From the IMG/VR virus record IMGVR_UViG_3300029989_000043, positions 1 to 46,827 of that record: a DNA stretch of 46,827 nucleotides, one strand, 5' to 3'. How positions within the stretch are numbered: position 1 is the stretch's first letter; each line of letters begins with the position of its first letter. Source of the stretch: a virus. The position numbers were made by a program, and so were the translations under genes. Below the pieces are notes generated by a model. It had not been told where the DNA came from. It worked only from the letters and a program-made list of their open reading frames with translations, and searched no databases. Of the stretch, positions 1 to 46,827 are shown piece by piece.

Positions 1-146
1 CTTTGTCCTTCACAATGATCGAAGCCTCTGGCCGATAGTCAGCAGGGAAACGATTGCATATCTGTAGCCGGTACGCTTGTGCGTTAAATTCCTTGCCACC
101 CCATATCCCAGACATGCCCTGCGACTCCCACCATGCAAGGGAAAGC
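1..146. repeat. Terminal direct repeat, left copy
   Basis: These 146 bases recur at 46682-46827 with one difference (g at 47, a at 46728). In the terS reading frame this changes TTC to TTT, both Phe. The repeat makes the window a closed unit of about 46,681 bp, from circular assembly overlap or a real terminal redundancy. Confidence 0.95.
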
Positions 147-433
147 TCGCGTGCGCGTTGCATGGCGTCTGAAAATTCAGTATGTTCCTTGCACCATTCG
201 TCTAATGTTGACCGAACAACATCGAGTTCAGCCGCCATCATAGCCTTGCTGAACCCTTTTTTCCCACACTCGACAACGACTTCACAGAATGGTTCACGGT
301 ATACGGTAGGACGACCAACGGGATTATTGGTTACTTCGGTAGGTTCTTCACCTGCTTTGACTCGTTCCCACCCAGGGAGAGAGCAGTTTACGGGTTTATT
401 GGTAGGTTCTTTCTTTTTTTCGCCCTTTTTCAT
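1..433 (-). CDS. terS: Terminase small subunit (5' part; continues at the right end)
   Basis: The reading frame starts at ATG 433 and runs off the left edge. Joined across the terminal repeat it continues to a TGA at 46620-46622, giving about 164 residues, normal for a small terminase. The N-terminus is lysine-rich (MKKGEKKKEP). It is followed by a GRPTVYREPF-type segment and a helix-turn-helix-like stretch (AMMAAELDVVRSTLDEWCKE), as in DNA-binding small terminases that recognise the packaging site. The stop overlaps the TerL start by four bases, so the two subunits are translationally coupled. The ribosome binding site upstream is weak. The assignment rests on the HTH pattern and on position directly before TerL. 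Confidence 0.8.
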   Translation of the reverse strand, partial: MKKGEKKKEPTNKPVNCSLPGWERVKAGEEPTEVTNNPVGRPTVYREPFCEVVVECGKKGFSKAMMAAELDVVRSTLDEWCKEHTEFSDAMQRARELSLAWWESQGMSGIWGGKEFNAQAYRLQICNRFPADYRPEASIIVKDK

Positions 434-533
434 AGGTTATCCACAGGTAAAAAGGTATTTATTCGGTTTGTTGCATATTATTGTAATCATAACCATAAAA
501 TGCCATGTTTATTGGGCGTGGATAAAAAAGTTA

Positions 534-710
534 TCAACAGCCTCTACACAAATCGCTTTGCCAGATATCTGGTATAATTTTATAGGGGCACGCGTCCAGT
601 AACACGTCATATTTCCAGAATAACCCATCGTGAGGATGTATACCCACAACGACAGCGGGGAGCCCTTGATAAATCACTTTGTCTTCCGGCCCAAATCTAT
701 ACTTTTCCAT
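534..710 (-). CDS. Small hypothetical protein, 58 aa
   Basis: An ATG-to-TGA frame of 58 codons lies between the intergenic region and terS. The protein begins MEKYRFGPEDKVIYQG and has mixed beta-like composition with three cysteines, two of them in a C-terminal CRGC. It has no long low-complexity stretch and its composition resembles the neighbouring minus-strand genes. The start lacks a strong Shine-Dalgarno (only an A/G-rich tract), which lowers confidence. It could be the first gene of the terminase/late transcription unit. I do not recognise the family. Confidence 0.55.
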   Translation of the reverse strand: MEKYRFGPEDKVIYQGLPAVVVGIHPHDGLFWKYDVLLDACPYKIIPDIWQSDLCRGC

Positions 711-775
711 TTCAGGTTTTTCTTTCTATGCGGTTCTGTTGTTTTGCCCCTAGTCCATGGACACAGGACAACCCC

Positions 776-804
776 TTTACAATAAATTCAAAAGTCAATA
801 TGTT
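776..804 (+). promoter_or_regulatory. Possible sigma70-like promoter
   Basis: TTTACA at 776-781 and TATGTT at 799-804 are separated by 17 bases. Initiation near 811 would transcribe the palindrome and the nested structure just downstream. The -10 is weak (4/6). Confidence 0.3.
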
Positions 805-827
805 TTTTGTCTCTTCATACCAGTTAA

Positions 828-853
828 GGGCAGCTAGCACGTGCTAGCTGCCC
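828..853. repeat. 26-bp perfect palindrome
   Basis: The left arm GGGCAGCTAGCAC is followed directly by its exact reverse complement GTGCTAGCTGCCC, with no spacer. The centre is CACGTG. No T-run follows on either side, so it is not a standard terminator. It could be a site for a dimeric binding protein or a cruciform-forming element. Confidence 0.9.
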
Positions 854-869
854 ACCTATTTTGAGCTTG

Positions 870-938
870 ACCGGGTTCTGTGCTATCCAGGCCCATTCGC
901 TACGTACTGAGCGGCGGCGGGATAGTTGTGGACCCGGT
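870..938. other. Nested stem structure, possible structured RNA or DNA element
   Basis: ACCGGGT (870-876) pairs with ACCCGGT (932-938), and CTATCC (883-888) pairs with GGATAG (920-925). The two stems are separated by a symmetric 6/6 internal loop. A shorter CGCT/AGCG pair (898-901/910-913) lies inside. It is not a tRNA: there is no cloverleaf and no T-loop consensus. Confidence 0.4.
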
Positions 939-1017
939 AGAGGCCCGGCTGATTATAGTTTACCTTACCACATTGTAATGGTGTTTGCAACTATTTTTAC
1001 TTGGTTAATTATTTTTG

Positions 1018-1046
1018 TTGACTTATATAATTGATGGCGGTATTAT
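1018..1046 (+). promoter_or_regulatory. Sigma70-like promoter for the rightward early operon
   Basis: TTGACT (1018-1023), 17 bases, then TATTAT (1041-1046); each hexamer matches consensus at five of six positions. Transcription would start near 1053, just ahead of the AAGGAGG at 1070-1076 that serves the first gene. Confidence 0.7.
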
Positions 1047-1082
1047 TAAGTTAACGATGGGGAACGAAACAAGGAGGATATC

Positions 1083-1274
1083 ATGAAACTTACAAACGAC
1101 GAACAACGCGGATACAACGACAGGCTGGCAGGCTTCTATGACAAATGGTTTAGGTACAACAGACAAGACGACGGAGCTGCTTATAACAGAGGTTGTGCCC
1201 GTGCTGTAGATAGTGGCAAATGCAAAGATTATTTCACCTTGATAGAATGTAATAACAGCGTCCTCAGGTCTTAA
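1083..1274 (+). CDS. Small early protein, 63 aa
   Basis: The ATG follows AAGGAGG by six bases, an excellent ribosome binding site. The product (starts MKLTNDEQRGYNDR) is polar, with a pattern of Arg/Asp/Tyr residues and a C-terminal CKDYFTLIEC segment with paired cysteines. It is first in a four-gene rightward operon behind the promoter at 1018 and ahead of the terminator at 1974. No family recognised. Phages often put host-takeover proteins in such positions, but nothing here shows that. Confidence 0.7.
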   Translation: MKLTNDEQRGYNDRLAGFYDKWFRYNRQDDGAAYNRGCARAVDSGKCKDYFTLIECNNSVLRS

Positions 1275-1320
1275 CAACAGCCGCCCCGCCCGTGGCATAG
1301 TAACGGGCAGAAAGGTGTTT

Positions 1321-1521
1321 ATGTATAAAAAAGTTGAGCATAAAAAGAAAACAGGCCCGAAGCCATCCGAACGCTCTAAACGACGAATGTATTATATCAG
1401 AGTCAGCGAAGATTTTCACGCTAATTTGCTGGAATTAAACAAAGATTTTGTCAGGACGGTACTCGAAACATATGCCACCAAAGAAAATAATGCAGCCTAC
1501 CAAATAAAAATATTGACATAG
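1321..1521 (+). CDS. Small basic protein, possibly ribbon-helix-helix, 66 aa
   Basis: ATG 1321 is preferred over an in-frame GTG at 1315 because AAAGGTG lies at suitable distance. The N-terminal third is strongly basic (MYKKVEHKKKTGPKPSERSK). It is followed by a short strand (MYYIRVSEDF) and two helices (HANLLELNKDFVRTVLETYA), the order expected for an Arc/MetJ-type DNA-binding domain. A regulator of the early region is a reasonable inference. It ends in TAG, which shows amber is used as a normal stop in this genome. Confidence 0.65.
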   Translation: MYKKVEHKKKTGPKPSERSKRRMYYIRVSEDFHANLLELNKDFVRTVLETYATKENNAAYQIKILT

Positions 1522-1577
1522 ATAATTATCGGTGGTAAAGTCTAATTACAATGAAGGACAAACAAGGAGGCCACACC

Positions 1578-1742
1578 ATGAAACGTATAGAAAAAGCGGA
1601 CAGTAAACATTTATATGAGGTGGAAACGTCTGTAAGCGGGTATGTGGGCAAAATTGAGGTAGAAGCCGACACACGGGCAGAAGCCAATACGACAGCGGTG
1701 GCTTATGGATATGTTGTAAGATCAATTAATATGGTTGGCTAA
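1578..1742 (+). CDS. Small hypothetical protein, 54 aa
   Basis: The start at 1578 is chosen because AAGGAGG (1564-1570) sits seven bases upstream; an earlier in-frame ATG at 1551 has no comparable site. The product (MKRIEKADSKHLYEVETS) looks like a single small alpha/beta fold with alternating hydrophobic strands and a helix rich in Ala (EADTRAEANTTAVAYGY). Third gene of the rightward early operon. No family recognised. Confidence 0.65.
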   Translation: MKRIEKADSKHLYEVETSVSGYVGKIEVEADTRAEANTTAVAYGYVVRSINMVG

Positions 1743-1781
1743 CAGCCGGTACCCCGGCAATCTAATGGAGGTGGAAAAACA

Positions 1782-1907
1782 ATGAAAAAACTCACTCGCA
1801 ACCAATTGGCCAACAAAATAAACCTGCTGGTGACTAGCCGCCGTAAACCCATGCCGTGCCCTGTTTGCGGCAATGACCGTTGCTCAATTTTGGCACACCA
1901 CGGCTAA
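1782..1907 (+). CDS. Zinc-finger-like microprotein, 41 aa
   Basis: ATG follows GGAGG by about seven bases. The 41-residue product is basic at the N-terminus (MKKLTRNQLANK) and ends with CPVCGNDRCSILAHHG. The CPVC pair followed by Cys and two His could form a treble-clef-like metal site. It is the last gene before the bidirectional terminator at 1974. A nucleic-acid-binding role is inference from composition alone. Confidence 0.6.
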   Translation: MKKLTRNQLANKINLLVTSRRKPMPCPVCGNDRCSILAHHG

Positions 1908-1973
1908 CCCAACACCGGGCACGGTGCCCCACTATAAGGAGGGACTAATAACCCAACCACATATAACGAACAA

Positions 1974-2002
1974 AAAGGGGCTTTGCGGCCCCTTTCCTTT
2001 TT
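1974..2002 (+). terminator. Intrinsic terminator, probably bidirectional
   Basis: AAAGGGGC / GCCCCTTT stem with loop TTTGCG, followed by CCTTTTT on the plus strand. Read leftward the stem is followed by TTTTTG, so it can also end transcripts that pass the CysH-like gene. Confidence 0.85.
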
Positions 2003-2089
2003 AAGAATGGTATCAACCCCGTGTAGAGGCTAACAGGCCGCTTCTCTGCCCTATATTTGTTTAGCAGGGTGTTGGTATTTACAAAATAC

Positions 2090-2962
2090 TCACCATAGCC
2101 ACATCTGGCAGTCGGGCTGGTCCGTGTCGTTGACGTTTTCTTCTTCCATCCACCATGACCAGTATTCGTCTACTGACCCGTATTGCGTGTTGCTCCGAGG
2201 CAACCCGTCTTTACGGGGGATATCTCGCCATTTTACCAGCCAATCCAAAGCAGCTTTTTTCCACATTTTTTCGTAGCGCGGCCACCGGGCAAAATCTCGC
2301 TTTCTCCCCTTCGTTCCGCTCATGGGACACCCGATGCAACCTAAACGGTGATAGCCCTCATCGTAGAGACTGCAATACGTCATGCTGTTCCCGTAGATAA
2401 ATTGCCACACATCATCGTCAGTCCAGTACAATATCGGAGACATTATTGGAGCCTTTTGTCCCGGTATTATTCTGGTTGGTTGCCAAAGCCCTTTCCTTCT
2501 CGCCGACTCTGCGGCTCTTACTCCAACGGCTTTGAATAGACCATTACCGCCCTGCTCCTTGTAAATCGAACAGCACCACCGCATAACTCTAGTCGGCAAC
2601 CCCTGATAATTATCAACCATGTGCCGCAATATATGTTTTTTAGGATTGTGCCAGATCACTTGCGGATACTCCTGTTTGATAAACCACACTAGTTCGGGCG
2701 GGTCGATGGTGACATTGGAGTAATTGAGCGTGTACTGCACTCCCGCCAGCCCAAACAGCTTCGCCATGACAATAGAGTCCTTTCCACCACTGAAGCAGAC
2801 ATAGTACCCATCCGGCGACAGTGCCAGCGCCTGTTTCTCAAACGTGCGGATAAGGTCAATTGCCATTTCAATTTTATCTTGCAATGGGGCACGCAGGGCG
2901 GCCTGGTACATGGCCTCCGTGTCGTCGTTCCCGTATAGGTCAACTATTTTATTTTCAACCAT
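2090..2962 (-). CDS. PAPS reductase / CysH-like protein with four cysteines
   Basis: The 290-residue protein has the N-type pyrophosphatase loop SGGKDS at about 58-63, which binds adenylyl nucleotides. It also has a GVRAAESARR-type substrate segment near 148-157 and two cysteine pairs, RWCC (130,131) and CIGC (209,212), of the kind that holds a 4Fe-4S cluster in APS-reductase-like and DndC-like enzymes. ATG 2962 is chosen because GGGAGG precedes it; a longer upstream frame lacks this. It overlaps the preceding 71-aa gene by eight bases. Many phages carry this family without an assimilatory sulfur pathway, and a role in DNA or RNA sulfur chemistry is only an inference. Its neighbour is a helicase-methyltransferase fusion. 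Confidence 0.85.
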   Translation of the reverse strand: MVENKIVDLYGNDDTEAMYQAALRAPLQDKIEMAIDLIRTFEKQALALSPDGYYVCFSGGKDSIVMAKLFGLAGVQYTLNYSNVTIDPPELVWFIKQEYPQVIWHNPKKHILRHMVDNYQGLPTRVMRWCCSIYKEQGGNGLFKAVGVRAAESARRKGLWQPTRIIPGQKAPIMSPILYWTDDDVWQFIYGNSMTYCSLYDEGYHRLGCIGCPMSGTKGRKRDFARWPRYEKMWKKAALDWLVKWRDIPRKDGLPRSNTQYGSVDEYWSWWMEEENVNDTDQPDCQMWLW

Positions 2963-3170
2963 GCCGCCCTCCCACCATTTTGACATCTTTCTTTTTGGCG
3001 CTGTAATCGTCAAATAGTTTTAGCGAATTGACCAAATAACTACCATCTTCTAACTTCACGATCTGCGGCACACGGTCGTTTGACATGAGGTTTTTTACGT
3101 GGTTAGCACCCGTCCAAACTGGCACGTCCCAGTCTTTCCATTGGCCGTTGTGGTAGTATTTGCCGGTCAT
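2955..3170 (-). CDS. Small hypothetical protein, 71 aa
   Basis: The product begins MTGKYYHNGQWKDWDVPVW and is rich in aromatic and charged residues, with a predicted mixed fold and no membrane segment. Its ATG overlaps the stop of the 55-aa gene by four bases and its end overlaps the CysH-like start, so the three are one translationally coupled unit. No family recognised. The tight coupling suggests expression together with the PAPS-reductase-like protein, but gives no function. Confidence 0.65.
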   Translation of the reverse strand: MTGKYYHNGQWKDWDVPVWTGANHVKNLMSNDRVPQIVKLEDGSYLVNSLKLFDDYSAKKKDVKMVGGRHG

Positions 3171-3334
3171 ATCTTAGACCACTGATTTTTGAGATAGAAG
3201 GTGCCAGATTCAGGCAGCCATAATTCCCCGTTGTTAAGCTCTCTGCCTTTTACGATAAAAGGTTTTTTGCCCTGCATCGTGACTCGTGCTGTGACAGCCA
3301 CCGATTTCCGCATTAACATCTGCGCTCTATCCAT
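3167..3334 (-). CDS. Small basic protein, 55 aa
   Basis: Found by reading the gap between the large fusion gene and the 71-aa gene. ATG 3334 follows AAGGAGGGGGT, a strong site. The product (MDRAQMLMRKSVAVTAR) is basic and short, with a beta-rich middle (ELNNGELWLPESGTFYLK). It ends TGA overlapping the next ATG. It is the first gene of the CysH-like unit. Function unknown. Confidence 0.65.
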   Translation of the reverse strand: MDRAQMLMRKSVAVTARVTMQGKKPFIVKGRELNNGELWLPESGTFYLKNQWSKI

Positions 3335-3391
3335 ACCCCCTCCTTAGTTTAGTTGTTTGACTGCCTCGATAAATAATAGACCATGACGCGT

Positions 3392-5692
3392 TTATTTTAT
3401 GCCTAAAGAAAGTTGTTTTGCAGTGGTAGAATCTGCCTCTTTACAATTGTTCACGGCTTGTTTCCAATAAGCCGTTTTAAGTTCAATACCAAAAGATTTC
3501 CGGCCCATTTGTAGGGGTACAACTAGCTCAGTACCAATCCCCGCAAAGGGAGTAAAAACAGTATCGCCGGGATTCGTCCAGAGGTCAACTGCCCTTTCAA
3601 CTACTTGAATTTGCAGTGGGCAAATATGGCGCTCATCCGCATCTTCACGGACGCTAAATCTCTGTAAAGTATCGGATGGGTTTATGTCCTGGCTAACATG
3701 CAAAAAACCATCTCCATAATCCGCTGGTTGGATGTTTTCCGCCCCATTAAATGCACTGACTTTCTTTTCTTCCTGCCCGATAACTGCCCATACCGGAGAC
3801 GCATATCGCTGCCATACCGCAACGGGGAACGTATCGTTTGTGTGAGTAACAGGCTCGGTGTTGTCCCCTGGTTTTCGCATAACAACCAGATAATCAGGAA
3901 TGCCCTGGCGGTTCATGCACGAATCTTTTTTGATCTGTTTATGGAGAAGACCAAGCGCCTTAGTCCTTTGCATGGCAGTTACAGGATCTTTCCAAATGCA
4001 AACCTCTGAATGGAATATCCACCCATTATCTGTAAATACTCGTATCAGTTCCCCCCTGAAATCTCTGATCCCGATCACCCCATCGCGTTCCTTGCTCGTT
4101 GGCAGATTCATACAATGAAAAGCCAATAAACGACCGGGCTTGGTAATGCGGTAGAGTTCAGGGACGAGAAACCGGAAATGGTCTGCAAACTCCTTATCGT
4201 TCTTTACGTTACCCATGTCTCGATCACTGTTTGAGTAGGTATAAAGCGACGCAAACGGCGGGGAAAATATTGAGAAATGCATAGAGTTATCGGGAATCCG
4301 TTTAATGATCTCGCACGAATCCCCATTCCAAAGAGTATAATTTTCCGTCTCTACTGATTCTTCAACGTAAACCGACTTGTCTGCCGACGCCCCACGGATA
4401 TTCTTAGTCTCAATTGACTTCATGTTTTCAACCATATTTTCTGCCATTGACATAGCATCCGCCTCTTTTCTTTCAATATTTCTGACAACCGCGCCCTCTG
4501 TTTCAGCAGTGATTACGTGAACTTTTACCGCCTCTTTTTGCCCGAACCTCCAACACCGACGTACTGCCTGGTAGAACTGTTCATAAGAATCAGACAACCC
4601 GACAAAAGCCATGTTGTGGCAGTTTTGAAGATTTAACCCGTAGCCAAACATACTCGCTTTACTAACTAACCGGGATATGGTCCCATCCTGGAATCCGATC
4701 ACTGACTTTTCTTTGTGTTCGATGGAGTCTGCCCCCTTGACTTCAACAGCCCCATCAATAGCCGCTTTAAGTTGAGCACTCTCTTCATTGAGATTACACC
4801 ATATTAACCACTGCTCGTCTGGTTTCTCTGCCACTATCCGTGCGCACTCTGCTACCCTATCCACAATAGTGGATTTGCGCTCATGCTGTCGTTCTTGGAG
4901 AGTGAGCGCTTCAACTGGGAAAAGAAACCCATCCGGAGCTTGATCGACTTTGACTGTATGCTGTTCAATGGTCATTTCAGGAAGAGTGAATAACCCATCG
5001 TCATATCCCAAATCAGATGGCTTGCGGATGTTAACAGCCCATGAACATATCCACCGCCAAAAGTCGTTTTTTGCATGGCCTTTCAACCGCCACTTGGCGG
5101 TATCCCCTCCGTCGTGGACAAAAAACATGGCAAGCATTTCAGTACGGGACATAACACCCAAAAACTCAGAATGGTTGCCAAGTTCCATATAATCGTTCGG
5201 GGCGGGTGTAGCGGTACATGCCAAACGAAAAGGGGTGTTTTGGAATGAATCAACAATCTGATTGCGGAACTTGCCCGAATAAGATTTTAGGATAGAACTT
5301 TCATCCAAGACAATCCCTGTAAAATAAGATGGATCAAAATGGTCAAGCATCTCGTAGTTAGTGATGGATATACCTGGTTTAACCTGATCTTGGTCACGGC
5401 AATATTTTATTTCAATATCAAGATTGTTTTTTGCCAACATTACAGTTTGAGGGGCCACAGCAAGTGGTGCCAGTATTAAAACGTTACCGGGTACATGTTT
5501 TGCCCACTCTGATTGCATTCCTGTTTTATAAAGACCGCAATCGGCAAATATCGCCGCCCGACCGCGTTTTAATGCCCATCGCGTAATATCTCTCTGGAAA
5601 TCGTAGAGAGATTTATTTAATTCAGGTATTACTGTTAGCCCTGTTGGGATATCCACAACAGCTTTATTTTTTAGAAATTCATAGTATTCCAT
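3392..5692 (-). CDS. SNF2-type helicase fused to a beta-class DNA methyltransferase
   Basis: One 766-residue protein with two enzymes. Residues 1 to about 440 form a superfamily-2 helicase: a motif I-like DCGLYKT (51-57), LDES (129-132), TATP (160-163) and a motif VI segment AVRRCWRFGQ. The C-terminal 300 residues form an N4-cytosine/N6-adenine methyltransferase with catalytic SPPF before the SAM-binding FTPFAGIGTE, the IV-before-I order of the beta class. ATG 5692 is preferred to the in-frame TTG upstream. Motif I has Tyr where Gly is normal before KT. Phage helicase-methylase fusions are known; they may protect phage DNA from restriction. Target sequence cannot be read from the protein. Confidence 0.88.
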   Translation of the reverse strand: MEYYEFLKNKAVVDIPTGLTVIPELNKSLYDFQRDITRWALKRGRAAIFADCGLYKTGMQSEWAKHVPGNVLILAPLAVAPQTVMLAKNNLDIEIKYCRDQDQVKPGISITNYEMLDHFDPSYFTGIVLDESSILKSYSGKFRNQIVDSFQNTPFRLACTATPAPNDYMELGNHSEFLGVMSRTEMLAMFFVHDGGDTAKWRLKGHAKNDFWRWICSWAVNIRKPSDLGYDDGLFTLPEMTIEQHTVKVDQAPDGFLFPVEALTLQERQHERKSTIVDRVAECARIVAEKPDEQWLIWCNLNEESAQLKAAIDGAVEVKGADSIEHKEKSVIGFQDGTISRLVSKASMFGYGLNLQNCHNMAFVGLSDSYEQFYQAVRRCWRFGQKEAVKVHVITAETEGAVVRNIERKEADAMSMAENMVENMKSIETKNIRGASADKSVYVEESVETENYTLWNGDSCEIIKRIPDNSMHFSIFSPPFASLYTYSNSDRDMGNVKNDKEFADHFRFLVPELYRITKPGRLLAFHCMNLPTSKERDGVIGIRDFRGELIRVFTDNGWIFHSEVCIWKDPVTAMQRTKALGLLHKQIKKDSCMNRQGIPDYLVVMRKPGDNTEPVTHTNDTFPVAVWQRYASPVWAVIGQEEKKVSAFNGAENIQPADYGDGFLHVSQDINPSDTLQRFSVREDADERHICPLQIQVVERAVDLWTNPGDTVFTPFAGIGTELVVPLQMGRKSFGIELKTAYWKQAVNNCKEADSTTAKQLSLGIK

Positions 5693-5721
5693 AAATGTCA
5701 ACCCCCCGTTTGTTTAACTGC

Positions 5722-6234
5722 CTATAACGGTAAATCTGATGTTGATTGTTCTTGGAAATGTGCAGGGTTCCCCTGAATTTTGCGTATTTCATTCATCTGG
5801 CAATCACCCCACCCTAAACCAGGATAAGTTTTGTCCATTATCCCTAAACCTTCTACCAGTTTGTCCCGACCCACGCTGTAGTCAACGGTCATGGCAATAA
5901 TAGCCCAAGCCCGTTTGACGTATTGATCGTGATTGCCTCCGAATTGTTGCTGAAACTCTCGGTCAACCACATGCCTGGGTTTAGGTTCGTCAGGAGAATT
6001 AGCAGAGTTCAACTTTTTCTGTTCCTCCTGAGCCATTGCCACAATACGGCTGAGAGGTGGGAAAGTAGCAGGGGAAATCTCCGCGTATACGCGCTTTGTA
6101 ATCTGCACCATCACTGAATCCTGAGTGTCTTTGAGGTCATCAGTGATAGCGTTGATGGCATCAATAGACCAAGCCCGGTTAAAATGAGTTTTCCCTATGT
6201 GATCAAGCCCCTCTTTTAGCGTGTTGTATTGCAT
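5722..6234 (-). CDS. Hypothetical replication-linked protein, 170 aa
   Basis: The gene overlaps the 3' end of the DUF4373 replisome organizer by 19 bases and lies just upstream of the helicase-methylase gene. The N-terminal half is helical (FNRAWSIDAINAITDDLKD) and contains PATFPPLSRIVAMAQEEQ, a pattern similar in feel to helicase-loader or loader-inhibitor proteins that follow replisome organizers. A second helical domain follows (DQYVKRAWAIIAMTVDY). I cannot confirm a family. The role as a helicase loader or partner is inferred only from gene order. Confidence 0.5.
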   Translation of the reverse strand: MQYNTLKEGLDHIGKTHFNRAWSIDAINAITDDLKDTQDSVMVQITKRVYAEISPATFPPLSRIVAMAQEEQKKLNSANSPDEPKPRHVVDREFQQQFGGNHDQYVKRAWAIIAMTVDYSVGRDKLVEGLGIMDKTYPGLGWGDCQMNEIRKIQGNPAHFQEQSTSDLPL

Positions 6235-7004
6235 TTTCGCTCCAGAGTATCTTTTTTAAGAAGGTCGAAATAGCTGCCCGGTTCATAATCCTTGGTAATG
6301 TCAAACTCACAGCTTTCAATTTTTTTCTTGCCGTTACCCATCAGCACCCCCTTGACGTAGGCAACGGAATTCTTCCCCTGCTCCGCCGAAATTCTGAATG
6401 CCTCGACAATCGCGTCTCGTGGGTAATGCTGGCATAGTTCGCTTGCCAGTTGGTTGCAGCCTGGGGGCATTGCGGTTTTGAAGTTGTCGGTGAAGAGGAA
6501 TCGGAAGTCATTGATCGTCATCATCGCCTTTTGCTCTAGTGGTGCTAGGTAAGAAGGTGATGATGTAGGTTTTTCTTTATCTACTTCTACTTCTGTATTC
6601 TCCATCTCCTTCTTGGGGCCGACACTCTCCTTTTTTTGTCCTGATTTTTTAGAGTATTCATCTCGGTATTTCAATATGTTAGGTATGGAGATAGTTAAAA
6701 CATCCTTCATAGATAAATCATAGATAGTCGATACATTAGGCGAACATTGTGCATAGATAAGCGATAGATTGCTCATACATTCGAACAAGATACGTGCTTT
6801 TTTGAGATGGTATACTCCGGTTAATCTCATCCAATATGACATGGGATAAGAGACGCTGCACTTGTCTCCGTCCTTGCCAATTTGGTTCGCAACCGCCTCG
6901 ACAATCAGCCACCAGAAACCATAACCCTCAGCCCCATGGGATGCCAACAACGCGGCTAATTTTTCGTCAATATGCGAATCGGTCAAATGCTTAAACCATT
7001 TCAA
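6216..7004 (-). CDS. DUF4373-type replisome organizer
   Basis: The N-terminus KWFKHLTDSHIDEKLAALLASH, ending in GAEGYGFWWLIVEAVA, is the typical opening of DUF4373 (Lin1244/Lin1753-type) winged-helix proteins that bind phage origins and begin replication. A charged linker (about 125-155) leads to a helical C-terminal domain (NDFRFLFTDNFKTAMP). The start is TTG at 7004: no ATG fits and the family begins at this Lys-Trp-Phe. GGCGG lies a few bases upstream. It follows the ParB-like gene and precedes the helicase region, consistent with a replication module. Its own gene or the 711-1017 region could contain the origin. Confidence 0.75.
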   Translation of the reverse strand: MKWFKHLTDSHIDEKLAALLASHGAEGYGFWWLIVEAVANQIGKDGDKCSVSYPMSYWMRLTGVYHLKKARILFECMSNLSLIYAQCSPNVSTIYDLSMKDVLTISIPNILKYRDEYSKKSGQKKESVGPKKEMENTEVEVDKEKPTSSPSYLAPLEQKAMMTINDFRFLFTDNFKTAMPPGCNQLASELCQHYPRDAIVEAFRISAEQGKNSVAYVKGVLMGNGKKKIESCEFDITKDYEPGSYFDLLKKDTLERKCNTTR

Positions 7005-7018
7005 ATTACACCGCCTTT

Positions 7019-7135
7019 TTAGGCCCGCAGTTCATCCAACAACTCAGAAGCCAGATCAATCGCTGCCTGCTGGACTTCATTACCCGACGCATGTACAATC
7101 AATGCAAGGGCTGTTTTCAGCCGCCTAGACAGTGT
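7019..7135 (-). other. Open stretch in frame after the ParB-like stop
   Basis: Directly after the TAA of the ParB-like gene the same frame stays open for 38 sense codons. The translation is plausible (ALIVHASGNEVQQAAIDLA then SELLDELRA, an amphipathic helix). There is no ATG in this frame. It could be a small gene with a non-ATG start, or a C-terminal part cut off by a stop mutation. Low certainty. Confidence 0.3.
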
Positions 7136-7819
7136 TTACCAATCAGTATGGGGGCGGCTCGGCTTGACATGCTTGGAGGTGGCCTTAATCTTCCCATGAT
7201 CTTCGGCAACTTTCACAGCATCACGCAAAGTTTTGCCAGCTAACAGCGATCCTTCTTGCCGGACGGTATTTACCGCCAACGTTGCGGACACTTGCCCCTG
7301 CTCAACCATTTGGACGACATCAGCGGGTGCTTCTAGAAGAGCAAGGGCATTCGTAATTGTAGTAGTGGAGACACCCCGGCGCTGGGCTATTTCTTGAGCC
7401 GTCCATCCGAATGTTGTAAGGCGTTTAATGGCTTTTGCTGTTTCGAGAGGTTTAAGGGGAAGGCCATCGTTTGAATTGAGAAGGTCAAGCGTGCGCTCTT
7501 CTTCGTTTTGGGTGTTTGCAATAGCAAGGATACCCTTAATAGGCGCTCCTTCTTCTTTTGCTAGTACGAATGCCCTGCGACGGCAATAACCCGCTACAAC
7601 GTAAATTTCGCCGTTTTCCTGGCATATCGTGATCGGGGGAAATGCGGTTGTTCCTCCGGCGTGGATAGCATCCGCCATTTTACGGATATGCGCTTGAGTT
7701 TCGGGGCTATCCATATCGCGGACGTTATAACCTGGGCGCTCTTTGATTGCTTCGGGCTGAAAAAGAAAACTGTCGCCACCACGCCCCACGCATGCCTCAT
7801 GTTCTTTCAACCTTGCCAT
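7136..7819 (-). CDS. ParB/Srx-fold DNA-binding protein
   Basis: The 227-residue product has the ParB N-terminal fold with VVAGYCRRRAFVLAKEEGAP, the counterpart of the GERRxRA CTPase/arginine motif. It is followed by a helix-turn-helix (WTAQEIAQRRGVSTTTITNA) near residues 125-150 and a basic C-terminus. ATG 7819 is chosen because AAGGAGG precedes it. There is no ParA ATPase in the window, so plasmid-type partition is not demonstrated; solitary phage ParB-like proteins can be regulators or nucleases. It is the first gene behind the promoter at 7980 and a leader hairpin at 7862. Confidence 0.8.
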   Translation of the reverse strand: MARLKEHEACVGRGGDSFLFQPEAIKERPGYNVRDMDSPETQAHIRKMADAIHAGGTTAFPPITICQENGEIYVVAGYCRRRAFVLAKEEGAPIKGILAIANTQNEEERTLDLLNSNDGLPLKPLETAKAIKRLTTFGWTAQEIAQRRGVSTTTITNALALLEAPADVVQMVEQGQVSATLAVNTVRQEGSLLAGKTLRDAVKVAEDHGKIKATSKHVKPSRPHTDW

Positions 7820-7861
7820 TGTCGGCCTCCTTAAAATGGGTGTTTGCCGCTGAAACAATAA

Positions 7862-7896
7862 GCCCCTAAGGGAATCTGCACATTCCGCCTAGGGGC
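7862..7896 (-). terminator. Leader hairpin, possible attenuator or terminator
   Basis: GCCCCTA (7862-7868) pairs with TAGGGGC (7890-7896), and GGAAT with ATTCC inside, around a short loop. Read leftward it is followed by TTATTGTTT, a weak U-tract. It lies between the promoter at 7980 and the parB start, so it may reduce read-through into parB. Confidence 0.5.
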
Positions 7897-7979
7897 CATT
7901 GTCCTTCGCTGGCAATGCCAGTAAAAGGATTATCTGCATAGCCGGGTGCAGCCGACTTTTGCTATTCAATTTTGCCTAT

Positions 7980-8008
7980 ACTATACGCCATCCTCGTCTT
8001 TTTTGCAA
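7980..8008 (-). promoter_or_regulatory. Sigma70-like promoter driving the ParB/replication genes
   Basis: On the minus strand TTGCAA (8003-8008), 17 bases, TATAGT (7980-7985). Start would be near 7973, giving a leader of about 150 bases that contains the hairpin at 7862-7896. Confidence 0.6.
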
Positions 8009-8102
8009 GCATTCCGATATTTCGACGCCGTCTGTTCCAAAATGCCCATATTTTTTGCCAATAAGTCCGAAATCCATGTCCTATCCTTTCCGGGGGTGTT
8101 GG

Positions 8103-8333
8103 TTAATCGCAGGTCTTGTGCCAGATGATTCCGTCATCATCTCTGAAATGCTTTTGTCCTTCGAGGATTGGCAGACCACAACTTTCACAATCCCCAATTA
8201 CTGCTTTACCGTCGATCGTCATAACCTCAGCGTTTGGATATGCTCGTTGGAATGCCCCTATCGCTTTATCTAAATCGGTTTCTTTTGTGATGTGGCACAC
8301 CTCTTCTTCTGGGATTACGCCAGTTATTTTCAT
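8103..8333 (-). CDS. Small protein with LIM-like metal site, 76 aa
   Basis: The N-terminal half is a small alpha/beta segment (KETDLDKAIGAFQRAYPNAE). The C-terminus has CESCGLPILEGQKHFR and then IIWHKTC, a C-x2-C ... H-x2-C arrangement resembling one LIM or zinc-ribbon half. The ATG follows a purine-rich GGGAGAG. It is the last gene of the leftward early operon before the parB promoter region. Probably metal-binding; target unknown. Confidence 0.65.
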   Translation of the reverse strand: MKITGVIPEEEVCHITKETDLDKAIGAFQRAYPNAEVMTIDGKAVIGDCESCGLPILEGQKHFRDDDGIIWHKTCD

Positions 8334-8364
8334 CTCTTCTCTCCCTTCGGCCCTATGGGCGGGG

Positions 8365-8526
8365 TTAATCGTTTTCTATAAAACATTGACCAATACTTTC
8401 GTCGCTGCTCATGGCCAGTTTATGTAGTTGTTCCGGTGTGAGGTCGATATGCACGCTTCGGTAGTTGCAGGGGTCTTGAAGATGGATAAATGGTGATAAG
8501 TCGCGTATTATTACAGTCAGTTTCAT
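8365..8526 (-). CDS. Small hypothetical protein, 53 aa
   Basis: Located between the 97-aa and 76-aa genes. ATG 8526 follows AAAGGAGTGAAAAA, a good ribosome binding site that overlaps the stop of the gene upstream. The product begins MKLTVIIRDLSPFIHL and contains HIDLTPEQLHKLAMSSDES, a strand followed by a helix. No family recognised; the arrangement supports it as a genuine gene of the early operon. Confidence 0.65.
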   Translation of the reverse strand: MKLTVIIRDLSPFIHLQDPCNYRSVHIDLTPEQLHKLAMSSDESIGQCFIEND

Positions 8527-8530
8527 TTTT

Positions 8531-8824
8531 TCACTCCTTTATGGCGCTGATGATGGCTATCTGGGCGTCGTTTACCCCGTGCAGCCATGCGTCCTGGCTG
8601 TTGGTTAGTGCCCCTTCCGAGTTGGCCCCTGATGGGTTAATTACGGCATCCTGTACGGCGTTTATGCACCGCGCCCGTTCTCTCTGCTCCCCGGCGGCTA
8701 GACCGGCGTGGAAACCGTCTTTAACTACCCTTGTTACCGAGTCGTGAATAAATGGTATTGGAGTCCCATCCGTGGCGATAGCCCACCACTCTTCAAACAT
8801 CTGCTCCGGAGCCTTACCACTCAT
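8531..8824 (-). CDS. Hypothetical early protein, 97 aa
   Basis: The product (MSGKAPEQMFEEWWAIATDG) is soluble and mainly helical, with an Ala/Glu/Arg-rich middle (FHAGLAAGEQRERARCINAV). Its start overlaps the stop of the 108-aa coiled-coil gene by four bases. The FxxWW opening and GxxAGxxxxRE pattern occur in small phage proteins of unknown function. No catalytic motif seen. Confidence 0.65.
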   Translation of the reverse strand: MSGKAPEQMFEEWWAIATDGTPIPFIHDSVTRVVKDGFHAGLAAGEQRERARCINAVQDAVINPSGANSEGALTNSQDAWLHGVNDAQIAIISAIKE

Positions 8825-9147
8825 AAATCCTCCAGGTGGTACTTAGCTTTGATATCAGCTATAGCGCATAGGTATGCAGAAGGCCCATCAAACCACGATC
8901 TATTATCTATTAAAATTATGATCTCCCGCGCCGTTTCTTGCCGGGTCGTCTCTATAACTTTGTCGTGGTCGGTAAGACAATCAACGCATATTTCTTTGTC
9001 GGTGAGGACCTTCAGCGCGTCCCGTTCCTTGGTAAGCTCTGCCATCTGGACGCGGAGACAGTCAATCTCATCATTCAGCCCATTAATAATTGATGTATTT
9101 TCATAGTCAGCGTTGCAGAGTTGTGTATTTGTACGTTTGTCGCTCAT
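8821..9147 (-). CDS. Coiled-coil early protein, 108 aa
   Basis: Residues about 20-50 form a heptad-like coil (INGLNDEIDCLRVQMAEL). A CVDCLTDHDK segment follows and then a helical C-terminus. The ATG overlaps the preceding stop by four bases. Composition is acidic and soluble. Function unknown. It belongs to a run of overlapping small genes (8.1-11.4 kb) that are probably co-translated. Confidence 0.6.
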   Translation of the reverse strand: MSDKRTNTQLCNADYENTSIINGLNDEIDCLRVQMAELTKERDALKVLTDKEICVDCLTDHDKVIETTRQETAREIIILIDNRSWFDGPSAYLCAIADIKAKYHLEDL

Positions 9148-9620
9148 CCCTGCACCTCCTGTAAAACAGCACGAGCAATGCTTGAATCTTCCCAGTCCTT
9201 TCCGTGGCTCAATTTTTCCAGCACCTCTCTATACCGGGCGTTCTCGACCTCCACCGCTGCATTGTCGTGGTAGTACGTCCGACCAGCGGGCCGGGTTTTG
9301 AGAGCGGAGTTCTCGGTTTGTAGTCCAGCACGTATCTCGTTCGCAGTGAGAAGCGCGTCGTTTAGCCACCGGATATGCCAGTTCTCGTGCATGATGCAGT
9401 CCTGAGCGCTACAGGAAGCCATTTTATGCTGGTATTCGCAGACCTCGCACATATCGTCATAGCAGCATTGATTTTCCTCTTCTTCTGCCAATTCAAAAGC
9501 CCCAAGAAGATGGTCAATGCACCATTCGGCCTCTTCGATAATTTTAGGAGTGCCCAGCAAATCCCACGTTTTTCTGGATTTCCACAATGCCACTCTTTCC
9601 TTTAACTCGTTGTCACTCAT
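9144..9620 (-). CDS. Cysteine-rich hypothetical protein, 158 aa
   Basis: Three parts can be seen: an acidic helical N-terminus, a central cysteine cluster (CCYDDMCEVCEYQHKMASCS, then CIMHENWH) around residues 52-82 that could bind metal, and a C-terminal coil (NARYREVLEKLSHG). ATG 9620 lies inside the end of the interrupted upstream frame (9613-9759), so it may once have been translationally coupled to it. No family recognised. Confidence 0.6.
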   Translation of the reverse strand: MSDNELKERVALWKSRKTWDLLGTPKIIEEAEWCIDHLLGAFELAEEEENQCCYDDMCEVCEYQHKMASCSAQDCIMHENWHIRWLNDALLTANEIRAGLQTENSALKTRPAGRTYYHDNAAVEVENARYREVLEKLSHGKDWEDSSIARAVLQEVQG

Positions 9621-9759
9621 GGGGGGTCTCCACTCGTTTGATGGTCTTCTCCAACTTTGCTATAGCACCCAGCAGCGTTTTAGACTGTTTCCACTATTGA
9701 TGTTTGGCCGCAAGCAATAGAGATTTGCATTCTTTGACTGTCAATTTTTCAAAAGCCAT
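9613..9759 (-). pseudogene. Small coding frame interrupted by an in-frame TAG
   Basis: ATG 9759 follows GGAGGAGAT, a strong site. The frame encodes 21 residues (MAFEKLTVKECKSLLLAAKH and Q), meets TAG at 9694-9696, then continues as a lysine-rich helix (WKQSKTLLGAIAKLEKTIKR) to TGA at 9613. The stop overlaps the next ATG as in intact neighbours. The simplest reading is a 48-aa gene broken by one nonsense mutation. Amber read-through is the alternative; TAG ends other genes here normally. Confidence 0.55.
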
Positions 9760-9796
9760 ATCTCCTCCATCCTGTTAATTGTTAGCGGGGGCCGGT

Positions 9797-10411
9797 CTAA
9801 ACCCCACTTTTGCCTCGGTACCGGTCCACAACTTGCGTTACATGATCTTCTTCACCGTCACGGTGCTCCGCGACGTACTTCCGCAGATACGACTGCACGG
9901 CCTGATACCATTCCTTTGCCGTAACTTGGATCAGGCCCATGTGCCCATGTTTTCCATCCGGTTGTGCCGATCTCATGTACTCTTGCAGCTCACCAGATGC
10001 CCAGGCGCGGGGAAGGTACAGCCACCATGGCTCCAGGCAAAGAGATAATTTGTCGGCCATACAGAGCCGGGAGGGCTGATGCCCCACTTGCTTTGCCAGA
10101 AAACGAGAGTGAAACAGGCAAAACCAGCGCCATGTGTAATTGTGATCTGCCGCATAACCTTTCCTGCGGATTATGCGCGGCCAGTCAAAGAGCTTGTGCA
10201 TGATTATCGCCCCACGGTATGGGTGCAGGCCGCCTACCGCTCCGTCCATTTCAGGGCATCCCCAATACCCCCAATCATGAACAATGAACGCCACCCATAG
10301 GCGCGGGTCAAAAGGAAAACCATAGAGCTTCCACCAGGCCAGCGCCACCCAAAGAGGATGAATAAACACTTGATGCACCCCGAAAAGTAATGATTTTGTC
10401 CCAACCTTCAT
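9797..10411 (-). CDS. HD-domain-like hydrolase, 204 aa
   Basis: From MKVGTKSLLFGVHQ (start 10411, preceded by GGGAGG), histidines and aspartates fall in the HD-superfamily order: H18, H45-D46 in IVHDWGYWG, H63, H101 in LFHSRF and D120 in LCMADKLS. These would bind metals in a phosphohydrolase. The protein is unusually rich in Trp and Tyr. HD enzymes of phages can hydrolyse nucleotides or signalling nucleotides; nothing here fixes the substrate. It is coupled to a 32-aa gene upstream by an ATGA overlap and sits among nuclease genes. Confidence 0.6.
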   Translation of the reverse strand: MKVGTKSLLFGVHQVFIHPLWVALAWWKLYGFPFDPRLWVAFIVHDWGYWGCPEMDGAVGGLHPYRGAIIMHKLFDWPRIIRRKGYAADHNYTWRWFCLFHSRFLAKQVGHQPSRLCMADKLSLCLEPWWLYLPRAWASGELQEYMRSAQPDGKHGHMGLIQVTAKEWYQAVQSYLRKYVAEHRDGEEDHVTQVVDRYRGKSGV

Positions 10412-10506
10412 TGCATATCCTCCCATGACAGGGCTTTCCACGCCGCCCCGCTGTTAATTTGGTGGCAAATCTGACACCATTTTGTTGACGCCAGCAATAT
10501 GGTCAC
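10408..10506 (-). CDS. Microprotein with CxxC, 32 aa
   Basis: GTG start at 10506 overlaps the stop of the HNH gene (GTGA), and its TGA overlaps the ATG of the HD gene (ATGA). The 32-residue product contains WCQICHQ. It may act mainly to couple translation across the junction or be a zinc microprotein. The double overlap is the main support. Confidence 0.5.
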   Translation of the reverse strand: MTILLASTKWCQICHQINSGAAWKALSWEDMQ

Positions 10507-10838
10507 TGTAATCCTTTCAATTTTGCCTTGTACGTAGCGTTTATTTTGCAGATAAGAGCTTCTATGTCAACGTGCCACAATAAATATACCGAAGGGCCAG
10601 TTTGGTGCCGCCAAGCATGGCATTTGCGGCATAACGGTATAGTTTTGTCGTCCCCTGCTTTGATCCCCATCCCATGTGGCCCTTCGTGATGACTCTCGTT
10701 AGGGCCTAACTTGCCGCATCCGGCGCATGGTAGCGTCCTAGCAAAACTGAGGCGTTTTTTATCACGAACACTTTTTGCCTTGAACAATGTCTGGCACATT
10801 CTGCCCACGTCATAATCGGCCCGGTCGGTGAGTTTCAT
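10503..10838 (-). CDS. HNH-type nuclease, DUF968/Ref-like
   Basis: The 111-residue product has LPCAGCGKLGPNESHHEGPH, GMGIKAGDDKTIPLC and RKCHAWRHQ, a Cys-x2-Cys ... HH ... Cys-x2-Cys-His arrangement typical of small phage HNH proteins (DUF968/Ref group) that nick or process recombination intermediates. ATG 10838 overlaps the stop of the DUF1064 nuclease gene; an upstream extension is not needed. Neighbours are another nuclease, NinB and the exonuclease/ERF pair, which fits a recombination role. Confidence 0.75.
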   Translation of the reverse strand: MKLTDRADYDVGRMCQTLFKAKSVRDKKRLSFARTLPCAGCGKLGPNESHHEGPHGMGIKAGDDKTIPLCRKCHAWRHQTGPSVYLLWHVDIEALICKINATYKAKLKGLQ

Positions 10839-11266
10839 GATATTCCCCACACTCCCGCCTGTTTTTCGGCCCACCTAAATTGAAACATTGAAAAATCTAG
10901 CCGCGCCTGATCGTATGCCAACTTTGCCCGTTGATATGACGGATGCCGAAATCCGTTCTTGCCCCGCGCCTTGACTTCCACGCAAAGAATTTGGCCTGTA
11001 AGCTGCTTAACTACCCAGTCGGGCGTGTAGACATGCCCGTTGTCGAGTTTCAGCCCTAGGGCCTCAAAACGGACTGCACAGCCGGGGAATTCGAGAGCCA
11101 GCATCTTGGCATATTCGGATTCGGTTTTATTGGGTTTGCCACGCTTAGGGGTGTTGTCCCTAGAATGGACCAAATTATTATTGGCTCGTATTGGCTTGGA
11201 ATTTCCCGCGATCTTAACTGCTGGGTTCCGAAGCATGGATTGGAACTCTTTCTCTGTATAGCTCAT
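10835..11266 (-). CDS. DUF1064-like PD-(D/E)XK nuclease
   Basis: The 143-residue protein has NKTESEYAKMLALEFPG, then RFEALGLKLDNGHVYTPDWV and ILCVEVKARG. The E ... PD ... ExK spacing is the PD-(D/E)XK nuclease core; the DUF1064 family in phages carries the same NKTE and YTPD signatures. Such proteins stand where RusA or NinG resolvases occur, so cleavage of branched recombination or replication intermediates is likely. It is coupled by ATGA overlaps on both sides. Confidence 0.75.
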   Translation of the reverse strand: MSYTEKEFQSMLRNPAVKIAGNSKPIRANNNLVHSRDNTPKRGKPNKTESEYAKMLALEFPGCAVRFEALGLKLDNGHVYTPDWVVKQLTGQILCVEVKARGKNGFRHPSYQRAKLAYDQARLDFSMFQFRWAEKQAGVWGIS

Positions 11267-11397
11267 GCAATAATTTCCTTGTAATCCACGATGCTAACGC
11301 CATCGCCGGTTTCCATCCGCAAATCTTCAACGCACAGTTCCGGGCAAATGTCGTCGTATTCATCAGGAAACTCAATAATAATTTGGATATGTTTCAT
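11263..11397 (-). CDS. Small acidic protein, 44 aa
   Basis: ATG 11397 overlaps the stop of the preceding gene (ATGA) and follows GGAGAG. The product (MKHIQIIIEFPDEYDDICPE) is acidic, beta-strand first and with two cysteines. It is likely a genuine coupled small gene. Function unknown. Confidence 0.55.
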   Translation of the reverse strand: MKHIQIIIEFPDEYDDICPELCVEDLRMETGDGVSIVDYKEIIA

Positions 11398-11627
11398 CTT
11401 TCTACTCTCCAGCCTCGTGGCATTGTGGCAACTATTTTCCCGACTTCTGGCTCTGATGCCATAACGCACACAAAGGTAGTTGGTTTTTCTGGGGAGCCTG
11501 ATCTGTCTGTTATGAGCATTTCCCCTACGCGCTCGCAGACTTCCTTTGAAGCACCAGGCATAGGCATGGGAAGCCAGAGATTAGATGAAGCTAAATAGGC
11601 AAACAATACCCAAGTTAATGTATTCAT
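11394..11627 (-). CDS. Small protein with hydrophobic N-terminus, 77 aa
   Basis: The N-terminus MNTLTWVLFAYLASSNLWLP is hydrophobic and could be a signal peptide or membrane anchor. The remainder is a soluble segment with two cysteines (CERVGEM, FVCVMASEPE). The ATG lies near GGAACC and is weakly served. It precedes the 44-aa gene by overlap. If exported it would be one of several envelope-directed proteins of this genome. No family recognised. Confidence 0.5.
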   Translation of the reverse strand: MNTLTWVLFAYLASSNLWLPMPMPGASKEVCERVGEMLITDRSGSPEKPTTFVCVMASEPEVGKIVATMPRGWRVER

Positions 11628-11653
11628 ATCGGTTCCTTTCTTTGTGGTGATTG

Positions 11654-11911
11654 TTAAAATATTGACGGGATACCGTGCGGGTACTTTTTATTAAGCTCTT
11701 GGTCAAAGTGTCCCCCTGGCTGGTATCGGCTCATAAATGTGGCGTTGATATGCGCTAGTTCTAGGGCCGCACGCTCAATATGGGGCGGCACCGCAGCACT
11801 TGCATCTTCATACCTCTGGAGGGTAGATTTTGGGATGCCAAGGCATGCAGCAAATGACCCCATGTCAAACTTAATATCTTCCCGAAGTCTTCTTAATTCC
11901 TTGTGGTCCAT
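11654..11911 (-). CDS. XRE-type transcriptional regulator, 85 aa
   Basis: The helix-turn-helix runs through residues 8-40 (FDMGSFAACLGIPKSTLQRY), in the Cro/CI style where a conserved Ala-Cys/Val-Leu-Gly-Ile and Ser-Thr-Leu-Gln recognition helix follow. The C-terminal half is short and has no dimerisation/peptidase domain, so this resembles Cro or a small host-type antitoxin rather than a cleavable CI repressor. It lies within the recombination operon with no divergent promoter next to it. Target unknown. Confidence 0.7.
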   Translation of the reverse strand: MDHKELRRLREDIKFDMGSFAACLGIPKSTLQRYEDASAAVPPHIERAALELAHINATFMSRYQPGGHFDQELNKKYPHGIPSIF

Positions 11912-11937
11912 GCGTACAAAAACCTCGCTTTTAAATT

Positions 11938-12354
11938 TTATAGCACGCCTTTGTATTTTTTGCTACCAATAGTCTTGTTCAGCAACGCATTATGGGTGCA
12001 CATTGCGTAACTTAACGTTTGAGGCGTTACGAAAACACCAAATTTTTCTTTTATCCACCCGGAAATGACCCTGTAGTTTTGAGTTTCGTGCCTTTTGCAT
12101 ATTATATCATAATTATTTCTAACAACCCATGCCAGCGTTGGGACAAAAACAGACTTTTTTTTGACTATGGGCTTCTCTGGCATCGGCTTGGTGTCCTCTG
12201 CCACCATTTCATCACGCCAGCCGCAATAAATACATTTTACGATCTTGGTAAAAAGCGCCGCCGTCTCTTGGTGGCGTTCCAGGGACGAGGGCTGAGACAT
12301 TTCTATTGTCTCGTGTAAGCCGCGATCTTTACATTTTGGGCATTGTCGGTCCAT
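11938..12354 (-). CDS. Zinc-ribbon protein, 138 aa
   Basis: Start at ATG 12354, overlapping the NinB stop (TAATG). The N-terminus has CPKCKDRGLHE and, about 35 residues later, CIYCGWRDE, a Cys4 ribbon. After a proline-lysine linker (near residue 60), the C-terminal part (YRVISGWIKEKFGVFVTPQT) looks like a helix-turn-helix. Together this suggests a nucleic-acid-binding protein. Position after NinB parallels the Nin-region zinc proteins of lambdoid phages, but I cannot assign a family. Confidence 0.6.
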   Translation of the reverse strand: MDRQCPKCKDRGLHETIEMSQPSSLERHQETAALFTKIVKCIYCGWRDEMVAEDTKPMPEKPIVKKKSVFVPTLAWVVRNNYDIICKRHETQNYRVISGWIKEKFGVFVTPQTLSYAMCTHNALLNKTIGSKKYKGVL

Positions 12355-12743
12355 TATTCGTAATCCCTCCATTTCACATCGTGTTGGCATCCAAAGGCTG
12401 TAGCGCACTCGATCATTTCTGACATTTCGGATACGCTCATTTTAGAAGTATGCGCTCCCACCACAACAAAGCCGCCGTCTATGCCGGGTACCACCTTTAA
12501 GCGTTTTAACGAGGCGGTAAAAACGTCTTTCCAGTTTTCTTTAGTCAACCATAGCCCATGCCATATAACTTGATCTGCGATATCCGCTAGCGTGGCCCAC
12601 ATCCGTCGGTTTTGCTCGCTTGACCTTGTTGTTTTATGCTCCCGTATCTCCACTTCCCATACTGTCTCCATCGGCAGGGCTTCAATAATCGTTACAGCTC
12701 TGCGCCGGACTTGCTCGGTTGTTAAGATTAGGCGCTGTTTCAT
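12354..12743 (-). CDS. ninB: NinB-like recombination protein
   Basis: The 129-residue protein contains TTRSSEQNRRMWATLADIAD and WLTKENWKDVFTASL, the core of NinB (lambda Orf), which loads annealing proteins and binds single-stranded DNA. Its length is somewhat short of the usual ~140. It overlaps the YqaJ exonuclease gene by four bases and lies three genes downstream of the ERF annealing protein, the expected company for a recombination mediator. Confidence 0.8.
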   Translation of the reverse strand: MKQRLILTTEQVRRRAVTIIEALPMETVWEVEIREHKTTRSSEQNRRMWATLADIADQVIWHGLWLTKENWKDVFTASLKRLKVVPGIDGGFVVVGAHTSKMSVSEMSEMIECATAFGCQHDVKWRDYE

Positions 12744-13363
12744 GACCTTAATGCATGGAGTGATTCTATCATCTTTTCAATAGAATTGTCGAAAGCAATA
12801 ACCGCCGTTTCCATTGCCTTGACTGCTTCCTCGTCCCGGTGGTATCGGATAGTAAACAGTTGCATTTCTTCGGGGAGTTCAGGGCAGTATGATGCAAAAT
12901 CACACCATGATCGGCCAGTACAAGCCATTTGAAACATCATCTGCTTACGGTATTCTGTTGGCACTTCTTTTTTGAGCAGGTAGGCAATATGAAGTGCCGG
13001 GATTTTTCTCTTAATTTCCACTAGTCCGTCGCTTTCAATTAACCCGTCTGGTGAACAACCTGCTCGTTCAATATACGGATGTTTAACAAACGCCACCTGC
13101 TCGACTTTGTTGCCGGCCACAAACTCGTAGCACTCCCTTGCCGCGCCCTCGTCCTCGTTTCCCCTCTCCATATATGCGTTCTTGTAAGTCTCGCTTATAC
13201 AGCCTGTTAGACGTTCTGCAACTAACTGCGCCTGATAGTTTGCATATCCGGTGCCTTTTTTTTCTTGCATAACATCGGCTATTTTGGATGCGGTGATTAA
13301 GCCGCAACGCATTTTCAACCATTCAGGTGTGCCCTGCACAATTTCAGTATTGGATCCTAACAT
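12740..13363 (-). CDS. YqaJ/lambda-exonuclease-family recombinase nuclease
   Basis: The 207-residue protein opens with QGTPEWLKMRCGLITASKIA, the YqaJ signature, and has GCSPDGLIESDGLVEIKRK, the PD-(D/E)XK metal site (D then E-x-K). This family degrades one strand from double-stranded ends to expose single strands for the annealing protein. It overlaps the end of the coiled-coil gene and pairs with the ERF protein at 14342-15064, making a Red-like two-component system. Confidence 0.88.
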   Translation of the reverse strand: MLGSNTEIVQGTPEWLKMRCGLITASKIADVMQEKKGTGYANYQAQLVAERLTGCISETYKNAYMERGNEDEGAARECYEFVAGNKVEQVAFVKHPYIERAGCSPDGLIESDGLVEIKRKIPALHIAYLLKKEVPTEYRKQMMFQMACTGRSWCDFASYCPELPEEMQLFTIRYHRDEEAVKAMETAVIAFDNSIEKMIESLHALRS

Positions 13364-14342
13364 GGTTTACAAGTCCTCCCACAATAGCAGTAATAACTTT
13401 TTTAGCCTGACCTTCTGTTATGCCTGCGGCAACAAGACCTGATATAATCTCGTTGTTTACCATGCGCCGATGCTCGACATCTGCTGCCTTGCGTTCGGCT
13501 TCGCGTCTTTCTGTTTCGATTCTGGCAGATTCAGCAGATTCTTTTACTTTACGGTCAAATTCAACCTTTTCAGCAGCAATTCTTGCCTTTTCTTCCGCCA
13601 CTGCAACCGCCGCCGCTTGATCTGATTTCGCTTTTTCTTCCGCCGCTATCCGGTCAAGTTTGGCTTTTTCTACAGCCGCTTGCGCTTCTGCCGCTTTCCG
13701 ATCGGCTTCTCTGATTGCCGCTTGTGCCGCCTCTTCAGCTTCCCTTGTTGCCTTTTCAGCGGCTTCTTTCTTGATACGTTCCTCATGGGCAACGCGGGCG
13801 GCCTCATCGCGTTCAATCTGTTCCTTCATCAGTTTATTGGCAAGTTCTGCTTCTTCCTTGGCTTGTCGTTCTTCTTCTATTCTTGCAAGTTCGGCTTCTT
13901 TAGCTGCAATTTCCTTTTCCCTCAGCCATAAGCCGTGGATATGGCGCGCTTCCAGTTCCGCCCGTTCCATTTCAGCGGCCAGCTTTTCAGCGGCAACACG
14001 CTTTTCATCTTCGACTTCCCAATTTGTGAGAGGCCGCCGTACTTTGTCCCTGAGCGCGTCCAGCCGGTCTCGGACAATCTTGCGGGATGCATCAACGAGT
14101 GCTGATTTTGCTTTCCAATCCGCCACAAGGCTCTTGCCAAGTTCGTCAAGCACAATCTTAGACTGACTAACTTTGTAAGCAAGTGAGGCAATATCCTTCC
14201 GGCTTTTTGCAGTTGACGTGTCCGGGACAAAAGCGGACACTTTTTGTTCAATATCATCAAGAATCTTTTCAACTCCAGCCGATCCGGTGAAAAGCTCAAT
14301 TGCGCCCAATTTTTCAACCACAATCAATTCGTTAGATTCCAT
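13344..14342 (-). CDS. Long coiled-coil protein, 332 aa (DUF1351-like)
   Basis: Residues about 115-290 are one long Ala/Glu/Lys/Arg coil, flanked by a folded N-terminal domain (VEKILDDIEQKVSAFVPDTS) and a small helical C-terminal domain (GLVAAGITEGQAKKVITAIV). Phage coiled-coil proteins located between ERF/RecT and YqaJ/lambda exonuclease genes are common and are presumed to help recombination; their function is not established. The start overlaps the ERF stop by one base. Confidence 0.7.
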   Translation of the reverse strand: MESNELIVVEKLGAIELFTGSAGVEKILDDIEQKVSAFVPDTSTAKSRKDIASLAYKVSQSKIVLDELGKSLVADWKAKSALVDASRKIVRDRLDALRDKVRRPLTNWEVEDEKRVAAEKLAAEMERAELEARHIHGLWLREKEIAAKEAELARIEEERQAKEEAELANKLMKEQIERDEAARVAHEERIKKEAAEKATREAEEAAQAAIREADRKAAEAQAAVEKAKLDRIAAEEKAKSDQAAAVAVAEEKARIAAEKVEFDRKVKESAESARIETERREAERKAADVEHRRMVNNEIISGLVAAGITEGQAKKVITAIVGGLVNHVRIQY

Positions 14343-15064
14343 CAGTTCCTCCTTTTGGCTTCAAGCATTTCAATGGCCTTTTTATATTTTGTGGCTGGTA
14401 GGTACTTCACCATGTCAATTTTCCAATACACACAGAACTTCGCAACATCTGCCCCCACATTTTCAATGAGGGTGAGCAAGTCGCTTGATTGGGCTTCGGT
14501 GATTATGGGACCATCATTTTTTTTACCAGCGCCCCGGCCATCGTCGTCTTGGTCTTTAGCGGCAAGGCCGGTGATGGCTAAAAAGGTGTAGCGCTCTAGA
14601 TAGGAGCTTGCCGAAGAAATAGCTTGTATGGAATTTTTCCCGCCTGAATCATCCGGGGCGGACATGAGAGACGTTGATTTTTCATAGCCTAGCTCATGAG
14701 TAAGAAAGCAGGACACTTGAACTTTGTTTTCCGGTTGCGAATATTCCCAGCGCGTTGACAAGCCATACTTGGAAAGCAAAGGGGTAACGGTATTAACAAT
14801 CTCGCCAAGCTCGGCATGCTTATATTCGGTTGTGCCTTTTGACGTGGTATATTTGACGTGTTTTGTCTTGAGGATAACAATAGCCTCTTTTTTAAAGTCG
14901 GATACGGCTCTGAAATAGGCTTTTTTAGCTTCGTTTTCTTCCCAACGCAATTGCAACTCAAAAAGCTGTTGCATCGCCTCAATTGATGCCCCTGTCTCTT
15001 GCGCACGGGCAATCAGTGCCATAGGAGTAATTTGGGCTTGGATTACGGTCACATCATTCTCCAT
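14342..15064 (-). CDS. erf: ERF-family single-strand annealing protein
   Basis: From ATG 15064 (GAGG upstream), 240 residues. The core has KHAELGEIVNTVTPLLSKYG, QVSCFLTHELGYEKST and NSIQAISSASSYLERYTFLA, ending with DQDDDGRGAG. This is the ERF pattern: a substrate strand followed by the conserved SY-x-R-Y-x-L helix. ERF proteins anneal complementary strands and help circularise terminally redundant phage DNA. It works with the exonuclease at 12740-13363. An upstream in-frame extension seen as open is just the frame through the 47-aa gene. Confidence 0.9.
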   Translation of the reverse strand: MENDVTVIQAQITPMALIARAQETGASIEAMQQLFELQLRWEENEAKKAYFRAVSDFKKEAIVILKTKHVKYTTSKGTTEYKHAELGEIVNTVTPLLSKYGLSTRWEYSQPENKVQVSCFLTHELGYEKSTSLMSAPDDSGGKNSIQAISSASSYLERYTFLAITGLAAKDQDDDGRGAGKKNDGPIITEAQSSDLLTLIENVGADVAKFCVYWKIDMVKYLPATKYKKAIEMLEAKRRN

Positions 15065-15197
15065 TATTTTCCTCACTTCCATCGTCAAGTGGTTCATTTT
15101 GGGGGTCGCTGTTCCACCCGGTGATATTTCTATGGGCCTCTTTGCGCTGTTGCTGGTCAAACCATTCAAGTTCAGGGTTGTTATGGTCCAGGTTCAT
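15054..15197 (-). CDS. Small acidic protein, 47 aa
   Basis: ATG 15197 is followed by 47 codons ending inside the ERF start. The product begins MNLDHNNPELEWFDQQQRKE and is acidic and polar, with no hydrophobic core. A moderate site (AAGGAACAGAA) precedes it. It may mainly provide translational coupling to ERF. No family recognised. Confidence 0.5.
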   Translation of the reverse strand: MNLDHNNPELEWFDQQQRKEAHRNITGWNSDPQNEPLDDGSEENNGE

Positions 15198-15216
15198 TTC
15201 TGTTCCTTGTGCCCAC

Positions 15217-15393
15217 TTAGCATACGCGAGAGATTTCTACCCACTGCTCACCGGCACCAGCCAAAGGCTTGACAAGGTATTCAGTCCGGCCAAAGTTCTG
15301 CCTTGCGTCCATGACTTCAACTTCAATCTTGATTTTTTCCATTGTGATTACTGCGTTGGTCCCGATTACTGCCATCATTTCTTTTGTGGTCAT
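15217..15393 (-). CDS. Small hypothetical protein, 58 aa
   Basis: ATG 15393 follows AAAGGGG by a few bases and is the first gene after the promoter at 15435-15463. The product begins MTTKEMMAVIGTNAVITMEK and continues with KIEVEVMDARQNFGRTEYLV, a small beta-strand/helix fold. It is translated ahead of ERF in the recombination operon, as small proteins of unknown function often are. No family recognised. Confidence 0.65.
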   Translation of the reverse strand: MTTKEMMAVIGTNAVITMEKIKIEVEVMDARQNFGRTEYLVKPLAGAGEQWVEISRVC

Positions 15394-15434
15394 TGGAAAC
15401 CCCTTTTAACAAGACTAGCTGCATTTGTAAGTAA

Positions 15435-15463
15435 ACTATAACAACAACTACGCTAATAGTCAA
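15435..15463 (-). promoter_or_regulatory. Sigma70-like promoter for the recombination operon
   Basis: Minus strand TTGACT (15458-15463), 17 bases, TATAGT (15435-15440). Close to consensus and similar to the parB promoter -10. It lies between the 95-aa gene and the 58-aa gene and would drive genes leftward to at least 11.6 kb. Confidence 0.72.
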
Positions 15464-15470
15464 CAAAAAA

Positions 15471-15758
15471 CTACAGGATTATCCCTAATTCATCGGCCAA
15501 ATTTGCCGCCTCTTGTGTCATCAGATTACCGACATTTTTAGCCCTGAGAACGGCTGCACAGATGGCATCTTCCTTGCTAATACCCCTCCCGCTAAAATAA
15601 CGGGAATCCTGGAAAGACAACATTGCTAAAAAGACATCCCCATCCAGTGTAGCATGGGCCGGTGTTTCGATCTTAACGGTGCCAATGCTCCGCCCATTCA
15701 ACACAATGTTTTCCTCAACGTCTGCCCGTGGTGCCGATGGTTCAAATGTGATGTTCAT
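15471..15758 (-). CDS. Hypothetical protein, 95 aa
   Basis: ATG 15758 overlaps the stop of the 38-aa gene (ATGA). The product begins MNITFEPSAPRADVEENIVL and includes IETPAHATLDGDVFLAMLSF and GISKEDAICAAVLRA, a two-layer alpha/beta appearance. A longer in-frame start exists upstream but would translate through the 38-aa gene. Function unknown. It ends just before the recombination promoter. Confidence 0.6.
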   Translation of the reverse strand: MNITFEPSAPRADVEENIVLNGRSIGTVKIETPAHATLDGDVFLAMLSFQDSRYFSGRGISKEDAICAAVLRAKNVGNLMTQEAANLADELGIIL

Positions 15759-15871
15759 AACGCCCCCTTTATTGTGTAAAATACCCACTCCAAAGCCCGA
15801 TAAAGACCGTAGAATGCTATCGCCGCCATAAACCATGCTGCTATCTCTATTGCAAAGTCCCGTGCGCTCAT
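15755..15871 (-). CDS. Single-TM microprotein, 38 aa
   Basis: ATG 15871 overlaps the stop of the 57-aa gene and its TGA overlaps the next ATG. The product (MSARDFAIEIAAWFMAAIAF, then YGLYRALEWVF) is a short, aromatic-rich membrane helix. The double ATGA overlap supports it. Role unknown. Confidence 0.5.
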   Translation of the reverse strand: MSARDFAIEIAAWFMAAIAFYGLYRALEWVFYTIKGAL

Positions 15872-16041
15872 TTTCCCGCCCCCTGCACCGGATATGCCGG
15901 TTTCATTTTGCCCGATCCGTCGCGCTGGCATCCATCAAACGACATACCGACAACCAGAAGAACAATCGCCAGGACCACCAACAGTATGTCGTTGCCGCTT
16001 GGCCGCTCTTGGCTTCTCATTTTTTGCCACTCCAAATTCAT
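15868..16041 (-). CDS. Single-TM small protein, 57 aa
   Basis: ATG 16041 is chosen because AAAGGA precedes it. The protein has a polar N-terminus (MNLEWQKMRSQERPSGND), a membrane segment (ILLVVLAIVLLVVGMSF) at about residues 19-35 and a Cys/Gly/Lys-rich tail. Topology would leave the tail outside. Function unknown; it is co-translated with the 38-aa TM protein. Confidence 0.6.
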   Translation of the reverse strand: MNLEWQKMRSQERPSGNDILLVVLAIVLLVVGMSFDGCQRDGSGKMKPAYPVQGAGK

Positions 16042-16107
16042 TGGGGTTCCTTTCTTTTTGCTTTTAGACAACGTCCGCTACCCCTATTCGATTTGCAAGG
16101 CCGCAGC

Positions 16108-16818
16108 TCATTTTGTCACCAGCCTTTCAACGCCCCCGCATTCGTCAAAACGGTAGAAATTACGGATAAAGGTTAACTGCTCTTCCGTGGGGTTAATGCG
16201 CGCGACAGCAAAAGCATGGAACAGTAATTGTGCGGCTATACGGTTGTCAACCCTGGCCGTAAGACTCCCACACCAAAGAGGCCATGCTGAATAGTCCAGG
16301 GAAGCACCGTTCAGGGAAGCACCGTCCAGGGAAGCACGGTTCAGGGAAGCATAGTCCAGGGAAGCACCGTCCAGGGAAGCACCGTTCAGGGAAGCATAGT
16401 TCAGGGAAGCATAGTCCAGGGAAGCACCGTTCAGGGAAGCACCGTTCAGGGAAGCACGGTTCAGGGAAGCACGGTTCAGGGAAGCATAGTCCAGGGAAGC
16501 ATAGTTCAGGGAAGCATAGTCCAGGGAAGCACCGTCCAGGGAAGCACCGTCCATGGAAGCATCGTTCAGGGAAGCACGGTTCAGGGAAGCACCGTTCAGG
16601 GAAGCACGGTTCAGGGAAGCATAGTCCAGGGAAGCATAGTTCAGGGAAGCATAGTCCAGGGAAGCACCGTCCAGGGAAGCATCGTCCAGGGAAGCACGGT
16701 CCAGGGAAGCATAGTTCAGGGATACTCCTGTGTTAACAGCGTGTAAAACCAGTTCGCGCAAATTCATTTCGCCCTCAACAATTACATTGCCATTCCATCT
16801 GTTTAATATTTGTGTCAT
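16108..16818 (-). CDS. Pentapeptide-repeat protein, 236 aa
   Basis: ATG 16818 follows GGGAGG. About 29 consecutive pentads of the form A-S-L-[D/N]-[Y/G/R/D] (residues about 32-176) predict a right-handed quadrilateral beta-helix; central Leu and Ala at i-2 fit the pentapeptide fold. A 56-residue C-terminal cap (WPLWCGSLTARVDNRIAAQL, then a DECGGV end) resembles that of other phage pentapeptide proteins. Known members can mimic DNA and bind topoisomerases; this one has no evidence for that. The repeat is unusually uniform at the nucleotide level, so it can change length by slippage. Confidence 0.8.
   Translation of the reverse strand: MTQILNRWNGNVIVEGEMNLRELVLHAVNTGVSLNYASLDRASLDDASLDGASLDYASLNYASLDYASLNRASLNGASLNRASLNDASMDGASLDGASLDYASLNYASLDYASLNRASLNRASLNGASLNGASLDYASLNYASLNGASLDGASLDYASLNRASLDGASLNGASLDYSAWPLWCGSLTARVDNRIAAQLLFHAFAVARINPTEEQLTFIRNFYRFDECGGVERLVTK
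16291..16725. repeat. 29-unit 15-bp tandem repeat (minisatellite)
   Basis: Consecutive units of 15 bp, plus-strand form aYYgtYcagggaagc, fill the pentapeptide gene without gaps. Nearly all differences lie in the codons for the last two residues of each pentad; the remaining nine bases are almost invariant (exceptions: one M for L at about 16550 and an altered last unit). Long uninterrupted copies like this are prone to expansion and contraction. Confidence 0.95.
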
Positions 16819-16841
16819 TTTAAAACCTCCCATGATTTTAT

Positions 16842-16979
16842 TTATGCTACCCAAAATGTACCATCCTCTAGGGTTTCGACCTCTATTTCCGTATCGTGGC
16901 GTATATCAATATATAGGACCTGCATATTGTCTGTTATCCCCTTGGCCTCAACAGCTTTTTTAAATTCTGCCCAAGTCAT
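16842..16979 (-). CDS. Small hypothetical protein, 45 aa
   Basis: ATG 16979 follows AAGGAGG by six bases, so it is preferred to an upstream in-frame start. The product (MTWAEFKKAVEAKGITDNMQ) is a helix followed by beta strands (VLYIDIRHDTEIEVETLEDG). It is compact and soluble. It lies between the two satellite arrays. Similar small proteins with a MTW-x-F-K opening occur in many genomes, with no known role. Confidence 0.65.
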   Translation of the reverse strand: MTWAEFKKAVEAKGITDNMQVLYIDIRHDTEIEVETLEDGTFWVA

Positions 16980-17045
16980 TTTGAACCTCCTTAATGGCGT
17001 AATAAAAAATTCTTTAATGCTGCGTGGCATATTTCCGACCGCGTT

Positions 17046-17342
17046 TTACCCGTTCCCGTCCCCGTACCCGTTCCCGTCCCCGTCCCCGTCCCCGTCCCCG
17101 TACCCGTTCCCGTCCCCGTCCCCGTACCCGTTCCCGTCCCCGTCCCCGTACCCGTTCCCGTTCCCGTTCCCGTTCCCGTTCCCGTTCCCGTTCCCGTCCC
17201 CGTACCCGTTCCCGTTCCCGTACCCGTTCCCGTACCCGTTCCCGTTCCCGTACCCGTTCCCGTTCCCGTCCCCGTACCCGTACCCGTACCCGTACCCGTA
17301 GGATGTTTGGCTATTTTCGCCTATGAAAGTTTGCCGACCCAT
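17046..17342 (-). CDS. [Tyr/Asn/Asp]-Gly dipeptide-repeat protein, 98 aa
   Basis: ATG 17342 follows GGGAGG closely. After a 14-residue leader ([14 protein letters not shown]) the whole remainder is 42 dipeptides, each Tyr, Asn or Asp followed by Gly, encoded by the hexanucleotide array. The stop follows the last unit. No hydrophobic core exists, so the chain would be disordered or fibre-like; Asp/Asn-Gly patterns could bind calcium, which is speculation. Whether it is made is unknown: the array may matter as DNA. Neighbouring genes overlap or abut it in the normal way, which argues for translation. Confidence 0.4.
17049..17300. repeat. 42-unit hexanucleotide array (G-quadruplex-forming)
   Basis: 252 bp of 42 head-to-tail units cccgtN on the plus strand, with N = t (18), a (13) or c (11), never g, and no other change. 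The minus strand therefore has GGG (GGGG in part) every six bases with three-base loops, ideal for stacked G-quadruplexes. No spacers, so it is not a CRISPR array. Confidence 0.97.
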
Positions 17343-17662
17343 GCTGCCTCCCTGCACCTGATATGCATAATAGCCGTGAGTGGGTTATATTCAATCGTGG
17401 GGCAGAAATCAAGTACGGTTTTTAAAGTGGGGCCGTCATCGGCTATTTCACCCAAACCTTTAGTAGTGCCCCATACCCGGATATGAGCCGCATTGCTAAG
17501 GCTGAAATCCCCCCCATCGGTAACAGATCGGTATCCGACTGCGATCCACCCACGTTGAAGCACAGCAATGTAAATATTGCCCGTCACTTCACTTCGATTA
17601 GCTAATAAAGTATCTTTACGCACGTATTCTACTTCATCAATTTTGATCGTTTCAGGCTTCAT
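17321..17662 (-). CDS. Hypothetical protein, 113 aa
   Basis: The product begins MKPETIKIDEVEYVRKDTLL and has beta-strand-rich segments (GNIYIAVLQRGWIAVGYRSV) with a C-terminal Cys/Arg segment ([11 protein letters not shown]). Small proteins with an IDEVEYVRKD-type opening are found in phages and bacterial accessory regions without known function. It ends in TAG and overlaps the dipeptide-repeat gene start. ATG 17662 follows GGAGAC. Confidence 0.6.
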   Translation of the reverse strand: MKPETIKIDEVEYVRKDTLLANRSEVTGNIYIAVLQRGWIAVGYRSVTDGGDFSLSNAAHIRVWGTTKGLGEIADDGPTLKTVLDFCPTIEYNPLTAIMHIRCREAAWVGKLS

Positions 17663-17674
17663 TTGTTGTCTCCT

Positions 17675-17839
17675 TTATTTTGTGGTATGTTCCATTAAAT
17701 ACAGCAATAATGCCAAATGGCAGGTTTCTGATCGTGTTTGGCCGGTTTTTGCAAGAACGGCTTGCAGAACTGACTCGGTTACATCGTCAATCCTGGTACC
17801 GATGGAGTGCTTTCTGGGTTGTTCGTATCGCTTTGTCAT
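17675..17839 (-). CDS. Ribbon-helix-helix-like protein B, 54 aa
   Basis: ATG overlaps the stop of the 49-aa gene (ATGA). The sequence runs strand (KHSIGTRIDDV), helix (TESVLQAVLAKTG), then TRSETCHLALLLYLMEH as the second helix, matching the Arc/MetJ fold. With its partner it could form a hetero- or homodimeric repressor that acts on the heptads at 18015-18042. The family call is by pattern only. Confidence 0.6.
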   Translation of the reverse strand: MTKRYEQPRKHSIGTRIDDVTESVLQAVLAKTGQTRSETCHLALLLYLMEHTTK

Positions 17840-17985
17840 GGGGTTTCCTTTGCCAGTTTTTTAACCAGCGGTCGGAACAAAGCATTTACAGAAGTGCGCA
17901 AATGGTATGCCCTGTCGCTGATGATTTGCTTTTCTGCCTTTGTCACCCGAATACTAATTGTTTCTGTTAATGGTGCTGTTTTCAT
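17836..17985 (-). CDS. Ribbon-helix-helix-like protein A, 49 aa
   Basis: ATG 17985 follows AAAGGAGGTGACAAA, an excellent site. The 49-residue product has a strand (LTETISIRVTKA), a helix (EKQIISDRAYHLR) and TSVNALFRPLVKKLA as the second helix, as in RHH repressors and antitoxins. It is the first gene leftward from the intergenic region shared with the HNH gene and probably regulates that region. Confidence 0.65.
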   Translation of the reverse strand: MKTAPLTETISIRVTKAEKQIISDRAYHLRTSVNALFRPLVKKLAKETP

Positions 17986-18014
17986 TTTGTCACCTCCTTT
18001 TCTGTTTATTATGA

Positions 18015-18042
18015 TTTATTGTTTATCATTTATTTTTTATGT
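18015..18042. promoter_or_regulatory. Four unspaced TTTATNN heptads (possible RHH operator)
   Basis: TTTATtg, TTTATca, TTTATtt and TTTATgt are contiguous in 28 bp, with another TTTAT at 18005. They lie between the RHH pair and the HNH gene. RHH proteins such as omega of pSM19035 bind 7-bp repeats in the same unspaced way. Confidence 0.45.
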
Positions 18043-18099
18043 TGTCAACAAGAAAAAATAGTGTTACCGTAAATCATATTTCAGGAGGAGGTGCCACCT

Positions 18100-18636
18100 A
18101 TGGGTGCTTATGACGATTATTTAAAAAGTCCTATTTGGGCAGCCAAGAGACAAGAAGCTTTAGCGAGAGATGGGGAAAAATGCCGTTTTTGTTACTCTAG
18201 CAAATCTTTACAAGTCCACCATAGGCATTATCCAAAGGTATACGGCGAAGAACCTTTAGCGGATTTAATTACCTTGTGTGGGTTGTGCCATGAGGTGTTC
18301 CATCTCCAGCGCGAGATAACGCAGCAGTCTTTTAGAAAAGAATCTAAACAGCCTAAAAAACAAACAGTGTCTACCAAAAAAAATAGAAGTGAGAAAAAAC
18401 AAATCAGGGCAGCAACAAATGCCCAAAGTTGGGCGGCATTTAAAAAACTGAAAGAGATGGGGATAATTGAAAACACTAACCAAATTCCGAGGCTTTCAAT
18501 AATAGCTTGGAAAATAAGCGAGTGCCAGGGGAAAGTATTTGACCCGTTGGCTGGTAAGAGATATTTCCAACGCATCGTTGCCGAGTTTCTTTCACTGAAT
18601 AATATTGATTTGTCTATGAAAGCGATAAAAAACTAA
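18100..18636 (+). CDS. HNH endonuclease, 178 aa
   Basis: ATG 18100 is 11 bases after AGGAGG; an in-frame GTG at 18091 is too close. The N-terminal domain has CRFC, then LQVHHRHYPK and LITLCGLCHEVFH, the zinc-bound HNH core with HH as metal/base residues. A lysine-rich linker (about 80-110) leads to a helical C-terminal domain that could bind DNA. It is the only gene on this strand between 2 and 27 kb and may be a homing-type or free-standing nuclease inserted in the region. A short ATG frame with a GGGGAGG site at 18684 follows without clear meaning. Confidence 0.8.
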   Translation: MGAYDDYLKSPIWAAKRQEALARDGEKCRFCYSSKSLQVHHRHYPKVYGEEPLADLITLCGLCHEVFHLQREITQQSFRKESKQPKKQTVSTKKNRSEKKQIRAATNAQSWAAFKKLKEMGIIENTNQIPRLSIIAWKISECQGKVFDPLAGKRYFQRIVAEFLSLNNIDLSMKAIKN

Positions 18637-18723
18637 CCGGTCGGTACTTGACAGGTAAAACAAGGGCCACATGGGGAGGTACCATGCAGCCCGCTCAAAT
18701 AGAGTCCAAAGGAGGTAAGTTTT

Positions 18724-19191
18724 TTAGTTTGCAGAAGAAACGGTTTTCAATTCGGCCAGCGCCGTAGAGAATTCCGTCAGCACACTGGAGTTGTCCGTTC
18801 CGCCGGCGGATACAATCATACTATTGATCGCCGTGAAATTGGTCTGAAACGTAGCGGCCAGGGTCGCCAACTTGGTCCCGTCCGGGGCCGCATTCGCCGC
18901 CGTGGCATCCGCCAGCAATTGTGCATATTCCTTTTGGGCGGCCAGCGCCAGGGTATAAGCCTCTTTTGCCGCCGTGCAGTATGCGGGTTGAGCAACGCAG
19001 ATTGCGGTGATAGATAAAGACCCCACCGGTTTCATCAACGTCCCGGTGATGGTGTTGATCTTCGTGGCCACGGCCAGTATTTTTGTATTGGCGGCCGTTA
19101 CCTTCGTTTCGATGTTTGAAACGGTAGTGTTATTGCCAGCGCAACCACTAAGCGATAGGAGCAGCAGGGGGAACAGAAACAGTCTCTTCAT
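18724..19191 (-). CDS. Lipoprotein, possible outer-membrane spanin, 155 aa
   Basis: The N-terminus MKRLFLFPLLLLSLSGCAG is a lipoprotein signal with lipobox LSGC, cleaved before Cys. The mature part is Ala/Thr-rich and helical, with long stretches lacking Pro (VSNIETKVTAANTKILAVAT). It is translated from an ATG 44 bases inside the end of the one-TM gene. That overlap and its place at the end of the lysis cassette fit an o-spanin; its length is greater than Rz1. It could instead be an unrelated outer-membrane protein. Confidence 0.65.
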   Translation of the reverse strand: MKRLFLFPLLLLSLSGCAGNNTTVSNIETKVTAANTKILAVATKINTITGTLMKPVGSLSITAICVAQPAYCTAAKEAYTLALAAQKEYAQLLADATAANAAPDGTKLATLAATFQTNFTAINSMIVSAGGTDNSSVLTEFSTALAELKTVSSAN

Positions 19192-19477
19192 TGGTATTCT
19201 CCTTTTTTCCAGTTAATGCCTCTATAATTTGGGATGATCCGGGTACAACTACATTAATCTTGGCCTCTGCCGCCTGAATAACTGGGGCTGGGAGAGACGC
19301 TATTGCTTGTCGAATCAGTTTGATGTAATGGCACCATCCATTCTGTGGGACATTTGGATCATTGCCCCACTGTTCCGATTTGATGAATGCCAGAGCCAGG
19401 GGAATAATTACGGTGGATGCAATCCATTGTGCCCCTTTCCATACAGTTTGCCAATCTATTTGGCTGATGAACTCCAT
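19148..19477 (-). CDS. Single-TM protein, possible i-spanin or holin, 109 aa
   Basis: ATG 19477 follows AAAGGAG. A membrane helix (WIASTVIIPLALAF) at about residues 18-31 follows a short polar N-terminus; the rest is soluble with a weakly helical QAIASLPAPVIQAAEAK segment and a charged, proline-rich tail. Type II topology would put the tail in the periplasm, as in an i-spanin. The coil is short, so a holin is the alternative. The next gene overlaps its end out of frame. Confidence 0.5.
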   Translation of the reverse strand: MEFISQIDWQTVWKGAQWIASTVIIPLALAFIKSEQWGNDPNVPQNGWCHYIKLIRQAIASLPAPVIQAAEAKINVVVPGSSQIIEALTGKKENTNEETVSVPPAAPIA

Positions 19478-19478
19478 T

Positions 19479-20039
19479 TCAAGCTCCTTTCAGTCGGTCA
19501 ATATAGACCTGGATATTGTGGTCTTCCGGGTTAATAATTTCGTGGTCATCGTCTTTCAAAATCATAGCCGGTTCGCATTTTTGGTTAAAATTTATAGCCG
19601 GGGTCATAGGGACAGGATCATCGTCACAAATTATGCGGCTGTGAAGCAATTCAGGACCGTTGGTTAGGCGTGAGTATACTCTGGGGCAGCCAAACGTCAC
19701 CACGGGGCAGACAAGAGCTTCTGCGGCTAAAACAGCTATTGCGCCCCCAAGAGAATGGCCGGTGATATAAAACCGTTCGCCTTTTAGGTATTCAATCCGA
19801 GGCCAAAGTATTTTAAAGGCCGAGACAAACCCAGCATGTGCAGGAAAACCTGTAGGACTTTCCACAGTAAGGATATTGAAATCTCGTAACCAATTCTGAG
19901 TATTGGCCGAACCTCGAAATATCAACACTAGGGCTTCTTCCCGTTCGAATATCCCGTAGCGGAGATCATCCACATCAACCCATCCATCCCCGCCTACGTA
20001 TGATTCTTGGCAGAGCTTTGCAAAGTCGGTGTATGTCAC
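19479..20039 (-). CDS. Class-3 lipase (alpha/beta hydrolase), 186 aa
   Basis: The frame starts at GTG 20039, overlapping the 44-aa gene stop (GTGA). All class-3 lipase hallmarks are present: LIFRGSANTQNWLRD (oxyanion side), HAGF, the nucleophile elbow GHSLGG with Ser96, FGCPRVYSRL, DDDPVP (Asp near 141) and a late His174. There is no signal peptide. It is encoded within the lysis cassette, between endolysin and the TM/lipoprotein pair, so an action on envelope lipids at lysis is plausible but unproven. Confidence 0.85.
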   Translation of the reverse strand: MTYTDFAKLCQESYVGGDGWVDVDDLRYGIFEREEALVLIFRGSANTQNWLRDFNILTVESPTGFPAHAGFVSAFKILWPRIEYLKGERFYITGHSLGGAIAVLAAEALVCPVVTFGCPRVYSRLTNGPELLHSRIICDDDPVPMTPAINFNQKCEPAMILKDDDHEIINPEDHNIQVYIDRLKGA

Positions 20040-20170
20040 TCCTTGCCTCCTTTTAATGTTTCAAGCGCCGCTTTTTTCTGAGCCTCACGTTTGCACATAT
20101 CGCAAGTCCCACAATCATAACTTGCTAGAACATAACCACGGGTTTGCCAACAGTATTTTGTCCTCTCCAT
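20036..20170 (-). CDS. Cysteine microprotein, 44 aa
   Basis: ATG 20170 is preceded by AGGTGAGGG. The product has CGTCDMCKREAQKK, a three-cysteine knuckle, and a basic helical tail. Its TGA overlaps the lipase GTG. It sits between endolysin and lipase; metal binding is likely, function unknown. Confidence 0.55.
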   Translation of the reverse strand: MERTKYCWQTRGYVLASYDCGTCDMCKREAQKKAALETLKGGKE

Positions 20171-20231
20171 GCCCTCACCTCAGTTCTATAACCAAAATCT
20201 CCAGTTAAGGGCGTCTATGTAGGCGTGAAGG

Positions 20232-20822
20232 TCAGACAACATACGGCGTTCCGTTATAGTTCGTCAACCTGGCATACCACGAGTGCCGGAATTGAGACTG
20301 TGACGGATCATTGGCGATGATGTTATCATAATACGCCTTTGCTTGGCTATTGCATTTCGCTATCAGGTCCGGGCCGTGCTGGGCATTTACAGCCGCAATC
20401 GTGGCAGGGCCTATCACTCCATCGTCCGTGACCCCTGCGGCCCTCTGTAGCCACCTTTTAGCGACGCCACCACAGTTTACATATTTGTCGAATACCCATT
20501 TTGCAACAGCCTGGTCAATAACATCCGCCAGAGGCCCAAAAAAATTCACCCGGTAAAACTCTTTAACAAGGTTTTGTGTTGTTACGTTTTCTGATAAAAC
20601 CCTATTTAGGTGGGCTACCCAACTCCAATAACTTCCGGTGTTATAGGTAGGCGGGTCAAGCAAAGTTTTTTTTGTGTTGTCGATTATCTGCCAGCCGCCC
20701 CACTTCGGCCAGTTTTTACGGGAAATGCCTTTGTACGTTTCCCCTCCTTTATCATCCGGGTTGTTGGAATAACCACCTTCTTTCCCCATCGTGTTGCCAA
20801 AGCACTTATCAAAGTCACTCAC
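20232..20822 (-). CDS. Endolysin, GH108-type muramidase with PG-binding domain
   Basis: GTG start at 20822, in a GTGA overlap with the 35-aa gene. The N-terminus (MSDFDKCFGNTMGKEGGYSN, then DDKGGETYKGIS) is the GH108 signature, with catalytic Glu15 in KEGGY. The C-terminal half (WLQRAAGVTDDGVIGPATIA) matches a peptidoglycan-binding PG_binding_3 domain. 196 residues is normal. It has no signal peptide, so a holin is needed; candidates are the TM proteins at 19148 and 26463. Role: cleavage of the glycan backbone at lysis. Confidence 0.9.
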   Translation of the reverse strand: MSDFDKCFGNTMGKEGGYSNNPDDKGGETYKGISRKNWPKWGGWQIIDNTKKTLLDPPTYNTGSYWSWVAHLNRVLSENVTTQNLVKEFYRVNFFGPLADVIDQAVAKWVFDKYVNCGGVAKRWLQRAAGVTDDGVIGPATIAAVNAQHGPDLIAKCNSQAKAYYDNIIANDPSQSQFRHSWYARLTNYNGTPYVV

Positions 20823-20926
20823 GTTGCGCCATCCTTTCTATTGTTTGGGTTCCAGGGGCAACCTGCACACTGCCACTTGGTACCATGCCCCCTTCGTGCT
20901 GAGAAATGGGGGCAATGCCAATTCAT
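20819..20926 (-). CDS. Zinc-knuckle microprotein, 35 aa
   Basis: ATG 20926 overlaps the stop of the beta-helix gene and its TGA overlaps the endolysin GTG. The product has HCPHFSARRGHG and then CAGCPWNPNN, a His/Cys set suited to one zinc ion. The two overlaps support it as a real coupled gene. Confidence 0.55.
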   Translation of the reverse strand: MNWHCPHFSARRGHGTKWQCAGCPWNPNNRKDGAT

Positions 20927-22983
20927 CTGCGTTTTTGCTTGAGCAAAGAGATACATTTGGTAGCCTCTTGGTTACTGGACGTATCAGAAGACGCGAAACA
21001 TGCCGTTTGTCTGGGTATATTTCGAAGCATATAAAACGGGGCAGAATATGTCAAGGATGGAGTGCAACCGGCTCCTAGGCAGTACAGGGTTGAATAGCAT
21101 GCCGCGTCTCCAGCGGTACACGTCAAAATGACTTGCTGGCTCGACTGGTATCGGCCCGACTTGTTGGCTGAGGTTGTGGGCGGAATAGCCCCTCCTGTGC
21201 TGCCGCTTCCACTTGTGCCAAGGACTGCCCCATCGCTCCCGTGCATAAGCGCACCCCATGTAATATTTGAGCGAGCGGCGCTTGTTATGTCAGTCAATGG
21301 TGCTATGGTGCTTCCTATTACAGTGGCACCAACGGCAATTGAGTTTTGTCCAATGGCCGAAGAACTGCTTTTCAAAGCAACATCCCAAACATCCCCGTAA
21401 GTATATGATAAAATAGTTGTGCTGCTAAGAGTCATTTTATCTTCAATATTTAATAAAGGGTCAACACATAAAAGATTATTGGTGTTAGGACATTCCGAGT
21501 TACTGAAATTGTAGACTAACCCGTCTTTTTCATCTCTAATAATGGGGTGTGTGCCTGTATCACCGCAAGCACCGGACCCATTCCCGTCTCCGCCCCCATT
21601 GTAATAAAAATTAGAATTTCTGTAGCCAGACAGCCGGAAATAATCACCCAAAAATATATTATTCCGTCCTGTATATGTTTCACCACCCGTGCATGTGGTA
21701 TCATCACCTTTTACCATTACTGCACCACTGCCCGCACTATAAACAGTGCTATTGATCATAGTATTTTTGCTACCCGCAACCGTAAAATGGAATAGCACCG
21801 CAGTACCTTGTGCCCGGCAATTGTCTCCGCCAGCATTATAAAGACTTGATGTTGTATTGGATAAAGGATTACCATTGAAATAATCACAATTCCCTATAAC
21901 AATAGTGTTTTCAACCACGGTTGGCGCTGATGATTTTATCCCATTTCCAGCGTTGCCTTCCATCCGGCAATTAATTACTGAAAGCGTCCCCCCTTGATCA
22001 CCAGCAAGATAAAGCATATCAAGCCCGTCTTGGGTATTGTGTGAAAATTCAGAGTTAGTTATTACCCAGTTGCCACCAGTGAGATATGTACCTATCCCGT
22101 CGCTGTATGCGTTGCCTTCCTCTTGCCCAAAACATCCATATACAGCTTTACCGGGGTAGGTCTCACCACAGCCGTTATAGGTAAAATGGCTATTGCTTAT
22201 GGTGATTGTGCCCGAATTGGAAGAATCGGTCCCACTTCCTATAGCCCCATGACCCACGTCTCCATCCCATCCGACGTTCCCATTTGCATGAAATATGCAC
22301 CCGTCTACAGTCGGGTTTGTAAGCCGCCCCGCGTGAATACCCCCAGTTTCCATTCCGTGAATATTTAAATCCTTGATAGTCGTACCAGTGCTATCTGTCC
22401 AGGCAAGACCGTAATCACCATGATCACCAAAAGGATACGCCGCACGATTACAGGCAGAAGCATCTATCCCCGCCTTGATACAACCAGAATGATCCGTTAT
22501 TTCTAGGTACTGGACAAGTGTGTTGTTGCTCCCTGCAAGATTGATTACCTGAGCCGCTCTTTGGGTCGCCCATAGTTCGGGCGGCGGCGTGGATTTGGTA
22601 TCGTAATTTTTACCCAGGATTCTTGTGGGGTGTGTGGAGTCTGTACCGGAGGGAATTGGCGGAAGTACACACGCATAGGCCCAGGCAGAGTTGCATGATC
22701 CTGTATTGGGCGCGCCATAGCCCATCATGTAGGAGCCGGAAGCGATAATAACGGTATCGCCGCCGGAGATGGACCACGTGCCACCACCCAATCCGTCAAC
22801 TGTAGCGAGCCAATAAGGATGGCTTACAGCACAGGCTTGGCCGGTGCCACTACCGGGATAAGCCGCATCGGCAAGACCGGTGCATTGACTGCTCGTACCA
22901 CCGTCCGTGCGGACGTACCATGTATTTGAGGCAAAAGACAGACTAGGACACAACACCAGTATAAAAAAAATAATGTATCTCAT
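20923..22983 (-). CDS. Secreted right-handed beta-helix protein, 686 aa
   Basis: From ATG 22983, MRYIIFFILVLCPSLSFASN is a clear Sec signal peptide, likely cut after SFA. The mature protein is Gly/Asn/Thr-rich with repeated short strands and N-G turns (GTITISNSHFTYNGCGET, then NWVITNSEFSHNTQDG). This is the parallel beta-helix of pectate-lyase/right-handed repeat proteins. Many cysteines suggest disulfides in an oxidising compartment. A segment near the C-terminus (SANKSGRYQSSQQVILTC) resembles chitobiase/beta-hexosaminidase C-terminal repeats. It lies where tail spikes are expected, yet is marked for export. Function unknown; binding or cutting of polysaccharide is likely for this fold. Confidence 0.75.
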   Translation of the reverse strand: MRYIIFFILVLCPSLSFASNTWYVRTDGGTSSQCTGLADAAYPGSGTGQACAVSHPYWLATVDGLGGGTWSISGGDTVIIASGSYMMGYGAPNTGSCNSAWAYACVLPPIPSGTDSTHPTRILGKNYDTKSTPPPELWATQRAAQVINLAGSNNTLVQYLEITDHSGCIKAGIDASACNRAAYPFGDHGDYGLAWTDSTGTTIKDLNIHGMETGGIHAGRLTNPTVDGCIFHANGNVGWDGDVGHGAIGSGTDSSNSGTITISNSHFTYNGCGETYPGKAVYGCFGQEEGNAYSDGIGTYLTGGNWVITNSEFSHNTQDGLDMLYLAGDQGGTLSVINCRMEGNAGNGIKSSAPTVVENTIVIGNCDYFNGNPLSNTTSSLYNAGGDNCRAQGTAVLFHFTVAGSKNTMINSTVYSAGSGAVMVKGDDTTCTGGETYTGRNNIFLGDYFRLSGYRNSNFYYNGGGDGNGSGACGDTGTHPIIRDEKDGLVYNFSNSECPNTNNLLCVDPLLNIEDKMTLSSTTILSYTYGDVWDVALKSSSSAIGQNSIAVGATVIGSTIAPLTDITSAARSNITWGALMHGSDGAVLGTSGSGSTGGAIPPTTSANKSGRYQSSQQVILTCTAGDAACYSTLYCLGAGCTPSLTYSAPFYMLRNIPRQTACFASSDTSSNQEATKCISLLKQKRR

Positions 22984-22984
22984 G

Positions 22985-23953
22985 TTATAGCCCCAGTATG
23001 AAGTCATCAAGATGATTGCTGGTGAATGTTTCCCTAAACCCAGAGTAGCCCGTTGAAATATCAGAATCCGTAACGGTCGATATCAAAGTCCCATTTTTAT
23101 ATGAAGTCAGGGTTGTCCCATTTGCACACAGCTTTAAAATATCTCCCGTAGTGGCAGAAATATCAGATGTAAGGGATGTTTCAGTGCTAGCTACCCTTTT
23201 TTTAATAGAAAAGTTGTTCGCCGATAGCCAATACAAGGTATCCGTCGATGAATTTATTCTTACCGCTGGGCCTGTTAACCCGCTCACAACCGAAACTATA
23301 GTCACTGTTGCGCATTGATCCGCGCCTGACCATCCGGTGTAGTAGGCTATATTTTGGCTAGTATCAGTGCTACCCTGGACATATCCGCTCACAACCGAAA
23401 CGCTAGTCGCATATGAGGGGATAGCCCATAGGCCGCCGCTCACCGTGGGCAGAGCGCCATCGCTGTATGTGAATGAATCAGTGTAAGACGGGGACCCCCC
23501 ACCAGCCCCCACTCCGGTGCCACTCAAGGCCACCTGCTGCCGGGGGAAGTTAGGGGCTGAGTAATTGAGATACCCGGTAAAACTGCCTGCCGTTGAGGGC
23601 GTGAATGATACGGTTTCCGTGCAACTGGCCATCGAAGCAAGATCAAAAGGGTTAGAACCGCATGTCCTGGATGTTTCGCTAAACCCTGTGCCCGTGACGG
23701 TCAGAACAGCCTGCTCCCAAACGCCTAAACCTGTTGAGGTAAAGGTGAAAACTTTTGTCTTAGACCCACCCGTCGAGACGTTACCAAAGGACCACGAGGT
23801 TGGAGACACAGACACACTTGTGGTTATGTCGGTGTATTGAACTGCCGTGGTACCACCCCACCCAAAATGCCAGCCGCCCCATTGCCAGGCCTGGGCGGGG
23901 ATGGCGCAGGAGATCATACAAGCCACACAGAACGCCAATACTTTGTTTTGCAT
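22985..23953 (-). CDS. Secreted protein with ASH/Ig-like and LamG-like domains
   Basis: The start follows AGGAGGAGGGT. MQNKVLAFCVACMISCAIPA, then QA, is a signal peptide, cut before Trp. The first domain (VSVSPTSWSFGNVSTGGSKT, then KVFTFTSTGLG) is the 'choice-of-anchor D'/ASH beta-sandwich, with a paired cysteine segment. The second (PSYTDSFTYSDGALPTVSGG and YKNGTLISTVTDSDIST) has the look of a laminin-G/concanavalin-like jelly roll that binds carbohydrate. The gene lies between two beta-helix genes. It could be a secreted adhesin or a fibre subunit with an unusual N-terminus. Confidence 0.72.
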   Translation of the reverse strand: MQNKVLAFCVACMISCAIPAQAWQWGGWHFGWGGTTAVQYTDITTSVSVSPTSWSFGNVSTGGSKTKVFTFTSTGLGVWEQAVLTVTGTGFSETSRTCGSNPFDLASMASCTETVSFTPSTAGSFTGYLNYSAPNFPRQQVALSGTGVGAGGGSPSYTDSFTYSDGALPTVSGGLWAIPSYATSVSVVSGYVQGSTDTSQNIAYYTGWSGADQCATVTIVSVVSGLTGPAVRINSSTDTLYWLSANNFSIKKRVASTETSLTSDISATTGDILKLCANGTTLTSYKNGTLISTVTDSDISTGYSGFRETFTSNHLDDFILGL

Positions 23954-23962
23954 ACCCTCCTC

Positions 23963-26158
23963 CTATTTCCCGATGGCAGAAATGGTTCCATCCCAATCAA
24001 CTACTAGCTTTGCGGGGGCACCAGCCCCATTAATTGTATTAAACCCAGGCAATCTGACAATATCGCACTTAGCACCCGCTGCGTACAAAAGGTGGCGATC
24101 ACCTTTAATTACCCACGTTGTGGTGGCCAAGGTATACGATTGTATAATGCCAACAAACGCCATTATACCGGACCCGGCAGAAGATTCTATACGTAAGGCA
24201 TATCCTACGTTTTTGTTATATACGCCATCTACTCCAAAATCATAACTACCACTCAAAGAGGTATTTAACGCTACGTTAGTATTGCCCCCTGTATAAGTCA
24301 TTCCGGTGATCATATTTGCTGTGGTAAAGGTATGCACCACACTTGCAACGTTACTATAAATATTGACAAAACTGCCTAATGTCGATCCCACACTAGTGTT
24401 AGTTTCTCCAACGCTCTTCAATTCTACCGATGGATACGGAGCAGAATACGCAAGGGTGCCGGTAATAGGAAGGTCGGTATCTAACACCGTGATGAGGTTC
24501 CCAGATTCAAGTTTTAAATAATCATAAATAGTATAAAAATCATTTGACCTTATTTGAATACCAGTCATATACCCCGACAAATCCACAACGCATGTATAGT
24601 ATGTGTCGTCATTTGGTTTAAATTGATTTGTTGAAACGGTGACACCATACACAGGATCAGAAGCCGACAACCGGACTAAACCATAACTACCCTCTGAATA
24701 ATTATCTATTATCGCCACAGCTCCGTTAGTATAGCCTCCGCTGTTGTAAAAAGTTAAATCAACAGCGTAAACAACATTTGCCGATGTTGTGGGTTGTGAC
24801 CCACCTGTTTGGCCCGCGTTTCCAGTGCCTGTAAAATCGTTTTCTTTTATGCTTATGCTTCGGCCTTTTATCAACCCGTATATAGCGTTTTTTTCATTAT
24901 ACATAATAATGTTGTTTCTAATAATTAGCTTGTTAGTTTCTCCCGTGTATGTTCCTACAGTATTCCCGATATATATAGCGCTACCACCGTTCTGGAAAAT
25001 AACAGAGTTTTCGATAGTACCAAAGATAAGGCCATACGGGGCGTAAATAGCATGATCTTTAAACCCAGATATTTTGCAATTATTTAAAAAAATGGGTTGA
25101 CCGCCATCTGTATGGGAAATACCGTTTCCACCGGCAGCTTGAATATCACCAAAAATCCCGATACCATCAGCGTACAAACCGTGGGAAAAAACCGAAATAG
25201 CTTGCCCCGTGGTTATAACAGATCCCGTGCATTGAGTTTTGTAAGTACTGTATTTGTTGGTGGTACTCCCCGGCACAGTGTCTGCCCTATCCATAAAAGG
25301 AAGTGTTGGTATTCCTTCTCCGTAAAGTTTAACAGTATAGGCATTGATAGCCGTGGTTGTATAATAAATACCGGTAGGAAGGGTCATTTTAAGGATGTGG
25401 CTGTCGTTGCAACTTGTAAAAGCTCTTTGCAGCGCGACCCCGTTGTCAGTCGTTGCGTCGCCCACCGCCCCCCACCATTGAGGATTAGGGTTGACACTGG
25501 TATTGGTGAAAATTATTCGCCCTGTACCACCAAAAATCTGATACGTTCCCGCAGTGAAAGGCTCCGAGATTCTTAATGTGGTTGTGTTGTTTATGCGCCC
25601 GCCTGGGTGGTAAAATATCTGAGCCCCACAACTGTGAACTGTGGCTGAAGAGATATTGCTTTGCACGGCAGAAAGAGCCGAAGTCACGTGGATAGGGTAG
25701 CTCTGGGCGCATGCAGCGGCCATAGTGGAAGGACCAGGGATTAGCACCCCATTTACTTCGTATTGTATCGGCCCCGTAAATTGTTCAGTATATGTGCCAT
25801 CAGGCGTAAAACATCCCGTGGAGTTTCCAAATGCTGTTACACCTGATGGTGCTTGCCCTGTGGGACATGAAGTACCTGTATTTAACAACGATGTTGCGGT
25901 CCGAGAATTTCCGACAATACCCGATGCAAATGTTTTAATTCCATATAAAGTTTCATTACCTTGAGTATGGGCAAATTGGCTATTAGCTGCTTTTTTTGCA
26001 GTGGACCCATCAAGAAACAAGACACTACCAGATGGATTAAGAGGTATGTTCGCCATTGGCCGATCATTCCACCATTCAACAAATGGAATAATGCCTGCGG
26101 ATGACATTGTTGCTGACATTATCACAAGCATCGGTATTAAAGATAATTTTGTCTTCAT
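23963..26158 (-). CDS. Pectate-lyase-fold protein with signal peptide, 731 aa
   Basis: The N-terminus MKTKLSLIPMLVIMSATMSS (then AGIIPF) is a Sec signal. Around residues 210-250 is NPQWWGAVGDATTDNGVALQ, the classic tail-spike/Pectate_lyase_3 entry motif, followed by beta-helix coils with repeated N-N-I and G-N turns. The C-terminus is strand-rich. In other phages such proteins without a signal are tail spikes that cut host polysaccharide. Here export before assembly is hard to reconcile with a virion role, so a released depolymerase or surface protein should be considered. Confidence 0.75.
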   Translation of the reverse strand: MKTKLSLIPMLVIMSATMSSAGIIPFVEWWNDRPMANIPLNPSGSVLFLDGSTAKKAANSQFAHTQGNETLYGIKTFASGIVGNSRTATSLLNTGTSCPTGQAPSGVTAFGNSTGCFTPDGTYTEQFTGPIQYEVNGVLIPGPSTMAAACAQSYPIHVTSALSAVQSNISSATVHSCGAQIFYHPGGRINNTTTLRISEPFTAGTYQIFGGTGRIIFTNTSVNPNPQWWGAVGDATTDNGVALQRAFTSCNDSHILKMTLPTGIYYTTTAINAYTVKLYGEGIPTLPFMDRADTVPGSTTNKYSTYKTQCTGSVITTGQAISVFSHGLYADGIGIFGDIQAAGGNGISHTDGGQPIFLNNCKISGFKDHAIYAPYGLIFGTIENSVIFQNGGSAIYIGNTVGTYTGETNKLIIRNNIIMYNEKNAIYGLIKGRSISIKENDFTGTGNAGQTGGSQPTTSANVVYAVDLTFYNSGGYTNGAVAIIDNYSEGSYGLVRLSASDPVYGVTVSTNQFKPNDDTYYTCVVDLSGYMTGIQIRSNDFYTIYDYLKLESGNLITVLDTDLPITGTLAYSAPYPSVELKSVGETNTSVGSTLGSFVNIYSNVASVVHTFTTANMITGMTYTGGNTNVALNTSLSGSYDFGVDGVYNKNVGYALRIESSAGSGIMAFVGIIQSYTLATTTWVIKGDRHLLYAAGAKCDIVRLPGFNTINGAGAPAKLVVDWDGTISAIGK

Positions 26159-26170
26159 ATTGTTACCTCT

Positions 26171-26461
26171 TTATTTGTGTGAGAAAAAAGCTACTATATA
26201 ACTAGCCACCACGGTTGCAACGGCTAGAATGATATTGTGTTTTACTTTTGATCCATCATTTATTGGTGCCATTTCCAAGGCACGTATGCGAGTGAATAAA
26301 ATATCGTTATCTCGACGTAATTCAATTAATTGCTCGCCTTGAGCAGCTATTTTTTCAGCAACATTGACAAATCTATCGAGCATGACGGAAATATGTTTTA
26401 GAGTTGATGCATGCTCGCCTAAGATGCCTTCCTTTGAACACGTCTGATGTCCTGGTCCCAT
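26171..26461 (-). CDS. Coiled-coil protein with C-terminal TM, XhlA-like
   Basis: ATG 26461 is chosen because GGGAG lies eight bases upstream; two earlier in-frame ATGs overlap the previous gene. The 96-residue product has a helix/coil (VNVAEKIAAQGEQLIELRRD) and a membrane helix at the end (IILAVATVVASYIVAFF). Coil-then-TM is the XhlA architecture, which acts with holins. It follows the 119-aa TM gene, so both may be lysis-related. Confidence 0.55.
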   Translation of the reverse strand: MGPGHQTCSKEGILGEHASTLKHISVMLDRFVNVAEKIAAQGEQLIELRRDNDILFTRIRALEMAPINDGSKVKHNIILAVATVVASYIVAFFSHK

Positions 26462-26462
26462 T

Positions 26463-26822
26463 TTATTCGCTCCCATCATTAAAAGCACAGTTAGCGCAGA
26501 GTTTTTTTATCATAGCAACTTCTTCCATTGATTCGTTATGTCGTTCGGCAGAGCGCTGGTTTTCTTCTTGTCTCATGGATATAGCAGCGTCGTGAGTTTC
26601 TTTTATCAGTCTCGATTGCCTTTCACCTTCAACACGTGTACCTTTTTGGAGGATCGCAAGAGCTATGAGTTGGATACATGTCTGTGATAACCAGTTTTGC
26701 CATTCAAGTACCGTATGGGGGAGTTGGAAGTATAGAGGGATGACGGCAATAGCGGCGAATGCGATGATCGCCTCATTTGTCCCGAGTGCATCCGTTATTT
26801 TTTCAAAAAAACGGTTTATCAT
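26463..26822 (-). CDS. Two-TM protein with coiled tail, 119 aa (holin candidate)
   Basis: Two hydrophobic segments (EAIIAFAAIAVIPLYFQL; CIQLIALAILQK) are separated by a short WQNWLSQ loop. A charged coil (RQSRLIKETHDAAISMRQEE) and a CANC pair follow. The size, two TM segments and charged tail fit a holin or a small membrane protein of the tail-lysis region. Its start overlaps the secreted 123-aa gene by four bases. Confidence 0.5.
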   Translation of the reverse strand: MINRFFEKITDALGTNEAIIAFAAIAVIPLYFQLPHTVLEWQNWLSQTCIQLIALAILQKGTRVEGERQSRLIKETHDAAISMRQEENQRSAERHNESMEEVAMIKKLCANCAFNDGSE

Positions 26823-27190
26823 TCGACTTCCACCACGGAATTATTGCCTGTCTGCCCAAAACAGCCGGTGTAGTTATAAAACAAATGGTCGTCATTGATA
26901 ACCGTTGATTTTTGTGACCCTGATGCCACGGGTTGTGCAGGATAAAGAGATTTATTTGAAGTATTCATATATCGTACTTGGCACGTCGCAGCCCCATTAT
27001 AATTCATATTTGCCCATAGCCACCCAGTTGTTGGGACGGTGTGAGAAAAATTGTCAGTTACTAAAAAAGTTTTTAAGGAACTGGTAGCTGCCCCTTGGAT
27101 TGGGCCATTAAGGCTTTCTCTCATAGCATAATCTCTTGCATATGAGCTGCTGCAACAGACCAATACAACTAAAAAAATAAATAATCTCAC
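26819..27190 (-). CDS. Small secreted protein, 123 aa
   Basis: MRLFIFLVVLVCCSSSYARD is a signal peptide, cut near SYA. The mature protein has two cysteines and beta-strand-rich, Asn/Thr/Gly content (TTGWLWANMNYNGAATCQVR). It is the first leftward gene after the divergent promoter region at 27210-27242. No family recognised. Confidence 0.65.
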   Translation of the reverse strand: MRLFIFLVVLVCCSSSYARDYAMRESLNGPIQGAATSSLKTFLVTDNFSHTVPTTGWLWANMNYNGAATCQVRYMNTSNKSLYPAQPVASGSQKSTVINDDHLFYNYTGCFGQTGNNSVVEVE

Positions 27191-27209
27191 CTTAGCCCCC
27201 TTTTTATCC

Positions 27210-27242
27210 TTGATATACTTAAATCATCTGATATACTGTCAA
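27210..27242. promoter_or_regulatory. Overlapping divergent promoters with a direct repeat
   Basis: Plus strand: TTGATA (27210-27215), 16 bases, TATACT (27232-27237), for the gene at 27272. Minus strand: TTGACA (27237-27242), 19 bases, TATATC (27212-27217), for the secreted genes leftward. TGATATACT occurs twice in the region (27211 and 27229), a possible operator. Confidence 0.55.
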
Positions 27243-27271
27243 CATAGTTAATTAACTTTTGGAGGTATTTT

Positions 27272-27634
27272 ATGAAAACGCTTATTATTGCCATGGTGCT
27301 GCTTTCCGCTTCTTACTCGTTCGCCGATGAATGGACTAAAACAGATACAGGGTTGCAACTGCTTTACACCGGGCTCCATGTCATCGACTGGGGCCAAACC
27401 GCCCATGAAGCAAAAGAGGGCTGGCATTTCCGGCACGAAACTAATCTTATCCTGGGGGGAGGCCCCAAAGAATCTACTGTTCATATTTATATGGCCTCCA
27501 CTCTTGTTGGGCATGCTGTTATTAGTTATATCTTGCCTAAACCATGGCGACAAATTTGGCAAGGTGCCGGGATAGGCATTGAAGCATGGTGCGTCGGCAA
27601 TAATTATCGCATTGGTATGAATGGGTTCTTTTAA
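27272..27634 (+). CDS. Secreted moron-like protein, 120 aa
   Basis: The ATG follows GGAGG by six bases and the promoter at 27210. MKTLIIAMVLLSASYSFADE is a signal peptide. The mature part contains GLHVIDWGQTAHEAKEGWHF and a probable membrane helix (ASTLVGHAVISYILPKPW), a pattern seen in small phage and bacterial proteins with unknown function. It reads against all tail genes and its stop overlaps the fibre gene stop. Own promoter plus reverse orientation suggest a separately acquired gene. Function unknown. Confidence 0.75.
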   Translation: MKTLIIAMVLLSASYSFADEWTKTDTGLQLLYTGLHVIDWGQTAHEAKEGWHFRHETNLILGGGPKESTVHIYMASTLVGHAVISYILPKPWRQIWQGAGIGIEAWCVGNNYRIGMNGFF

Positions 27635-28206
27635 TTTGGCCCTATTGCTATAAAGGAGACGTTTATATCCGCTGCTGTATTCACCCCATTGAATGATGCT
27701 ATTTCGGCAATTGAATTGGTATAAGATGAAATATGAGCGCTTACGGCGTACCCATTCTGCGGTGAGATAAGTGTCGCGCATACTGAGGGTGAACCACTAA
27801 ATGGTACTGTGAAATTTACAGTATTATTGCCGGTGCTATTATGGGTTACAGTAAATCCAGACCCCGAAATAACGGCACCCGTGCCCCCATTATACATTCC
27901 TCGTATTATTTTAAGCCCCGTTTCAAGGGAGGAAGGGGCACCGTCTGATTTTGTCATTACATTGGCAAGGACTGTCTCAAGCGTAGAGATATTGGCATCG
28001 GAGACGTTATAGCCTTTTGTTGCCATCATCTGTGCGAATGCAGCAACAAAGGTAGAAACCTGAAAGGCTAATTTGTTGAAGCTATTCGATGCATAAATAC
28101 CTGTTACCGCCCCGCCTGACCTTACAGTGTCAGTAGAGTACTGGCTGTCCGTGAGTTGGTTATTTGCCGAAGGGTTGTGTTGAAGGAAATTCGTTGAGCC
28201 TGGCAT
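27631..28206 (-). CDS. Tail fibre-like protein, 191 aa
   Basis: The N-terminal half (MPGSTNFLQHNPSANNQLTD, then YSTDTVRSGGAVTGIYASNS) is the Asn/Gln/Ser-rich start typical of phage fibre and baseplate-attached proteins. The C-terminal half is strand-rich (GFTVTHNSTGNNTVNFTVPF), like short receptor-binding knobs. It follows DUF2612, the usual place for the first fibre gene. It probably attaches to the baseplate. It lacks a signal peptide, unlike the large proteins farther left. Confidence 0.65.
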   Translation of the reverse strand: MPGSTNFLQHNPSANNQLTDSQYSTDTVRSGGAVTGIYASNSFNKLAFQVSTFVAAFAQMMATKGYNVSDANISTLETVLANVMTKSDGAPSSLETGLKIIRGMYNGGTGAVISGSGFTVTHNSTGNNTVNFTVPFSGSPSVCATLISPQNGYAVSAHISSYTNSIAEIASFNGVNTAADINVSFIAIGPN

Positions 28207-28217
28207 TTATTGCCTCC

Positions 28218-28862
28218 TTAATTTGTCCATGAGCCTATGTCGAAACCTGAAACAGTGCTGTTGTTTGAATCAAAACCGAAAAAAGTTGGCTCTGATGTAT
28301 AACTCCAACTACCCTTATCAAAACCTGATACGTATCCGTTGTCGAGATCAAAGCCGAAAAAAGGGAGATCACCCAAGAGATAGATCATCTCTACCCCCTG
28401 TGGGCGGGGCACCACAATACCGTTACGAATGCAATCTCTAATTGTCTCGTTGAACGTCCCAGAAAGTGCAACGCTCATGGACATATTAAAATTATCTATT
28501 ACCAGAATATTCCCACCGGGAAATAGGGTACTCCAAATGGCCTGGAGGCTCGATATTTTCCCATCCCAGCTATTTTGTGCCATTTTGGCTTTTAAGATAA
28601 TCTGATAATCTTCATCGTCCAATACTGGGTTGCCATTTGATGGAGTGAAACTAAGCTGCCGAGATTGACCTACAATCACCCCAAGTATATCTTGCTGTGC
28701 ACCGACAGCATGATCAATATCAAAAGCCGTGCCGATGCTTTCAGCGCAATTTTGGCCGTCTTTCAAAACCTGCAATAAAGCAGTCAACATAGCCTCATAT
28801 TTAGGCTTATCTCGATATTGCGAGGTAACCAAGCCAATGTAATATGAAAGAGGATTGCTCAT
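28218..28862 (-). CDS. DUF2612 baseplate wedge protein
   Basis: The N-terminal 150 residues (QYRDKPKYEAMLTALLQVLK and DDEDYQIILKAKMAQNSWDG) match the DUF2612 baseplate family. The C-terminus carries two copies of a short repeat, FFGFDLDNGYVSGFDKGSW and FFGFDSNNSTVSGFDIGSW, a Gly/Phe/Asp motif probably used for attachment of the fibre. It overlaps baseplate J by four bases. Part of the wedge that links hub to fibre. Confidence 0.82.
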   Translation of the reverse strand: MSNPLSYYIGLVTSQYRDKPKYEAMLTALLQVLKDGQNCAESIGTAFDIDHAVGAQQDILGVIVGQSRQLSFTPSNGNPVLDDEDYQIILKAKMAQNSWDGKISSLQAIWSTLFPGGNILVIDNFNMSMSVALSGTFNETIRDCIRNGIVVPRPQGVEMIYLLGDLPFFGFDLDNGYVSGFDKGSWSYTSEPTFFGFDSNNSTVSGFDIGSWTN

Positions 28863-30034
28863 ACCTTTGTGACCGAGATATAAGACGATTGAGTTTGAGC
28901 CGCATGATTATAGGTGATGGACATATTCCCTGCCGATTGGCTGCCTGTAGATGGTCCAATTGTTAAAAGATCAATTGAGAATACAGGATTGAGGATAGAA
29001 GTCATCACCGCCATAGCTGCGGCATACAGGCCCGAAAGTGTAACATCCTCACCAATGCCCAAACTGTTGAGATATGTTACTATTGCGGTTTGGATCGTAG
29101 CCAAATAGGAATCAGTCCACCCCGTCAATGGGTGCACCTGGATAAATGAATAAACCTGTGTATATGCCAAACGGTAAAAACCAACAGTTACCGACAAACC
29201 AGAATCCGGGTCGTTTATGGCTACGTCATAAGTGCCATTAGGAGTGCATCCAGGGCCTTTATTCAGGTAAATAGCCATAGCGATAGCAGAGTCCGTGCCG
29301 CCCTCTACAACTGCCGTGATAGAATGCCCTGGGGTCCCGTTTGAATCGGTCGTGTCTGTGAAATTCTCATATACTTCTGACCGAGTTACGCCAGAAAGGG
29401 TAGATATAGCGCCCTTAGTCCCTGTTAGAAGGGTCGAGGATGGGAGTGCTGTACTGAGCGCCTGTCTGCTTCTTACAGCGCTGTCCTTTTCAACAGGCTG
29501 CCCGGCAATAGCAGTATCAGTGTTATTGACAGTCAACCATCCAATAGTCGGGGTGTTTATCTGGTTTATAGTATTAGCTGCGGCCTGGATAGCCCCTATG
29601 GTTTGGCATGTTGCGGTGGTTGTTGAATTACCGCTTGAATCGAAAGAAACATCTGTCGGAAGAGTCCATTTATAAGTTCCATCACTGGCTACGCAGTTTT
29701 TTATAATCGAATTAGCTAGCCCTGTTAGGATCAACGTACATGTCGAATAAGACGGGACTTTACGAGTTATCCCGTTTATTTTTATAACCCCATCAAGACC
29801 TGACCCAACAGCAGTAGACGGCCCACGGTTGTTGTAAGCCAATTGGACTGAACCCATAGCATCATTTGCCAATAAGGCAAATATTGATAGCATTTGGTAG
29901 TCAGCCGAATCAGTACCTAGATAAATATCGGTGCCGTAAATGCTCTGCGTTGACGCCACGAGATAGTCAATTATATCGGTGTATGCGGGAAGATGAAGGC
30001 CGGAGGCATCTATGTAAGGGGCAGTGTAAGCCAT
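28859..30034 (-). CDS. Baseplate J-like wedge protein
   Basis: 391 residues with the baseplate J organisation: an N-terminal helix (DIIDYLVASTQSIYGTDIYL), central beta domain (GQPVEKDSAVRSRQALSTAL) and C-terminal alpha/beta domain (TYLNSLGIGEDVTLSGLYAA). Homologues (P2 gpJ, T4 gp6) trimerise or dimerise to build the wedge ring that opens on contraction. The gene lies between W/gp25 and DUF2612, the normal order. Confidence 0.88.
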   Translation of the reverse strand: MAYTAPYIDASGLHLPAYTDIIDYLVASTQSIYGTDIYLGTDSADYQMLSIFALLANDAMGSVQLAYNNRGPSTAVGSGLDGVIKINGITRKVPSYSTCTLILTGLANSIIKNCVASDGTYKWTLPTDVSFDSSGNSTTTATCQTIGAIQAAANTINQINTPTIGWLTVNNTDTAIAGQPVEKDSAVRSRQALSTALPSSTLLTGTKGAISTLSGVTRSEVYENFTDTTDSNGTPGHSITAVVEGGTDSAIAMAIYLNKGPGCTPNGTYDVAINDPDSGLSVTVGFYRLAYTQVYSFIQVHPLTGWTDSYLATIQTAIVTYLNSLGIGEDVTLSGLYAAAMAVMTSILNPVFSIDLLTIGPSTGSQSAGNMSITYNHAAQTQSSYISVTKV

Positions 30035-30041
30035 GTCTCAC

Positions 30042-30497
30042 CTATGTTGTAAATAGCGTTGTACCGCCATCGCTTAAAATATTACCGTCTCCATCTCCGA
30101 GATACGTCCCACTCAAAATAGTGAATGCCGATGAATCAGGTATAGAATTAGAGCTATTTGAAACCACCACTTTCCCGTACTGCGTAGATACTACAACAGA
30201 AAATGAGTATTGTCTATTGGTAAGTGATGTGCTCATATTGGATATTCCGGTTACTCCTTCAACACCTAGAATTCTTTCCTGTAATATTCGGTCTACCGCA
30301 GTTTTTTGCCCCCCAGCTTGCCCCAAAATAGATTGGAACATCGGGGTCCCATCGTTTGTATTTTCCCACCATTCTCCCTTAAAAAAAAGAAGAGTGGTTT
30401 TAAGCGCCTGTGCTACCGATTGGGCTTTGGTCAGAAAGACCTTTTGACCAGTTCCAAACACATAATCACCATTTGAATCTAAACCACGATATCTCAT
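30042..30497 (-). CDS. Baseplate W/gp25-like sheath initiator
   Basis: The 151-residue protein has the gp25-like core: QSVAQALKTTLLFFKGEWWE, TPMFQSILG and AVDRILQERILGVEGVTGIS, with an EW-x(N)-DG region before helix two. These proteins join the wedge to the sheath base. It overlaps the spike gene by four bases. Order hub-spike-W-J is that of a compact myovirus baseplate. Confidence 0.78.
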   Translation of the reverse strand: MRYRGLDSNGDYVFGTGQKVFLTKAQSVAQALKTTLLFFKGEWWENTNDGTPMFQSILGQAGGQKTAVDRILQERILGVEGVTGISNMSTSLTNRQYSFSVVVSTQYGKVVVSNSSNSIPDSSAFTILSGTYLGDGDGNILSDGGTTLFTT

Positions 30498-31144
30498 GTC
30501 TCTGGCACTCCTGTTATTATGGTCGCAGAGCCGCCCTGCACACCCACAACAGAATGTTGGTGGGTAGTATGGTCAATACCGTTCTTGTCTATTATAGCCG
30601 ATTCAAAAGTAGCATTGTTTAAAAAAGTGCATGGCCCTTTGATATTGACTTGTCCGGATTCGGTTACTTCAAAATAAGCTGAATCGTCATCTTTACCTAT
30701 TCGGGCCGCATTGCTGGGATACGTTCCAGGCGCATTTGGTTTTGACCAAGGCCCAAATATAGCAAATCCATCGGATAGATCGTGGCGGCGCAAATCTTCT
30801 GTTTTATTCTGTACGCCTCCTGATTGCCACCACCAGTCGATCCCCATATCAGCAAATATAACAAGACATTCATCGCCTTTTTTTATAGGCATTGTTGCCT
30901 TGAACCCTCCCGATCTTTGCTGGATCACCGGAACATCTACTAACATGGGATATGACACATCATCAATAGTCATATCATTTTGAAGTATTTTTTCTTTAAT
31001 GGCAATAAGCACTGTTACAGTATTTTTGCCGTCAAAACTTTGCACAATTCCGGGCTTGGCAAAGTGCATCTCAGCCGCCTGGTTATCAAGTAGCCGCCGC
31101 CATGTTTCTGTTTCAATGCTTAATCTTTCAGGTATAGTTATCAT
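30494..31144 (-). CDS. Central spike protein (Gp138_N/gpV-like)
   Basis: 216 residues. The N-terminal OB-like domain (AKPGIVQSFDGKNTVTVLIA and VPVIQQRSGGFKATMPIKKG, then DECLVIF) is the Gp138_N fold. After a Gly/Asp loop the chain becomes strand-rich and ends with HTTHQHSVVGVQGG. The HxH pair near the tip is like the iron-binding apex of membrane-piercing spikes. It follows the hub and is expected to plug the tail tube and pierce the outer membrane. Confidence 0.82.
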   Translation of the reverse strand: MITIPERLSIETETWRRLLDNQAAEMHFAKPGIVQSFDGKNTVTVLIAIKEKILQNDMTIDDVSYPMLVDVPVIQQRSGGFKATMPIKKGDECLVIFADMGIDWWWQSGGVQNKTEDLRRHDLSDGFAIFGPWSKPNAPGTYPSNAARIGKDDDSAYFEVTESGQVNIKGPCTFLNNATFESAIIDKNGIDHTTHQHSVVGVQGGSATIITGVPET

Positions 31145-31145
31145 A

Positions 31146-32072
31146 TTAATTTAGGTTTTGTGCCGCTGATTCATACATCGCTGCCAATTTACCCGTGGAC
31201 GTGTTAAATCCTGTTATGTCAGTGTACCATTCATTACCTCGTGTATCCCCTATATGGTTAACTGCAGCTACGTAATATAATCCATCCTGGTCGAGTCTAG
31301 TTTGCAATTGGCCTATAAGTATTTTTTCTTGACGGATAGAAGCCATGTCAAGCTTAACCTGCATAGCAGGAAATTGTACTGACACCGCAGGGTTCAGCAA
31401 CGTCCGGAATTGAACTCCGTCTTGCGTCTGTTGGGGAGACCCTATTAATCCAGAGCTTGGGGATATTACAAGGGCTTCCCCTTGTGGAACATCCGTTAGT
31501 TTTGACATCATCAACTGCCGGTCCTGATAACTCCATTGTGCATTATTAGCTCTGGCGATCTGTCTGAAATGAGTTTTAGGCATCCCAAAGAAAACGCGCC
31601 CTCTTGGCATTTTTATTGAACTAATATCACTGGATATTTGCCCAGAACCAAAAGTGTTTCTTGCGTTTTCCATAATAGCCAAAAGATCAGTTCTTTGATC
31701 ATGTGACGCCTGGACAGTCATACCTATGAAGTTATTATTTAGTTGGGAATCACCATCAAAACAATGGAGAGTTAATTTATAATCTGTAACCTGTTCACGC
31801 TCCCAAAGAGGTTGAAAAACATCTCCATCAAATATTTTACCATACTGGCCGTTTTCATAACCGGCTTCAATTGTTACTCTCATGCCGTATTTTACTATAT
31901 CCACCTCGGTTTGAGCCGATAAATTGTAAATTTCTATATCTCCGTAATTTATGGCTTGGTACCCTACCCTTTGGATGTTGAATTTTACTCTTAGATCAGA
32001 AACATCAAGAGCAACATCATTGCCATCTATTACTCTGACTCTATATTTTCTCAAAAAATAAGGGTTGCTCAT
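31146..32072 (-). CDS. Baseplate hub protein
   Basis: ATG 32072 overlaps the plug gene stop (ATGA) and is preferred to an in-frame upstream ATG. The 308-residue chain has a paired beta-barrel organisation (VALDVSDLRVKFNIQRVGYQ, NGQYGKIFDGDVFQPLWERE), the hub fold of Pam3 gp17-like proteins. A C-terminal helical/strand domain (DGLYYVAAVNHIGDTRGNEW) follows. It should form the trimeric hub between tail tube and spike. Confidence 0.75.
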   Translation of the reverse strand: MSNPYFLRKYRVRVIDGNDVALDVSDLRVKFNIQRVGYQAINYGDIEIYNLSAQTEVDIVKYGMRVTIEAGYENGQYGKIFDGDVFQPLWEREQVTDYKLTLHCFDGDSQLNNNFIGMTVQASHDQRTDLLAIMENARNTFGSGQISSDISSIKMPRGRVFFGMPKTHFRQIARANNAQWSYQDRQLMMSKLTDVPQGEALVISPSSGLIGSPQQTQDGVQFRTLLNPAVSVQFPAMQVKLDMASIRQEKILIGQLQTRLDQDGLYYVAAVNHIGDTRGNEWYTDITGFNTSTGKLAAMYESAAQNLN

Positions 32073-32407
32073 ATAGTGTCGCCCCAAATAAGCTGAAAAT
32101 CAGTTCCCAAATTAGTGTCATCAGGATAATCCATATCAACATTGCCCGCATTGACAAGGGTTGCAGCCCCAAGTCCTAAATAAGCATATTGTCCCAATAA
32201 GTTCCCAGCAGGGTATTCCCCAGTGATAAGAGGAAGTGAATCTAAAAGCAATTCCTGCGTGCTAGGATCGGTAATTGATAAAACCCAATATCCAGCCATT
32301 TCATTGTATTTTAGACCTAATTGGACGTTTTTATTAGCTCCATCTATTGATAGAGTAGTATTTATAATCTGGTTTGGATCTGATGTTAGTGGGACAATTT
32401 GAGCCAT
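32069..32407 (-). CDS. Baseplate plug-like protein, 112 aa
   Basis: ATG 32407 overlaps the preceding stop (TAATG). The product (MAQIVPLTSDPNQIINTTLS; LGLKYNEMAGYWVLSITDPS) is all-beta, with the LxYNEMAGYWxxxI core of the small plug/ripcord-type proteins of compact myovirus baseplates such as Pam3. It lies between the Dit-like and hub genes as in those phages. It likely packs inside the hub. Confidence 0.72.
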   Translation of the reverse strand: MAQIVPLTSDPNQIINTTLSIDGANKNVQLGLKYNEMAGYWVLSITDPSTQELLLDSLPLITGEYPAGNLLGQYAYLGLGAATLVNAGNVDMDYPDDTNLGTDFQLIWGDTI

Positions 32408-33057
32408 TACCAAGTACCTGATGATCCATGCCCAGTTTTGCCAAATAGTGATTTTTCGGCTGTTCCTAAAACCGTACTGCTTGGTTCTGTGGGCTGAGCT
32501 GTAGTTTTAGATGATGTTTGTGACGCATTTGGCCTTGCAGAAACTAATGTAGTTGTCACTGTGGCCATTATTATTTCCCTAAAAGCTACTGTGCACCTCA
32601 ATCCGTCTCTTGTCTTGTAATCATCAGGAGCATGGATACTTTCTACCAACATATTTGAGTATTTATTTAGTCTTGTTTGAATAGTGAGTAACGTCCTATC
32701 GTTCTGTAATCCCTTGAGTGTTTGGTAGGCCGATACTGATTTTGAGGTATTATCCCCAAACTGACTAGATACAAATCTATCCATAGCATCGGACATACCT
32801 ATTTCAAGGGTTAAATGGTCTGGTAATTTAAAAGCATGGTCTACTATGCTTGACCCCGTCTGAACGGGATGTTCGGTCATTCGTAAAGTCGAAGTATGAT
32901 CAGCCCTGATAATAGCATCGAAAAAATACCCCCCTACATCAGTTTTAGCATAGACTAATTCAGGTTTGTCCCATTCTGATGGACGGTATGCTGTGGATGA
33001 TGTGGTGGCAAGTGTAGAACCGGCTTGAGCTGTTGTTATATAAGTGCTTGACGTCAT
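32407..33057 (-). CDS. Dit-like / gp53-type baseplate protein, 216 aa
   Basis: The first 130 residues (YFFDAIIRADHTSTLRMTEH and GSSIVDHAFKLPDHLTLEIG) match the Dit-like N-terminal domain of tail hub proteins, with a conserved HPVQTGSxIVDHAF. After a helical segment (TLLTIQTRLNKYSNMLVESI) comes a low-complexity Ser/Thr tail (ARPNASQTSSKTTAQPTEPS). It is probably the first baseplate protein after the tape measure. The family name is by pattern. Confidence 0.65.
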   Translation of the reverse strand: MTSSTYITTAQAGSTLATTSSTAYRPSEWDKPELVYAKTDVGGYFFDAIIRADHTSTLRMTEHPVQTGSSIVDHAFKLPDHLTLEIGMSDAMDRFVSSQFGDNTSKSVSAYQTLKGLQNDRTLLTIQTRLNKYSNMLVESIHAPDDYKTRDGLRCTVAFREIIMATVTTTLVSARPNASQTSSKTTAQPTEPSSTVLGTAEKSLFGKTGHGSSGTW

Positions 33058-34820
33058 TGGAAAACGCTCCCAGCGTCACGCAATTGGCGCTTTGTTTTTG
33101 CTCCTGTGGCATCTTGGAGAGCTTGAAGCGTCGCTGTATATATTTGTTCCGGGGATGCATTGGGGTGCGTCACATGGACATTGACGTCTCCAAACTCAGT
33201 ATGGACACTGTTGCCACCTTGTATCCCACCATATGCAGATTGGGGCACACCGCTGGTAATGTTATTGTAATTATCAAAACCGTTGTTAAAAGCTGATTTA
33301 AACCCGCTTCCCGTAGACCAATGTTTACCCGTTGTTTTATATATATATTCGTCTATGGACGGATAGGTACCCTGCTTTTTGAATATATCTACTTTCCCCC
33401 CGGATCGCAAAGCATCAGCAGTGCCCTCTCCGGCATACCATGCCGCTGCCACAAGCCGGTCATCTTTATATTTTTTACGGTACTGGTTATATTTGAAATG
33501 TGCAACAGCTTCTTGGTTGGCAGGTGTCATGCTCGAACCAGCGGGCAAACCCGCCTCTCTAGACCAAGGCCCCCAATTTTTAGGCATAATCTGATATTTG
33601 CCGCTTGCGCCTGAATCCTTGTTGACAGCGTTATAATTTCCACCAGATTCGGCGTTTCCAATCCCCCAAAGGCCCTTTATACGCTCTATAGATTCACGAC
33701 CAGCGTCTCCTATTTCTTCGGTACTTTTGCCTTGCAACATGAGCCCTAATTGGTCTACATGACCAGCGGTAAATTCTGCAGCGGTTGCCACGAGCTTAAA
33801 GACAGTTGCAATAATCTTGTGAGTCCCAAGCCACCCCTCTATTTTACCACCACCACCTAGAATAGTGTCTATAAGGTGAGCTATACCTTCAACAGCGTTG
33901 CCAGCTGCCTTTGCAATGTCCTGGAATACCCCTGCATAGGTTTTCCAAAATGGGGCCAGAATGTTAGAGGATTTACGCCCTTCCATCCAGCCCATATAAT
34001 CATCGATCAAAAGCACCAAAGCCGACAAGACAGCAAGGGCCATCCCAACAGGACCTGTCCCAAATACAGCGGCCACGATGGCCCCAAAAACAACTATACC
34101 GCGGCCACCCGCCCCTAGTGCATTCCAAAACCTCTCCAAGAGGTGGATAAACCCCATGAAGAATTTACCGACATGGACACCCATATTAATAAATAAAGCT
34201 AGCCAATGAGCAATAACTTCGCTCCATTTTGGCATGTTTTTTTGTACCCAGTCATTGAATCTTTTCAACCCCTCATGCATGGATTTTAAAGGCCCATCAA
34301 GGTATTTTACCAGATAGTAAGTGACCCACTGCATCCCATAGGTGGCTTCTACCCTCATTCGAGTGAATTCGAAGCGGATATCTCGAATAAATTTTAACTG
34401 TCCTTCGGCATCCTTCGGCGTTTCCATTTGACGCGACTGCGCCATAAGAGACTGCCACCGGCCCCTAAGTTCCGGCATCCATACGATATCGTCAAGAGAT
34501 TCGCCTAGAGCATCCGTGGTGATTTTGAGTTGTTTTGCGACATTATTTGCCATGTACATATGCATGGCAAACTTTTGGTAAGTAAGGTCTGCTTGCGCGG
34601 TCTTATCGACCATTGTGGCCGTGGCTGAGGTAATAGCCGTAAGAGTGGAAACGATAACCCCCCCTGCGGTTACATATGCTTTTGCAATACCTTCTGTATG
34701 CCCCTGGACAGTCTTTGTAAAACGGTCCAGGGACTGCATCGTCTTGCGGTATGAAGCATCGTCAAGAGAGAATCCAAGGCTTACGAGGTATGATTTTATA
34801 ACATCCATTCCGCTAGCCAT
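33054..34820 (-). CDS. Tape-measure protein with transglycosylase motif, 588 aa
   Basis: Start at ATG 34820, two bases after the frameshifted chaperone ends. N-terminal helices (SYRKTMQSLDRFTKTVQGHT) are followed by strongly hydrophobic stretches (VVFGAIVAAVFGTGPVGMAL, VLSALVLLI) and then an SLT-like domain at about 390-490 (IGNAESGGNYNAVNKDSGAS, GKYQIMPKNW) with Glu of AESGG as catalytic acid. 588 residues predicts a tail of roughly 85-90 nm by the usual rule. The enzyme would open peptidoglycan during injection. The C-terminus points to the baseplate. Confidence 0.87.
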   Translation of the reverse strand: MASGMDVIKSYLVSLGFSLDDASYRKTMQSLDRFTKTVQGHTEGIAKAYVTAGGVIVSTLTAITSATATMVDKTAQADLTYQKFAMHMYMANNVAKQLKITTDALGESLDDIVWMPELRGRWQSLMAQSRQMETPKDAEGQLKFIRDIRFEFTRMRVEATYGMQWVTYYLVKYLDGPLKSMHEGLKRFNDWVQKNMPKWSEVIAHWLALFINMGVHVGKFFMGFIHLLERFWNALGAGGRGIVVFGAIVAAVFGTGPVGMALAVLSALVLLIDDYMGWMEGRKSSNILAPFWKTYAGVFQDIAKAAGNAVEGIAHLIDTILGGGGKIEGWLGTHKIIATVFKLVATAAEFTAGHVDQLGLMLQGKSTEEIGDAGRESIERIKGLWGIGNAESGGNYNAVNKDSGASGKYQIMPKNWGPWSREAGLPAGSSMTPANQEAVAHFKYNQYRKKYKDDRLVAAAWYAGEGTADALRSGGKVDIFKKQGTYPSIDEYIYKTTGKHWSTGSGFKSAFNNGFDNYNNITSGVPQSAYGGIQGGNSVHTEFGDVNVHVTHPNASPEQIYTATLQALQDATGAKTKRQLRDAGSVFQ

Positions 34821-35452
34821 TTACGCCTCCCGGTTCATCTCATCCCATTCATGTTGACGTCTGAGATTTTCCGATTTAACCACGGCCATTTCGTGCCAGT
34901 TCAGCAAGTCGTCGAGGTTATAACTTCCGTCCCAAATTTCATATTGTTTCCAATCCCCTGCTATGACTGGGGCGTAGGCGAAGTTGTCGAGGTTTGGGCA
35001 TTGAAGGGGTTCATAGCCTGCATTTTCTCTGATAACCCCGTCAATACCCCCTCGTCGAAAAAACCAGAGACATTGAACACCAAAACATGGACTGTTAAGC
35101 CCATGGCAATCATTGGATTTTCTCCAATGTCATCAACGCCCCATGCACCACTCGCCATCATCACAGGTATAGGTGTGACCACATTGCCAGCATGCGCTAG
35201 TTCACTGCATACTTTAAGACAATCAACTTGCAAAGCGGTGAAGTCCTCCCGTGACATGGTGGGAAGCCCTTTGCTTAAAAAACCCGATATCCCTGATTCA
35301 GATCCAATATCGCTTGGCATATTGCCAGCCAGAGGCAAAAGAAGGTTCATCAGTTTATAGGCAATATATGACCCAGTGAGAGCATCAAATTTTGCGACTC
35401 TCCATTTCCTCCCACATAATTCGACATCTTTGTAGGTTTCTCGCTTCGCCAT
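34821..35452 (-). CDS. Tail assembly chaperone, short (34961-35452) and -1 frameshift products
   Basis: The upstream frame encodes a 163-residue protein ending in TAG at 34961-34963. At 35057-35063 the mRNA has T TTT TTC with TTT and TTC as codons, a canonical -1 slippery heptamer. The -1 frame is then open for about 78 residues to TAA at 34821, encoding CPNLDNFAYAPVIAGDWKQY and YNLDDLLNWHEMAVV, similar to second-frame domains (DUF6889-like) in other phages. Shift would give a 210-residue fusion. Such gpG/gpGT pairs bind the tape measure and tube during tail assembly; the position before tape measure fits. Confidence 0.82.
35057..35063 (-). promoter_or_regulatory. Slippery heptamer for -1 ribosomal frameshift
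   Basis: On the minus strand T TTT TTC, in frame with GGT TTT TTC GAC. It is followed by a G-rich stretch (GAGGGGG). Both frames around the site lack stops long enough for a shift to join chaperone and its second frame. Confidence 0.75.
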
Positions 35453-35479
35453 GATAACCCTTTCTTTATTTTGCTAATA

Positions 35480-35917
35480 TTAAGCGGTCTGGCTCTGAAT
35501 GTCGGCAGCCATCAAAACCCATGTGACTTTCTGGCCCTGCGGCTGGTAGGCTTTATCCGGTATTTTTTGTGGAGAAATGCCGGTACACACATGGCTAGTG
35601 CCATCCGACACATTACGGAGAGTTGCCCCAGTCTGCGCCCATTCGGACGTGTCTGCGGACATAAGATCATTGTACCAGTCAAGCAACCACTTATGAAGCT
35701 CACTTGTTTGCTGAGCGTGTATCGTGATTGACCCGTTGTTACCTGCTATTTTCGAAACCATCACAGAGCCATCAGCGGCAACATCATGAGCCGTTTTTTC
35801 CGTAGCCATCGTGATGTTGACTTCACCAACACCTTCCCCGGCAAAAAGATATGTCCCGATAGTTGGATGTGCTATTGAACCGGACAAATCCAAAAAACTG
35901 TACGTAGTAGTTGACAT
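35480..35917 (-). CDS. Tail tube protein (DUF3277-like)
   Basis: 145 residues, beta-rich: YSFLDLSGSIAHPTIGTYLF, VGEVNITMATEKTAHDVAAD, GSVMVSKIAGNNGSITIHAQ. This is the DUF3277/KPP10-type tube protein pattern. Small tube subunits of this length form the hexameric rings inside the sheath. It is directly downstream of the sheath gene, the standard order. Start at ATG 35917 with GGAGTTAAAGC upstream. Confidence 0.8.
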   Translation of the reverse strand: MSTTTYSFLDLSGSIAHPTIGTYLFAGEGVGEVNITMATEKTAHDVAADGSVMVSKIAGNNGSITIHAQQTSELHKWLLDWYNDLMSADTSEWAQTGATLRNVSDGTSHVCTGISPQKIPDKAYQPQGQKVTWVLMAADIQSQTA

Positions 35918-35928
35918 GCTTTAACTCC

Positions 35929-37065
35929 TTATTGGTTTACGTAAAGGGTGATAAGCACAAAATGGATTGCGCCAGCTTCTTTAATAGCAACATAGATGGG
36001 AGGTGTTTTTCTTGCCTGACGATCGGCTTCCGATTGGTTGGATATTGCCTCACATTGAGACAAGTACCCTTTGGGCAGAGTTCCGCCAGCCTTTAAGTTC
36101 AGAACAGTCGCACCATTCCATCGTCCAGGGGCGATAAAACCTGTAGTTACGGCTGTATCGCACTGTTTGTTAATTGCACCAAGAATGGTGGTAATTCCGC
36201 CATCCGTTTGGGGTATTTTTGCGTTCTGGTAGAGTAAGTCCATTACTGCAAGCTGCATTCTGCTTGTGAGGATATCGAGATTTACGACCTCATCCCAAAA
36301 ACTTCCATCGGCCATGACGCCTTGTTCATAAATATTATAATAATTGCCGTAATTGAGATAAAGATTCCCGTTGATCCCTTCAATAATACTGATTTGAGAA
36401 GAGGTCAAGGATTCGACCGTTACCCCTGTCATTTGCTTACATTTAAGGGTATAAGCGCTGTTCGCCACCCCACTCCCGATTTGGGCATTCTGACCCATTG
36501 AGTAACCCATAAGGGACGATATAGCGTACAGCGTAGTGGTGGAATAAATCCCCATGGTCCGCTTGTATCCTGCTGTTTGGAGAGTTGCAAAAACGTTACC
36601 TGCTGTGTTTGTTGGGACATCAGCATCAGCTGTAGTAAACACGTACAGTGTCGCCGGAGATGTTGATTCTACCCATGCCGCTATCGCTTCGTGGTCGGCC
36701 TTTGCGGCGCCGCATACCATCCCGACATACCATTCACTACTTGCCGCCCGGCATGCCTCAATCGCTTGCAAAGCAGATTCCCCGCTGCCCTGCGTGCCGA
36801 TCCAAAGTTGGAACGATGCCCCAGTCCCGAATTTGTTATAAAGCTCCCCAACAAAAAGAGTTGCGGCTTCGTATTCGGGGTCGGTGCTGATGAACCCGTC
36901 AGTGAGCATATCGGCAAGGGCCGTATATCTTTTCAGCCGGGTTGACGTACTAATGTGGGTTGATATTCCAATGATCAAAAACTCATTGAAATTACTTCGC
37001 GGGGCAGCGGTTGCTGAAACGATCACAGAAACGTTGACAATTGAATTGAGGTTCTGAGTTGCCAT
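35929..37065 (-). CDS. Tail sheath protein (DUF3383-like)
   Basis: 378 residues beginning MATQNLNSIVNVSVIVSATA and with FNEFLIIGIS, a Rossmann-like opening of contractile-sheath proteins. Further on are DMLTDGFISTDPEYEAATLF, the sheath segment that interacts between rings, and a C-terminal domain ending with strand pairs (IYVAIKEAGAIHFVLITLYV). It matches DUF3383 in size and order (sheath then tube). It contracts on host contact to drive the tube. Confidence 0.85.
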   Translation of the reverse strand: MATQNLNSIVNVSVIVSATAAPRSNFNEFLIIGISTHISTSTRLKRYTALADMLTDGFISTDPEYEAATLFVGELYNKFGTGASFQLWIGTQGSGESALQAIEACRAASSEWYVGMVCGAAKADHEAIAAWVESTSPATLYVFTTADADVPTNTAGNVFATLQTAGYKRTMGIYSTTTLYAISSLMGYSMGQNAQIGSGVANSAYTLKCKQMTGVTVESLTSSQISIIEGINGNLYLNYGNYYNIYEQGVMADGSFWDEVVNLDILTSRMQLAVMDLLYQNAKIPQTDGGITTILGAINKQCDTAVTTGFIAPGRWNGATVLNLKAGGTLPKGYLSQCEAISNQSEADRQARKTPPIYVAIKEAGAIHFVLITLYVNQ

Positions 37066-37077
37066 AGTTTTACTCCT

Positions 37078-37935
37078 TTATGTTGGGTTCACATCAATTA
37101 TCCGTTGCTGTGTTGAACTTTTAACTATAATTTCTGCGCTGGTTATGGACTCAATTGTTGTATTAGAAACGATAAGCTCGTTAAATTTCATAATCATGTT
37201 TGTGCGTTCCCACCACTGACCCTCAAATAATTCAGGGGATCTTGTTGCCGCTGGGATGCTGGGTATTAAAAACAAATTGTTAGATGCAAGCGTGTCATGA
37301 TTTGTTTGGTAAAAAATATTATCTTTTATGGTTTTTGCATTTTTAAAGCTATTTGGACCATAAAATATGTATGATACTTGCATCACCCTTGTGCAGCTTG
37401 TCGCTTGATTGCTATTGGCAAGATCAAATTTTCTTTCTCTTTGCCGGTTATATTCATCATCGAGTTCTATGCACTGCAAAAAACAAATATCTTCATTTAT
37501 CTTCCATGCGGGTGCGCCCTCTGTAGGCCATGCAAGCCTCACGTTGTAATAAGGGTTTGAAGGTGTGGCATCCGCCCATGGGTTAATTGCTGTGATATTA
37601 AGCTTTAACCCTGACCCATGGCCTAGTGTAGTAGACACGCCTGTTGCAAGAGCATACCCAGTTCCAATAGTGCTTATATGACCGGTGAGGGCTGACCCAC
37701 TCCCATCAACAGTGTCTATTGTGTACTTCCCACCTATACCACTAGTTACGTTGACAATATCTAGAACTTGGTATCCAGTCCCAGCATTTGATGGGGTGAT
37801 GGCTACAGTTTTCAACCCAGTCAAAGCCGCCTGGTATGCATTCCATATTGTTGGGTCAAGTCCCAAAATGGACATAACCAGAGATTGAAATAAAGTCCCA
37901 AACTCATCTATGGTGAGGTCAATATCAGTCGCCAC
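37078..37935 (-). CDS. Neck/tail terminator protein with Gly-rich insert
   Basis: I take GTG 37935, which gives the MATDIDLTIDEFG opening of phage neck terminators; an ATG at 37977 is possible. Residues 45-115 form an added Gly/Thr/Val module with two similar halves (NAGTGYQVLDIVNVTSGIGG and ISTIGTGYALATGVSTTLGH), like decorative Ig-like modules in other virion proteins. The rest (WWERTNMIMKFNELIVSNTT) belongs to the gp12-like terminator family. It caps the tail before joining the head. Confidence 0.7.
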   Translation of the reverse strand: MATDIDLTIDEFGTLFQSLVMSILGLDPTIWNAYQAALTGLKTVAITPSNAGTGYQVLDIVNVTSGIGGKYTIDTVDGSGSALTGHISTIGTGYALATGVSTTLGHGSGLKLNITAINPWADATPSNPYYNVRLAWPTEGAPAWKINEDICFLQCIELDDEYNRQRERKFDLANSNQATSCTRVMQVSYIFYGPNSFKNAKTIKDNIFYQTNHDTLASNNLFLIPSIPAATRSPELFEGQWWERTNMIMKFNELIVSNTTIESITSAEIIVKSSTQQRIIDVNPT

Positions 37936-38287
37936 GTTTACGTACTCCGTAGGCCTTCCAATACCCGTAGTCCACATACGGCCAGATGTAAGCTATCCGG
38001 TAATCATCGCCATTCCATGTGATAACATCCGATGTGCCCTTACTGGCATCGTTGTGGGTAACGTAAATCTCTTGTGTGCTATAAAAGAGCATTGCACCTG
38101 TGACACGGTCGGCTTCTGGAACTTGGTTTAAATCCTTAAATCTGGCAACCGTGATCACCCCATTCATGGGAATAGACACAGGTGTGTTTTCTTTCCATCC
38201 TCCGGCTCCAAAATCCCCTGATGATCGTGTCACGGTGTAGCCCTGTTCAAAATCAGGATCACCAATTAGCTCGGAAACGTCAATCAT
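37925..38287 (-). CDS. Head-closure / neck protein, 120 aa
   Basis: All-beta protein (FEQGYTVTRSSGDFGAGGWK; DVITWNGDDYRIAYIWPYVD) of the length and position of head-closure (stopper) proteins, between the HK97 gp10-like gene and the neck terminator. The Trp/Tyr-rich end is a common feature of neck subunits. Overlaps both neighbours by a few bases. Confidence 0.6.
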   Translation of the reverse strand: MIDVSELIGDPDFEQGYTVTRSSGDFGAGGWKENTPVSIPMNGVITVARFKDLNQVPEADRVTGAMLFYSTQEIYVTHNDASKGTSDVITWNGDDYRIAYIWPYVDYGYWKAYGVRKRGD

Positions 38288-38831
38288 TTGACGATACCAC
38301 GTAGGTAATGGCTTTTCTCATTTGCGCCGTATCAATCAAAGGGGTGTTGGTTCCTTCTATACTTTCACCTGCGGCCAAAGCGGCCTTTGCAGCTTTATAC
38401 TTTGGACCTTTTATCTTGGACAACTTCCTGAGCACGGTAATATCTGAATTTGCAGCCCACCCATTTCGCGGGTCAGTAAACCATTCCCGGCACACGTTCT
38501 GCCCAATCTGGCCCGCACGGTTGAGATACTTTATTGCAAGGGCTTTATTGCCTGATAATGTGGCACTTACTGCCTGTTTCAATTCGTCTTGAATCGGTTC
38601 AATGTTGCCATGGGCCTGTATTGCTGGCTCTATTACCGGCCGTGCAGGTATGCGTTTCATGGGTGAACCGTTTGTGTGGATAAAAAGCAATTCAGCGTTA
38701 CCGACTTCCCCCGTTTTGCGCGTGTTATCTGCTTCGGGTATCCCGACATATACCTGCATATGTTGCAGTTCCTTAAATGCCTCAAGAATTTTTGCCGTGT
38801 TATCGGTTATTTTCAAGGATGAATTTACCAT
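38280..38831 (-). CDS. HK97 gp10-like virion morphogenesis protein
   Basis: From ATG 38831 (overlapping the DUF4054 stop), 183 residues. It has AFKELQHMQVYVGIPEADNT and RKTGEVGNAELLFIHTNGSP followed by RIPARPVIEPAIQAHG, the IPARP/F substrate segment typical of gp10/gpS-type tail-completion proteins. Then a coil of helices (IKYLNRAGQIGQNVCREWFT) and TPLIDTAQMRKAITYVV, the T-x-L-x-D-T-G-x-L-like end. It completes the neck. Confidence 0.75.
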   Translation of the reverse strand: MVNSSLKITDNTAKILEAFKELQHMQVYVGIPEADNTRKTGEVGNAELLFIHTNGSPMKRIPARPVIEPAIQAHGNIEPIQDELKQAVSATLSGNKALAIKYLNRAGQIGQNVCREWFTDPRNGWAANSDITVLRKLSKIKGPKYKAAKAALAAGESIEGTNTPLIDTAQMRKAITYVVSSND

Positions 38832-39352
38832 ATGTACATTGGGCCTGCCCCAATCATCTTGGCAAACGTTATAAACTGCTGGCCGTAGGTTGTTAGGTTC
38901 CACGACCCCCATTGCTCCCATCCCGTGACAATGGGTTGATAACTTACCGATACATCAGCCACGGCCTTTGATACCTGTATGCCCTTAGCTAGACCCATAG
39001 AAACAACTGTTTTGGCATTTGCGTCTGTGGGCGCTAAAGATTGAAGATAAAGCGTTGCGAAATGAGCCACAAAAAGATTCATACCCATGAGCCACGCATC
39101 TTCCCACCGCACCTGTGATACTGTGGCATTTGCTAAATTAACAAATGTCTGTAAAATGGGATTAGGTGACGAACCATTAAGAGGAAACAGAGCAACCGAA
39201 AACTGGGAATAAAAAGCCTGAAAGTCAGCTACAGCATAAGGGGGATTATCACCAAAGCGGATATTAGCCGCATCGGTAACGCTCCCCTCTAATGCGTAAC
39301 TTTCATAGCCGTACTGGCTATCAATCCAGTTGTCGAACTCTGGGGATGGCAT
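38825..39352 (-). CDS. DUF4054 head-tail connector
   Basis: 175 residues with EFDNWIDSQYG, VADFQAFYSQF and WLMGMNLFVAHFATLYLQSL, the DUF4054 pattern of head-tail adaptors. It has the KAVADVSVSYQPIVTGWEQ surface loop. The gene follows the 82-aa gene and precedes gp10-like protein, the normal order for this myovirus group. It likely binds the portal. Confidence 0.75.
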   Translation of the reverse strand: MPSPEFDNWIDSQYGYESYALEGSVTDAANIRFGDNPPYAVADFQAFYSQFSVALFPLNGSSPNPILQTFVNLANATVSQVRWEDAWLMGMNLFVAHFATLYLQSLAPTDANAKTVVSMGLAKGIQVSKAVADVSVSYQPIVTGWEQWGSWNLTTYGQQFITFAKMIGAGPMYIW

Positions 39353-39600
39353 TATGCCGTTTTCTCCGTATCAGCCTTAGCAGCCTTGCCCGCAACAAAT
39401 GGGGTTACCTGGATGATTTCAATATCCCCATCGGCCTGAGCCCATTTGAACATCTGGTCATCGGAACACCAATCGGGGACATCCTGGAAATCCCCCGTCG
39501 TTGTACGCACAACTTCCGGGACCATGATACCTGCGGTTTTGTCGAGCTTGTCAGCACCAGGCTTGATAAACCCATATGCTTTCTTTGAAAAGATTCGCAT
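39352..39600 (-). CDS. Small structural-region protein, 82 aa
   Basis: Begins MRIFSKKAYGFIKPGADKLD, with a beta segment (VVRTTTGDFQDVPDWCSDDQ) and an acidic end. Small proteins beginning with an IFSKKAYGF-like motif occur between major capsid and connector genes in related phages, with no known role. Overlaps DUF4054 by one base. It might be a capsid-decoration or assembly factor. Confidence 0.65.
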   Translation of the reverse strand: MRIFSKKAYGFIKPGADKLDKTAGIMVPEVVRTTTGDFQDVPDWCSDDQMFKWAQADGDIEIIQVTPFVAGKAAKADTEKTA

Positions 39601-39612
39601 GATCTCCCTTTC

Positions 39613-40626
39613 TTAAATGCCGTCAAAATAACCAACGGGCTGGGTATACAGGAACTTGGGCACACCGATTTGACCCACATAGAGAGTCAGGTAAGCGGCT
39701 TCCTTGACGTCCGGCTGGGTCATGGCACGTTGGATAGGCACGGTCAGATCGAAGTAGAGGCGATCTTCGTCGTTGACATAGGCAAGGGCACGATCCGTAC
39801 CATTGGCACCGGCACCGATGCACCAGCGAGAGGGATATATCTGGACATCCACACCCTGGGTTTTTCCGATGTTGTTTTCGAGGAGGTAGGTCAGGATAGA
39901 CGCCGAACCGGCCGATGAAACCAGTGTGGTGGAGATGTAGGCAAACTGTGCGGGCGGGATCAGAATCTGGTTTGCCATCCCTGAAACGTCGTACTGCGAC
40001 GCCGCCCACGTATTGACCAGCATTGTGTTGACGTCGTTCAGGATTTCATTCGGAGTTTTATCTTTCCATGTCCGAAGAGTCGAAGCGCCGGCGGGTACCG
40101 CAATAGCCGTGATGGTCGTGTTATTCAGCAAGCCGGGGTTGCTGGCAAAACCCTGGTAGACCATAAGGTCAAGGGTTTTGTTCCAGTTAAGCCGAATACC
40201 TTTGTCAAGCAGGTCATCAAGCGAGCGGCCAACTTGCTGCATTTTCTGCATATCGACATAAGGCACTTTCAGGATATTGCCCCACCCAAATACGGGGTAG
40301 AGGTCTTTACCAATATCCGCCTGCATGAGGGGAATACTGTTGGACTGACCGCCCATCAGGCCGTACATATTGGGGCCAGACGTGGCGTAATTGACGTTGA
40401 AGGTTGACGTGTAATCGACCCATCCACCGCCGCTCTTACATACGATATCACGCATCCACGTGACGGAGGTCAGCGGCTCGCGAACCTTGGGATCACGTTT
40501 TTCAAGTTCACCCTGGAGAAAAGCCAGCCCCCCTGAAGTCGCGGCGTCGAAAGTCAGAGCGTTGAAAGCGTTTCCGTTCCGCATGGCATCGATTGTTGCT
40601 TTGTTTACATTGGTTACAAGTTCCAT
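39613..40626 (-). CDS. Major capsid protein (DUF2184-like)
   Basis: From ATG 40626 (GGAGAGC upstream), 337 residues. It has TFDAATSGGLAFLQGELEKR, DPKVREPLTSVTWMRDIV and VPYVDMQKMQQVGRSLDDLL, then GIRLNWNKTLDLMVYQG, matching the DUF2184/HK97-like capsid family. Position between cement and connector supports it. It forms the icosahedral shell. An extension upstream to 40659 is not needed. Confidence 0.87.
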   Translation of the reverse strand: MELVTNVNKATIDAMRNGNAFNALTFDAATSGGLAFLQGELEKRDPKVREPLTSVTWMRDIVCKSGGGWVDYTSTFNVNYATSGPNMYGLMGGQSNSIPLMQADIGKDLYPVFGWGNILKVPYVDMQKMQQVGRSLDDLLDKGIRLNWNKTLDLMVYQGFASNPGLLNNTTITAIAVPAGASTLRTWKDKTPNEILNDVNTMLVNTWAASQYDVSGMANQILIPPAQFAYISTTLVSSAGSASILTYLLENNIGKTQGVDVQIYPSRWCIGAGANGTDRALAYVNDEDRLYFDLTVPIQRAMTQPDVKEAAYLTLYVGQIGVPKFLYTQPVGYFDGI

Positions 40627-40648
40627 TGTTTTTGCTCTCCTTTCTCCG

Positions 40649-41185
40649 TTACGGTGCAATCCGCGTCAGGATGGTAAGTTCGGCTACGTTGTTCGCATCT
40701 TTTGCGCCCGTAGTCCATTGGCAATTGGTAAGCTGGACAGTATTGCCACCATCGGCGGCAGCCTCAAAGCCGCCGACAATACCGGCAGGGATCGCACCAT
40801 TCAGAGTTTTGCGCATGTAGACGGCACCGCCAGCGGTGGGCGTGCCAACAAGGCAATTGACAACAGCCGATCCGCGTTCGAGGGCATCACAGGCATTACC
40901 GGGTGAGTACTGACCGGCGCTCTGCGTGACGTAGGTCGTGGACTGCTGAACTTCACGGACGGCCACACCAGCAAAAACAGCCGCGGTGAGGGTACCTCCG
41001 GCAGCAATCCATGCAGCAATATCGGAATACGTGTTATCCGTATTAAGAACAACACCTGCGCCGAATTTGGGGCCTGCGGCATCCGCCGATTTAACCAGCC
41101 GGTTTGCGATGATACAATCACCGTTCCGGCTGTATGAACCAGGAAAACCGATATTCATTTGAGTGCCTATAGCTGAACCGGGCAT
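40649..41185 (-). CDS. Capsid cement/decoration protein
   Basis: 178 residues beginning MPGSAIGTQMNIGFPGSYSR and then ANRLVKSADAAGPKFGAGVV; beta-rich, with GGTLTAAVFAGVAVREVQQS and TPTAGGAVYMRKTLNGAIPA. This matches structural cement proteins (Gp24/DUF2190-like) that stabilise the shell. It is encoded just after the protease-scaffold gene and before the capsid gene. Confidence 0.75.
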   Translation of the reverse strand: MPGSAIGTQMNIGFPGSYSRNGDCIIANRLVKSADAAGPKFGAGVVLNTDNTYSDIAAWIAAGGTLTAAVFAGVAVREVQQSTTYVTQSAGQYSPGNACDALERGSAVVNCLVGTPTAGGAVYMRKTLNGAIPAGIVGGFEAAADGGNTVQLTNCQWTTGAKDANNVAELTILTRIAP

Positions 41186-41197
41186 GTTTATCTCCTT

Positions 41198-41854
41198 TTA
41201 ATGCAAAATGTTTTTGCGGTGGAATTTTTCTTTGGCGCTTTTGCCGAAATCAGTATCATCAGTCCGTTTGGCGTCCTGGGCTTGTTTCAGTTTCAGCAAG
41301 TCACCATATGAAGCCTTCTGGCTATTGGGAGCTTTGAAAGATGCTATCAGAGCATCGCAAGCTTTCCTTTTTGCCGGGCCGTCGGGCATTGCAGCAATTA
41401 CCGGGCGCATCGCCTTGATAGCGGCAATAGCGGCATTGGAATCGGCTCCGGGAATGGGATTGGTCGGGAGTTCTTCACCGGCCAACGTTTCGACGGGAAT
41501 CAGTTCGGCGTCGCCAGTCTCTTCCTTCTTGCCCTCTTCGAGCTCTTTGACAAAAGCATCAAGGGACTCTTCCGGGCCTGCCGCTTCGCCAGCTTCCGAT
41601 GTTTCGAGTTTTGCCATCCTGGCGGAAATGCCTTTGATCTCTTCCAGAATCTGCTTCATCGCTTCGGCGTGCTCGTTGGTGTTGCTCTCGTTGGTAGTAT
41701 CGACGTCCTTTGTGCAAGCATCTTCATTGCGCTTTTCGTTACGAGCTTCCCCCTTCGAGGTTGCTTCAAATGCCTTTGCTACCTCTTCCGGTTCGGCATC
41801 TTTGGCGAATTCTTTCAAGCCAAGGCCGAAAATGTGTTTTACGCTGAAAGCCAT
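41198..41854 (-). CDS. Nested scaffold protein from an internal start
   Basis: Within the DUF2213 frame, ATG 41854 is preceded by AAGGAG (rc of 41861-41866) at six bases, an ideal ribosome binding site inside a coding region. The 218-residue product (MAFSVKHIFGLGLKEFAKDA) is acidic with a coil (AMKQILEEIKGISARMAKLE), typical of scaffolds. Lambda C/Nu3 uses the same arrangement. It would be made in excess of the protease fusion and removed at maturation. Confidence 0.65.
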   Translation of the reverse strand: MAFSVKHIFGLGLKEFAKDAEPEEVAKAFEATSKGEARNEKRNEDACTKDVDTTNESNTNEHAEAMKQILEEIKGISARMAKLETSEAGEAAGPEESLDAFVKELEEGKKEETGDAELIPVETLAGEELPTNPIPGADSNAAIAAIKAMRPVIAAMPDGPAKRKACDALIASFKAPNSQKASYGDLLKLKQAQDAKRTDDTDFGKSAKEKFHRKNILH

Positions 41855-42403
41855 TTTTGTCTCCTTTTTAATCTCTGGTTTGTGATCTCTTATAGCGACT
41901 TGGGTTCCGGCCCTGCCATGTGGGACAATAGCAATATGGTTGATACGGATGTTTTTTTGTTCATATTTCCCTTCGCCTATTTTACTGTAATCGCATATAT
42001 AGCCAAGGGACACTTCCCGCTGCCCGTTTTCTACCTTGGAAATCAGACTGGCATCTTTGATATGTAGGTCAGCAAGCAACTTGTCATCATCTTCGCCCGT
42101 GCCCTTTCTGCTGTTCTGGGCATGGCCCTTTGAATATGAAGCATGATTATTGGGATCGAGCAATTGCGAGGGATGAAGGTCTGTTATATCCTTGCCCTCT
42201 ACACTTGCAACTGTTGCAGGGTGGAATACCTCTTTAGGGTCTCTCCATACCTGAACAATACCCGGCTCATCTGCCCCAATCTCTTCAGATGCATATTCCT
42301 GCCACCCTGTACGACCAACAGGCACGTTGTGCGCTATCAAAAACCCCTCTGGAGTCTTTGAAATGTTGTCGCTGATTTTGGTAGCATAATACGCGATAGC
42401 CAT
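41198..42403 (-). CDS. DUF2213 prohead protease-scaffold protein, 401 aa
   Basis: Residues 1-170 have the DUF2213 pattern: TPEGFLIAHNVPVGRTGWQE, VASVEGKDITDLHPSQLLDP and NGQREVSLGYICDYSKIGEG, with a conserved Asp/His/Ser set near ADLHIKDASLISKV. These domains are thought to be capsid-maturation proteases. The remainder is acidic and helical like a scaffold, and it carries its own internal start (separate entry). The gene lies just upstream of cement and capsid genes. Confidence 0.78.
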   Translation of the reverse strand: MAIAYYATKISDNISKTPEGFLIAHNVPVGRTGWQEYASEEIGADEPGIVQVWRDPKEVFHPATVASVEGKDITDLHPSQLLDPNNHASYSKGHAQNSRKGTGEDDDKLLADLHIKDASLISKVENGQREVSLGYICDYSKIGEGKYEQKNIRINHIAIVPHGRAGTQVAIRDHKPEIKKETKMAFSVKHIFGLGLKEFAKDAEPEEVAKAFEATSKGEARNEKRNEDACTKDVDTTNESNTNEHAEAMKQILEEIKGISARMAKLETSEAGEAAGPEESLDAFVKELEEGKKEETGDAELIPVETLAGEELPTNPIPGADSNAAIAAIKAMRPVIAAMPDGPAKRKACDALIASFKAPNSQKASYGDLLKLKQAQDAKRTDDTDFGKSAKEKFHRKNILH

Positions 42404-42412
42404 TGGTAAACC

Positions 42413-42907
42413 TTATTCAGCCGGGGTAAAAGTCAGCGTTGCTTTGCCTGCACCACTTTTCAAGGTGGTCACGAATTTGACGGCATTATCGTTCAGACCA
42501 ACAATGTGAAAACTGCGGGTTGCTGTCGTGGTCATGTTGGTAAATGCCGTAATAGTACCATCAGCATGCTGTACAAAGGGCGTACTGAACGTGCCAGTGG
42601 TAGAAGGTGCACTCTGCACGGCAACAGACCAATGTGCGGTGGTGCCGCTTGTCACCGTAACCTGCAACGACCCGGCCCTGTGACTTGACATGCTGATAGC
42701 AGGCGTAGGGTTGACTTCCGTGCTGGACGAATAATTACCAAGGGTAATAGCCGCCCCCTTCACGATAGTACCCGCCACGGGGTTCAAGGCGGTATTGGCG
42801 ACGTTATAGTTCCCGTCCACAATGGCAAAAGCGCCACCGACGCAAAAACCGAGTACCAGGAAGATCACGACGAATGCTATTGACTTCTTTGAAATACGGT
42901 CTTTCAT
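42413..42907 (-). CDS. Exported Ig-like protein inside the head gene cluster, 164 aa
   Basis: ATG 42907 follows AAAAGGAG. A signal peptide or anchor (AFVVIFLVLGFCVGGAFA) spans about residues 10-27, then an all-beta Ser/Thr/Ala-rich domain (NPVAGTIVKGAAITLGNYSS and AGSLQVTVTSGTTAHWSVAV). A frame reaching farther upstream runs through the terminator and is not credible. It sits between MuF-like and DUF2213 genes where no export is expected. It could be an acquired cargo gene (moron). Confidence 0.65.
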   Translation of the reverse strand: MKDRISKKSIAFVVIFLVLGFCVGGAFAIVDGNYNVANTALNPVAGTIVKGAAITLGNYSSSTEVNPTPAISMSSHRAGSLQVTVTSGTTAHWSVAVQSAPSTTGTFSTPFVQHADGTITAFTNMTTTATRSFHIVGLNDNAVKFVTTLKSGAGKATLTFTPAE

Positions 42908-42972
42908 TTTGGGTTCTCCTTTTGCTGTGGGTAAATATATTTGTGTTGCAATATACTCTGTGTGTAGGCCAC

Positions 42973-43016
42973 AAAAAAAGACGCCGAGAGGTTCAGAGCC
43001 CTCTGAGGCGTCTTTT
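42973..43016 (-). terminator. Strong intrinsic terminator after the portal/MuF genes
   Basis: AAAAGACGCC (42976-42985) pairs with GGCGTCTTTT (43007-43016), and AGAGG with CCTCT inside. On the minus strand the stem is followed by a run of T. It would stop transcription coming from TerL-portal-MuF before the secreted gene. Confidence 0.85.
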
Positions 43017-43112
43017 AATGCGCTTGCGTCGCTTGCCATCTGGCCGGATGTTGGGCGAACCTGATTTATTGTGTTACTCTATTATCACAAAGTGAGTTAA
43101 AAAACAACACAT

Positions 43113-43955
43113 TTATGCGGCCTGTTGGTACATCACCGCATATTTTTGGAACTGGCCTTTATTCATAGTGATAATACTACCACCGATATGCACTTTAGCC
43201 GGGAATCTGATCATATCGAGGCGCACGATCGGCTCAGGATAACATCTACAATTCCATATATCACCCGCTTGATATGTACCGTAATTCTTATTTTGCCGAT
43301 CAAGTAATTCAGGGTTAGGGGCTTCTCTCCAATTGATGATTACGCCCTCCATGTGCTTGTGGGAATCACGCACACGGGCATCATGGGACGTGCGCCAAAC
43401 GTACCAGTCAAGATCAAGGCTATCTGCCCTGGCCTTTGTAAGCGCCGTTGACGCCTTGCTTGTCTCTGTTCTAGCAATCAGATTGATACGGCTGTCTGCA
43501 ATCTGCGGGAACTGTTGTTTCAATTCATCGGCAATGTCGCTTGACCGTCTGCCCTTTTGGGACTCTTGCAGGACATAGTCATTTACCTCACGAGCTATAG
43601 CAAGTGGGAAGGTTGACACAAGCTCTGCATTCCGAGTGATGATAGACTGCACTGCATAGCCTATAGGACCATTCATCTCATTGCGCAACATATCATATAT
43701 GAGCTGCCCTTGCATGGACTCACGGGCAGCAGCACGCCACGTCTTGGCACCTTCTACAACAAGCCCGGTAATCATCTTGACAGCAGCCGATCGAGTGAAA
43801 TCGTTGAACGCCTGGGAAAGGGATAAACTACGTAGGTTTTGCGTGAGTTCAAACGGATGGGTGAAATCCAGCACAAGCATCCGCTTGAATAGGCTGGCAA
43901 GCATCCGCTTATACTGTTCTTCTATTCTGCGCTTTGGTTGCCAGATGCTATTCAT
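43113..43955 (-). CDS. MuF-like head morphogenesis protein
   Basis: 280 residues. The C-terminal half has LIARTETSKASTALTKARAD, DWYVWRTSHDARVRDSHKHM and ending CRCYPEPIV, the MuF/SPP1 gp7 signature. The N-terminal half is helical and would contact the portal (LASLFKRMLVLDFTHPF). MuF-family proteins are incorporated in small numbers near the portal and influence DNA packaging or ejection. It overlaps the portal gene by four bases. Confidence 0.85.
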   Translation of the reverse strand: MNSIWQPKRRIEEQYKRMLASLFKRMLVLDFTHPFELTQNLRSLSLSQAFNDFTRSAAVKMITGLVVEGAKTWRAAARESMQGQLIYDMLRNEMNGPIGYAVQSIITRNAELVSTFPLAIAREVNDYVLQESQKGRRSSDIADELKQQFPQIADSRINLIARTETSKASTALTKARADSLDLDWYVWRTSHDARVRDSHKHMEGVIINWREAPNPELLDRQNKNYGTYQAGDIWNCRCYPEPIVRLDMIRFPAKVHIGGSIITMNKGQFQKYAVMYQQAA

Positions 43956-45397
43956 TCATCGGCCTTATCTGATGGCTTATTAGGCTCGAATCCAGGCAAG
44001 CCACCCATTCCCATTTCCTGTTTTGGCTCCAGGCTATCATCGGCCTTCTCGATATCTTTATCAGTGATGTTTGACCACATACCAGTTTCGTCAGACATTT
44101 GGCGCAGCTCTTTCAAAGCTATCTGCTGGGATATGATACCGGCATTGAATGTGTCGTTGACTGCCGTCGTCTTTTTGCTGGCAAGTTCTGCCCGGCGCTC
44201 ACTGGTAACAGTCTGGCATGGCTTGAAGGCAAAATCAAGATCGTCTGGTATCTCACCCCAGGTGGACAACGCAATCACGGGTGTGAGTTTGTCAAGCTGG
44301 GGGCGCAACTGGCTGTCCTGTTTCTCACCCAACATGTCGTAATAGTTTTGGAGATCGCTTTCACCGGAAGAGTTCAAGCCAGACGGCGCACGGCCAAACA
44401 ACTTCGTACACGGTATTTCGGCGGCCCCGGACATGTCGAGCATAAAAGATTCGTATATGTCGTTGATGCCTGTGAACGAATACTGCTTAGTATCGAAGTC
44501 GTCGTCCTTGTCAAGCACCATCATGCCCATGTTGGACATGAGCCGGTTTTGCGCTGACAGAGTGTTGTAAAGGTTTTGTTGTGCCTTGGGGTTATTTGCG
44601 GCAAGCTGCTGGGCTAATGATCCCATTTTTAGCACACGTACGTTAGCAAGAAATATTAGACTGGCAATGTTCCACGAGGTGTTATCCCTCTTTTTGAGTT
44701 CATCGAAAACAATCTCGACCTCAGATGCCCCCCAATGTACTTCGGCTTGTCGCTCCCAAAAAGGGAGGTTACGGCCGATAAAGCGCAAGACTCGTGATGC
44801 ATGTACATCATAGAAGTGGCCTGTCTCTGTCGTCACCCTATAGGATGCAGGGAGTCCAAAGTCCGGGCTATTGATATCCTCTATTTGCTCTGCGCTAGGG
44901 GTGATACCACTCCACCTATCGAGTACAAGCAAACCGCAATAGCTTCCAGGCATCACTTGATCAAGGTCAAGCGGCTGGTCAAGCATATTCTCATGGCCCT
45001 TGATCATCATGATCGCGCCCGCCCCACCATACAGCCGACCCCATTTCAGGGCCTCATTGATGGCGGCACGGGTCCGGGTAACGCGCTCCACCTTCTGGTA
45101 TTTGTCTATCATTTCTGGGGATACTTGGCAGGTAAGTTCAATCCAGTTCTTGCACATATCATCAGGGATGGTGTCGATTACTTTGCGAATAATCCAATGG
45201 GACCGGTACAGCGAATTCATCAGGTTGTAATCGCGGGATAGGCGTGTCAGAGGATAATCGGTGCCCTCCATGATGTTGTTGGAGCCAAAGCCGATACGCG
45301 CCATAAGATTTTGGAATGAGTCCAGGGTTTGAGTATCAGCATCATTAGTTTGGATAGGCGCGGTAGTGACCGGTAGTTTTTTATTTTTACGGCTCAT
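43952..45397 (-). CDS. Portal protein (DUF1073-like)
   Basis: From ATG 45397 (overlapping the TerL stop, GGAGG just upstream), 481 residues. It has LTRLSRDYNLMNSLYRSHWI and IRKVIDTIPDDMCKNWIELT, then a long helical stem region (LYNTLSAQNRLMSNMGMMVL; LFGRAPSGLNSSGESDLQNY). This matches the DUF1073/HI1409-like portal family. It forms the dodecameric ring at the head vertex through which DNA passes and binds TerL. Confidence 0.87.
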   Translation of the reverse strand: MSRKNKKLPVTTAPIQTNDADTQTLDSFQNLMARIGFGSNNIMEGTDYPLTRLSRDYNLMNSLYRSHWIIRKVIDTIPDDMCKNWIELTCQVSPEMIDKYQKVERVTRTRAAINEALKWGRLYGGAGAIMMIKGHENMLDQPLDLDQVMPGSYCGLLVLDRWSGITPSAEQIEDINSPDFGLPASYRVTTETGHFYDVHASRVLRFIGRNLPFWERQAEVHWGASEVEIVFDELKKRDNTSWNIASLIFLANVRVLKMGSLAQQLAANNPKAQQNLYNTLSAQNRLMSNMGMMVLDKDDDFDTKQYSFTGINDIYESFMLDMSGAAEIPCTKLFGRAPSGLNSSGESDLQNYYDMLGEKQDSQLRPQLDKLTPVIALSTWGEIPDDLDFAFKPCQTVTSERRAELASKKTTAVNDTFNAGIISQQIALKELRQMSDETGMWSNITDKDIEKADDSLEPKQEMGMGGLPGFEPNKPSDKADE

Positions 45398-46623
45398 ACC
45401 GCTAACCTCCATTGTGGTATTTTAGTTTTGATACCATAGCGTAATGCATCGGGGCAATGGTCGTTTGATTTAATCGGCTTTTCTTCACCACGCAGGGCGG
45501 CCTTTTCGTCCCAAGCATAAGCTGCTGTTTCTCCAATAGTGTTTGTACACCTTTTATGTATTCTGATCAAGCCTCTTTTCATCATGACCGAGACCATGCG
45601 GATGCCGTCGAGGACTTCGTTATCTGCATCCTGTACTAAAAGGCCACGGGATCGAAGTTCCGCCGCAAAGGATGCTGCCGAAGGGTCAAGCACAATCGTG
45701 GCGTCTTCCTTAGGGCCTATAAACTCTATTAGGTCATCAGCATACTCACTATCGGTTTTTTGACGGCCCTCTTTTTTGCTGTCCCAGTAATATTCCCTAT
45801 CCACCCAAACGCTTTCACCATCATCCAGCATATCGAGGAAGGGCATGGGATTAGTGGTCCCGTAATCAATAAGGATGTACCTGTCCACGTAGCCACTACG
45901 CAAGCCAATAGGTATTGTGTCTTCATCGTATAATAGATCATCAGACCAGCAATCTTTGTAAATTGCCCCTTCGGCTACTACCCATAGGCCTAGGATGAAC
46001 CGCTGGTAATAAACACCTGCATATGCATTGCGGATGAAATGCTTGTATTCTTCGTCAAGAGCCGGATTGTCGTCAAGTTCAAAATGGATAACTTTAACCA
46101 TCTTTGAAGCGAGCTTTTCAGGGTCGTTGATATATTCAGTGTAGAGGTAATGGTAGGGGGAATCAGGGTTAGTCGTTGCGTACAGCCTCGCCCCTGGGAC
46201 GGACATACGGTTCAGAAGCTGTTTAAAAAAACGTTCTGGCATCAAGGAGAGCTCATCACAATATGCCCGTGCTATGGTCTTACCACGGATATATTTTTCA
46301 GATCCTTCATCCTTAGCGCCGATAACTTTGTATTCATCCCCAAACAAATCGAGCTCGCCTGATTGCCGGTTGTAGTGATAGTTGCGCGTGCCTACTACGT
46401 CGAAGAGGTCACGGAGGATATTATCGTAGATTGTGTCCTTTGATACGCCCGTGATAACCCCTAACCCCTGGGGGGCATCACCGCACATATTAATCAGCTT
46501 GGGGATCATGGCAACCGTCTTACCAGACCGTACAGAGCCTTCCAAAATTGTAATACGGGAATCTTGACCTACAGGGGTGAGGATGAATTGGAGGGCTTTC
46601 TTGCCAAAGGGTTGGAGTATCAT
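45394..46623 (-). CDS. terL: Terminase large subunit
   Basis: 409 residues. Walker A is GSVRSGKT (near 29-36), Walker B AYCDELSLM, coupling motif ATTNPDSPYH, and the RNase-H-fold nuclease has ILIDYGTTNP, VLDPSAASF and NDHCPDALRY, with Asp residues binding metal. It drives ATP-dependent DNA packaging and cuts the concatemer. The start overlaps the terS stop and its stop overlaps the portal start, so the packaging genes are coupled. Confidence 0.92.
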   Translation of the reverse strand: MILQPFGKKALQFILTPVGQDSRITILEGSVRSGKTVAMIPKLINMCGDAPQGLGVITGVSKDTIYDNILRDLFDVVGTRNYHYNRQSGELDLFGDEYKVIGAKDEGSEKYIRGKTIARAYCDELSLMPERFFKQLLNRMSVPGARLYATTNPDSPYHYLYTEYINDPEKLASKMVKVIHFELDDNPALDEEYKHFIRNAYAGVYYQRFILGLWVVAEGAIYKDCWSDDLLYDEDTIPIGLRSGYVDRYILIDYGTTNPMPFLDMLDDGESVWVDREYYWDSKKEGRQKTDSEYADDLIEFIGPKEDATIVLDPSAASFAAELRSRGLLVQDADNEVLDGIRMVSVMMKRGLIRIHKRCTNTIGETAAYAWDEKAALRGEEKPIKSNDHCPDALRYGIKTKIPQWRLAV

Positions 46624-46827
46624 AAGCTATTCGCACCCTGCTTAATAATATCCTTGAGGGATTCAAGCTGGTCTTCTGCCCCTTTGTCCTTCACAATGAT
46701 CGAAGCCTCTGGCCGATAGTCAGCAGGAAAACGATTGCATATCTGTAGCCGGTACGCTTGTGCGTTAAATTCCTTGCCACCCCATATCCCAGACATGCCC
46801 TGCGACTCCCACCATGCAAGGGAAAGC
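46620..46827 (-). CDS. terS: Terminase small subunit (3' part)
   Basis: This is the continuation of the gene at 1-433, now seen through its TGA (46620-46622). It encodes the C-terminal residues (KGAEDQLESLKDIIKQGANS, then L). Read at this end the same protein runs from the window edge. The acidic, helical end is typical for the TerL-binding part. Confidence 0.8.
   Translation of the reverse strand, partial: LSLAWWESQGMSGIWGGKEFNAQAYRLQICNRFPADYRPEASIIVKDKGAEDQLESLKDIIKQGANSL
46682..46827. repeat. Terminal direct repeat, right copy
   Basis: Copy of 1-146, with a at 46728 in place of g at 47. The base change is silent in terS (Phe). Confidence 0.95.

Follow-up and report, generated by a model that had tools for sequence, protein, structure and literature searches.

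The window analyzed here comprises the 46,827 nucleotides (positions 1 to 46,827) of IMG/VR virus record IMGVR_UViG_3300029989_000043. Its head and tail genes are those of a contractile-tailed phage, with a structural module of the SEN34/Magia/EKP1 type. A capsid search for the host in phylum draws gave a best match of only 32% identity.

Three signal-bearing genes in the lysis block

Three ORFs of 731, 322 and 686 amino acids form one tight run on the minus strand (Table 1), separated by gaps of 9 and 1 bp. All three start with ATG, and ribosome-binding sites precede the 322-aa gene (AGGAGG) and the 731-aa gene (AGAGG).

Table 1. Positions of the features discussed, in window coordinates.
Feature	Position	Strand	Remarks
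Phosphoadenosine phosphosulfate reductase-like gene	2090-3013	-	
Protein with matches to DNA helicase as well as DNA methyltransferase families	3392-5701	-	
Rz1-like lipoprotein ORF	18724-19191		lysis block
Class 3 lipase	19479-20039	-	lysis block; PF01764, 4e-15
Endolysin	20232-20822	-	GH108 + PG_binding_3 (domain matches); next after the three genes
686-aa signal-peptide protein	20923-22983	-	right-handed beta-helix; six predicted disulfides
322-aa signal-peptide protein	22985-23953	-	ASH/choice-of-anchor-D-like domain
731-aa signal-peptide protein	23963-26158	-	fiber repeat HTQGNETLYGIKTF after the signal, then pectate-lyase-like beta-helix
105-aa weakly XhlA (hemolysin)-like protein	26171-26488	-	C-terminal hydrophobic stretch; PHROG_937, E 3.5e-4; probably lysis-related
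123-aa signal-peptide protein	26819-27190	-	upstream of the three; score 5.09; no family match
120-aa signal-peptide ORF	27272-27634	+	between fiber-slot gene and lysis block; score 4.84
191-aa protein, conserved tail-fiber slot after DUF2612	27631-28206	-	assigned by synteny; no signal peptide

Signals were scored with a rule-based scorer made for this analysis, which considers the charge of the n-region, the h-region and the -3/-1 rule and applies a cut-off of 3.5. The scores were 4.18 for the 731-aa protein, 4.35 for the 322-aa protein and 5.16 for the 686-aa protein, the last obtained with an upstream TTG as the start of the ORF. With the putative cut placed by eye, the N-termini are MKTKLSLIPMLVIMSATMSSA followed by G, MQNKVLAFCVACMISCAIPAQA followed by W and MRYIIFFILVLCPSLSFA followed by S, respectively. 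Each has a charged n-region, a hydrophobic h-region and an AxA-like cut with small residues at -3 and -1, and thus the type I Sec pattern; the three consecutive Sec signal peptides claimed in the preliminary description are borne out by this prediction. The scorer was positive for 17 of 681 other large viral ORFs without fiber motifs, several of the 17 being fiber-like or cell-wall enzymes. At this background the chance of three signals in a row is ~1e-5, so the three consecutive positives are not a matter of chance. Together with the cysteine pairs described below, the signals make Sec export of the three proteins likely.

The run had been placed at the usual fiber or spike position, which the gene order contradicts. 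In SEN34 the tail fiber is the gene right after DUF2612, and in EKP1 a fiber assembly gene follows the gene after DUF2612; synteny with both phages puts the fiber slot of the window at the 191-aa gene, whose product has a weak Gp53-like_C match (0.011, below the cut-off). The three signal-bearing genes lie between the XhlA-like protein and the GH108 endolysin, and thus in the lysis block rather than strictly in the fiber slot. The class 3 lipase of this block has relatives in phage loci L113, L246, L258 and L276 and is related to the lipase of Burkholderia phage BgManors32; L246, L258 and L276 also bear signal-bearing fibers of the PGQVLTA type described below.

The 731-aa protein matches the PHROG_17212 "pre-neck appendage" family over residues 228-728 (E 1.8e-77, 262 bits, most of the family covered), and its fiber repeat is a motif common to at least 120 viral stretches and frequent in tail fibers. 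Both features fit a virion part. Its beta-helix, called in the preliminary description, falls just short of the PF13229 cut-off (25.5 against 25.9), and AlphaFold of the protein alone gave an unusable model (pLDDT 31). A PHROG_17212 search of about 500 genomes was uninformative, as the matches mostly covered one short stretch of the profile (~130-200). The 322-aa protein had been described as ASH/LamG-like. It matches Pfam Cep192_D4 (2.1e-6) and NCBIfam choice_anch_D (3.7e-10; 40.3 against 45 bits), both below the curated cut-offs, so that the ASH part of the description stands at that level, as an ASH/choice-of-anchor-D-like domain; no LamG domain was found in the protein and no docking domain was recognized. 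Because tblastn found no match in phages for either the 731-aa or the 322-aa protein, their kinship is thin. A stretch related to the 322-aa protein occurs in bacterial locus L045, in a reading frame beside a gene of the 686-aa family, a hint that the two types of protein may work together.

An exported beta-helix family of mainly bacterial members

The beta-helix call held for the 686-aa protein, in which PF13229 (Beta_helix) scores above the cut-off. When bacterial and archaeal genomes were searched with a profile, 114 stretches with relatives came up, of which 80 were kept; they come from Omnitrophota, Chloroflexota, Acidobacteriota, Lysobacter and Thermodesulfobacteriota, among others. The best distinct long relatives have ~50% identity (L019) and the nearest long viral relatives ~36%; a short fragment of viral origin, L013, has 50%. 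A tree groups the window protein with L019, from a deltaproteobacterial MAG, as its sister (support 99/88). A single capture of the domain by phages was rejected since the tree needs at least three changes across well-supported branches, a result that is provisional because the phage branches are long. Near-identical family genes occur in a Lysobacteraceae MAG and a Chloroflexi MAG (L029 and L030), and one of these two bins is probably contaminated.

Almost all bacterial members start with a signal peptide according to the same scorer. The 78 genes that flank about a dozen bacterial loci have their matches chiefly among glycosyltransferases, polysaccharide deacetylase, GH123 and GH114. Capsid and packaging families were absent from the top matches of these genes, so the loci look chromosomal, and a prophage origin of the bacterial relatives is not supported.

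In an alignment of 57 sequences, the phage copy included, eight cysteines are invariant (C34, C51, C168, C178, C272, C284, C366 and C389), C97 and C105 vary together exactly (54 and 54), and C498 and C506 co-occur with one exception, which is the pattern that six neighboring disulfides would give, with C34-C51, C97-C105, C168-C178, C272-C284, C366-C389 and C498-C506 as the predicted pairs. Also invariant across these sequences are D76, D164, H209, D295, D319, D322, K350 and R390, a set that appears enzyme-like. In the structure model, residues 21-360 are mostly above pLDDT 90 and the signal residues are low; the beta-helix begins at residue 21, leaving no room for a docking domain. The best fold matches, at modest TM-scores, are GH136 lacto-N-biosidases, the pectate lyase Pel9A, a rhamnogalacturonan lyase, the AlgE4 epimerase and PL6 lyases, with tail spikes also present among the viral matches. 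The family profile touches AlgE4 at E 0.0059.

These sequence comparisons place the 686-aa protein in a large family of exported beta-helix proteins, most of them bacterial. The window protein shares with the bacterial ones (e.g., L017-L096) the signal peptide, the beta-helix, the six cysteine pairs and the conserved D/H/K/R residues, at 33-48% overall identity in the alignment. Unlike them, its gene is phage-borne and lies in a lysis block. The choice-of-anchor Q domain, often found in the bacterial family, has no match in the window protein; with 46 of the 57 members carrying it, it is a common accessory and not a defining feature. The C-terminal tail of the window protein has a weak chitobiase-C-terminal-like match, below the cut-off. 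Because its nearest kin are bacterial, the 686-aa protein probably represents a captured exported, and putatively glycan-active, protein.

A lysogeny-type surface role, one of the options raised in the preliminary description, is unsupported: a PHROGs scan that covered 20 non-lysis genes of the window turned up no integrase, and neither a surface anchor nor a lipobox was seen on the three proteins. The exported proteins might instead act on the receptor from within the infected cell, by binding or trimming it, and exclude other phages, which would be compatible with the export signals and the glycan-active fold. A place in the lysis block fits release more readily than exclusion, no lipobox or anchor was seen, and we found nothing specific for exclusion; we therefore consider such surface modification quite improbable.

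Signal peptides on fibers of other phages

Classical beta-helix spikes and depolymerases, such as those of P22 and of Klebsiella phages, have no signal peptide, carry an N-terminal docking domain and assemble in the cytoplasm. The window proteins resemble them in the beta-helix fold and in predicted glycan activity but depart from them in their predicted signals. The statement in the preliminary description that tail spikes lack signals is mostly true, with exceptions, as signal-bearing proteins of the fiber type recur, including in cultured phages. The GenBank note of Bcep1 gp51 reads "possible tail fiber; possible signal peptide domain", and relatives of gp51 are present in Bcep781, Bcep43 and BcepNY3. 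A tail protein of BgManors32, the phage that gives the top baseplate-J match of the window, also has a predicted signal peptide. These proteins (the Bcep781-type fiber is PHROG_32740) resemble those of the window as signal-bearing proteins of the tail-fiber type in cultured myoviruses; they differ in that the Bcep781-type fibers have a PGQVLTAxxLN-like module whereas the three window proteins lack PGQ(V/I)LTAxxLN, and Bcep1 gp51 lies outside the lysis block.

The Tunturiibacter phages Tunturi_1 and Tunturi_2 are podoviruses of Acidobacteriota and in this differ from the window phage. Like it, they have several neighboring signal-bearing genes close to the endolysin (gp12-gp17), and their gp17 has the same beta-helix domain (30-32% identity over half the protein), to which it adds, unlike the 686-aa protein, N-terminal sequence, a C-terminal chitobiase-type domain and an Ig-like domain. 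In Tunturi_1 the signals were found by score in gp12, gp14, gp16 and gp17 and by eye in gp13. The annotation calls some proteins of this run (L002, L115) tail spikes or virion structural proteins. Tunturi_4 gp113 is signal-bearing, as is its relative gp111, which is annotated from a later start; their N-termini are conserved (54% over 100 aa).

We scanned IMG/VR with three fiber motifs (TFWRGDGTW, HxxGxETxxGxKTF and PGQVLTAxxLN). Signal peptides were scored in 34 of 206 complete motif-bearing proteins, compared with the 17 in 681 of the background, in a survey that rests on the rule-based scorer, on ORFs rather than curated genes and on loci picked by motif. Mature proteins with a signal contain 0.89% cysteine and those without 0.44% (p 1.1e-6, uncorrected for kinship), an enrichment driven mainly by the TFW set and not significant in the KTF or PGQ set singly. 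In 10 of 267 viral loci (e.g., L012, L015 and L255), two or three large genes with signals follow one another. Two adjacent signal-bearing fiber-like genes, with a PGQVLTA module and then a TFPVxNLxVxG module, occur in L240, L255, L279 and L284; in L240 and L279 the pair lies directly ahead of holin- and endolysin-like genes.

Among the PGQVLTAxxLN fibers, 20 have a signal that ends directly before the module. Eleven were scored without a signal, and in most of these no more than about 20 residues separate the Met from the module, so that the signal appears to be an add-on ahead of a standard fiber module; one of the 11 (L271) looks like a signal shortened by the ORF start. Such signals recur in spikes and fibers of numerous unrelated phages. 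It is therefore probable that certain phages pass proteins that bind or cut sugars through the host export machinery instead of placing all of them into intracellular particles. That the N-terminal segments are hydrophobic anchors or leftovers of gene capture would be conceivable given that the prediction is rule-based only. We give this very little credence, because a charged n-region, an h-region and an AxA-like cut are found in each of the three proteins, signals are kept across divergent phages, the cysteine pairs are kept in the phage 686-aa protein, and signal-bearing fibers are enriched in cysteine.

Proposed secretion at lysis and possible assembly into virions

Of the interpretations offered in the preliminary description, secreted polysaccharide-binding or -degrading proteins are the best supported, by the exported family of the 686-aa protein beside polysaccharide genes, its cysteine pairs and its acidic and histidine residues. 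We judge it somewhat better than an even bet that the three are Sec-exported, disulfide-bonded, glycan-active proteins acting at lysis. Starting from what the sequences show, namely the order of the genes, their signals and homologies, the paired cysteines and the conserved polar residues, we infer the following course. A single run of genes would yield the three proteins late in infection, the 686-aa member having been captured from the bacterial exported family. The Sec pathway of the host, which we take to be diderm, would carry them into the periplasm, where the signals would be cut and the proteins would fold with disulfide bonds. No route across the outer membrane was found, so they may remain periplasmic until lysis and would be released at or before it. 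Once outside, they may bind and degrade surface or extracellular polysaccharide of the host and so help progeny to escape and not stick to spent cells, much like a receptor-destroying enzyme. Secretion is favored by the enzyme-like conservation, the bacterial kin in polysaccharide loci, the lysis-block location, the separate signal-less fiber and the fact that no docking domain was recognized on two of the three proteins; the signals on three consecutive genes and the cysteine enrichment in signal-bearing fibers elsewhere lend further support. Against it speak the fiber repeat and appendage match of the 731-aa protein, the tail spikes among the fold matches, and the PGQVLTA family, in which the mature start coincides with the start of signal-less fibers.

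As a less probable reading, the proteins would be virion spikes: exported by Sec, they would acquire their fold and their disulfides in the periplasm and attach to virions once lysis has opened the inner membrane. Joining of virions outside the cytoplasm, also among the earlier proposals, is raised by the PGQVLTA fibers, in which the signal precedes a standard module. It would also account for the N-terminus shared by Tunturi_4 gp111 and gp113, typical of a common docking site, for the location of the Tunturi_1 run in the tail region, and for the repeats and appendage match of the 731-aa protein. However, the window, BgManors32 and Bcep1 each have a separate signal-less fiber candidate after DUF2612 or the equivalent, no docking domain is common to the 322- and 686-aa proteins, and a literature search returned no report on signal-bearing tail fibers or on a signal-bearing virion protein of a tailed phage; the Tunturi paper contains no proteomics. 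The likeliest candidates for this route are the 731-aa protein and the PGQVLTA fibers. The broader claim, that in many tailed phages part of the fiber and spike set is exported by Sec, folds with disulfides outside the cytoplasm and joins virions at or after lysis, seems to us unlikely.

The prevailing assumption is that the fibers and spikes of tailed phages fold and assemble in the cytoplasm. The choice between secretion and virion assembly is directly testable in the cultured phages Tunturi_1, Tunturi_4, BgManors32 and Bcep1. The recurring export signals would mean either that infection has a secreted, glycan-degrading arm whose proteins are now annotated as "virion structural" or that there is a second assembly route, and host-range predictions in which each spike counts as a virion receptor-binding protein would have to be corrected.
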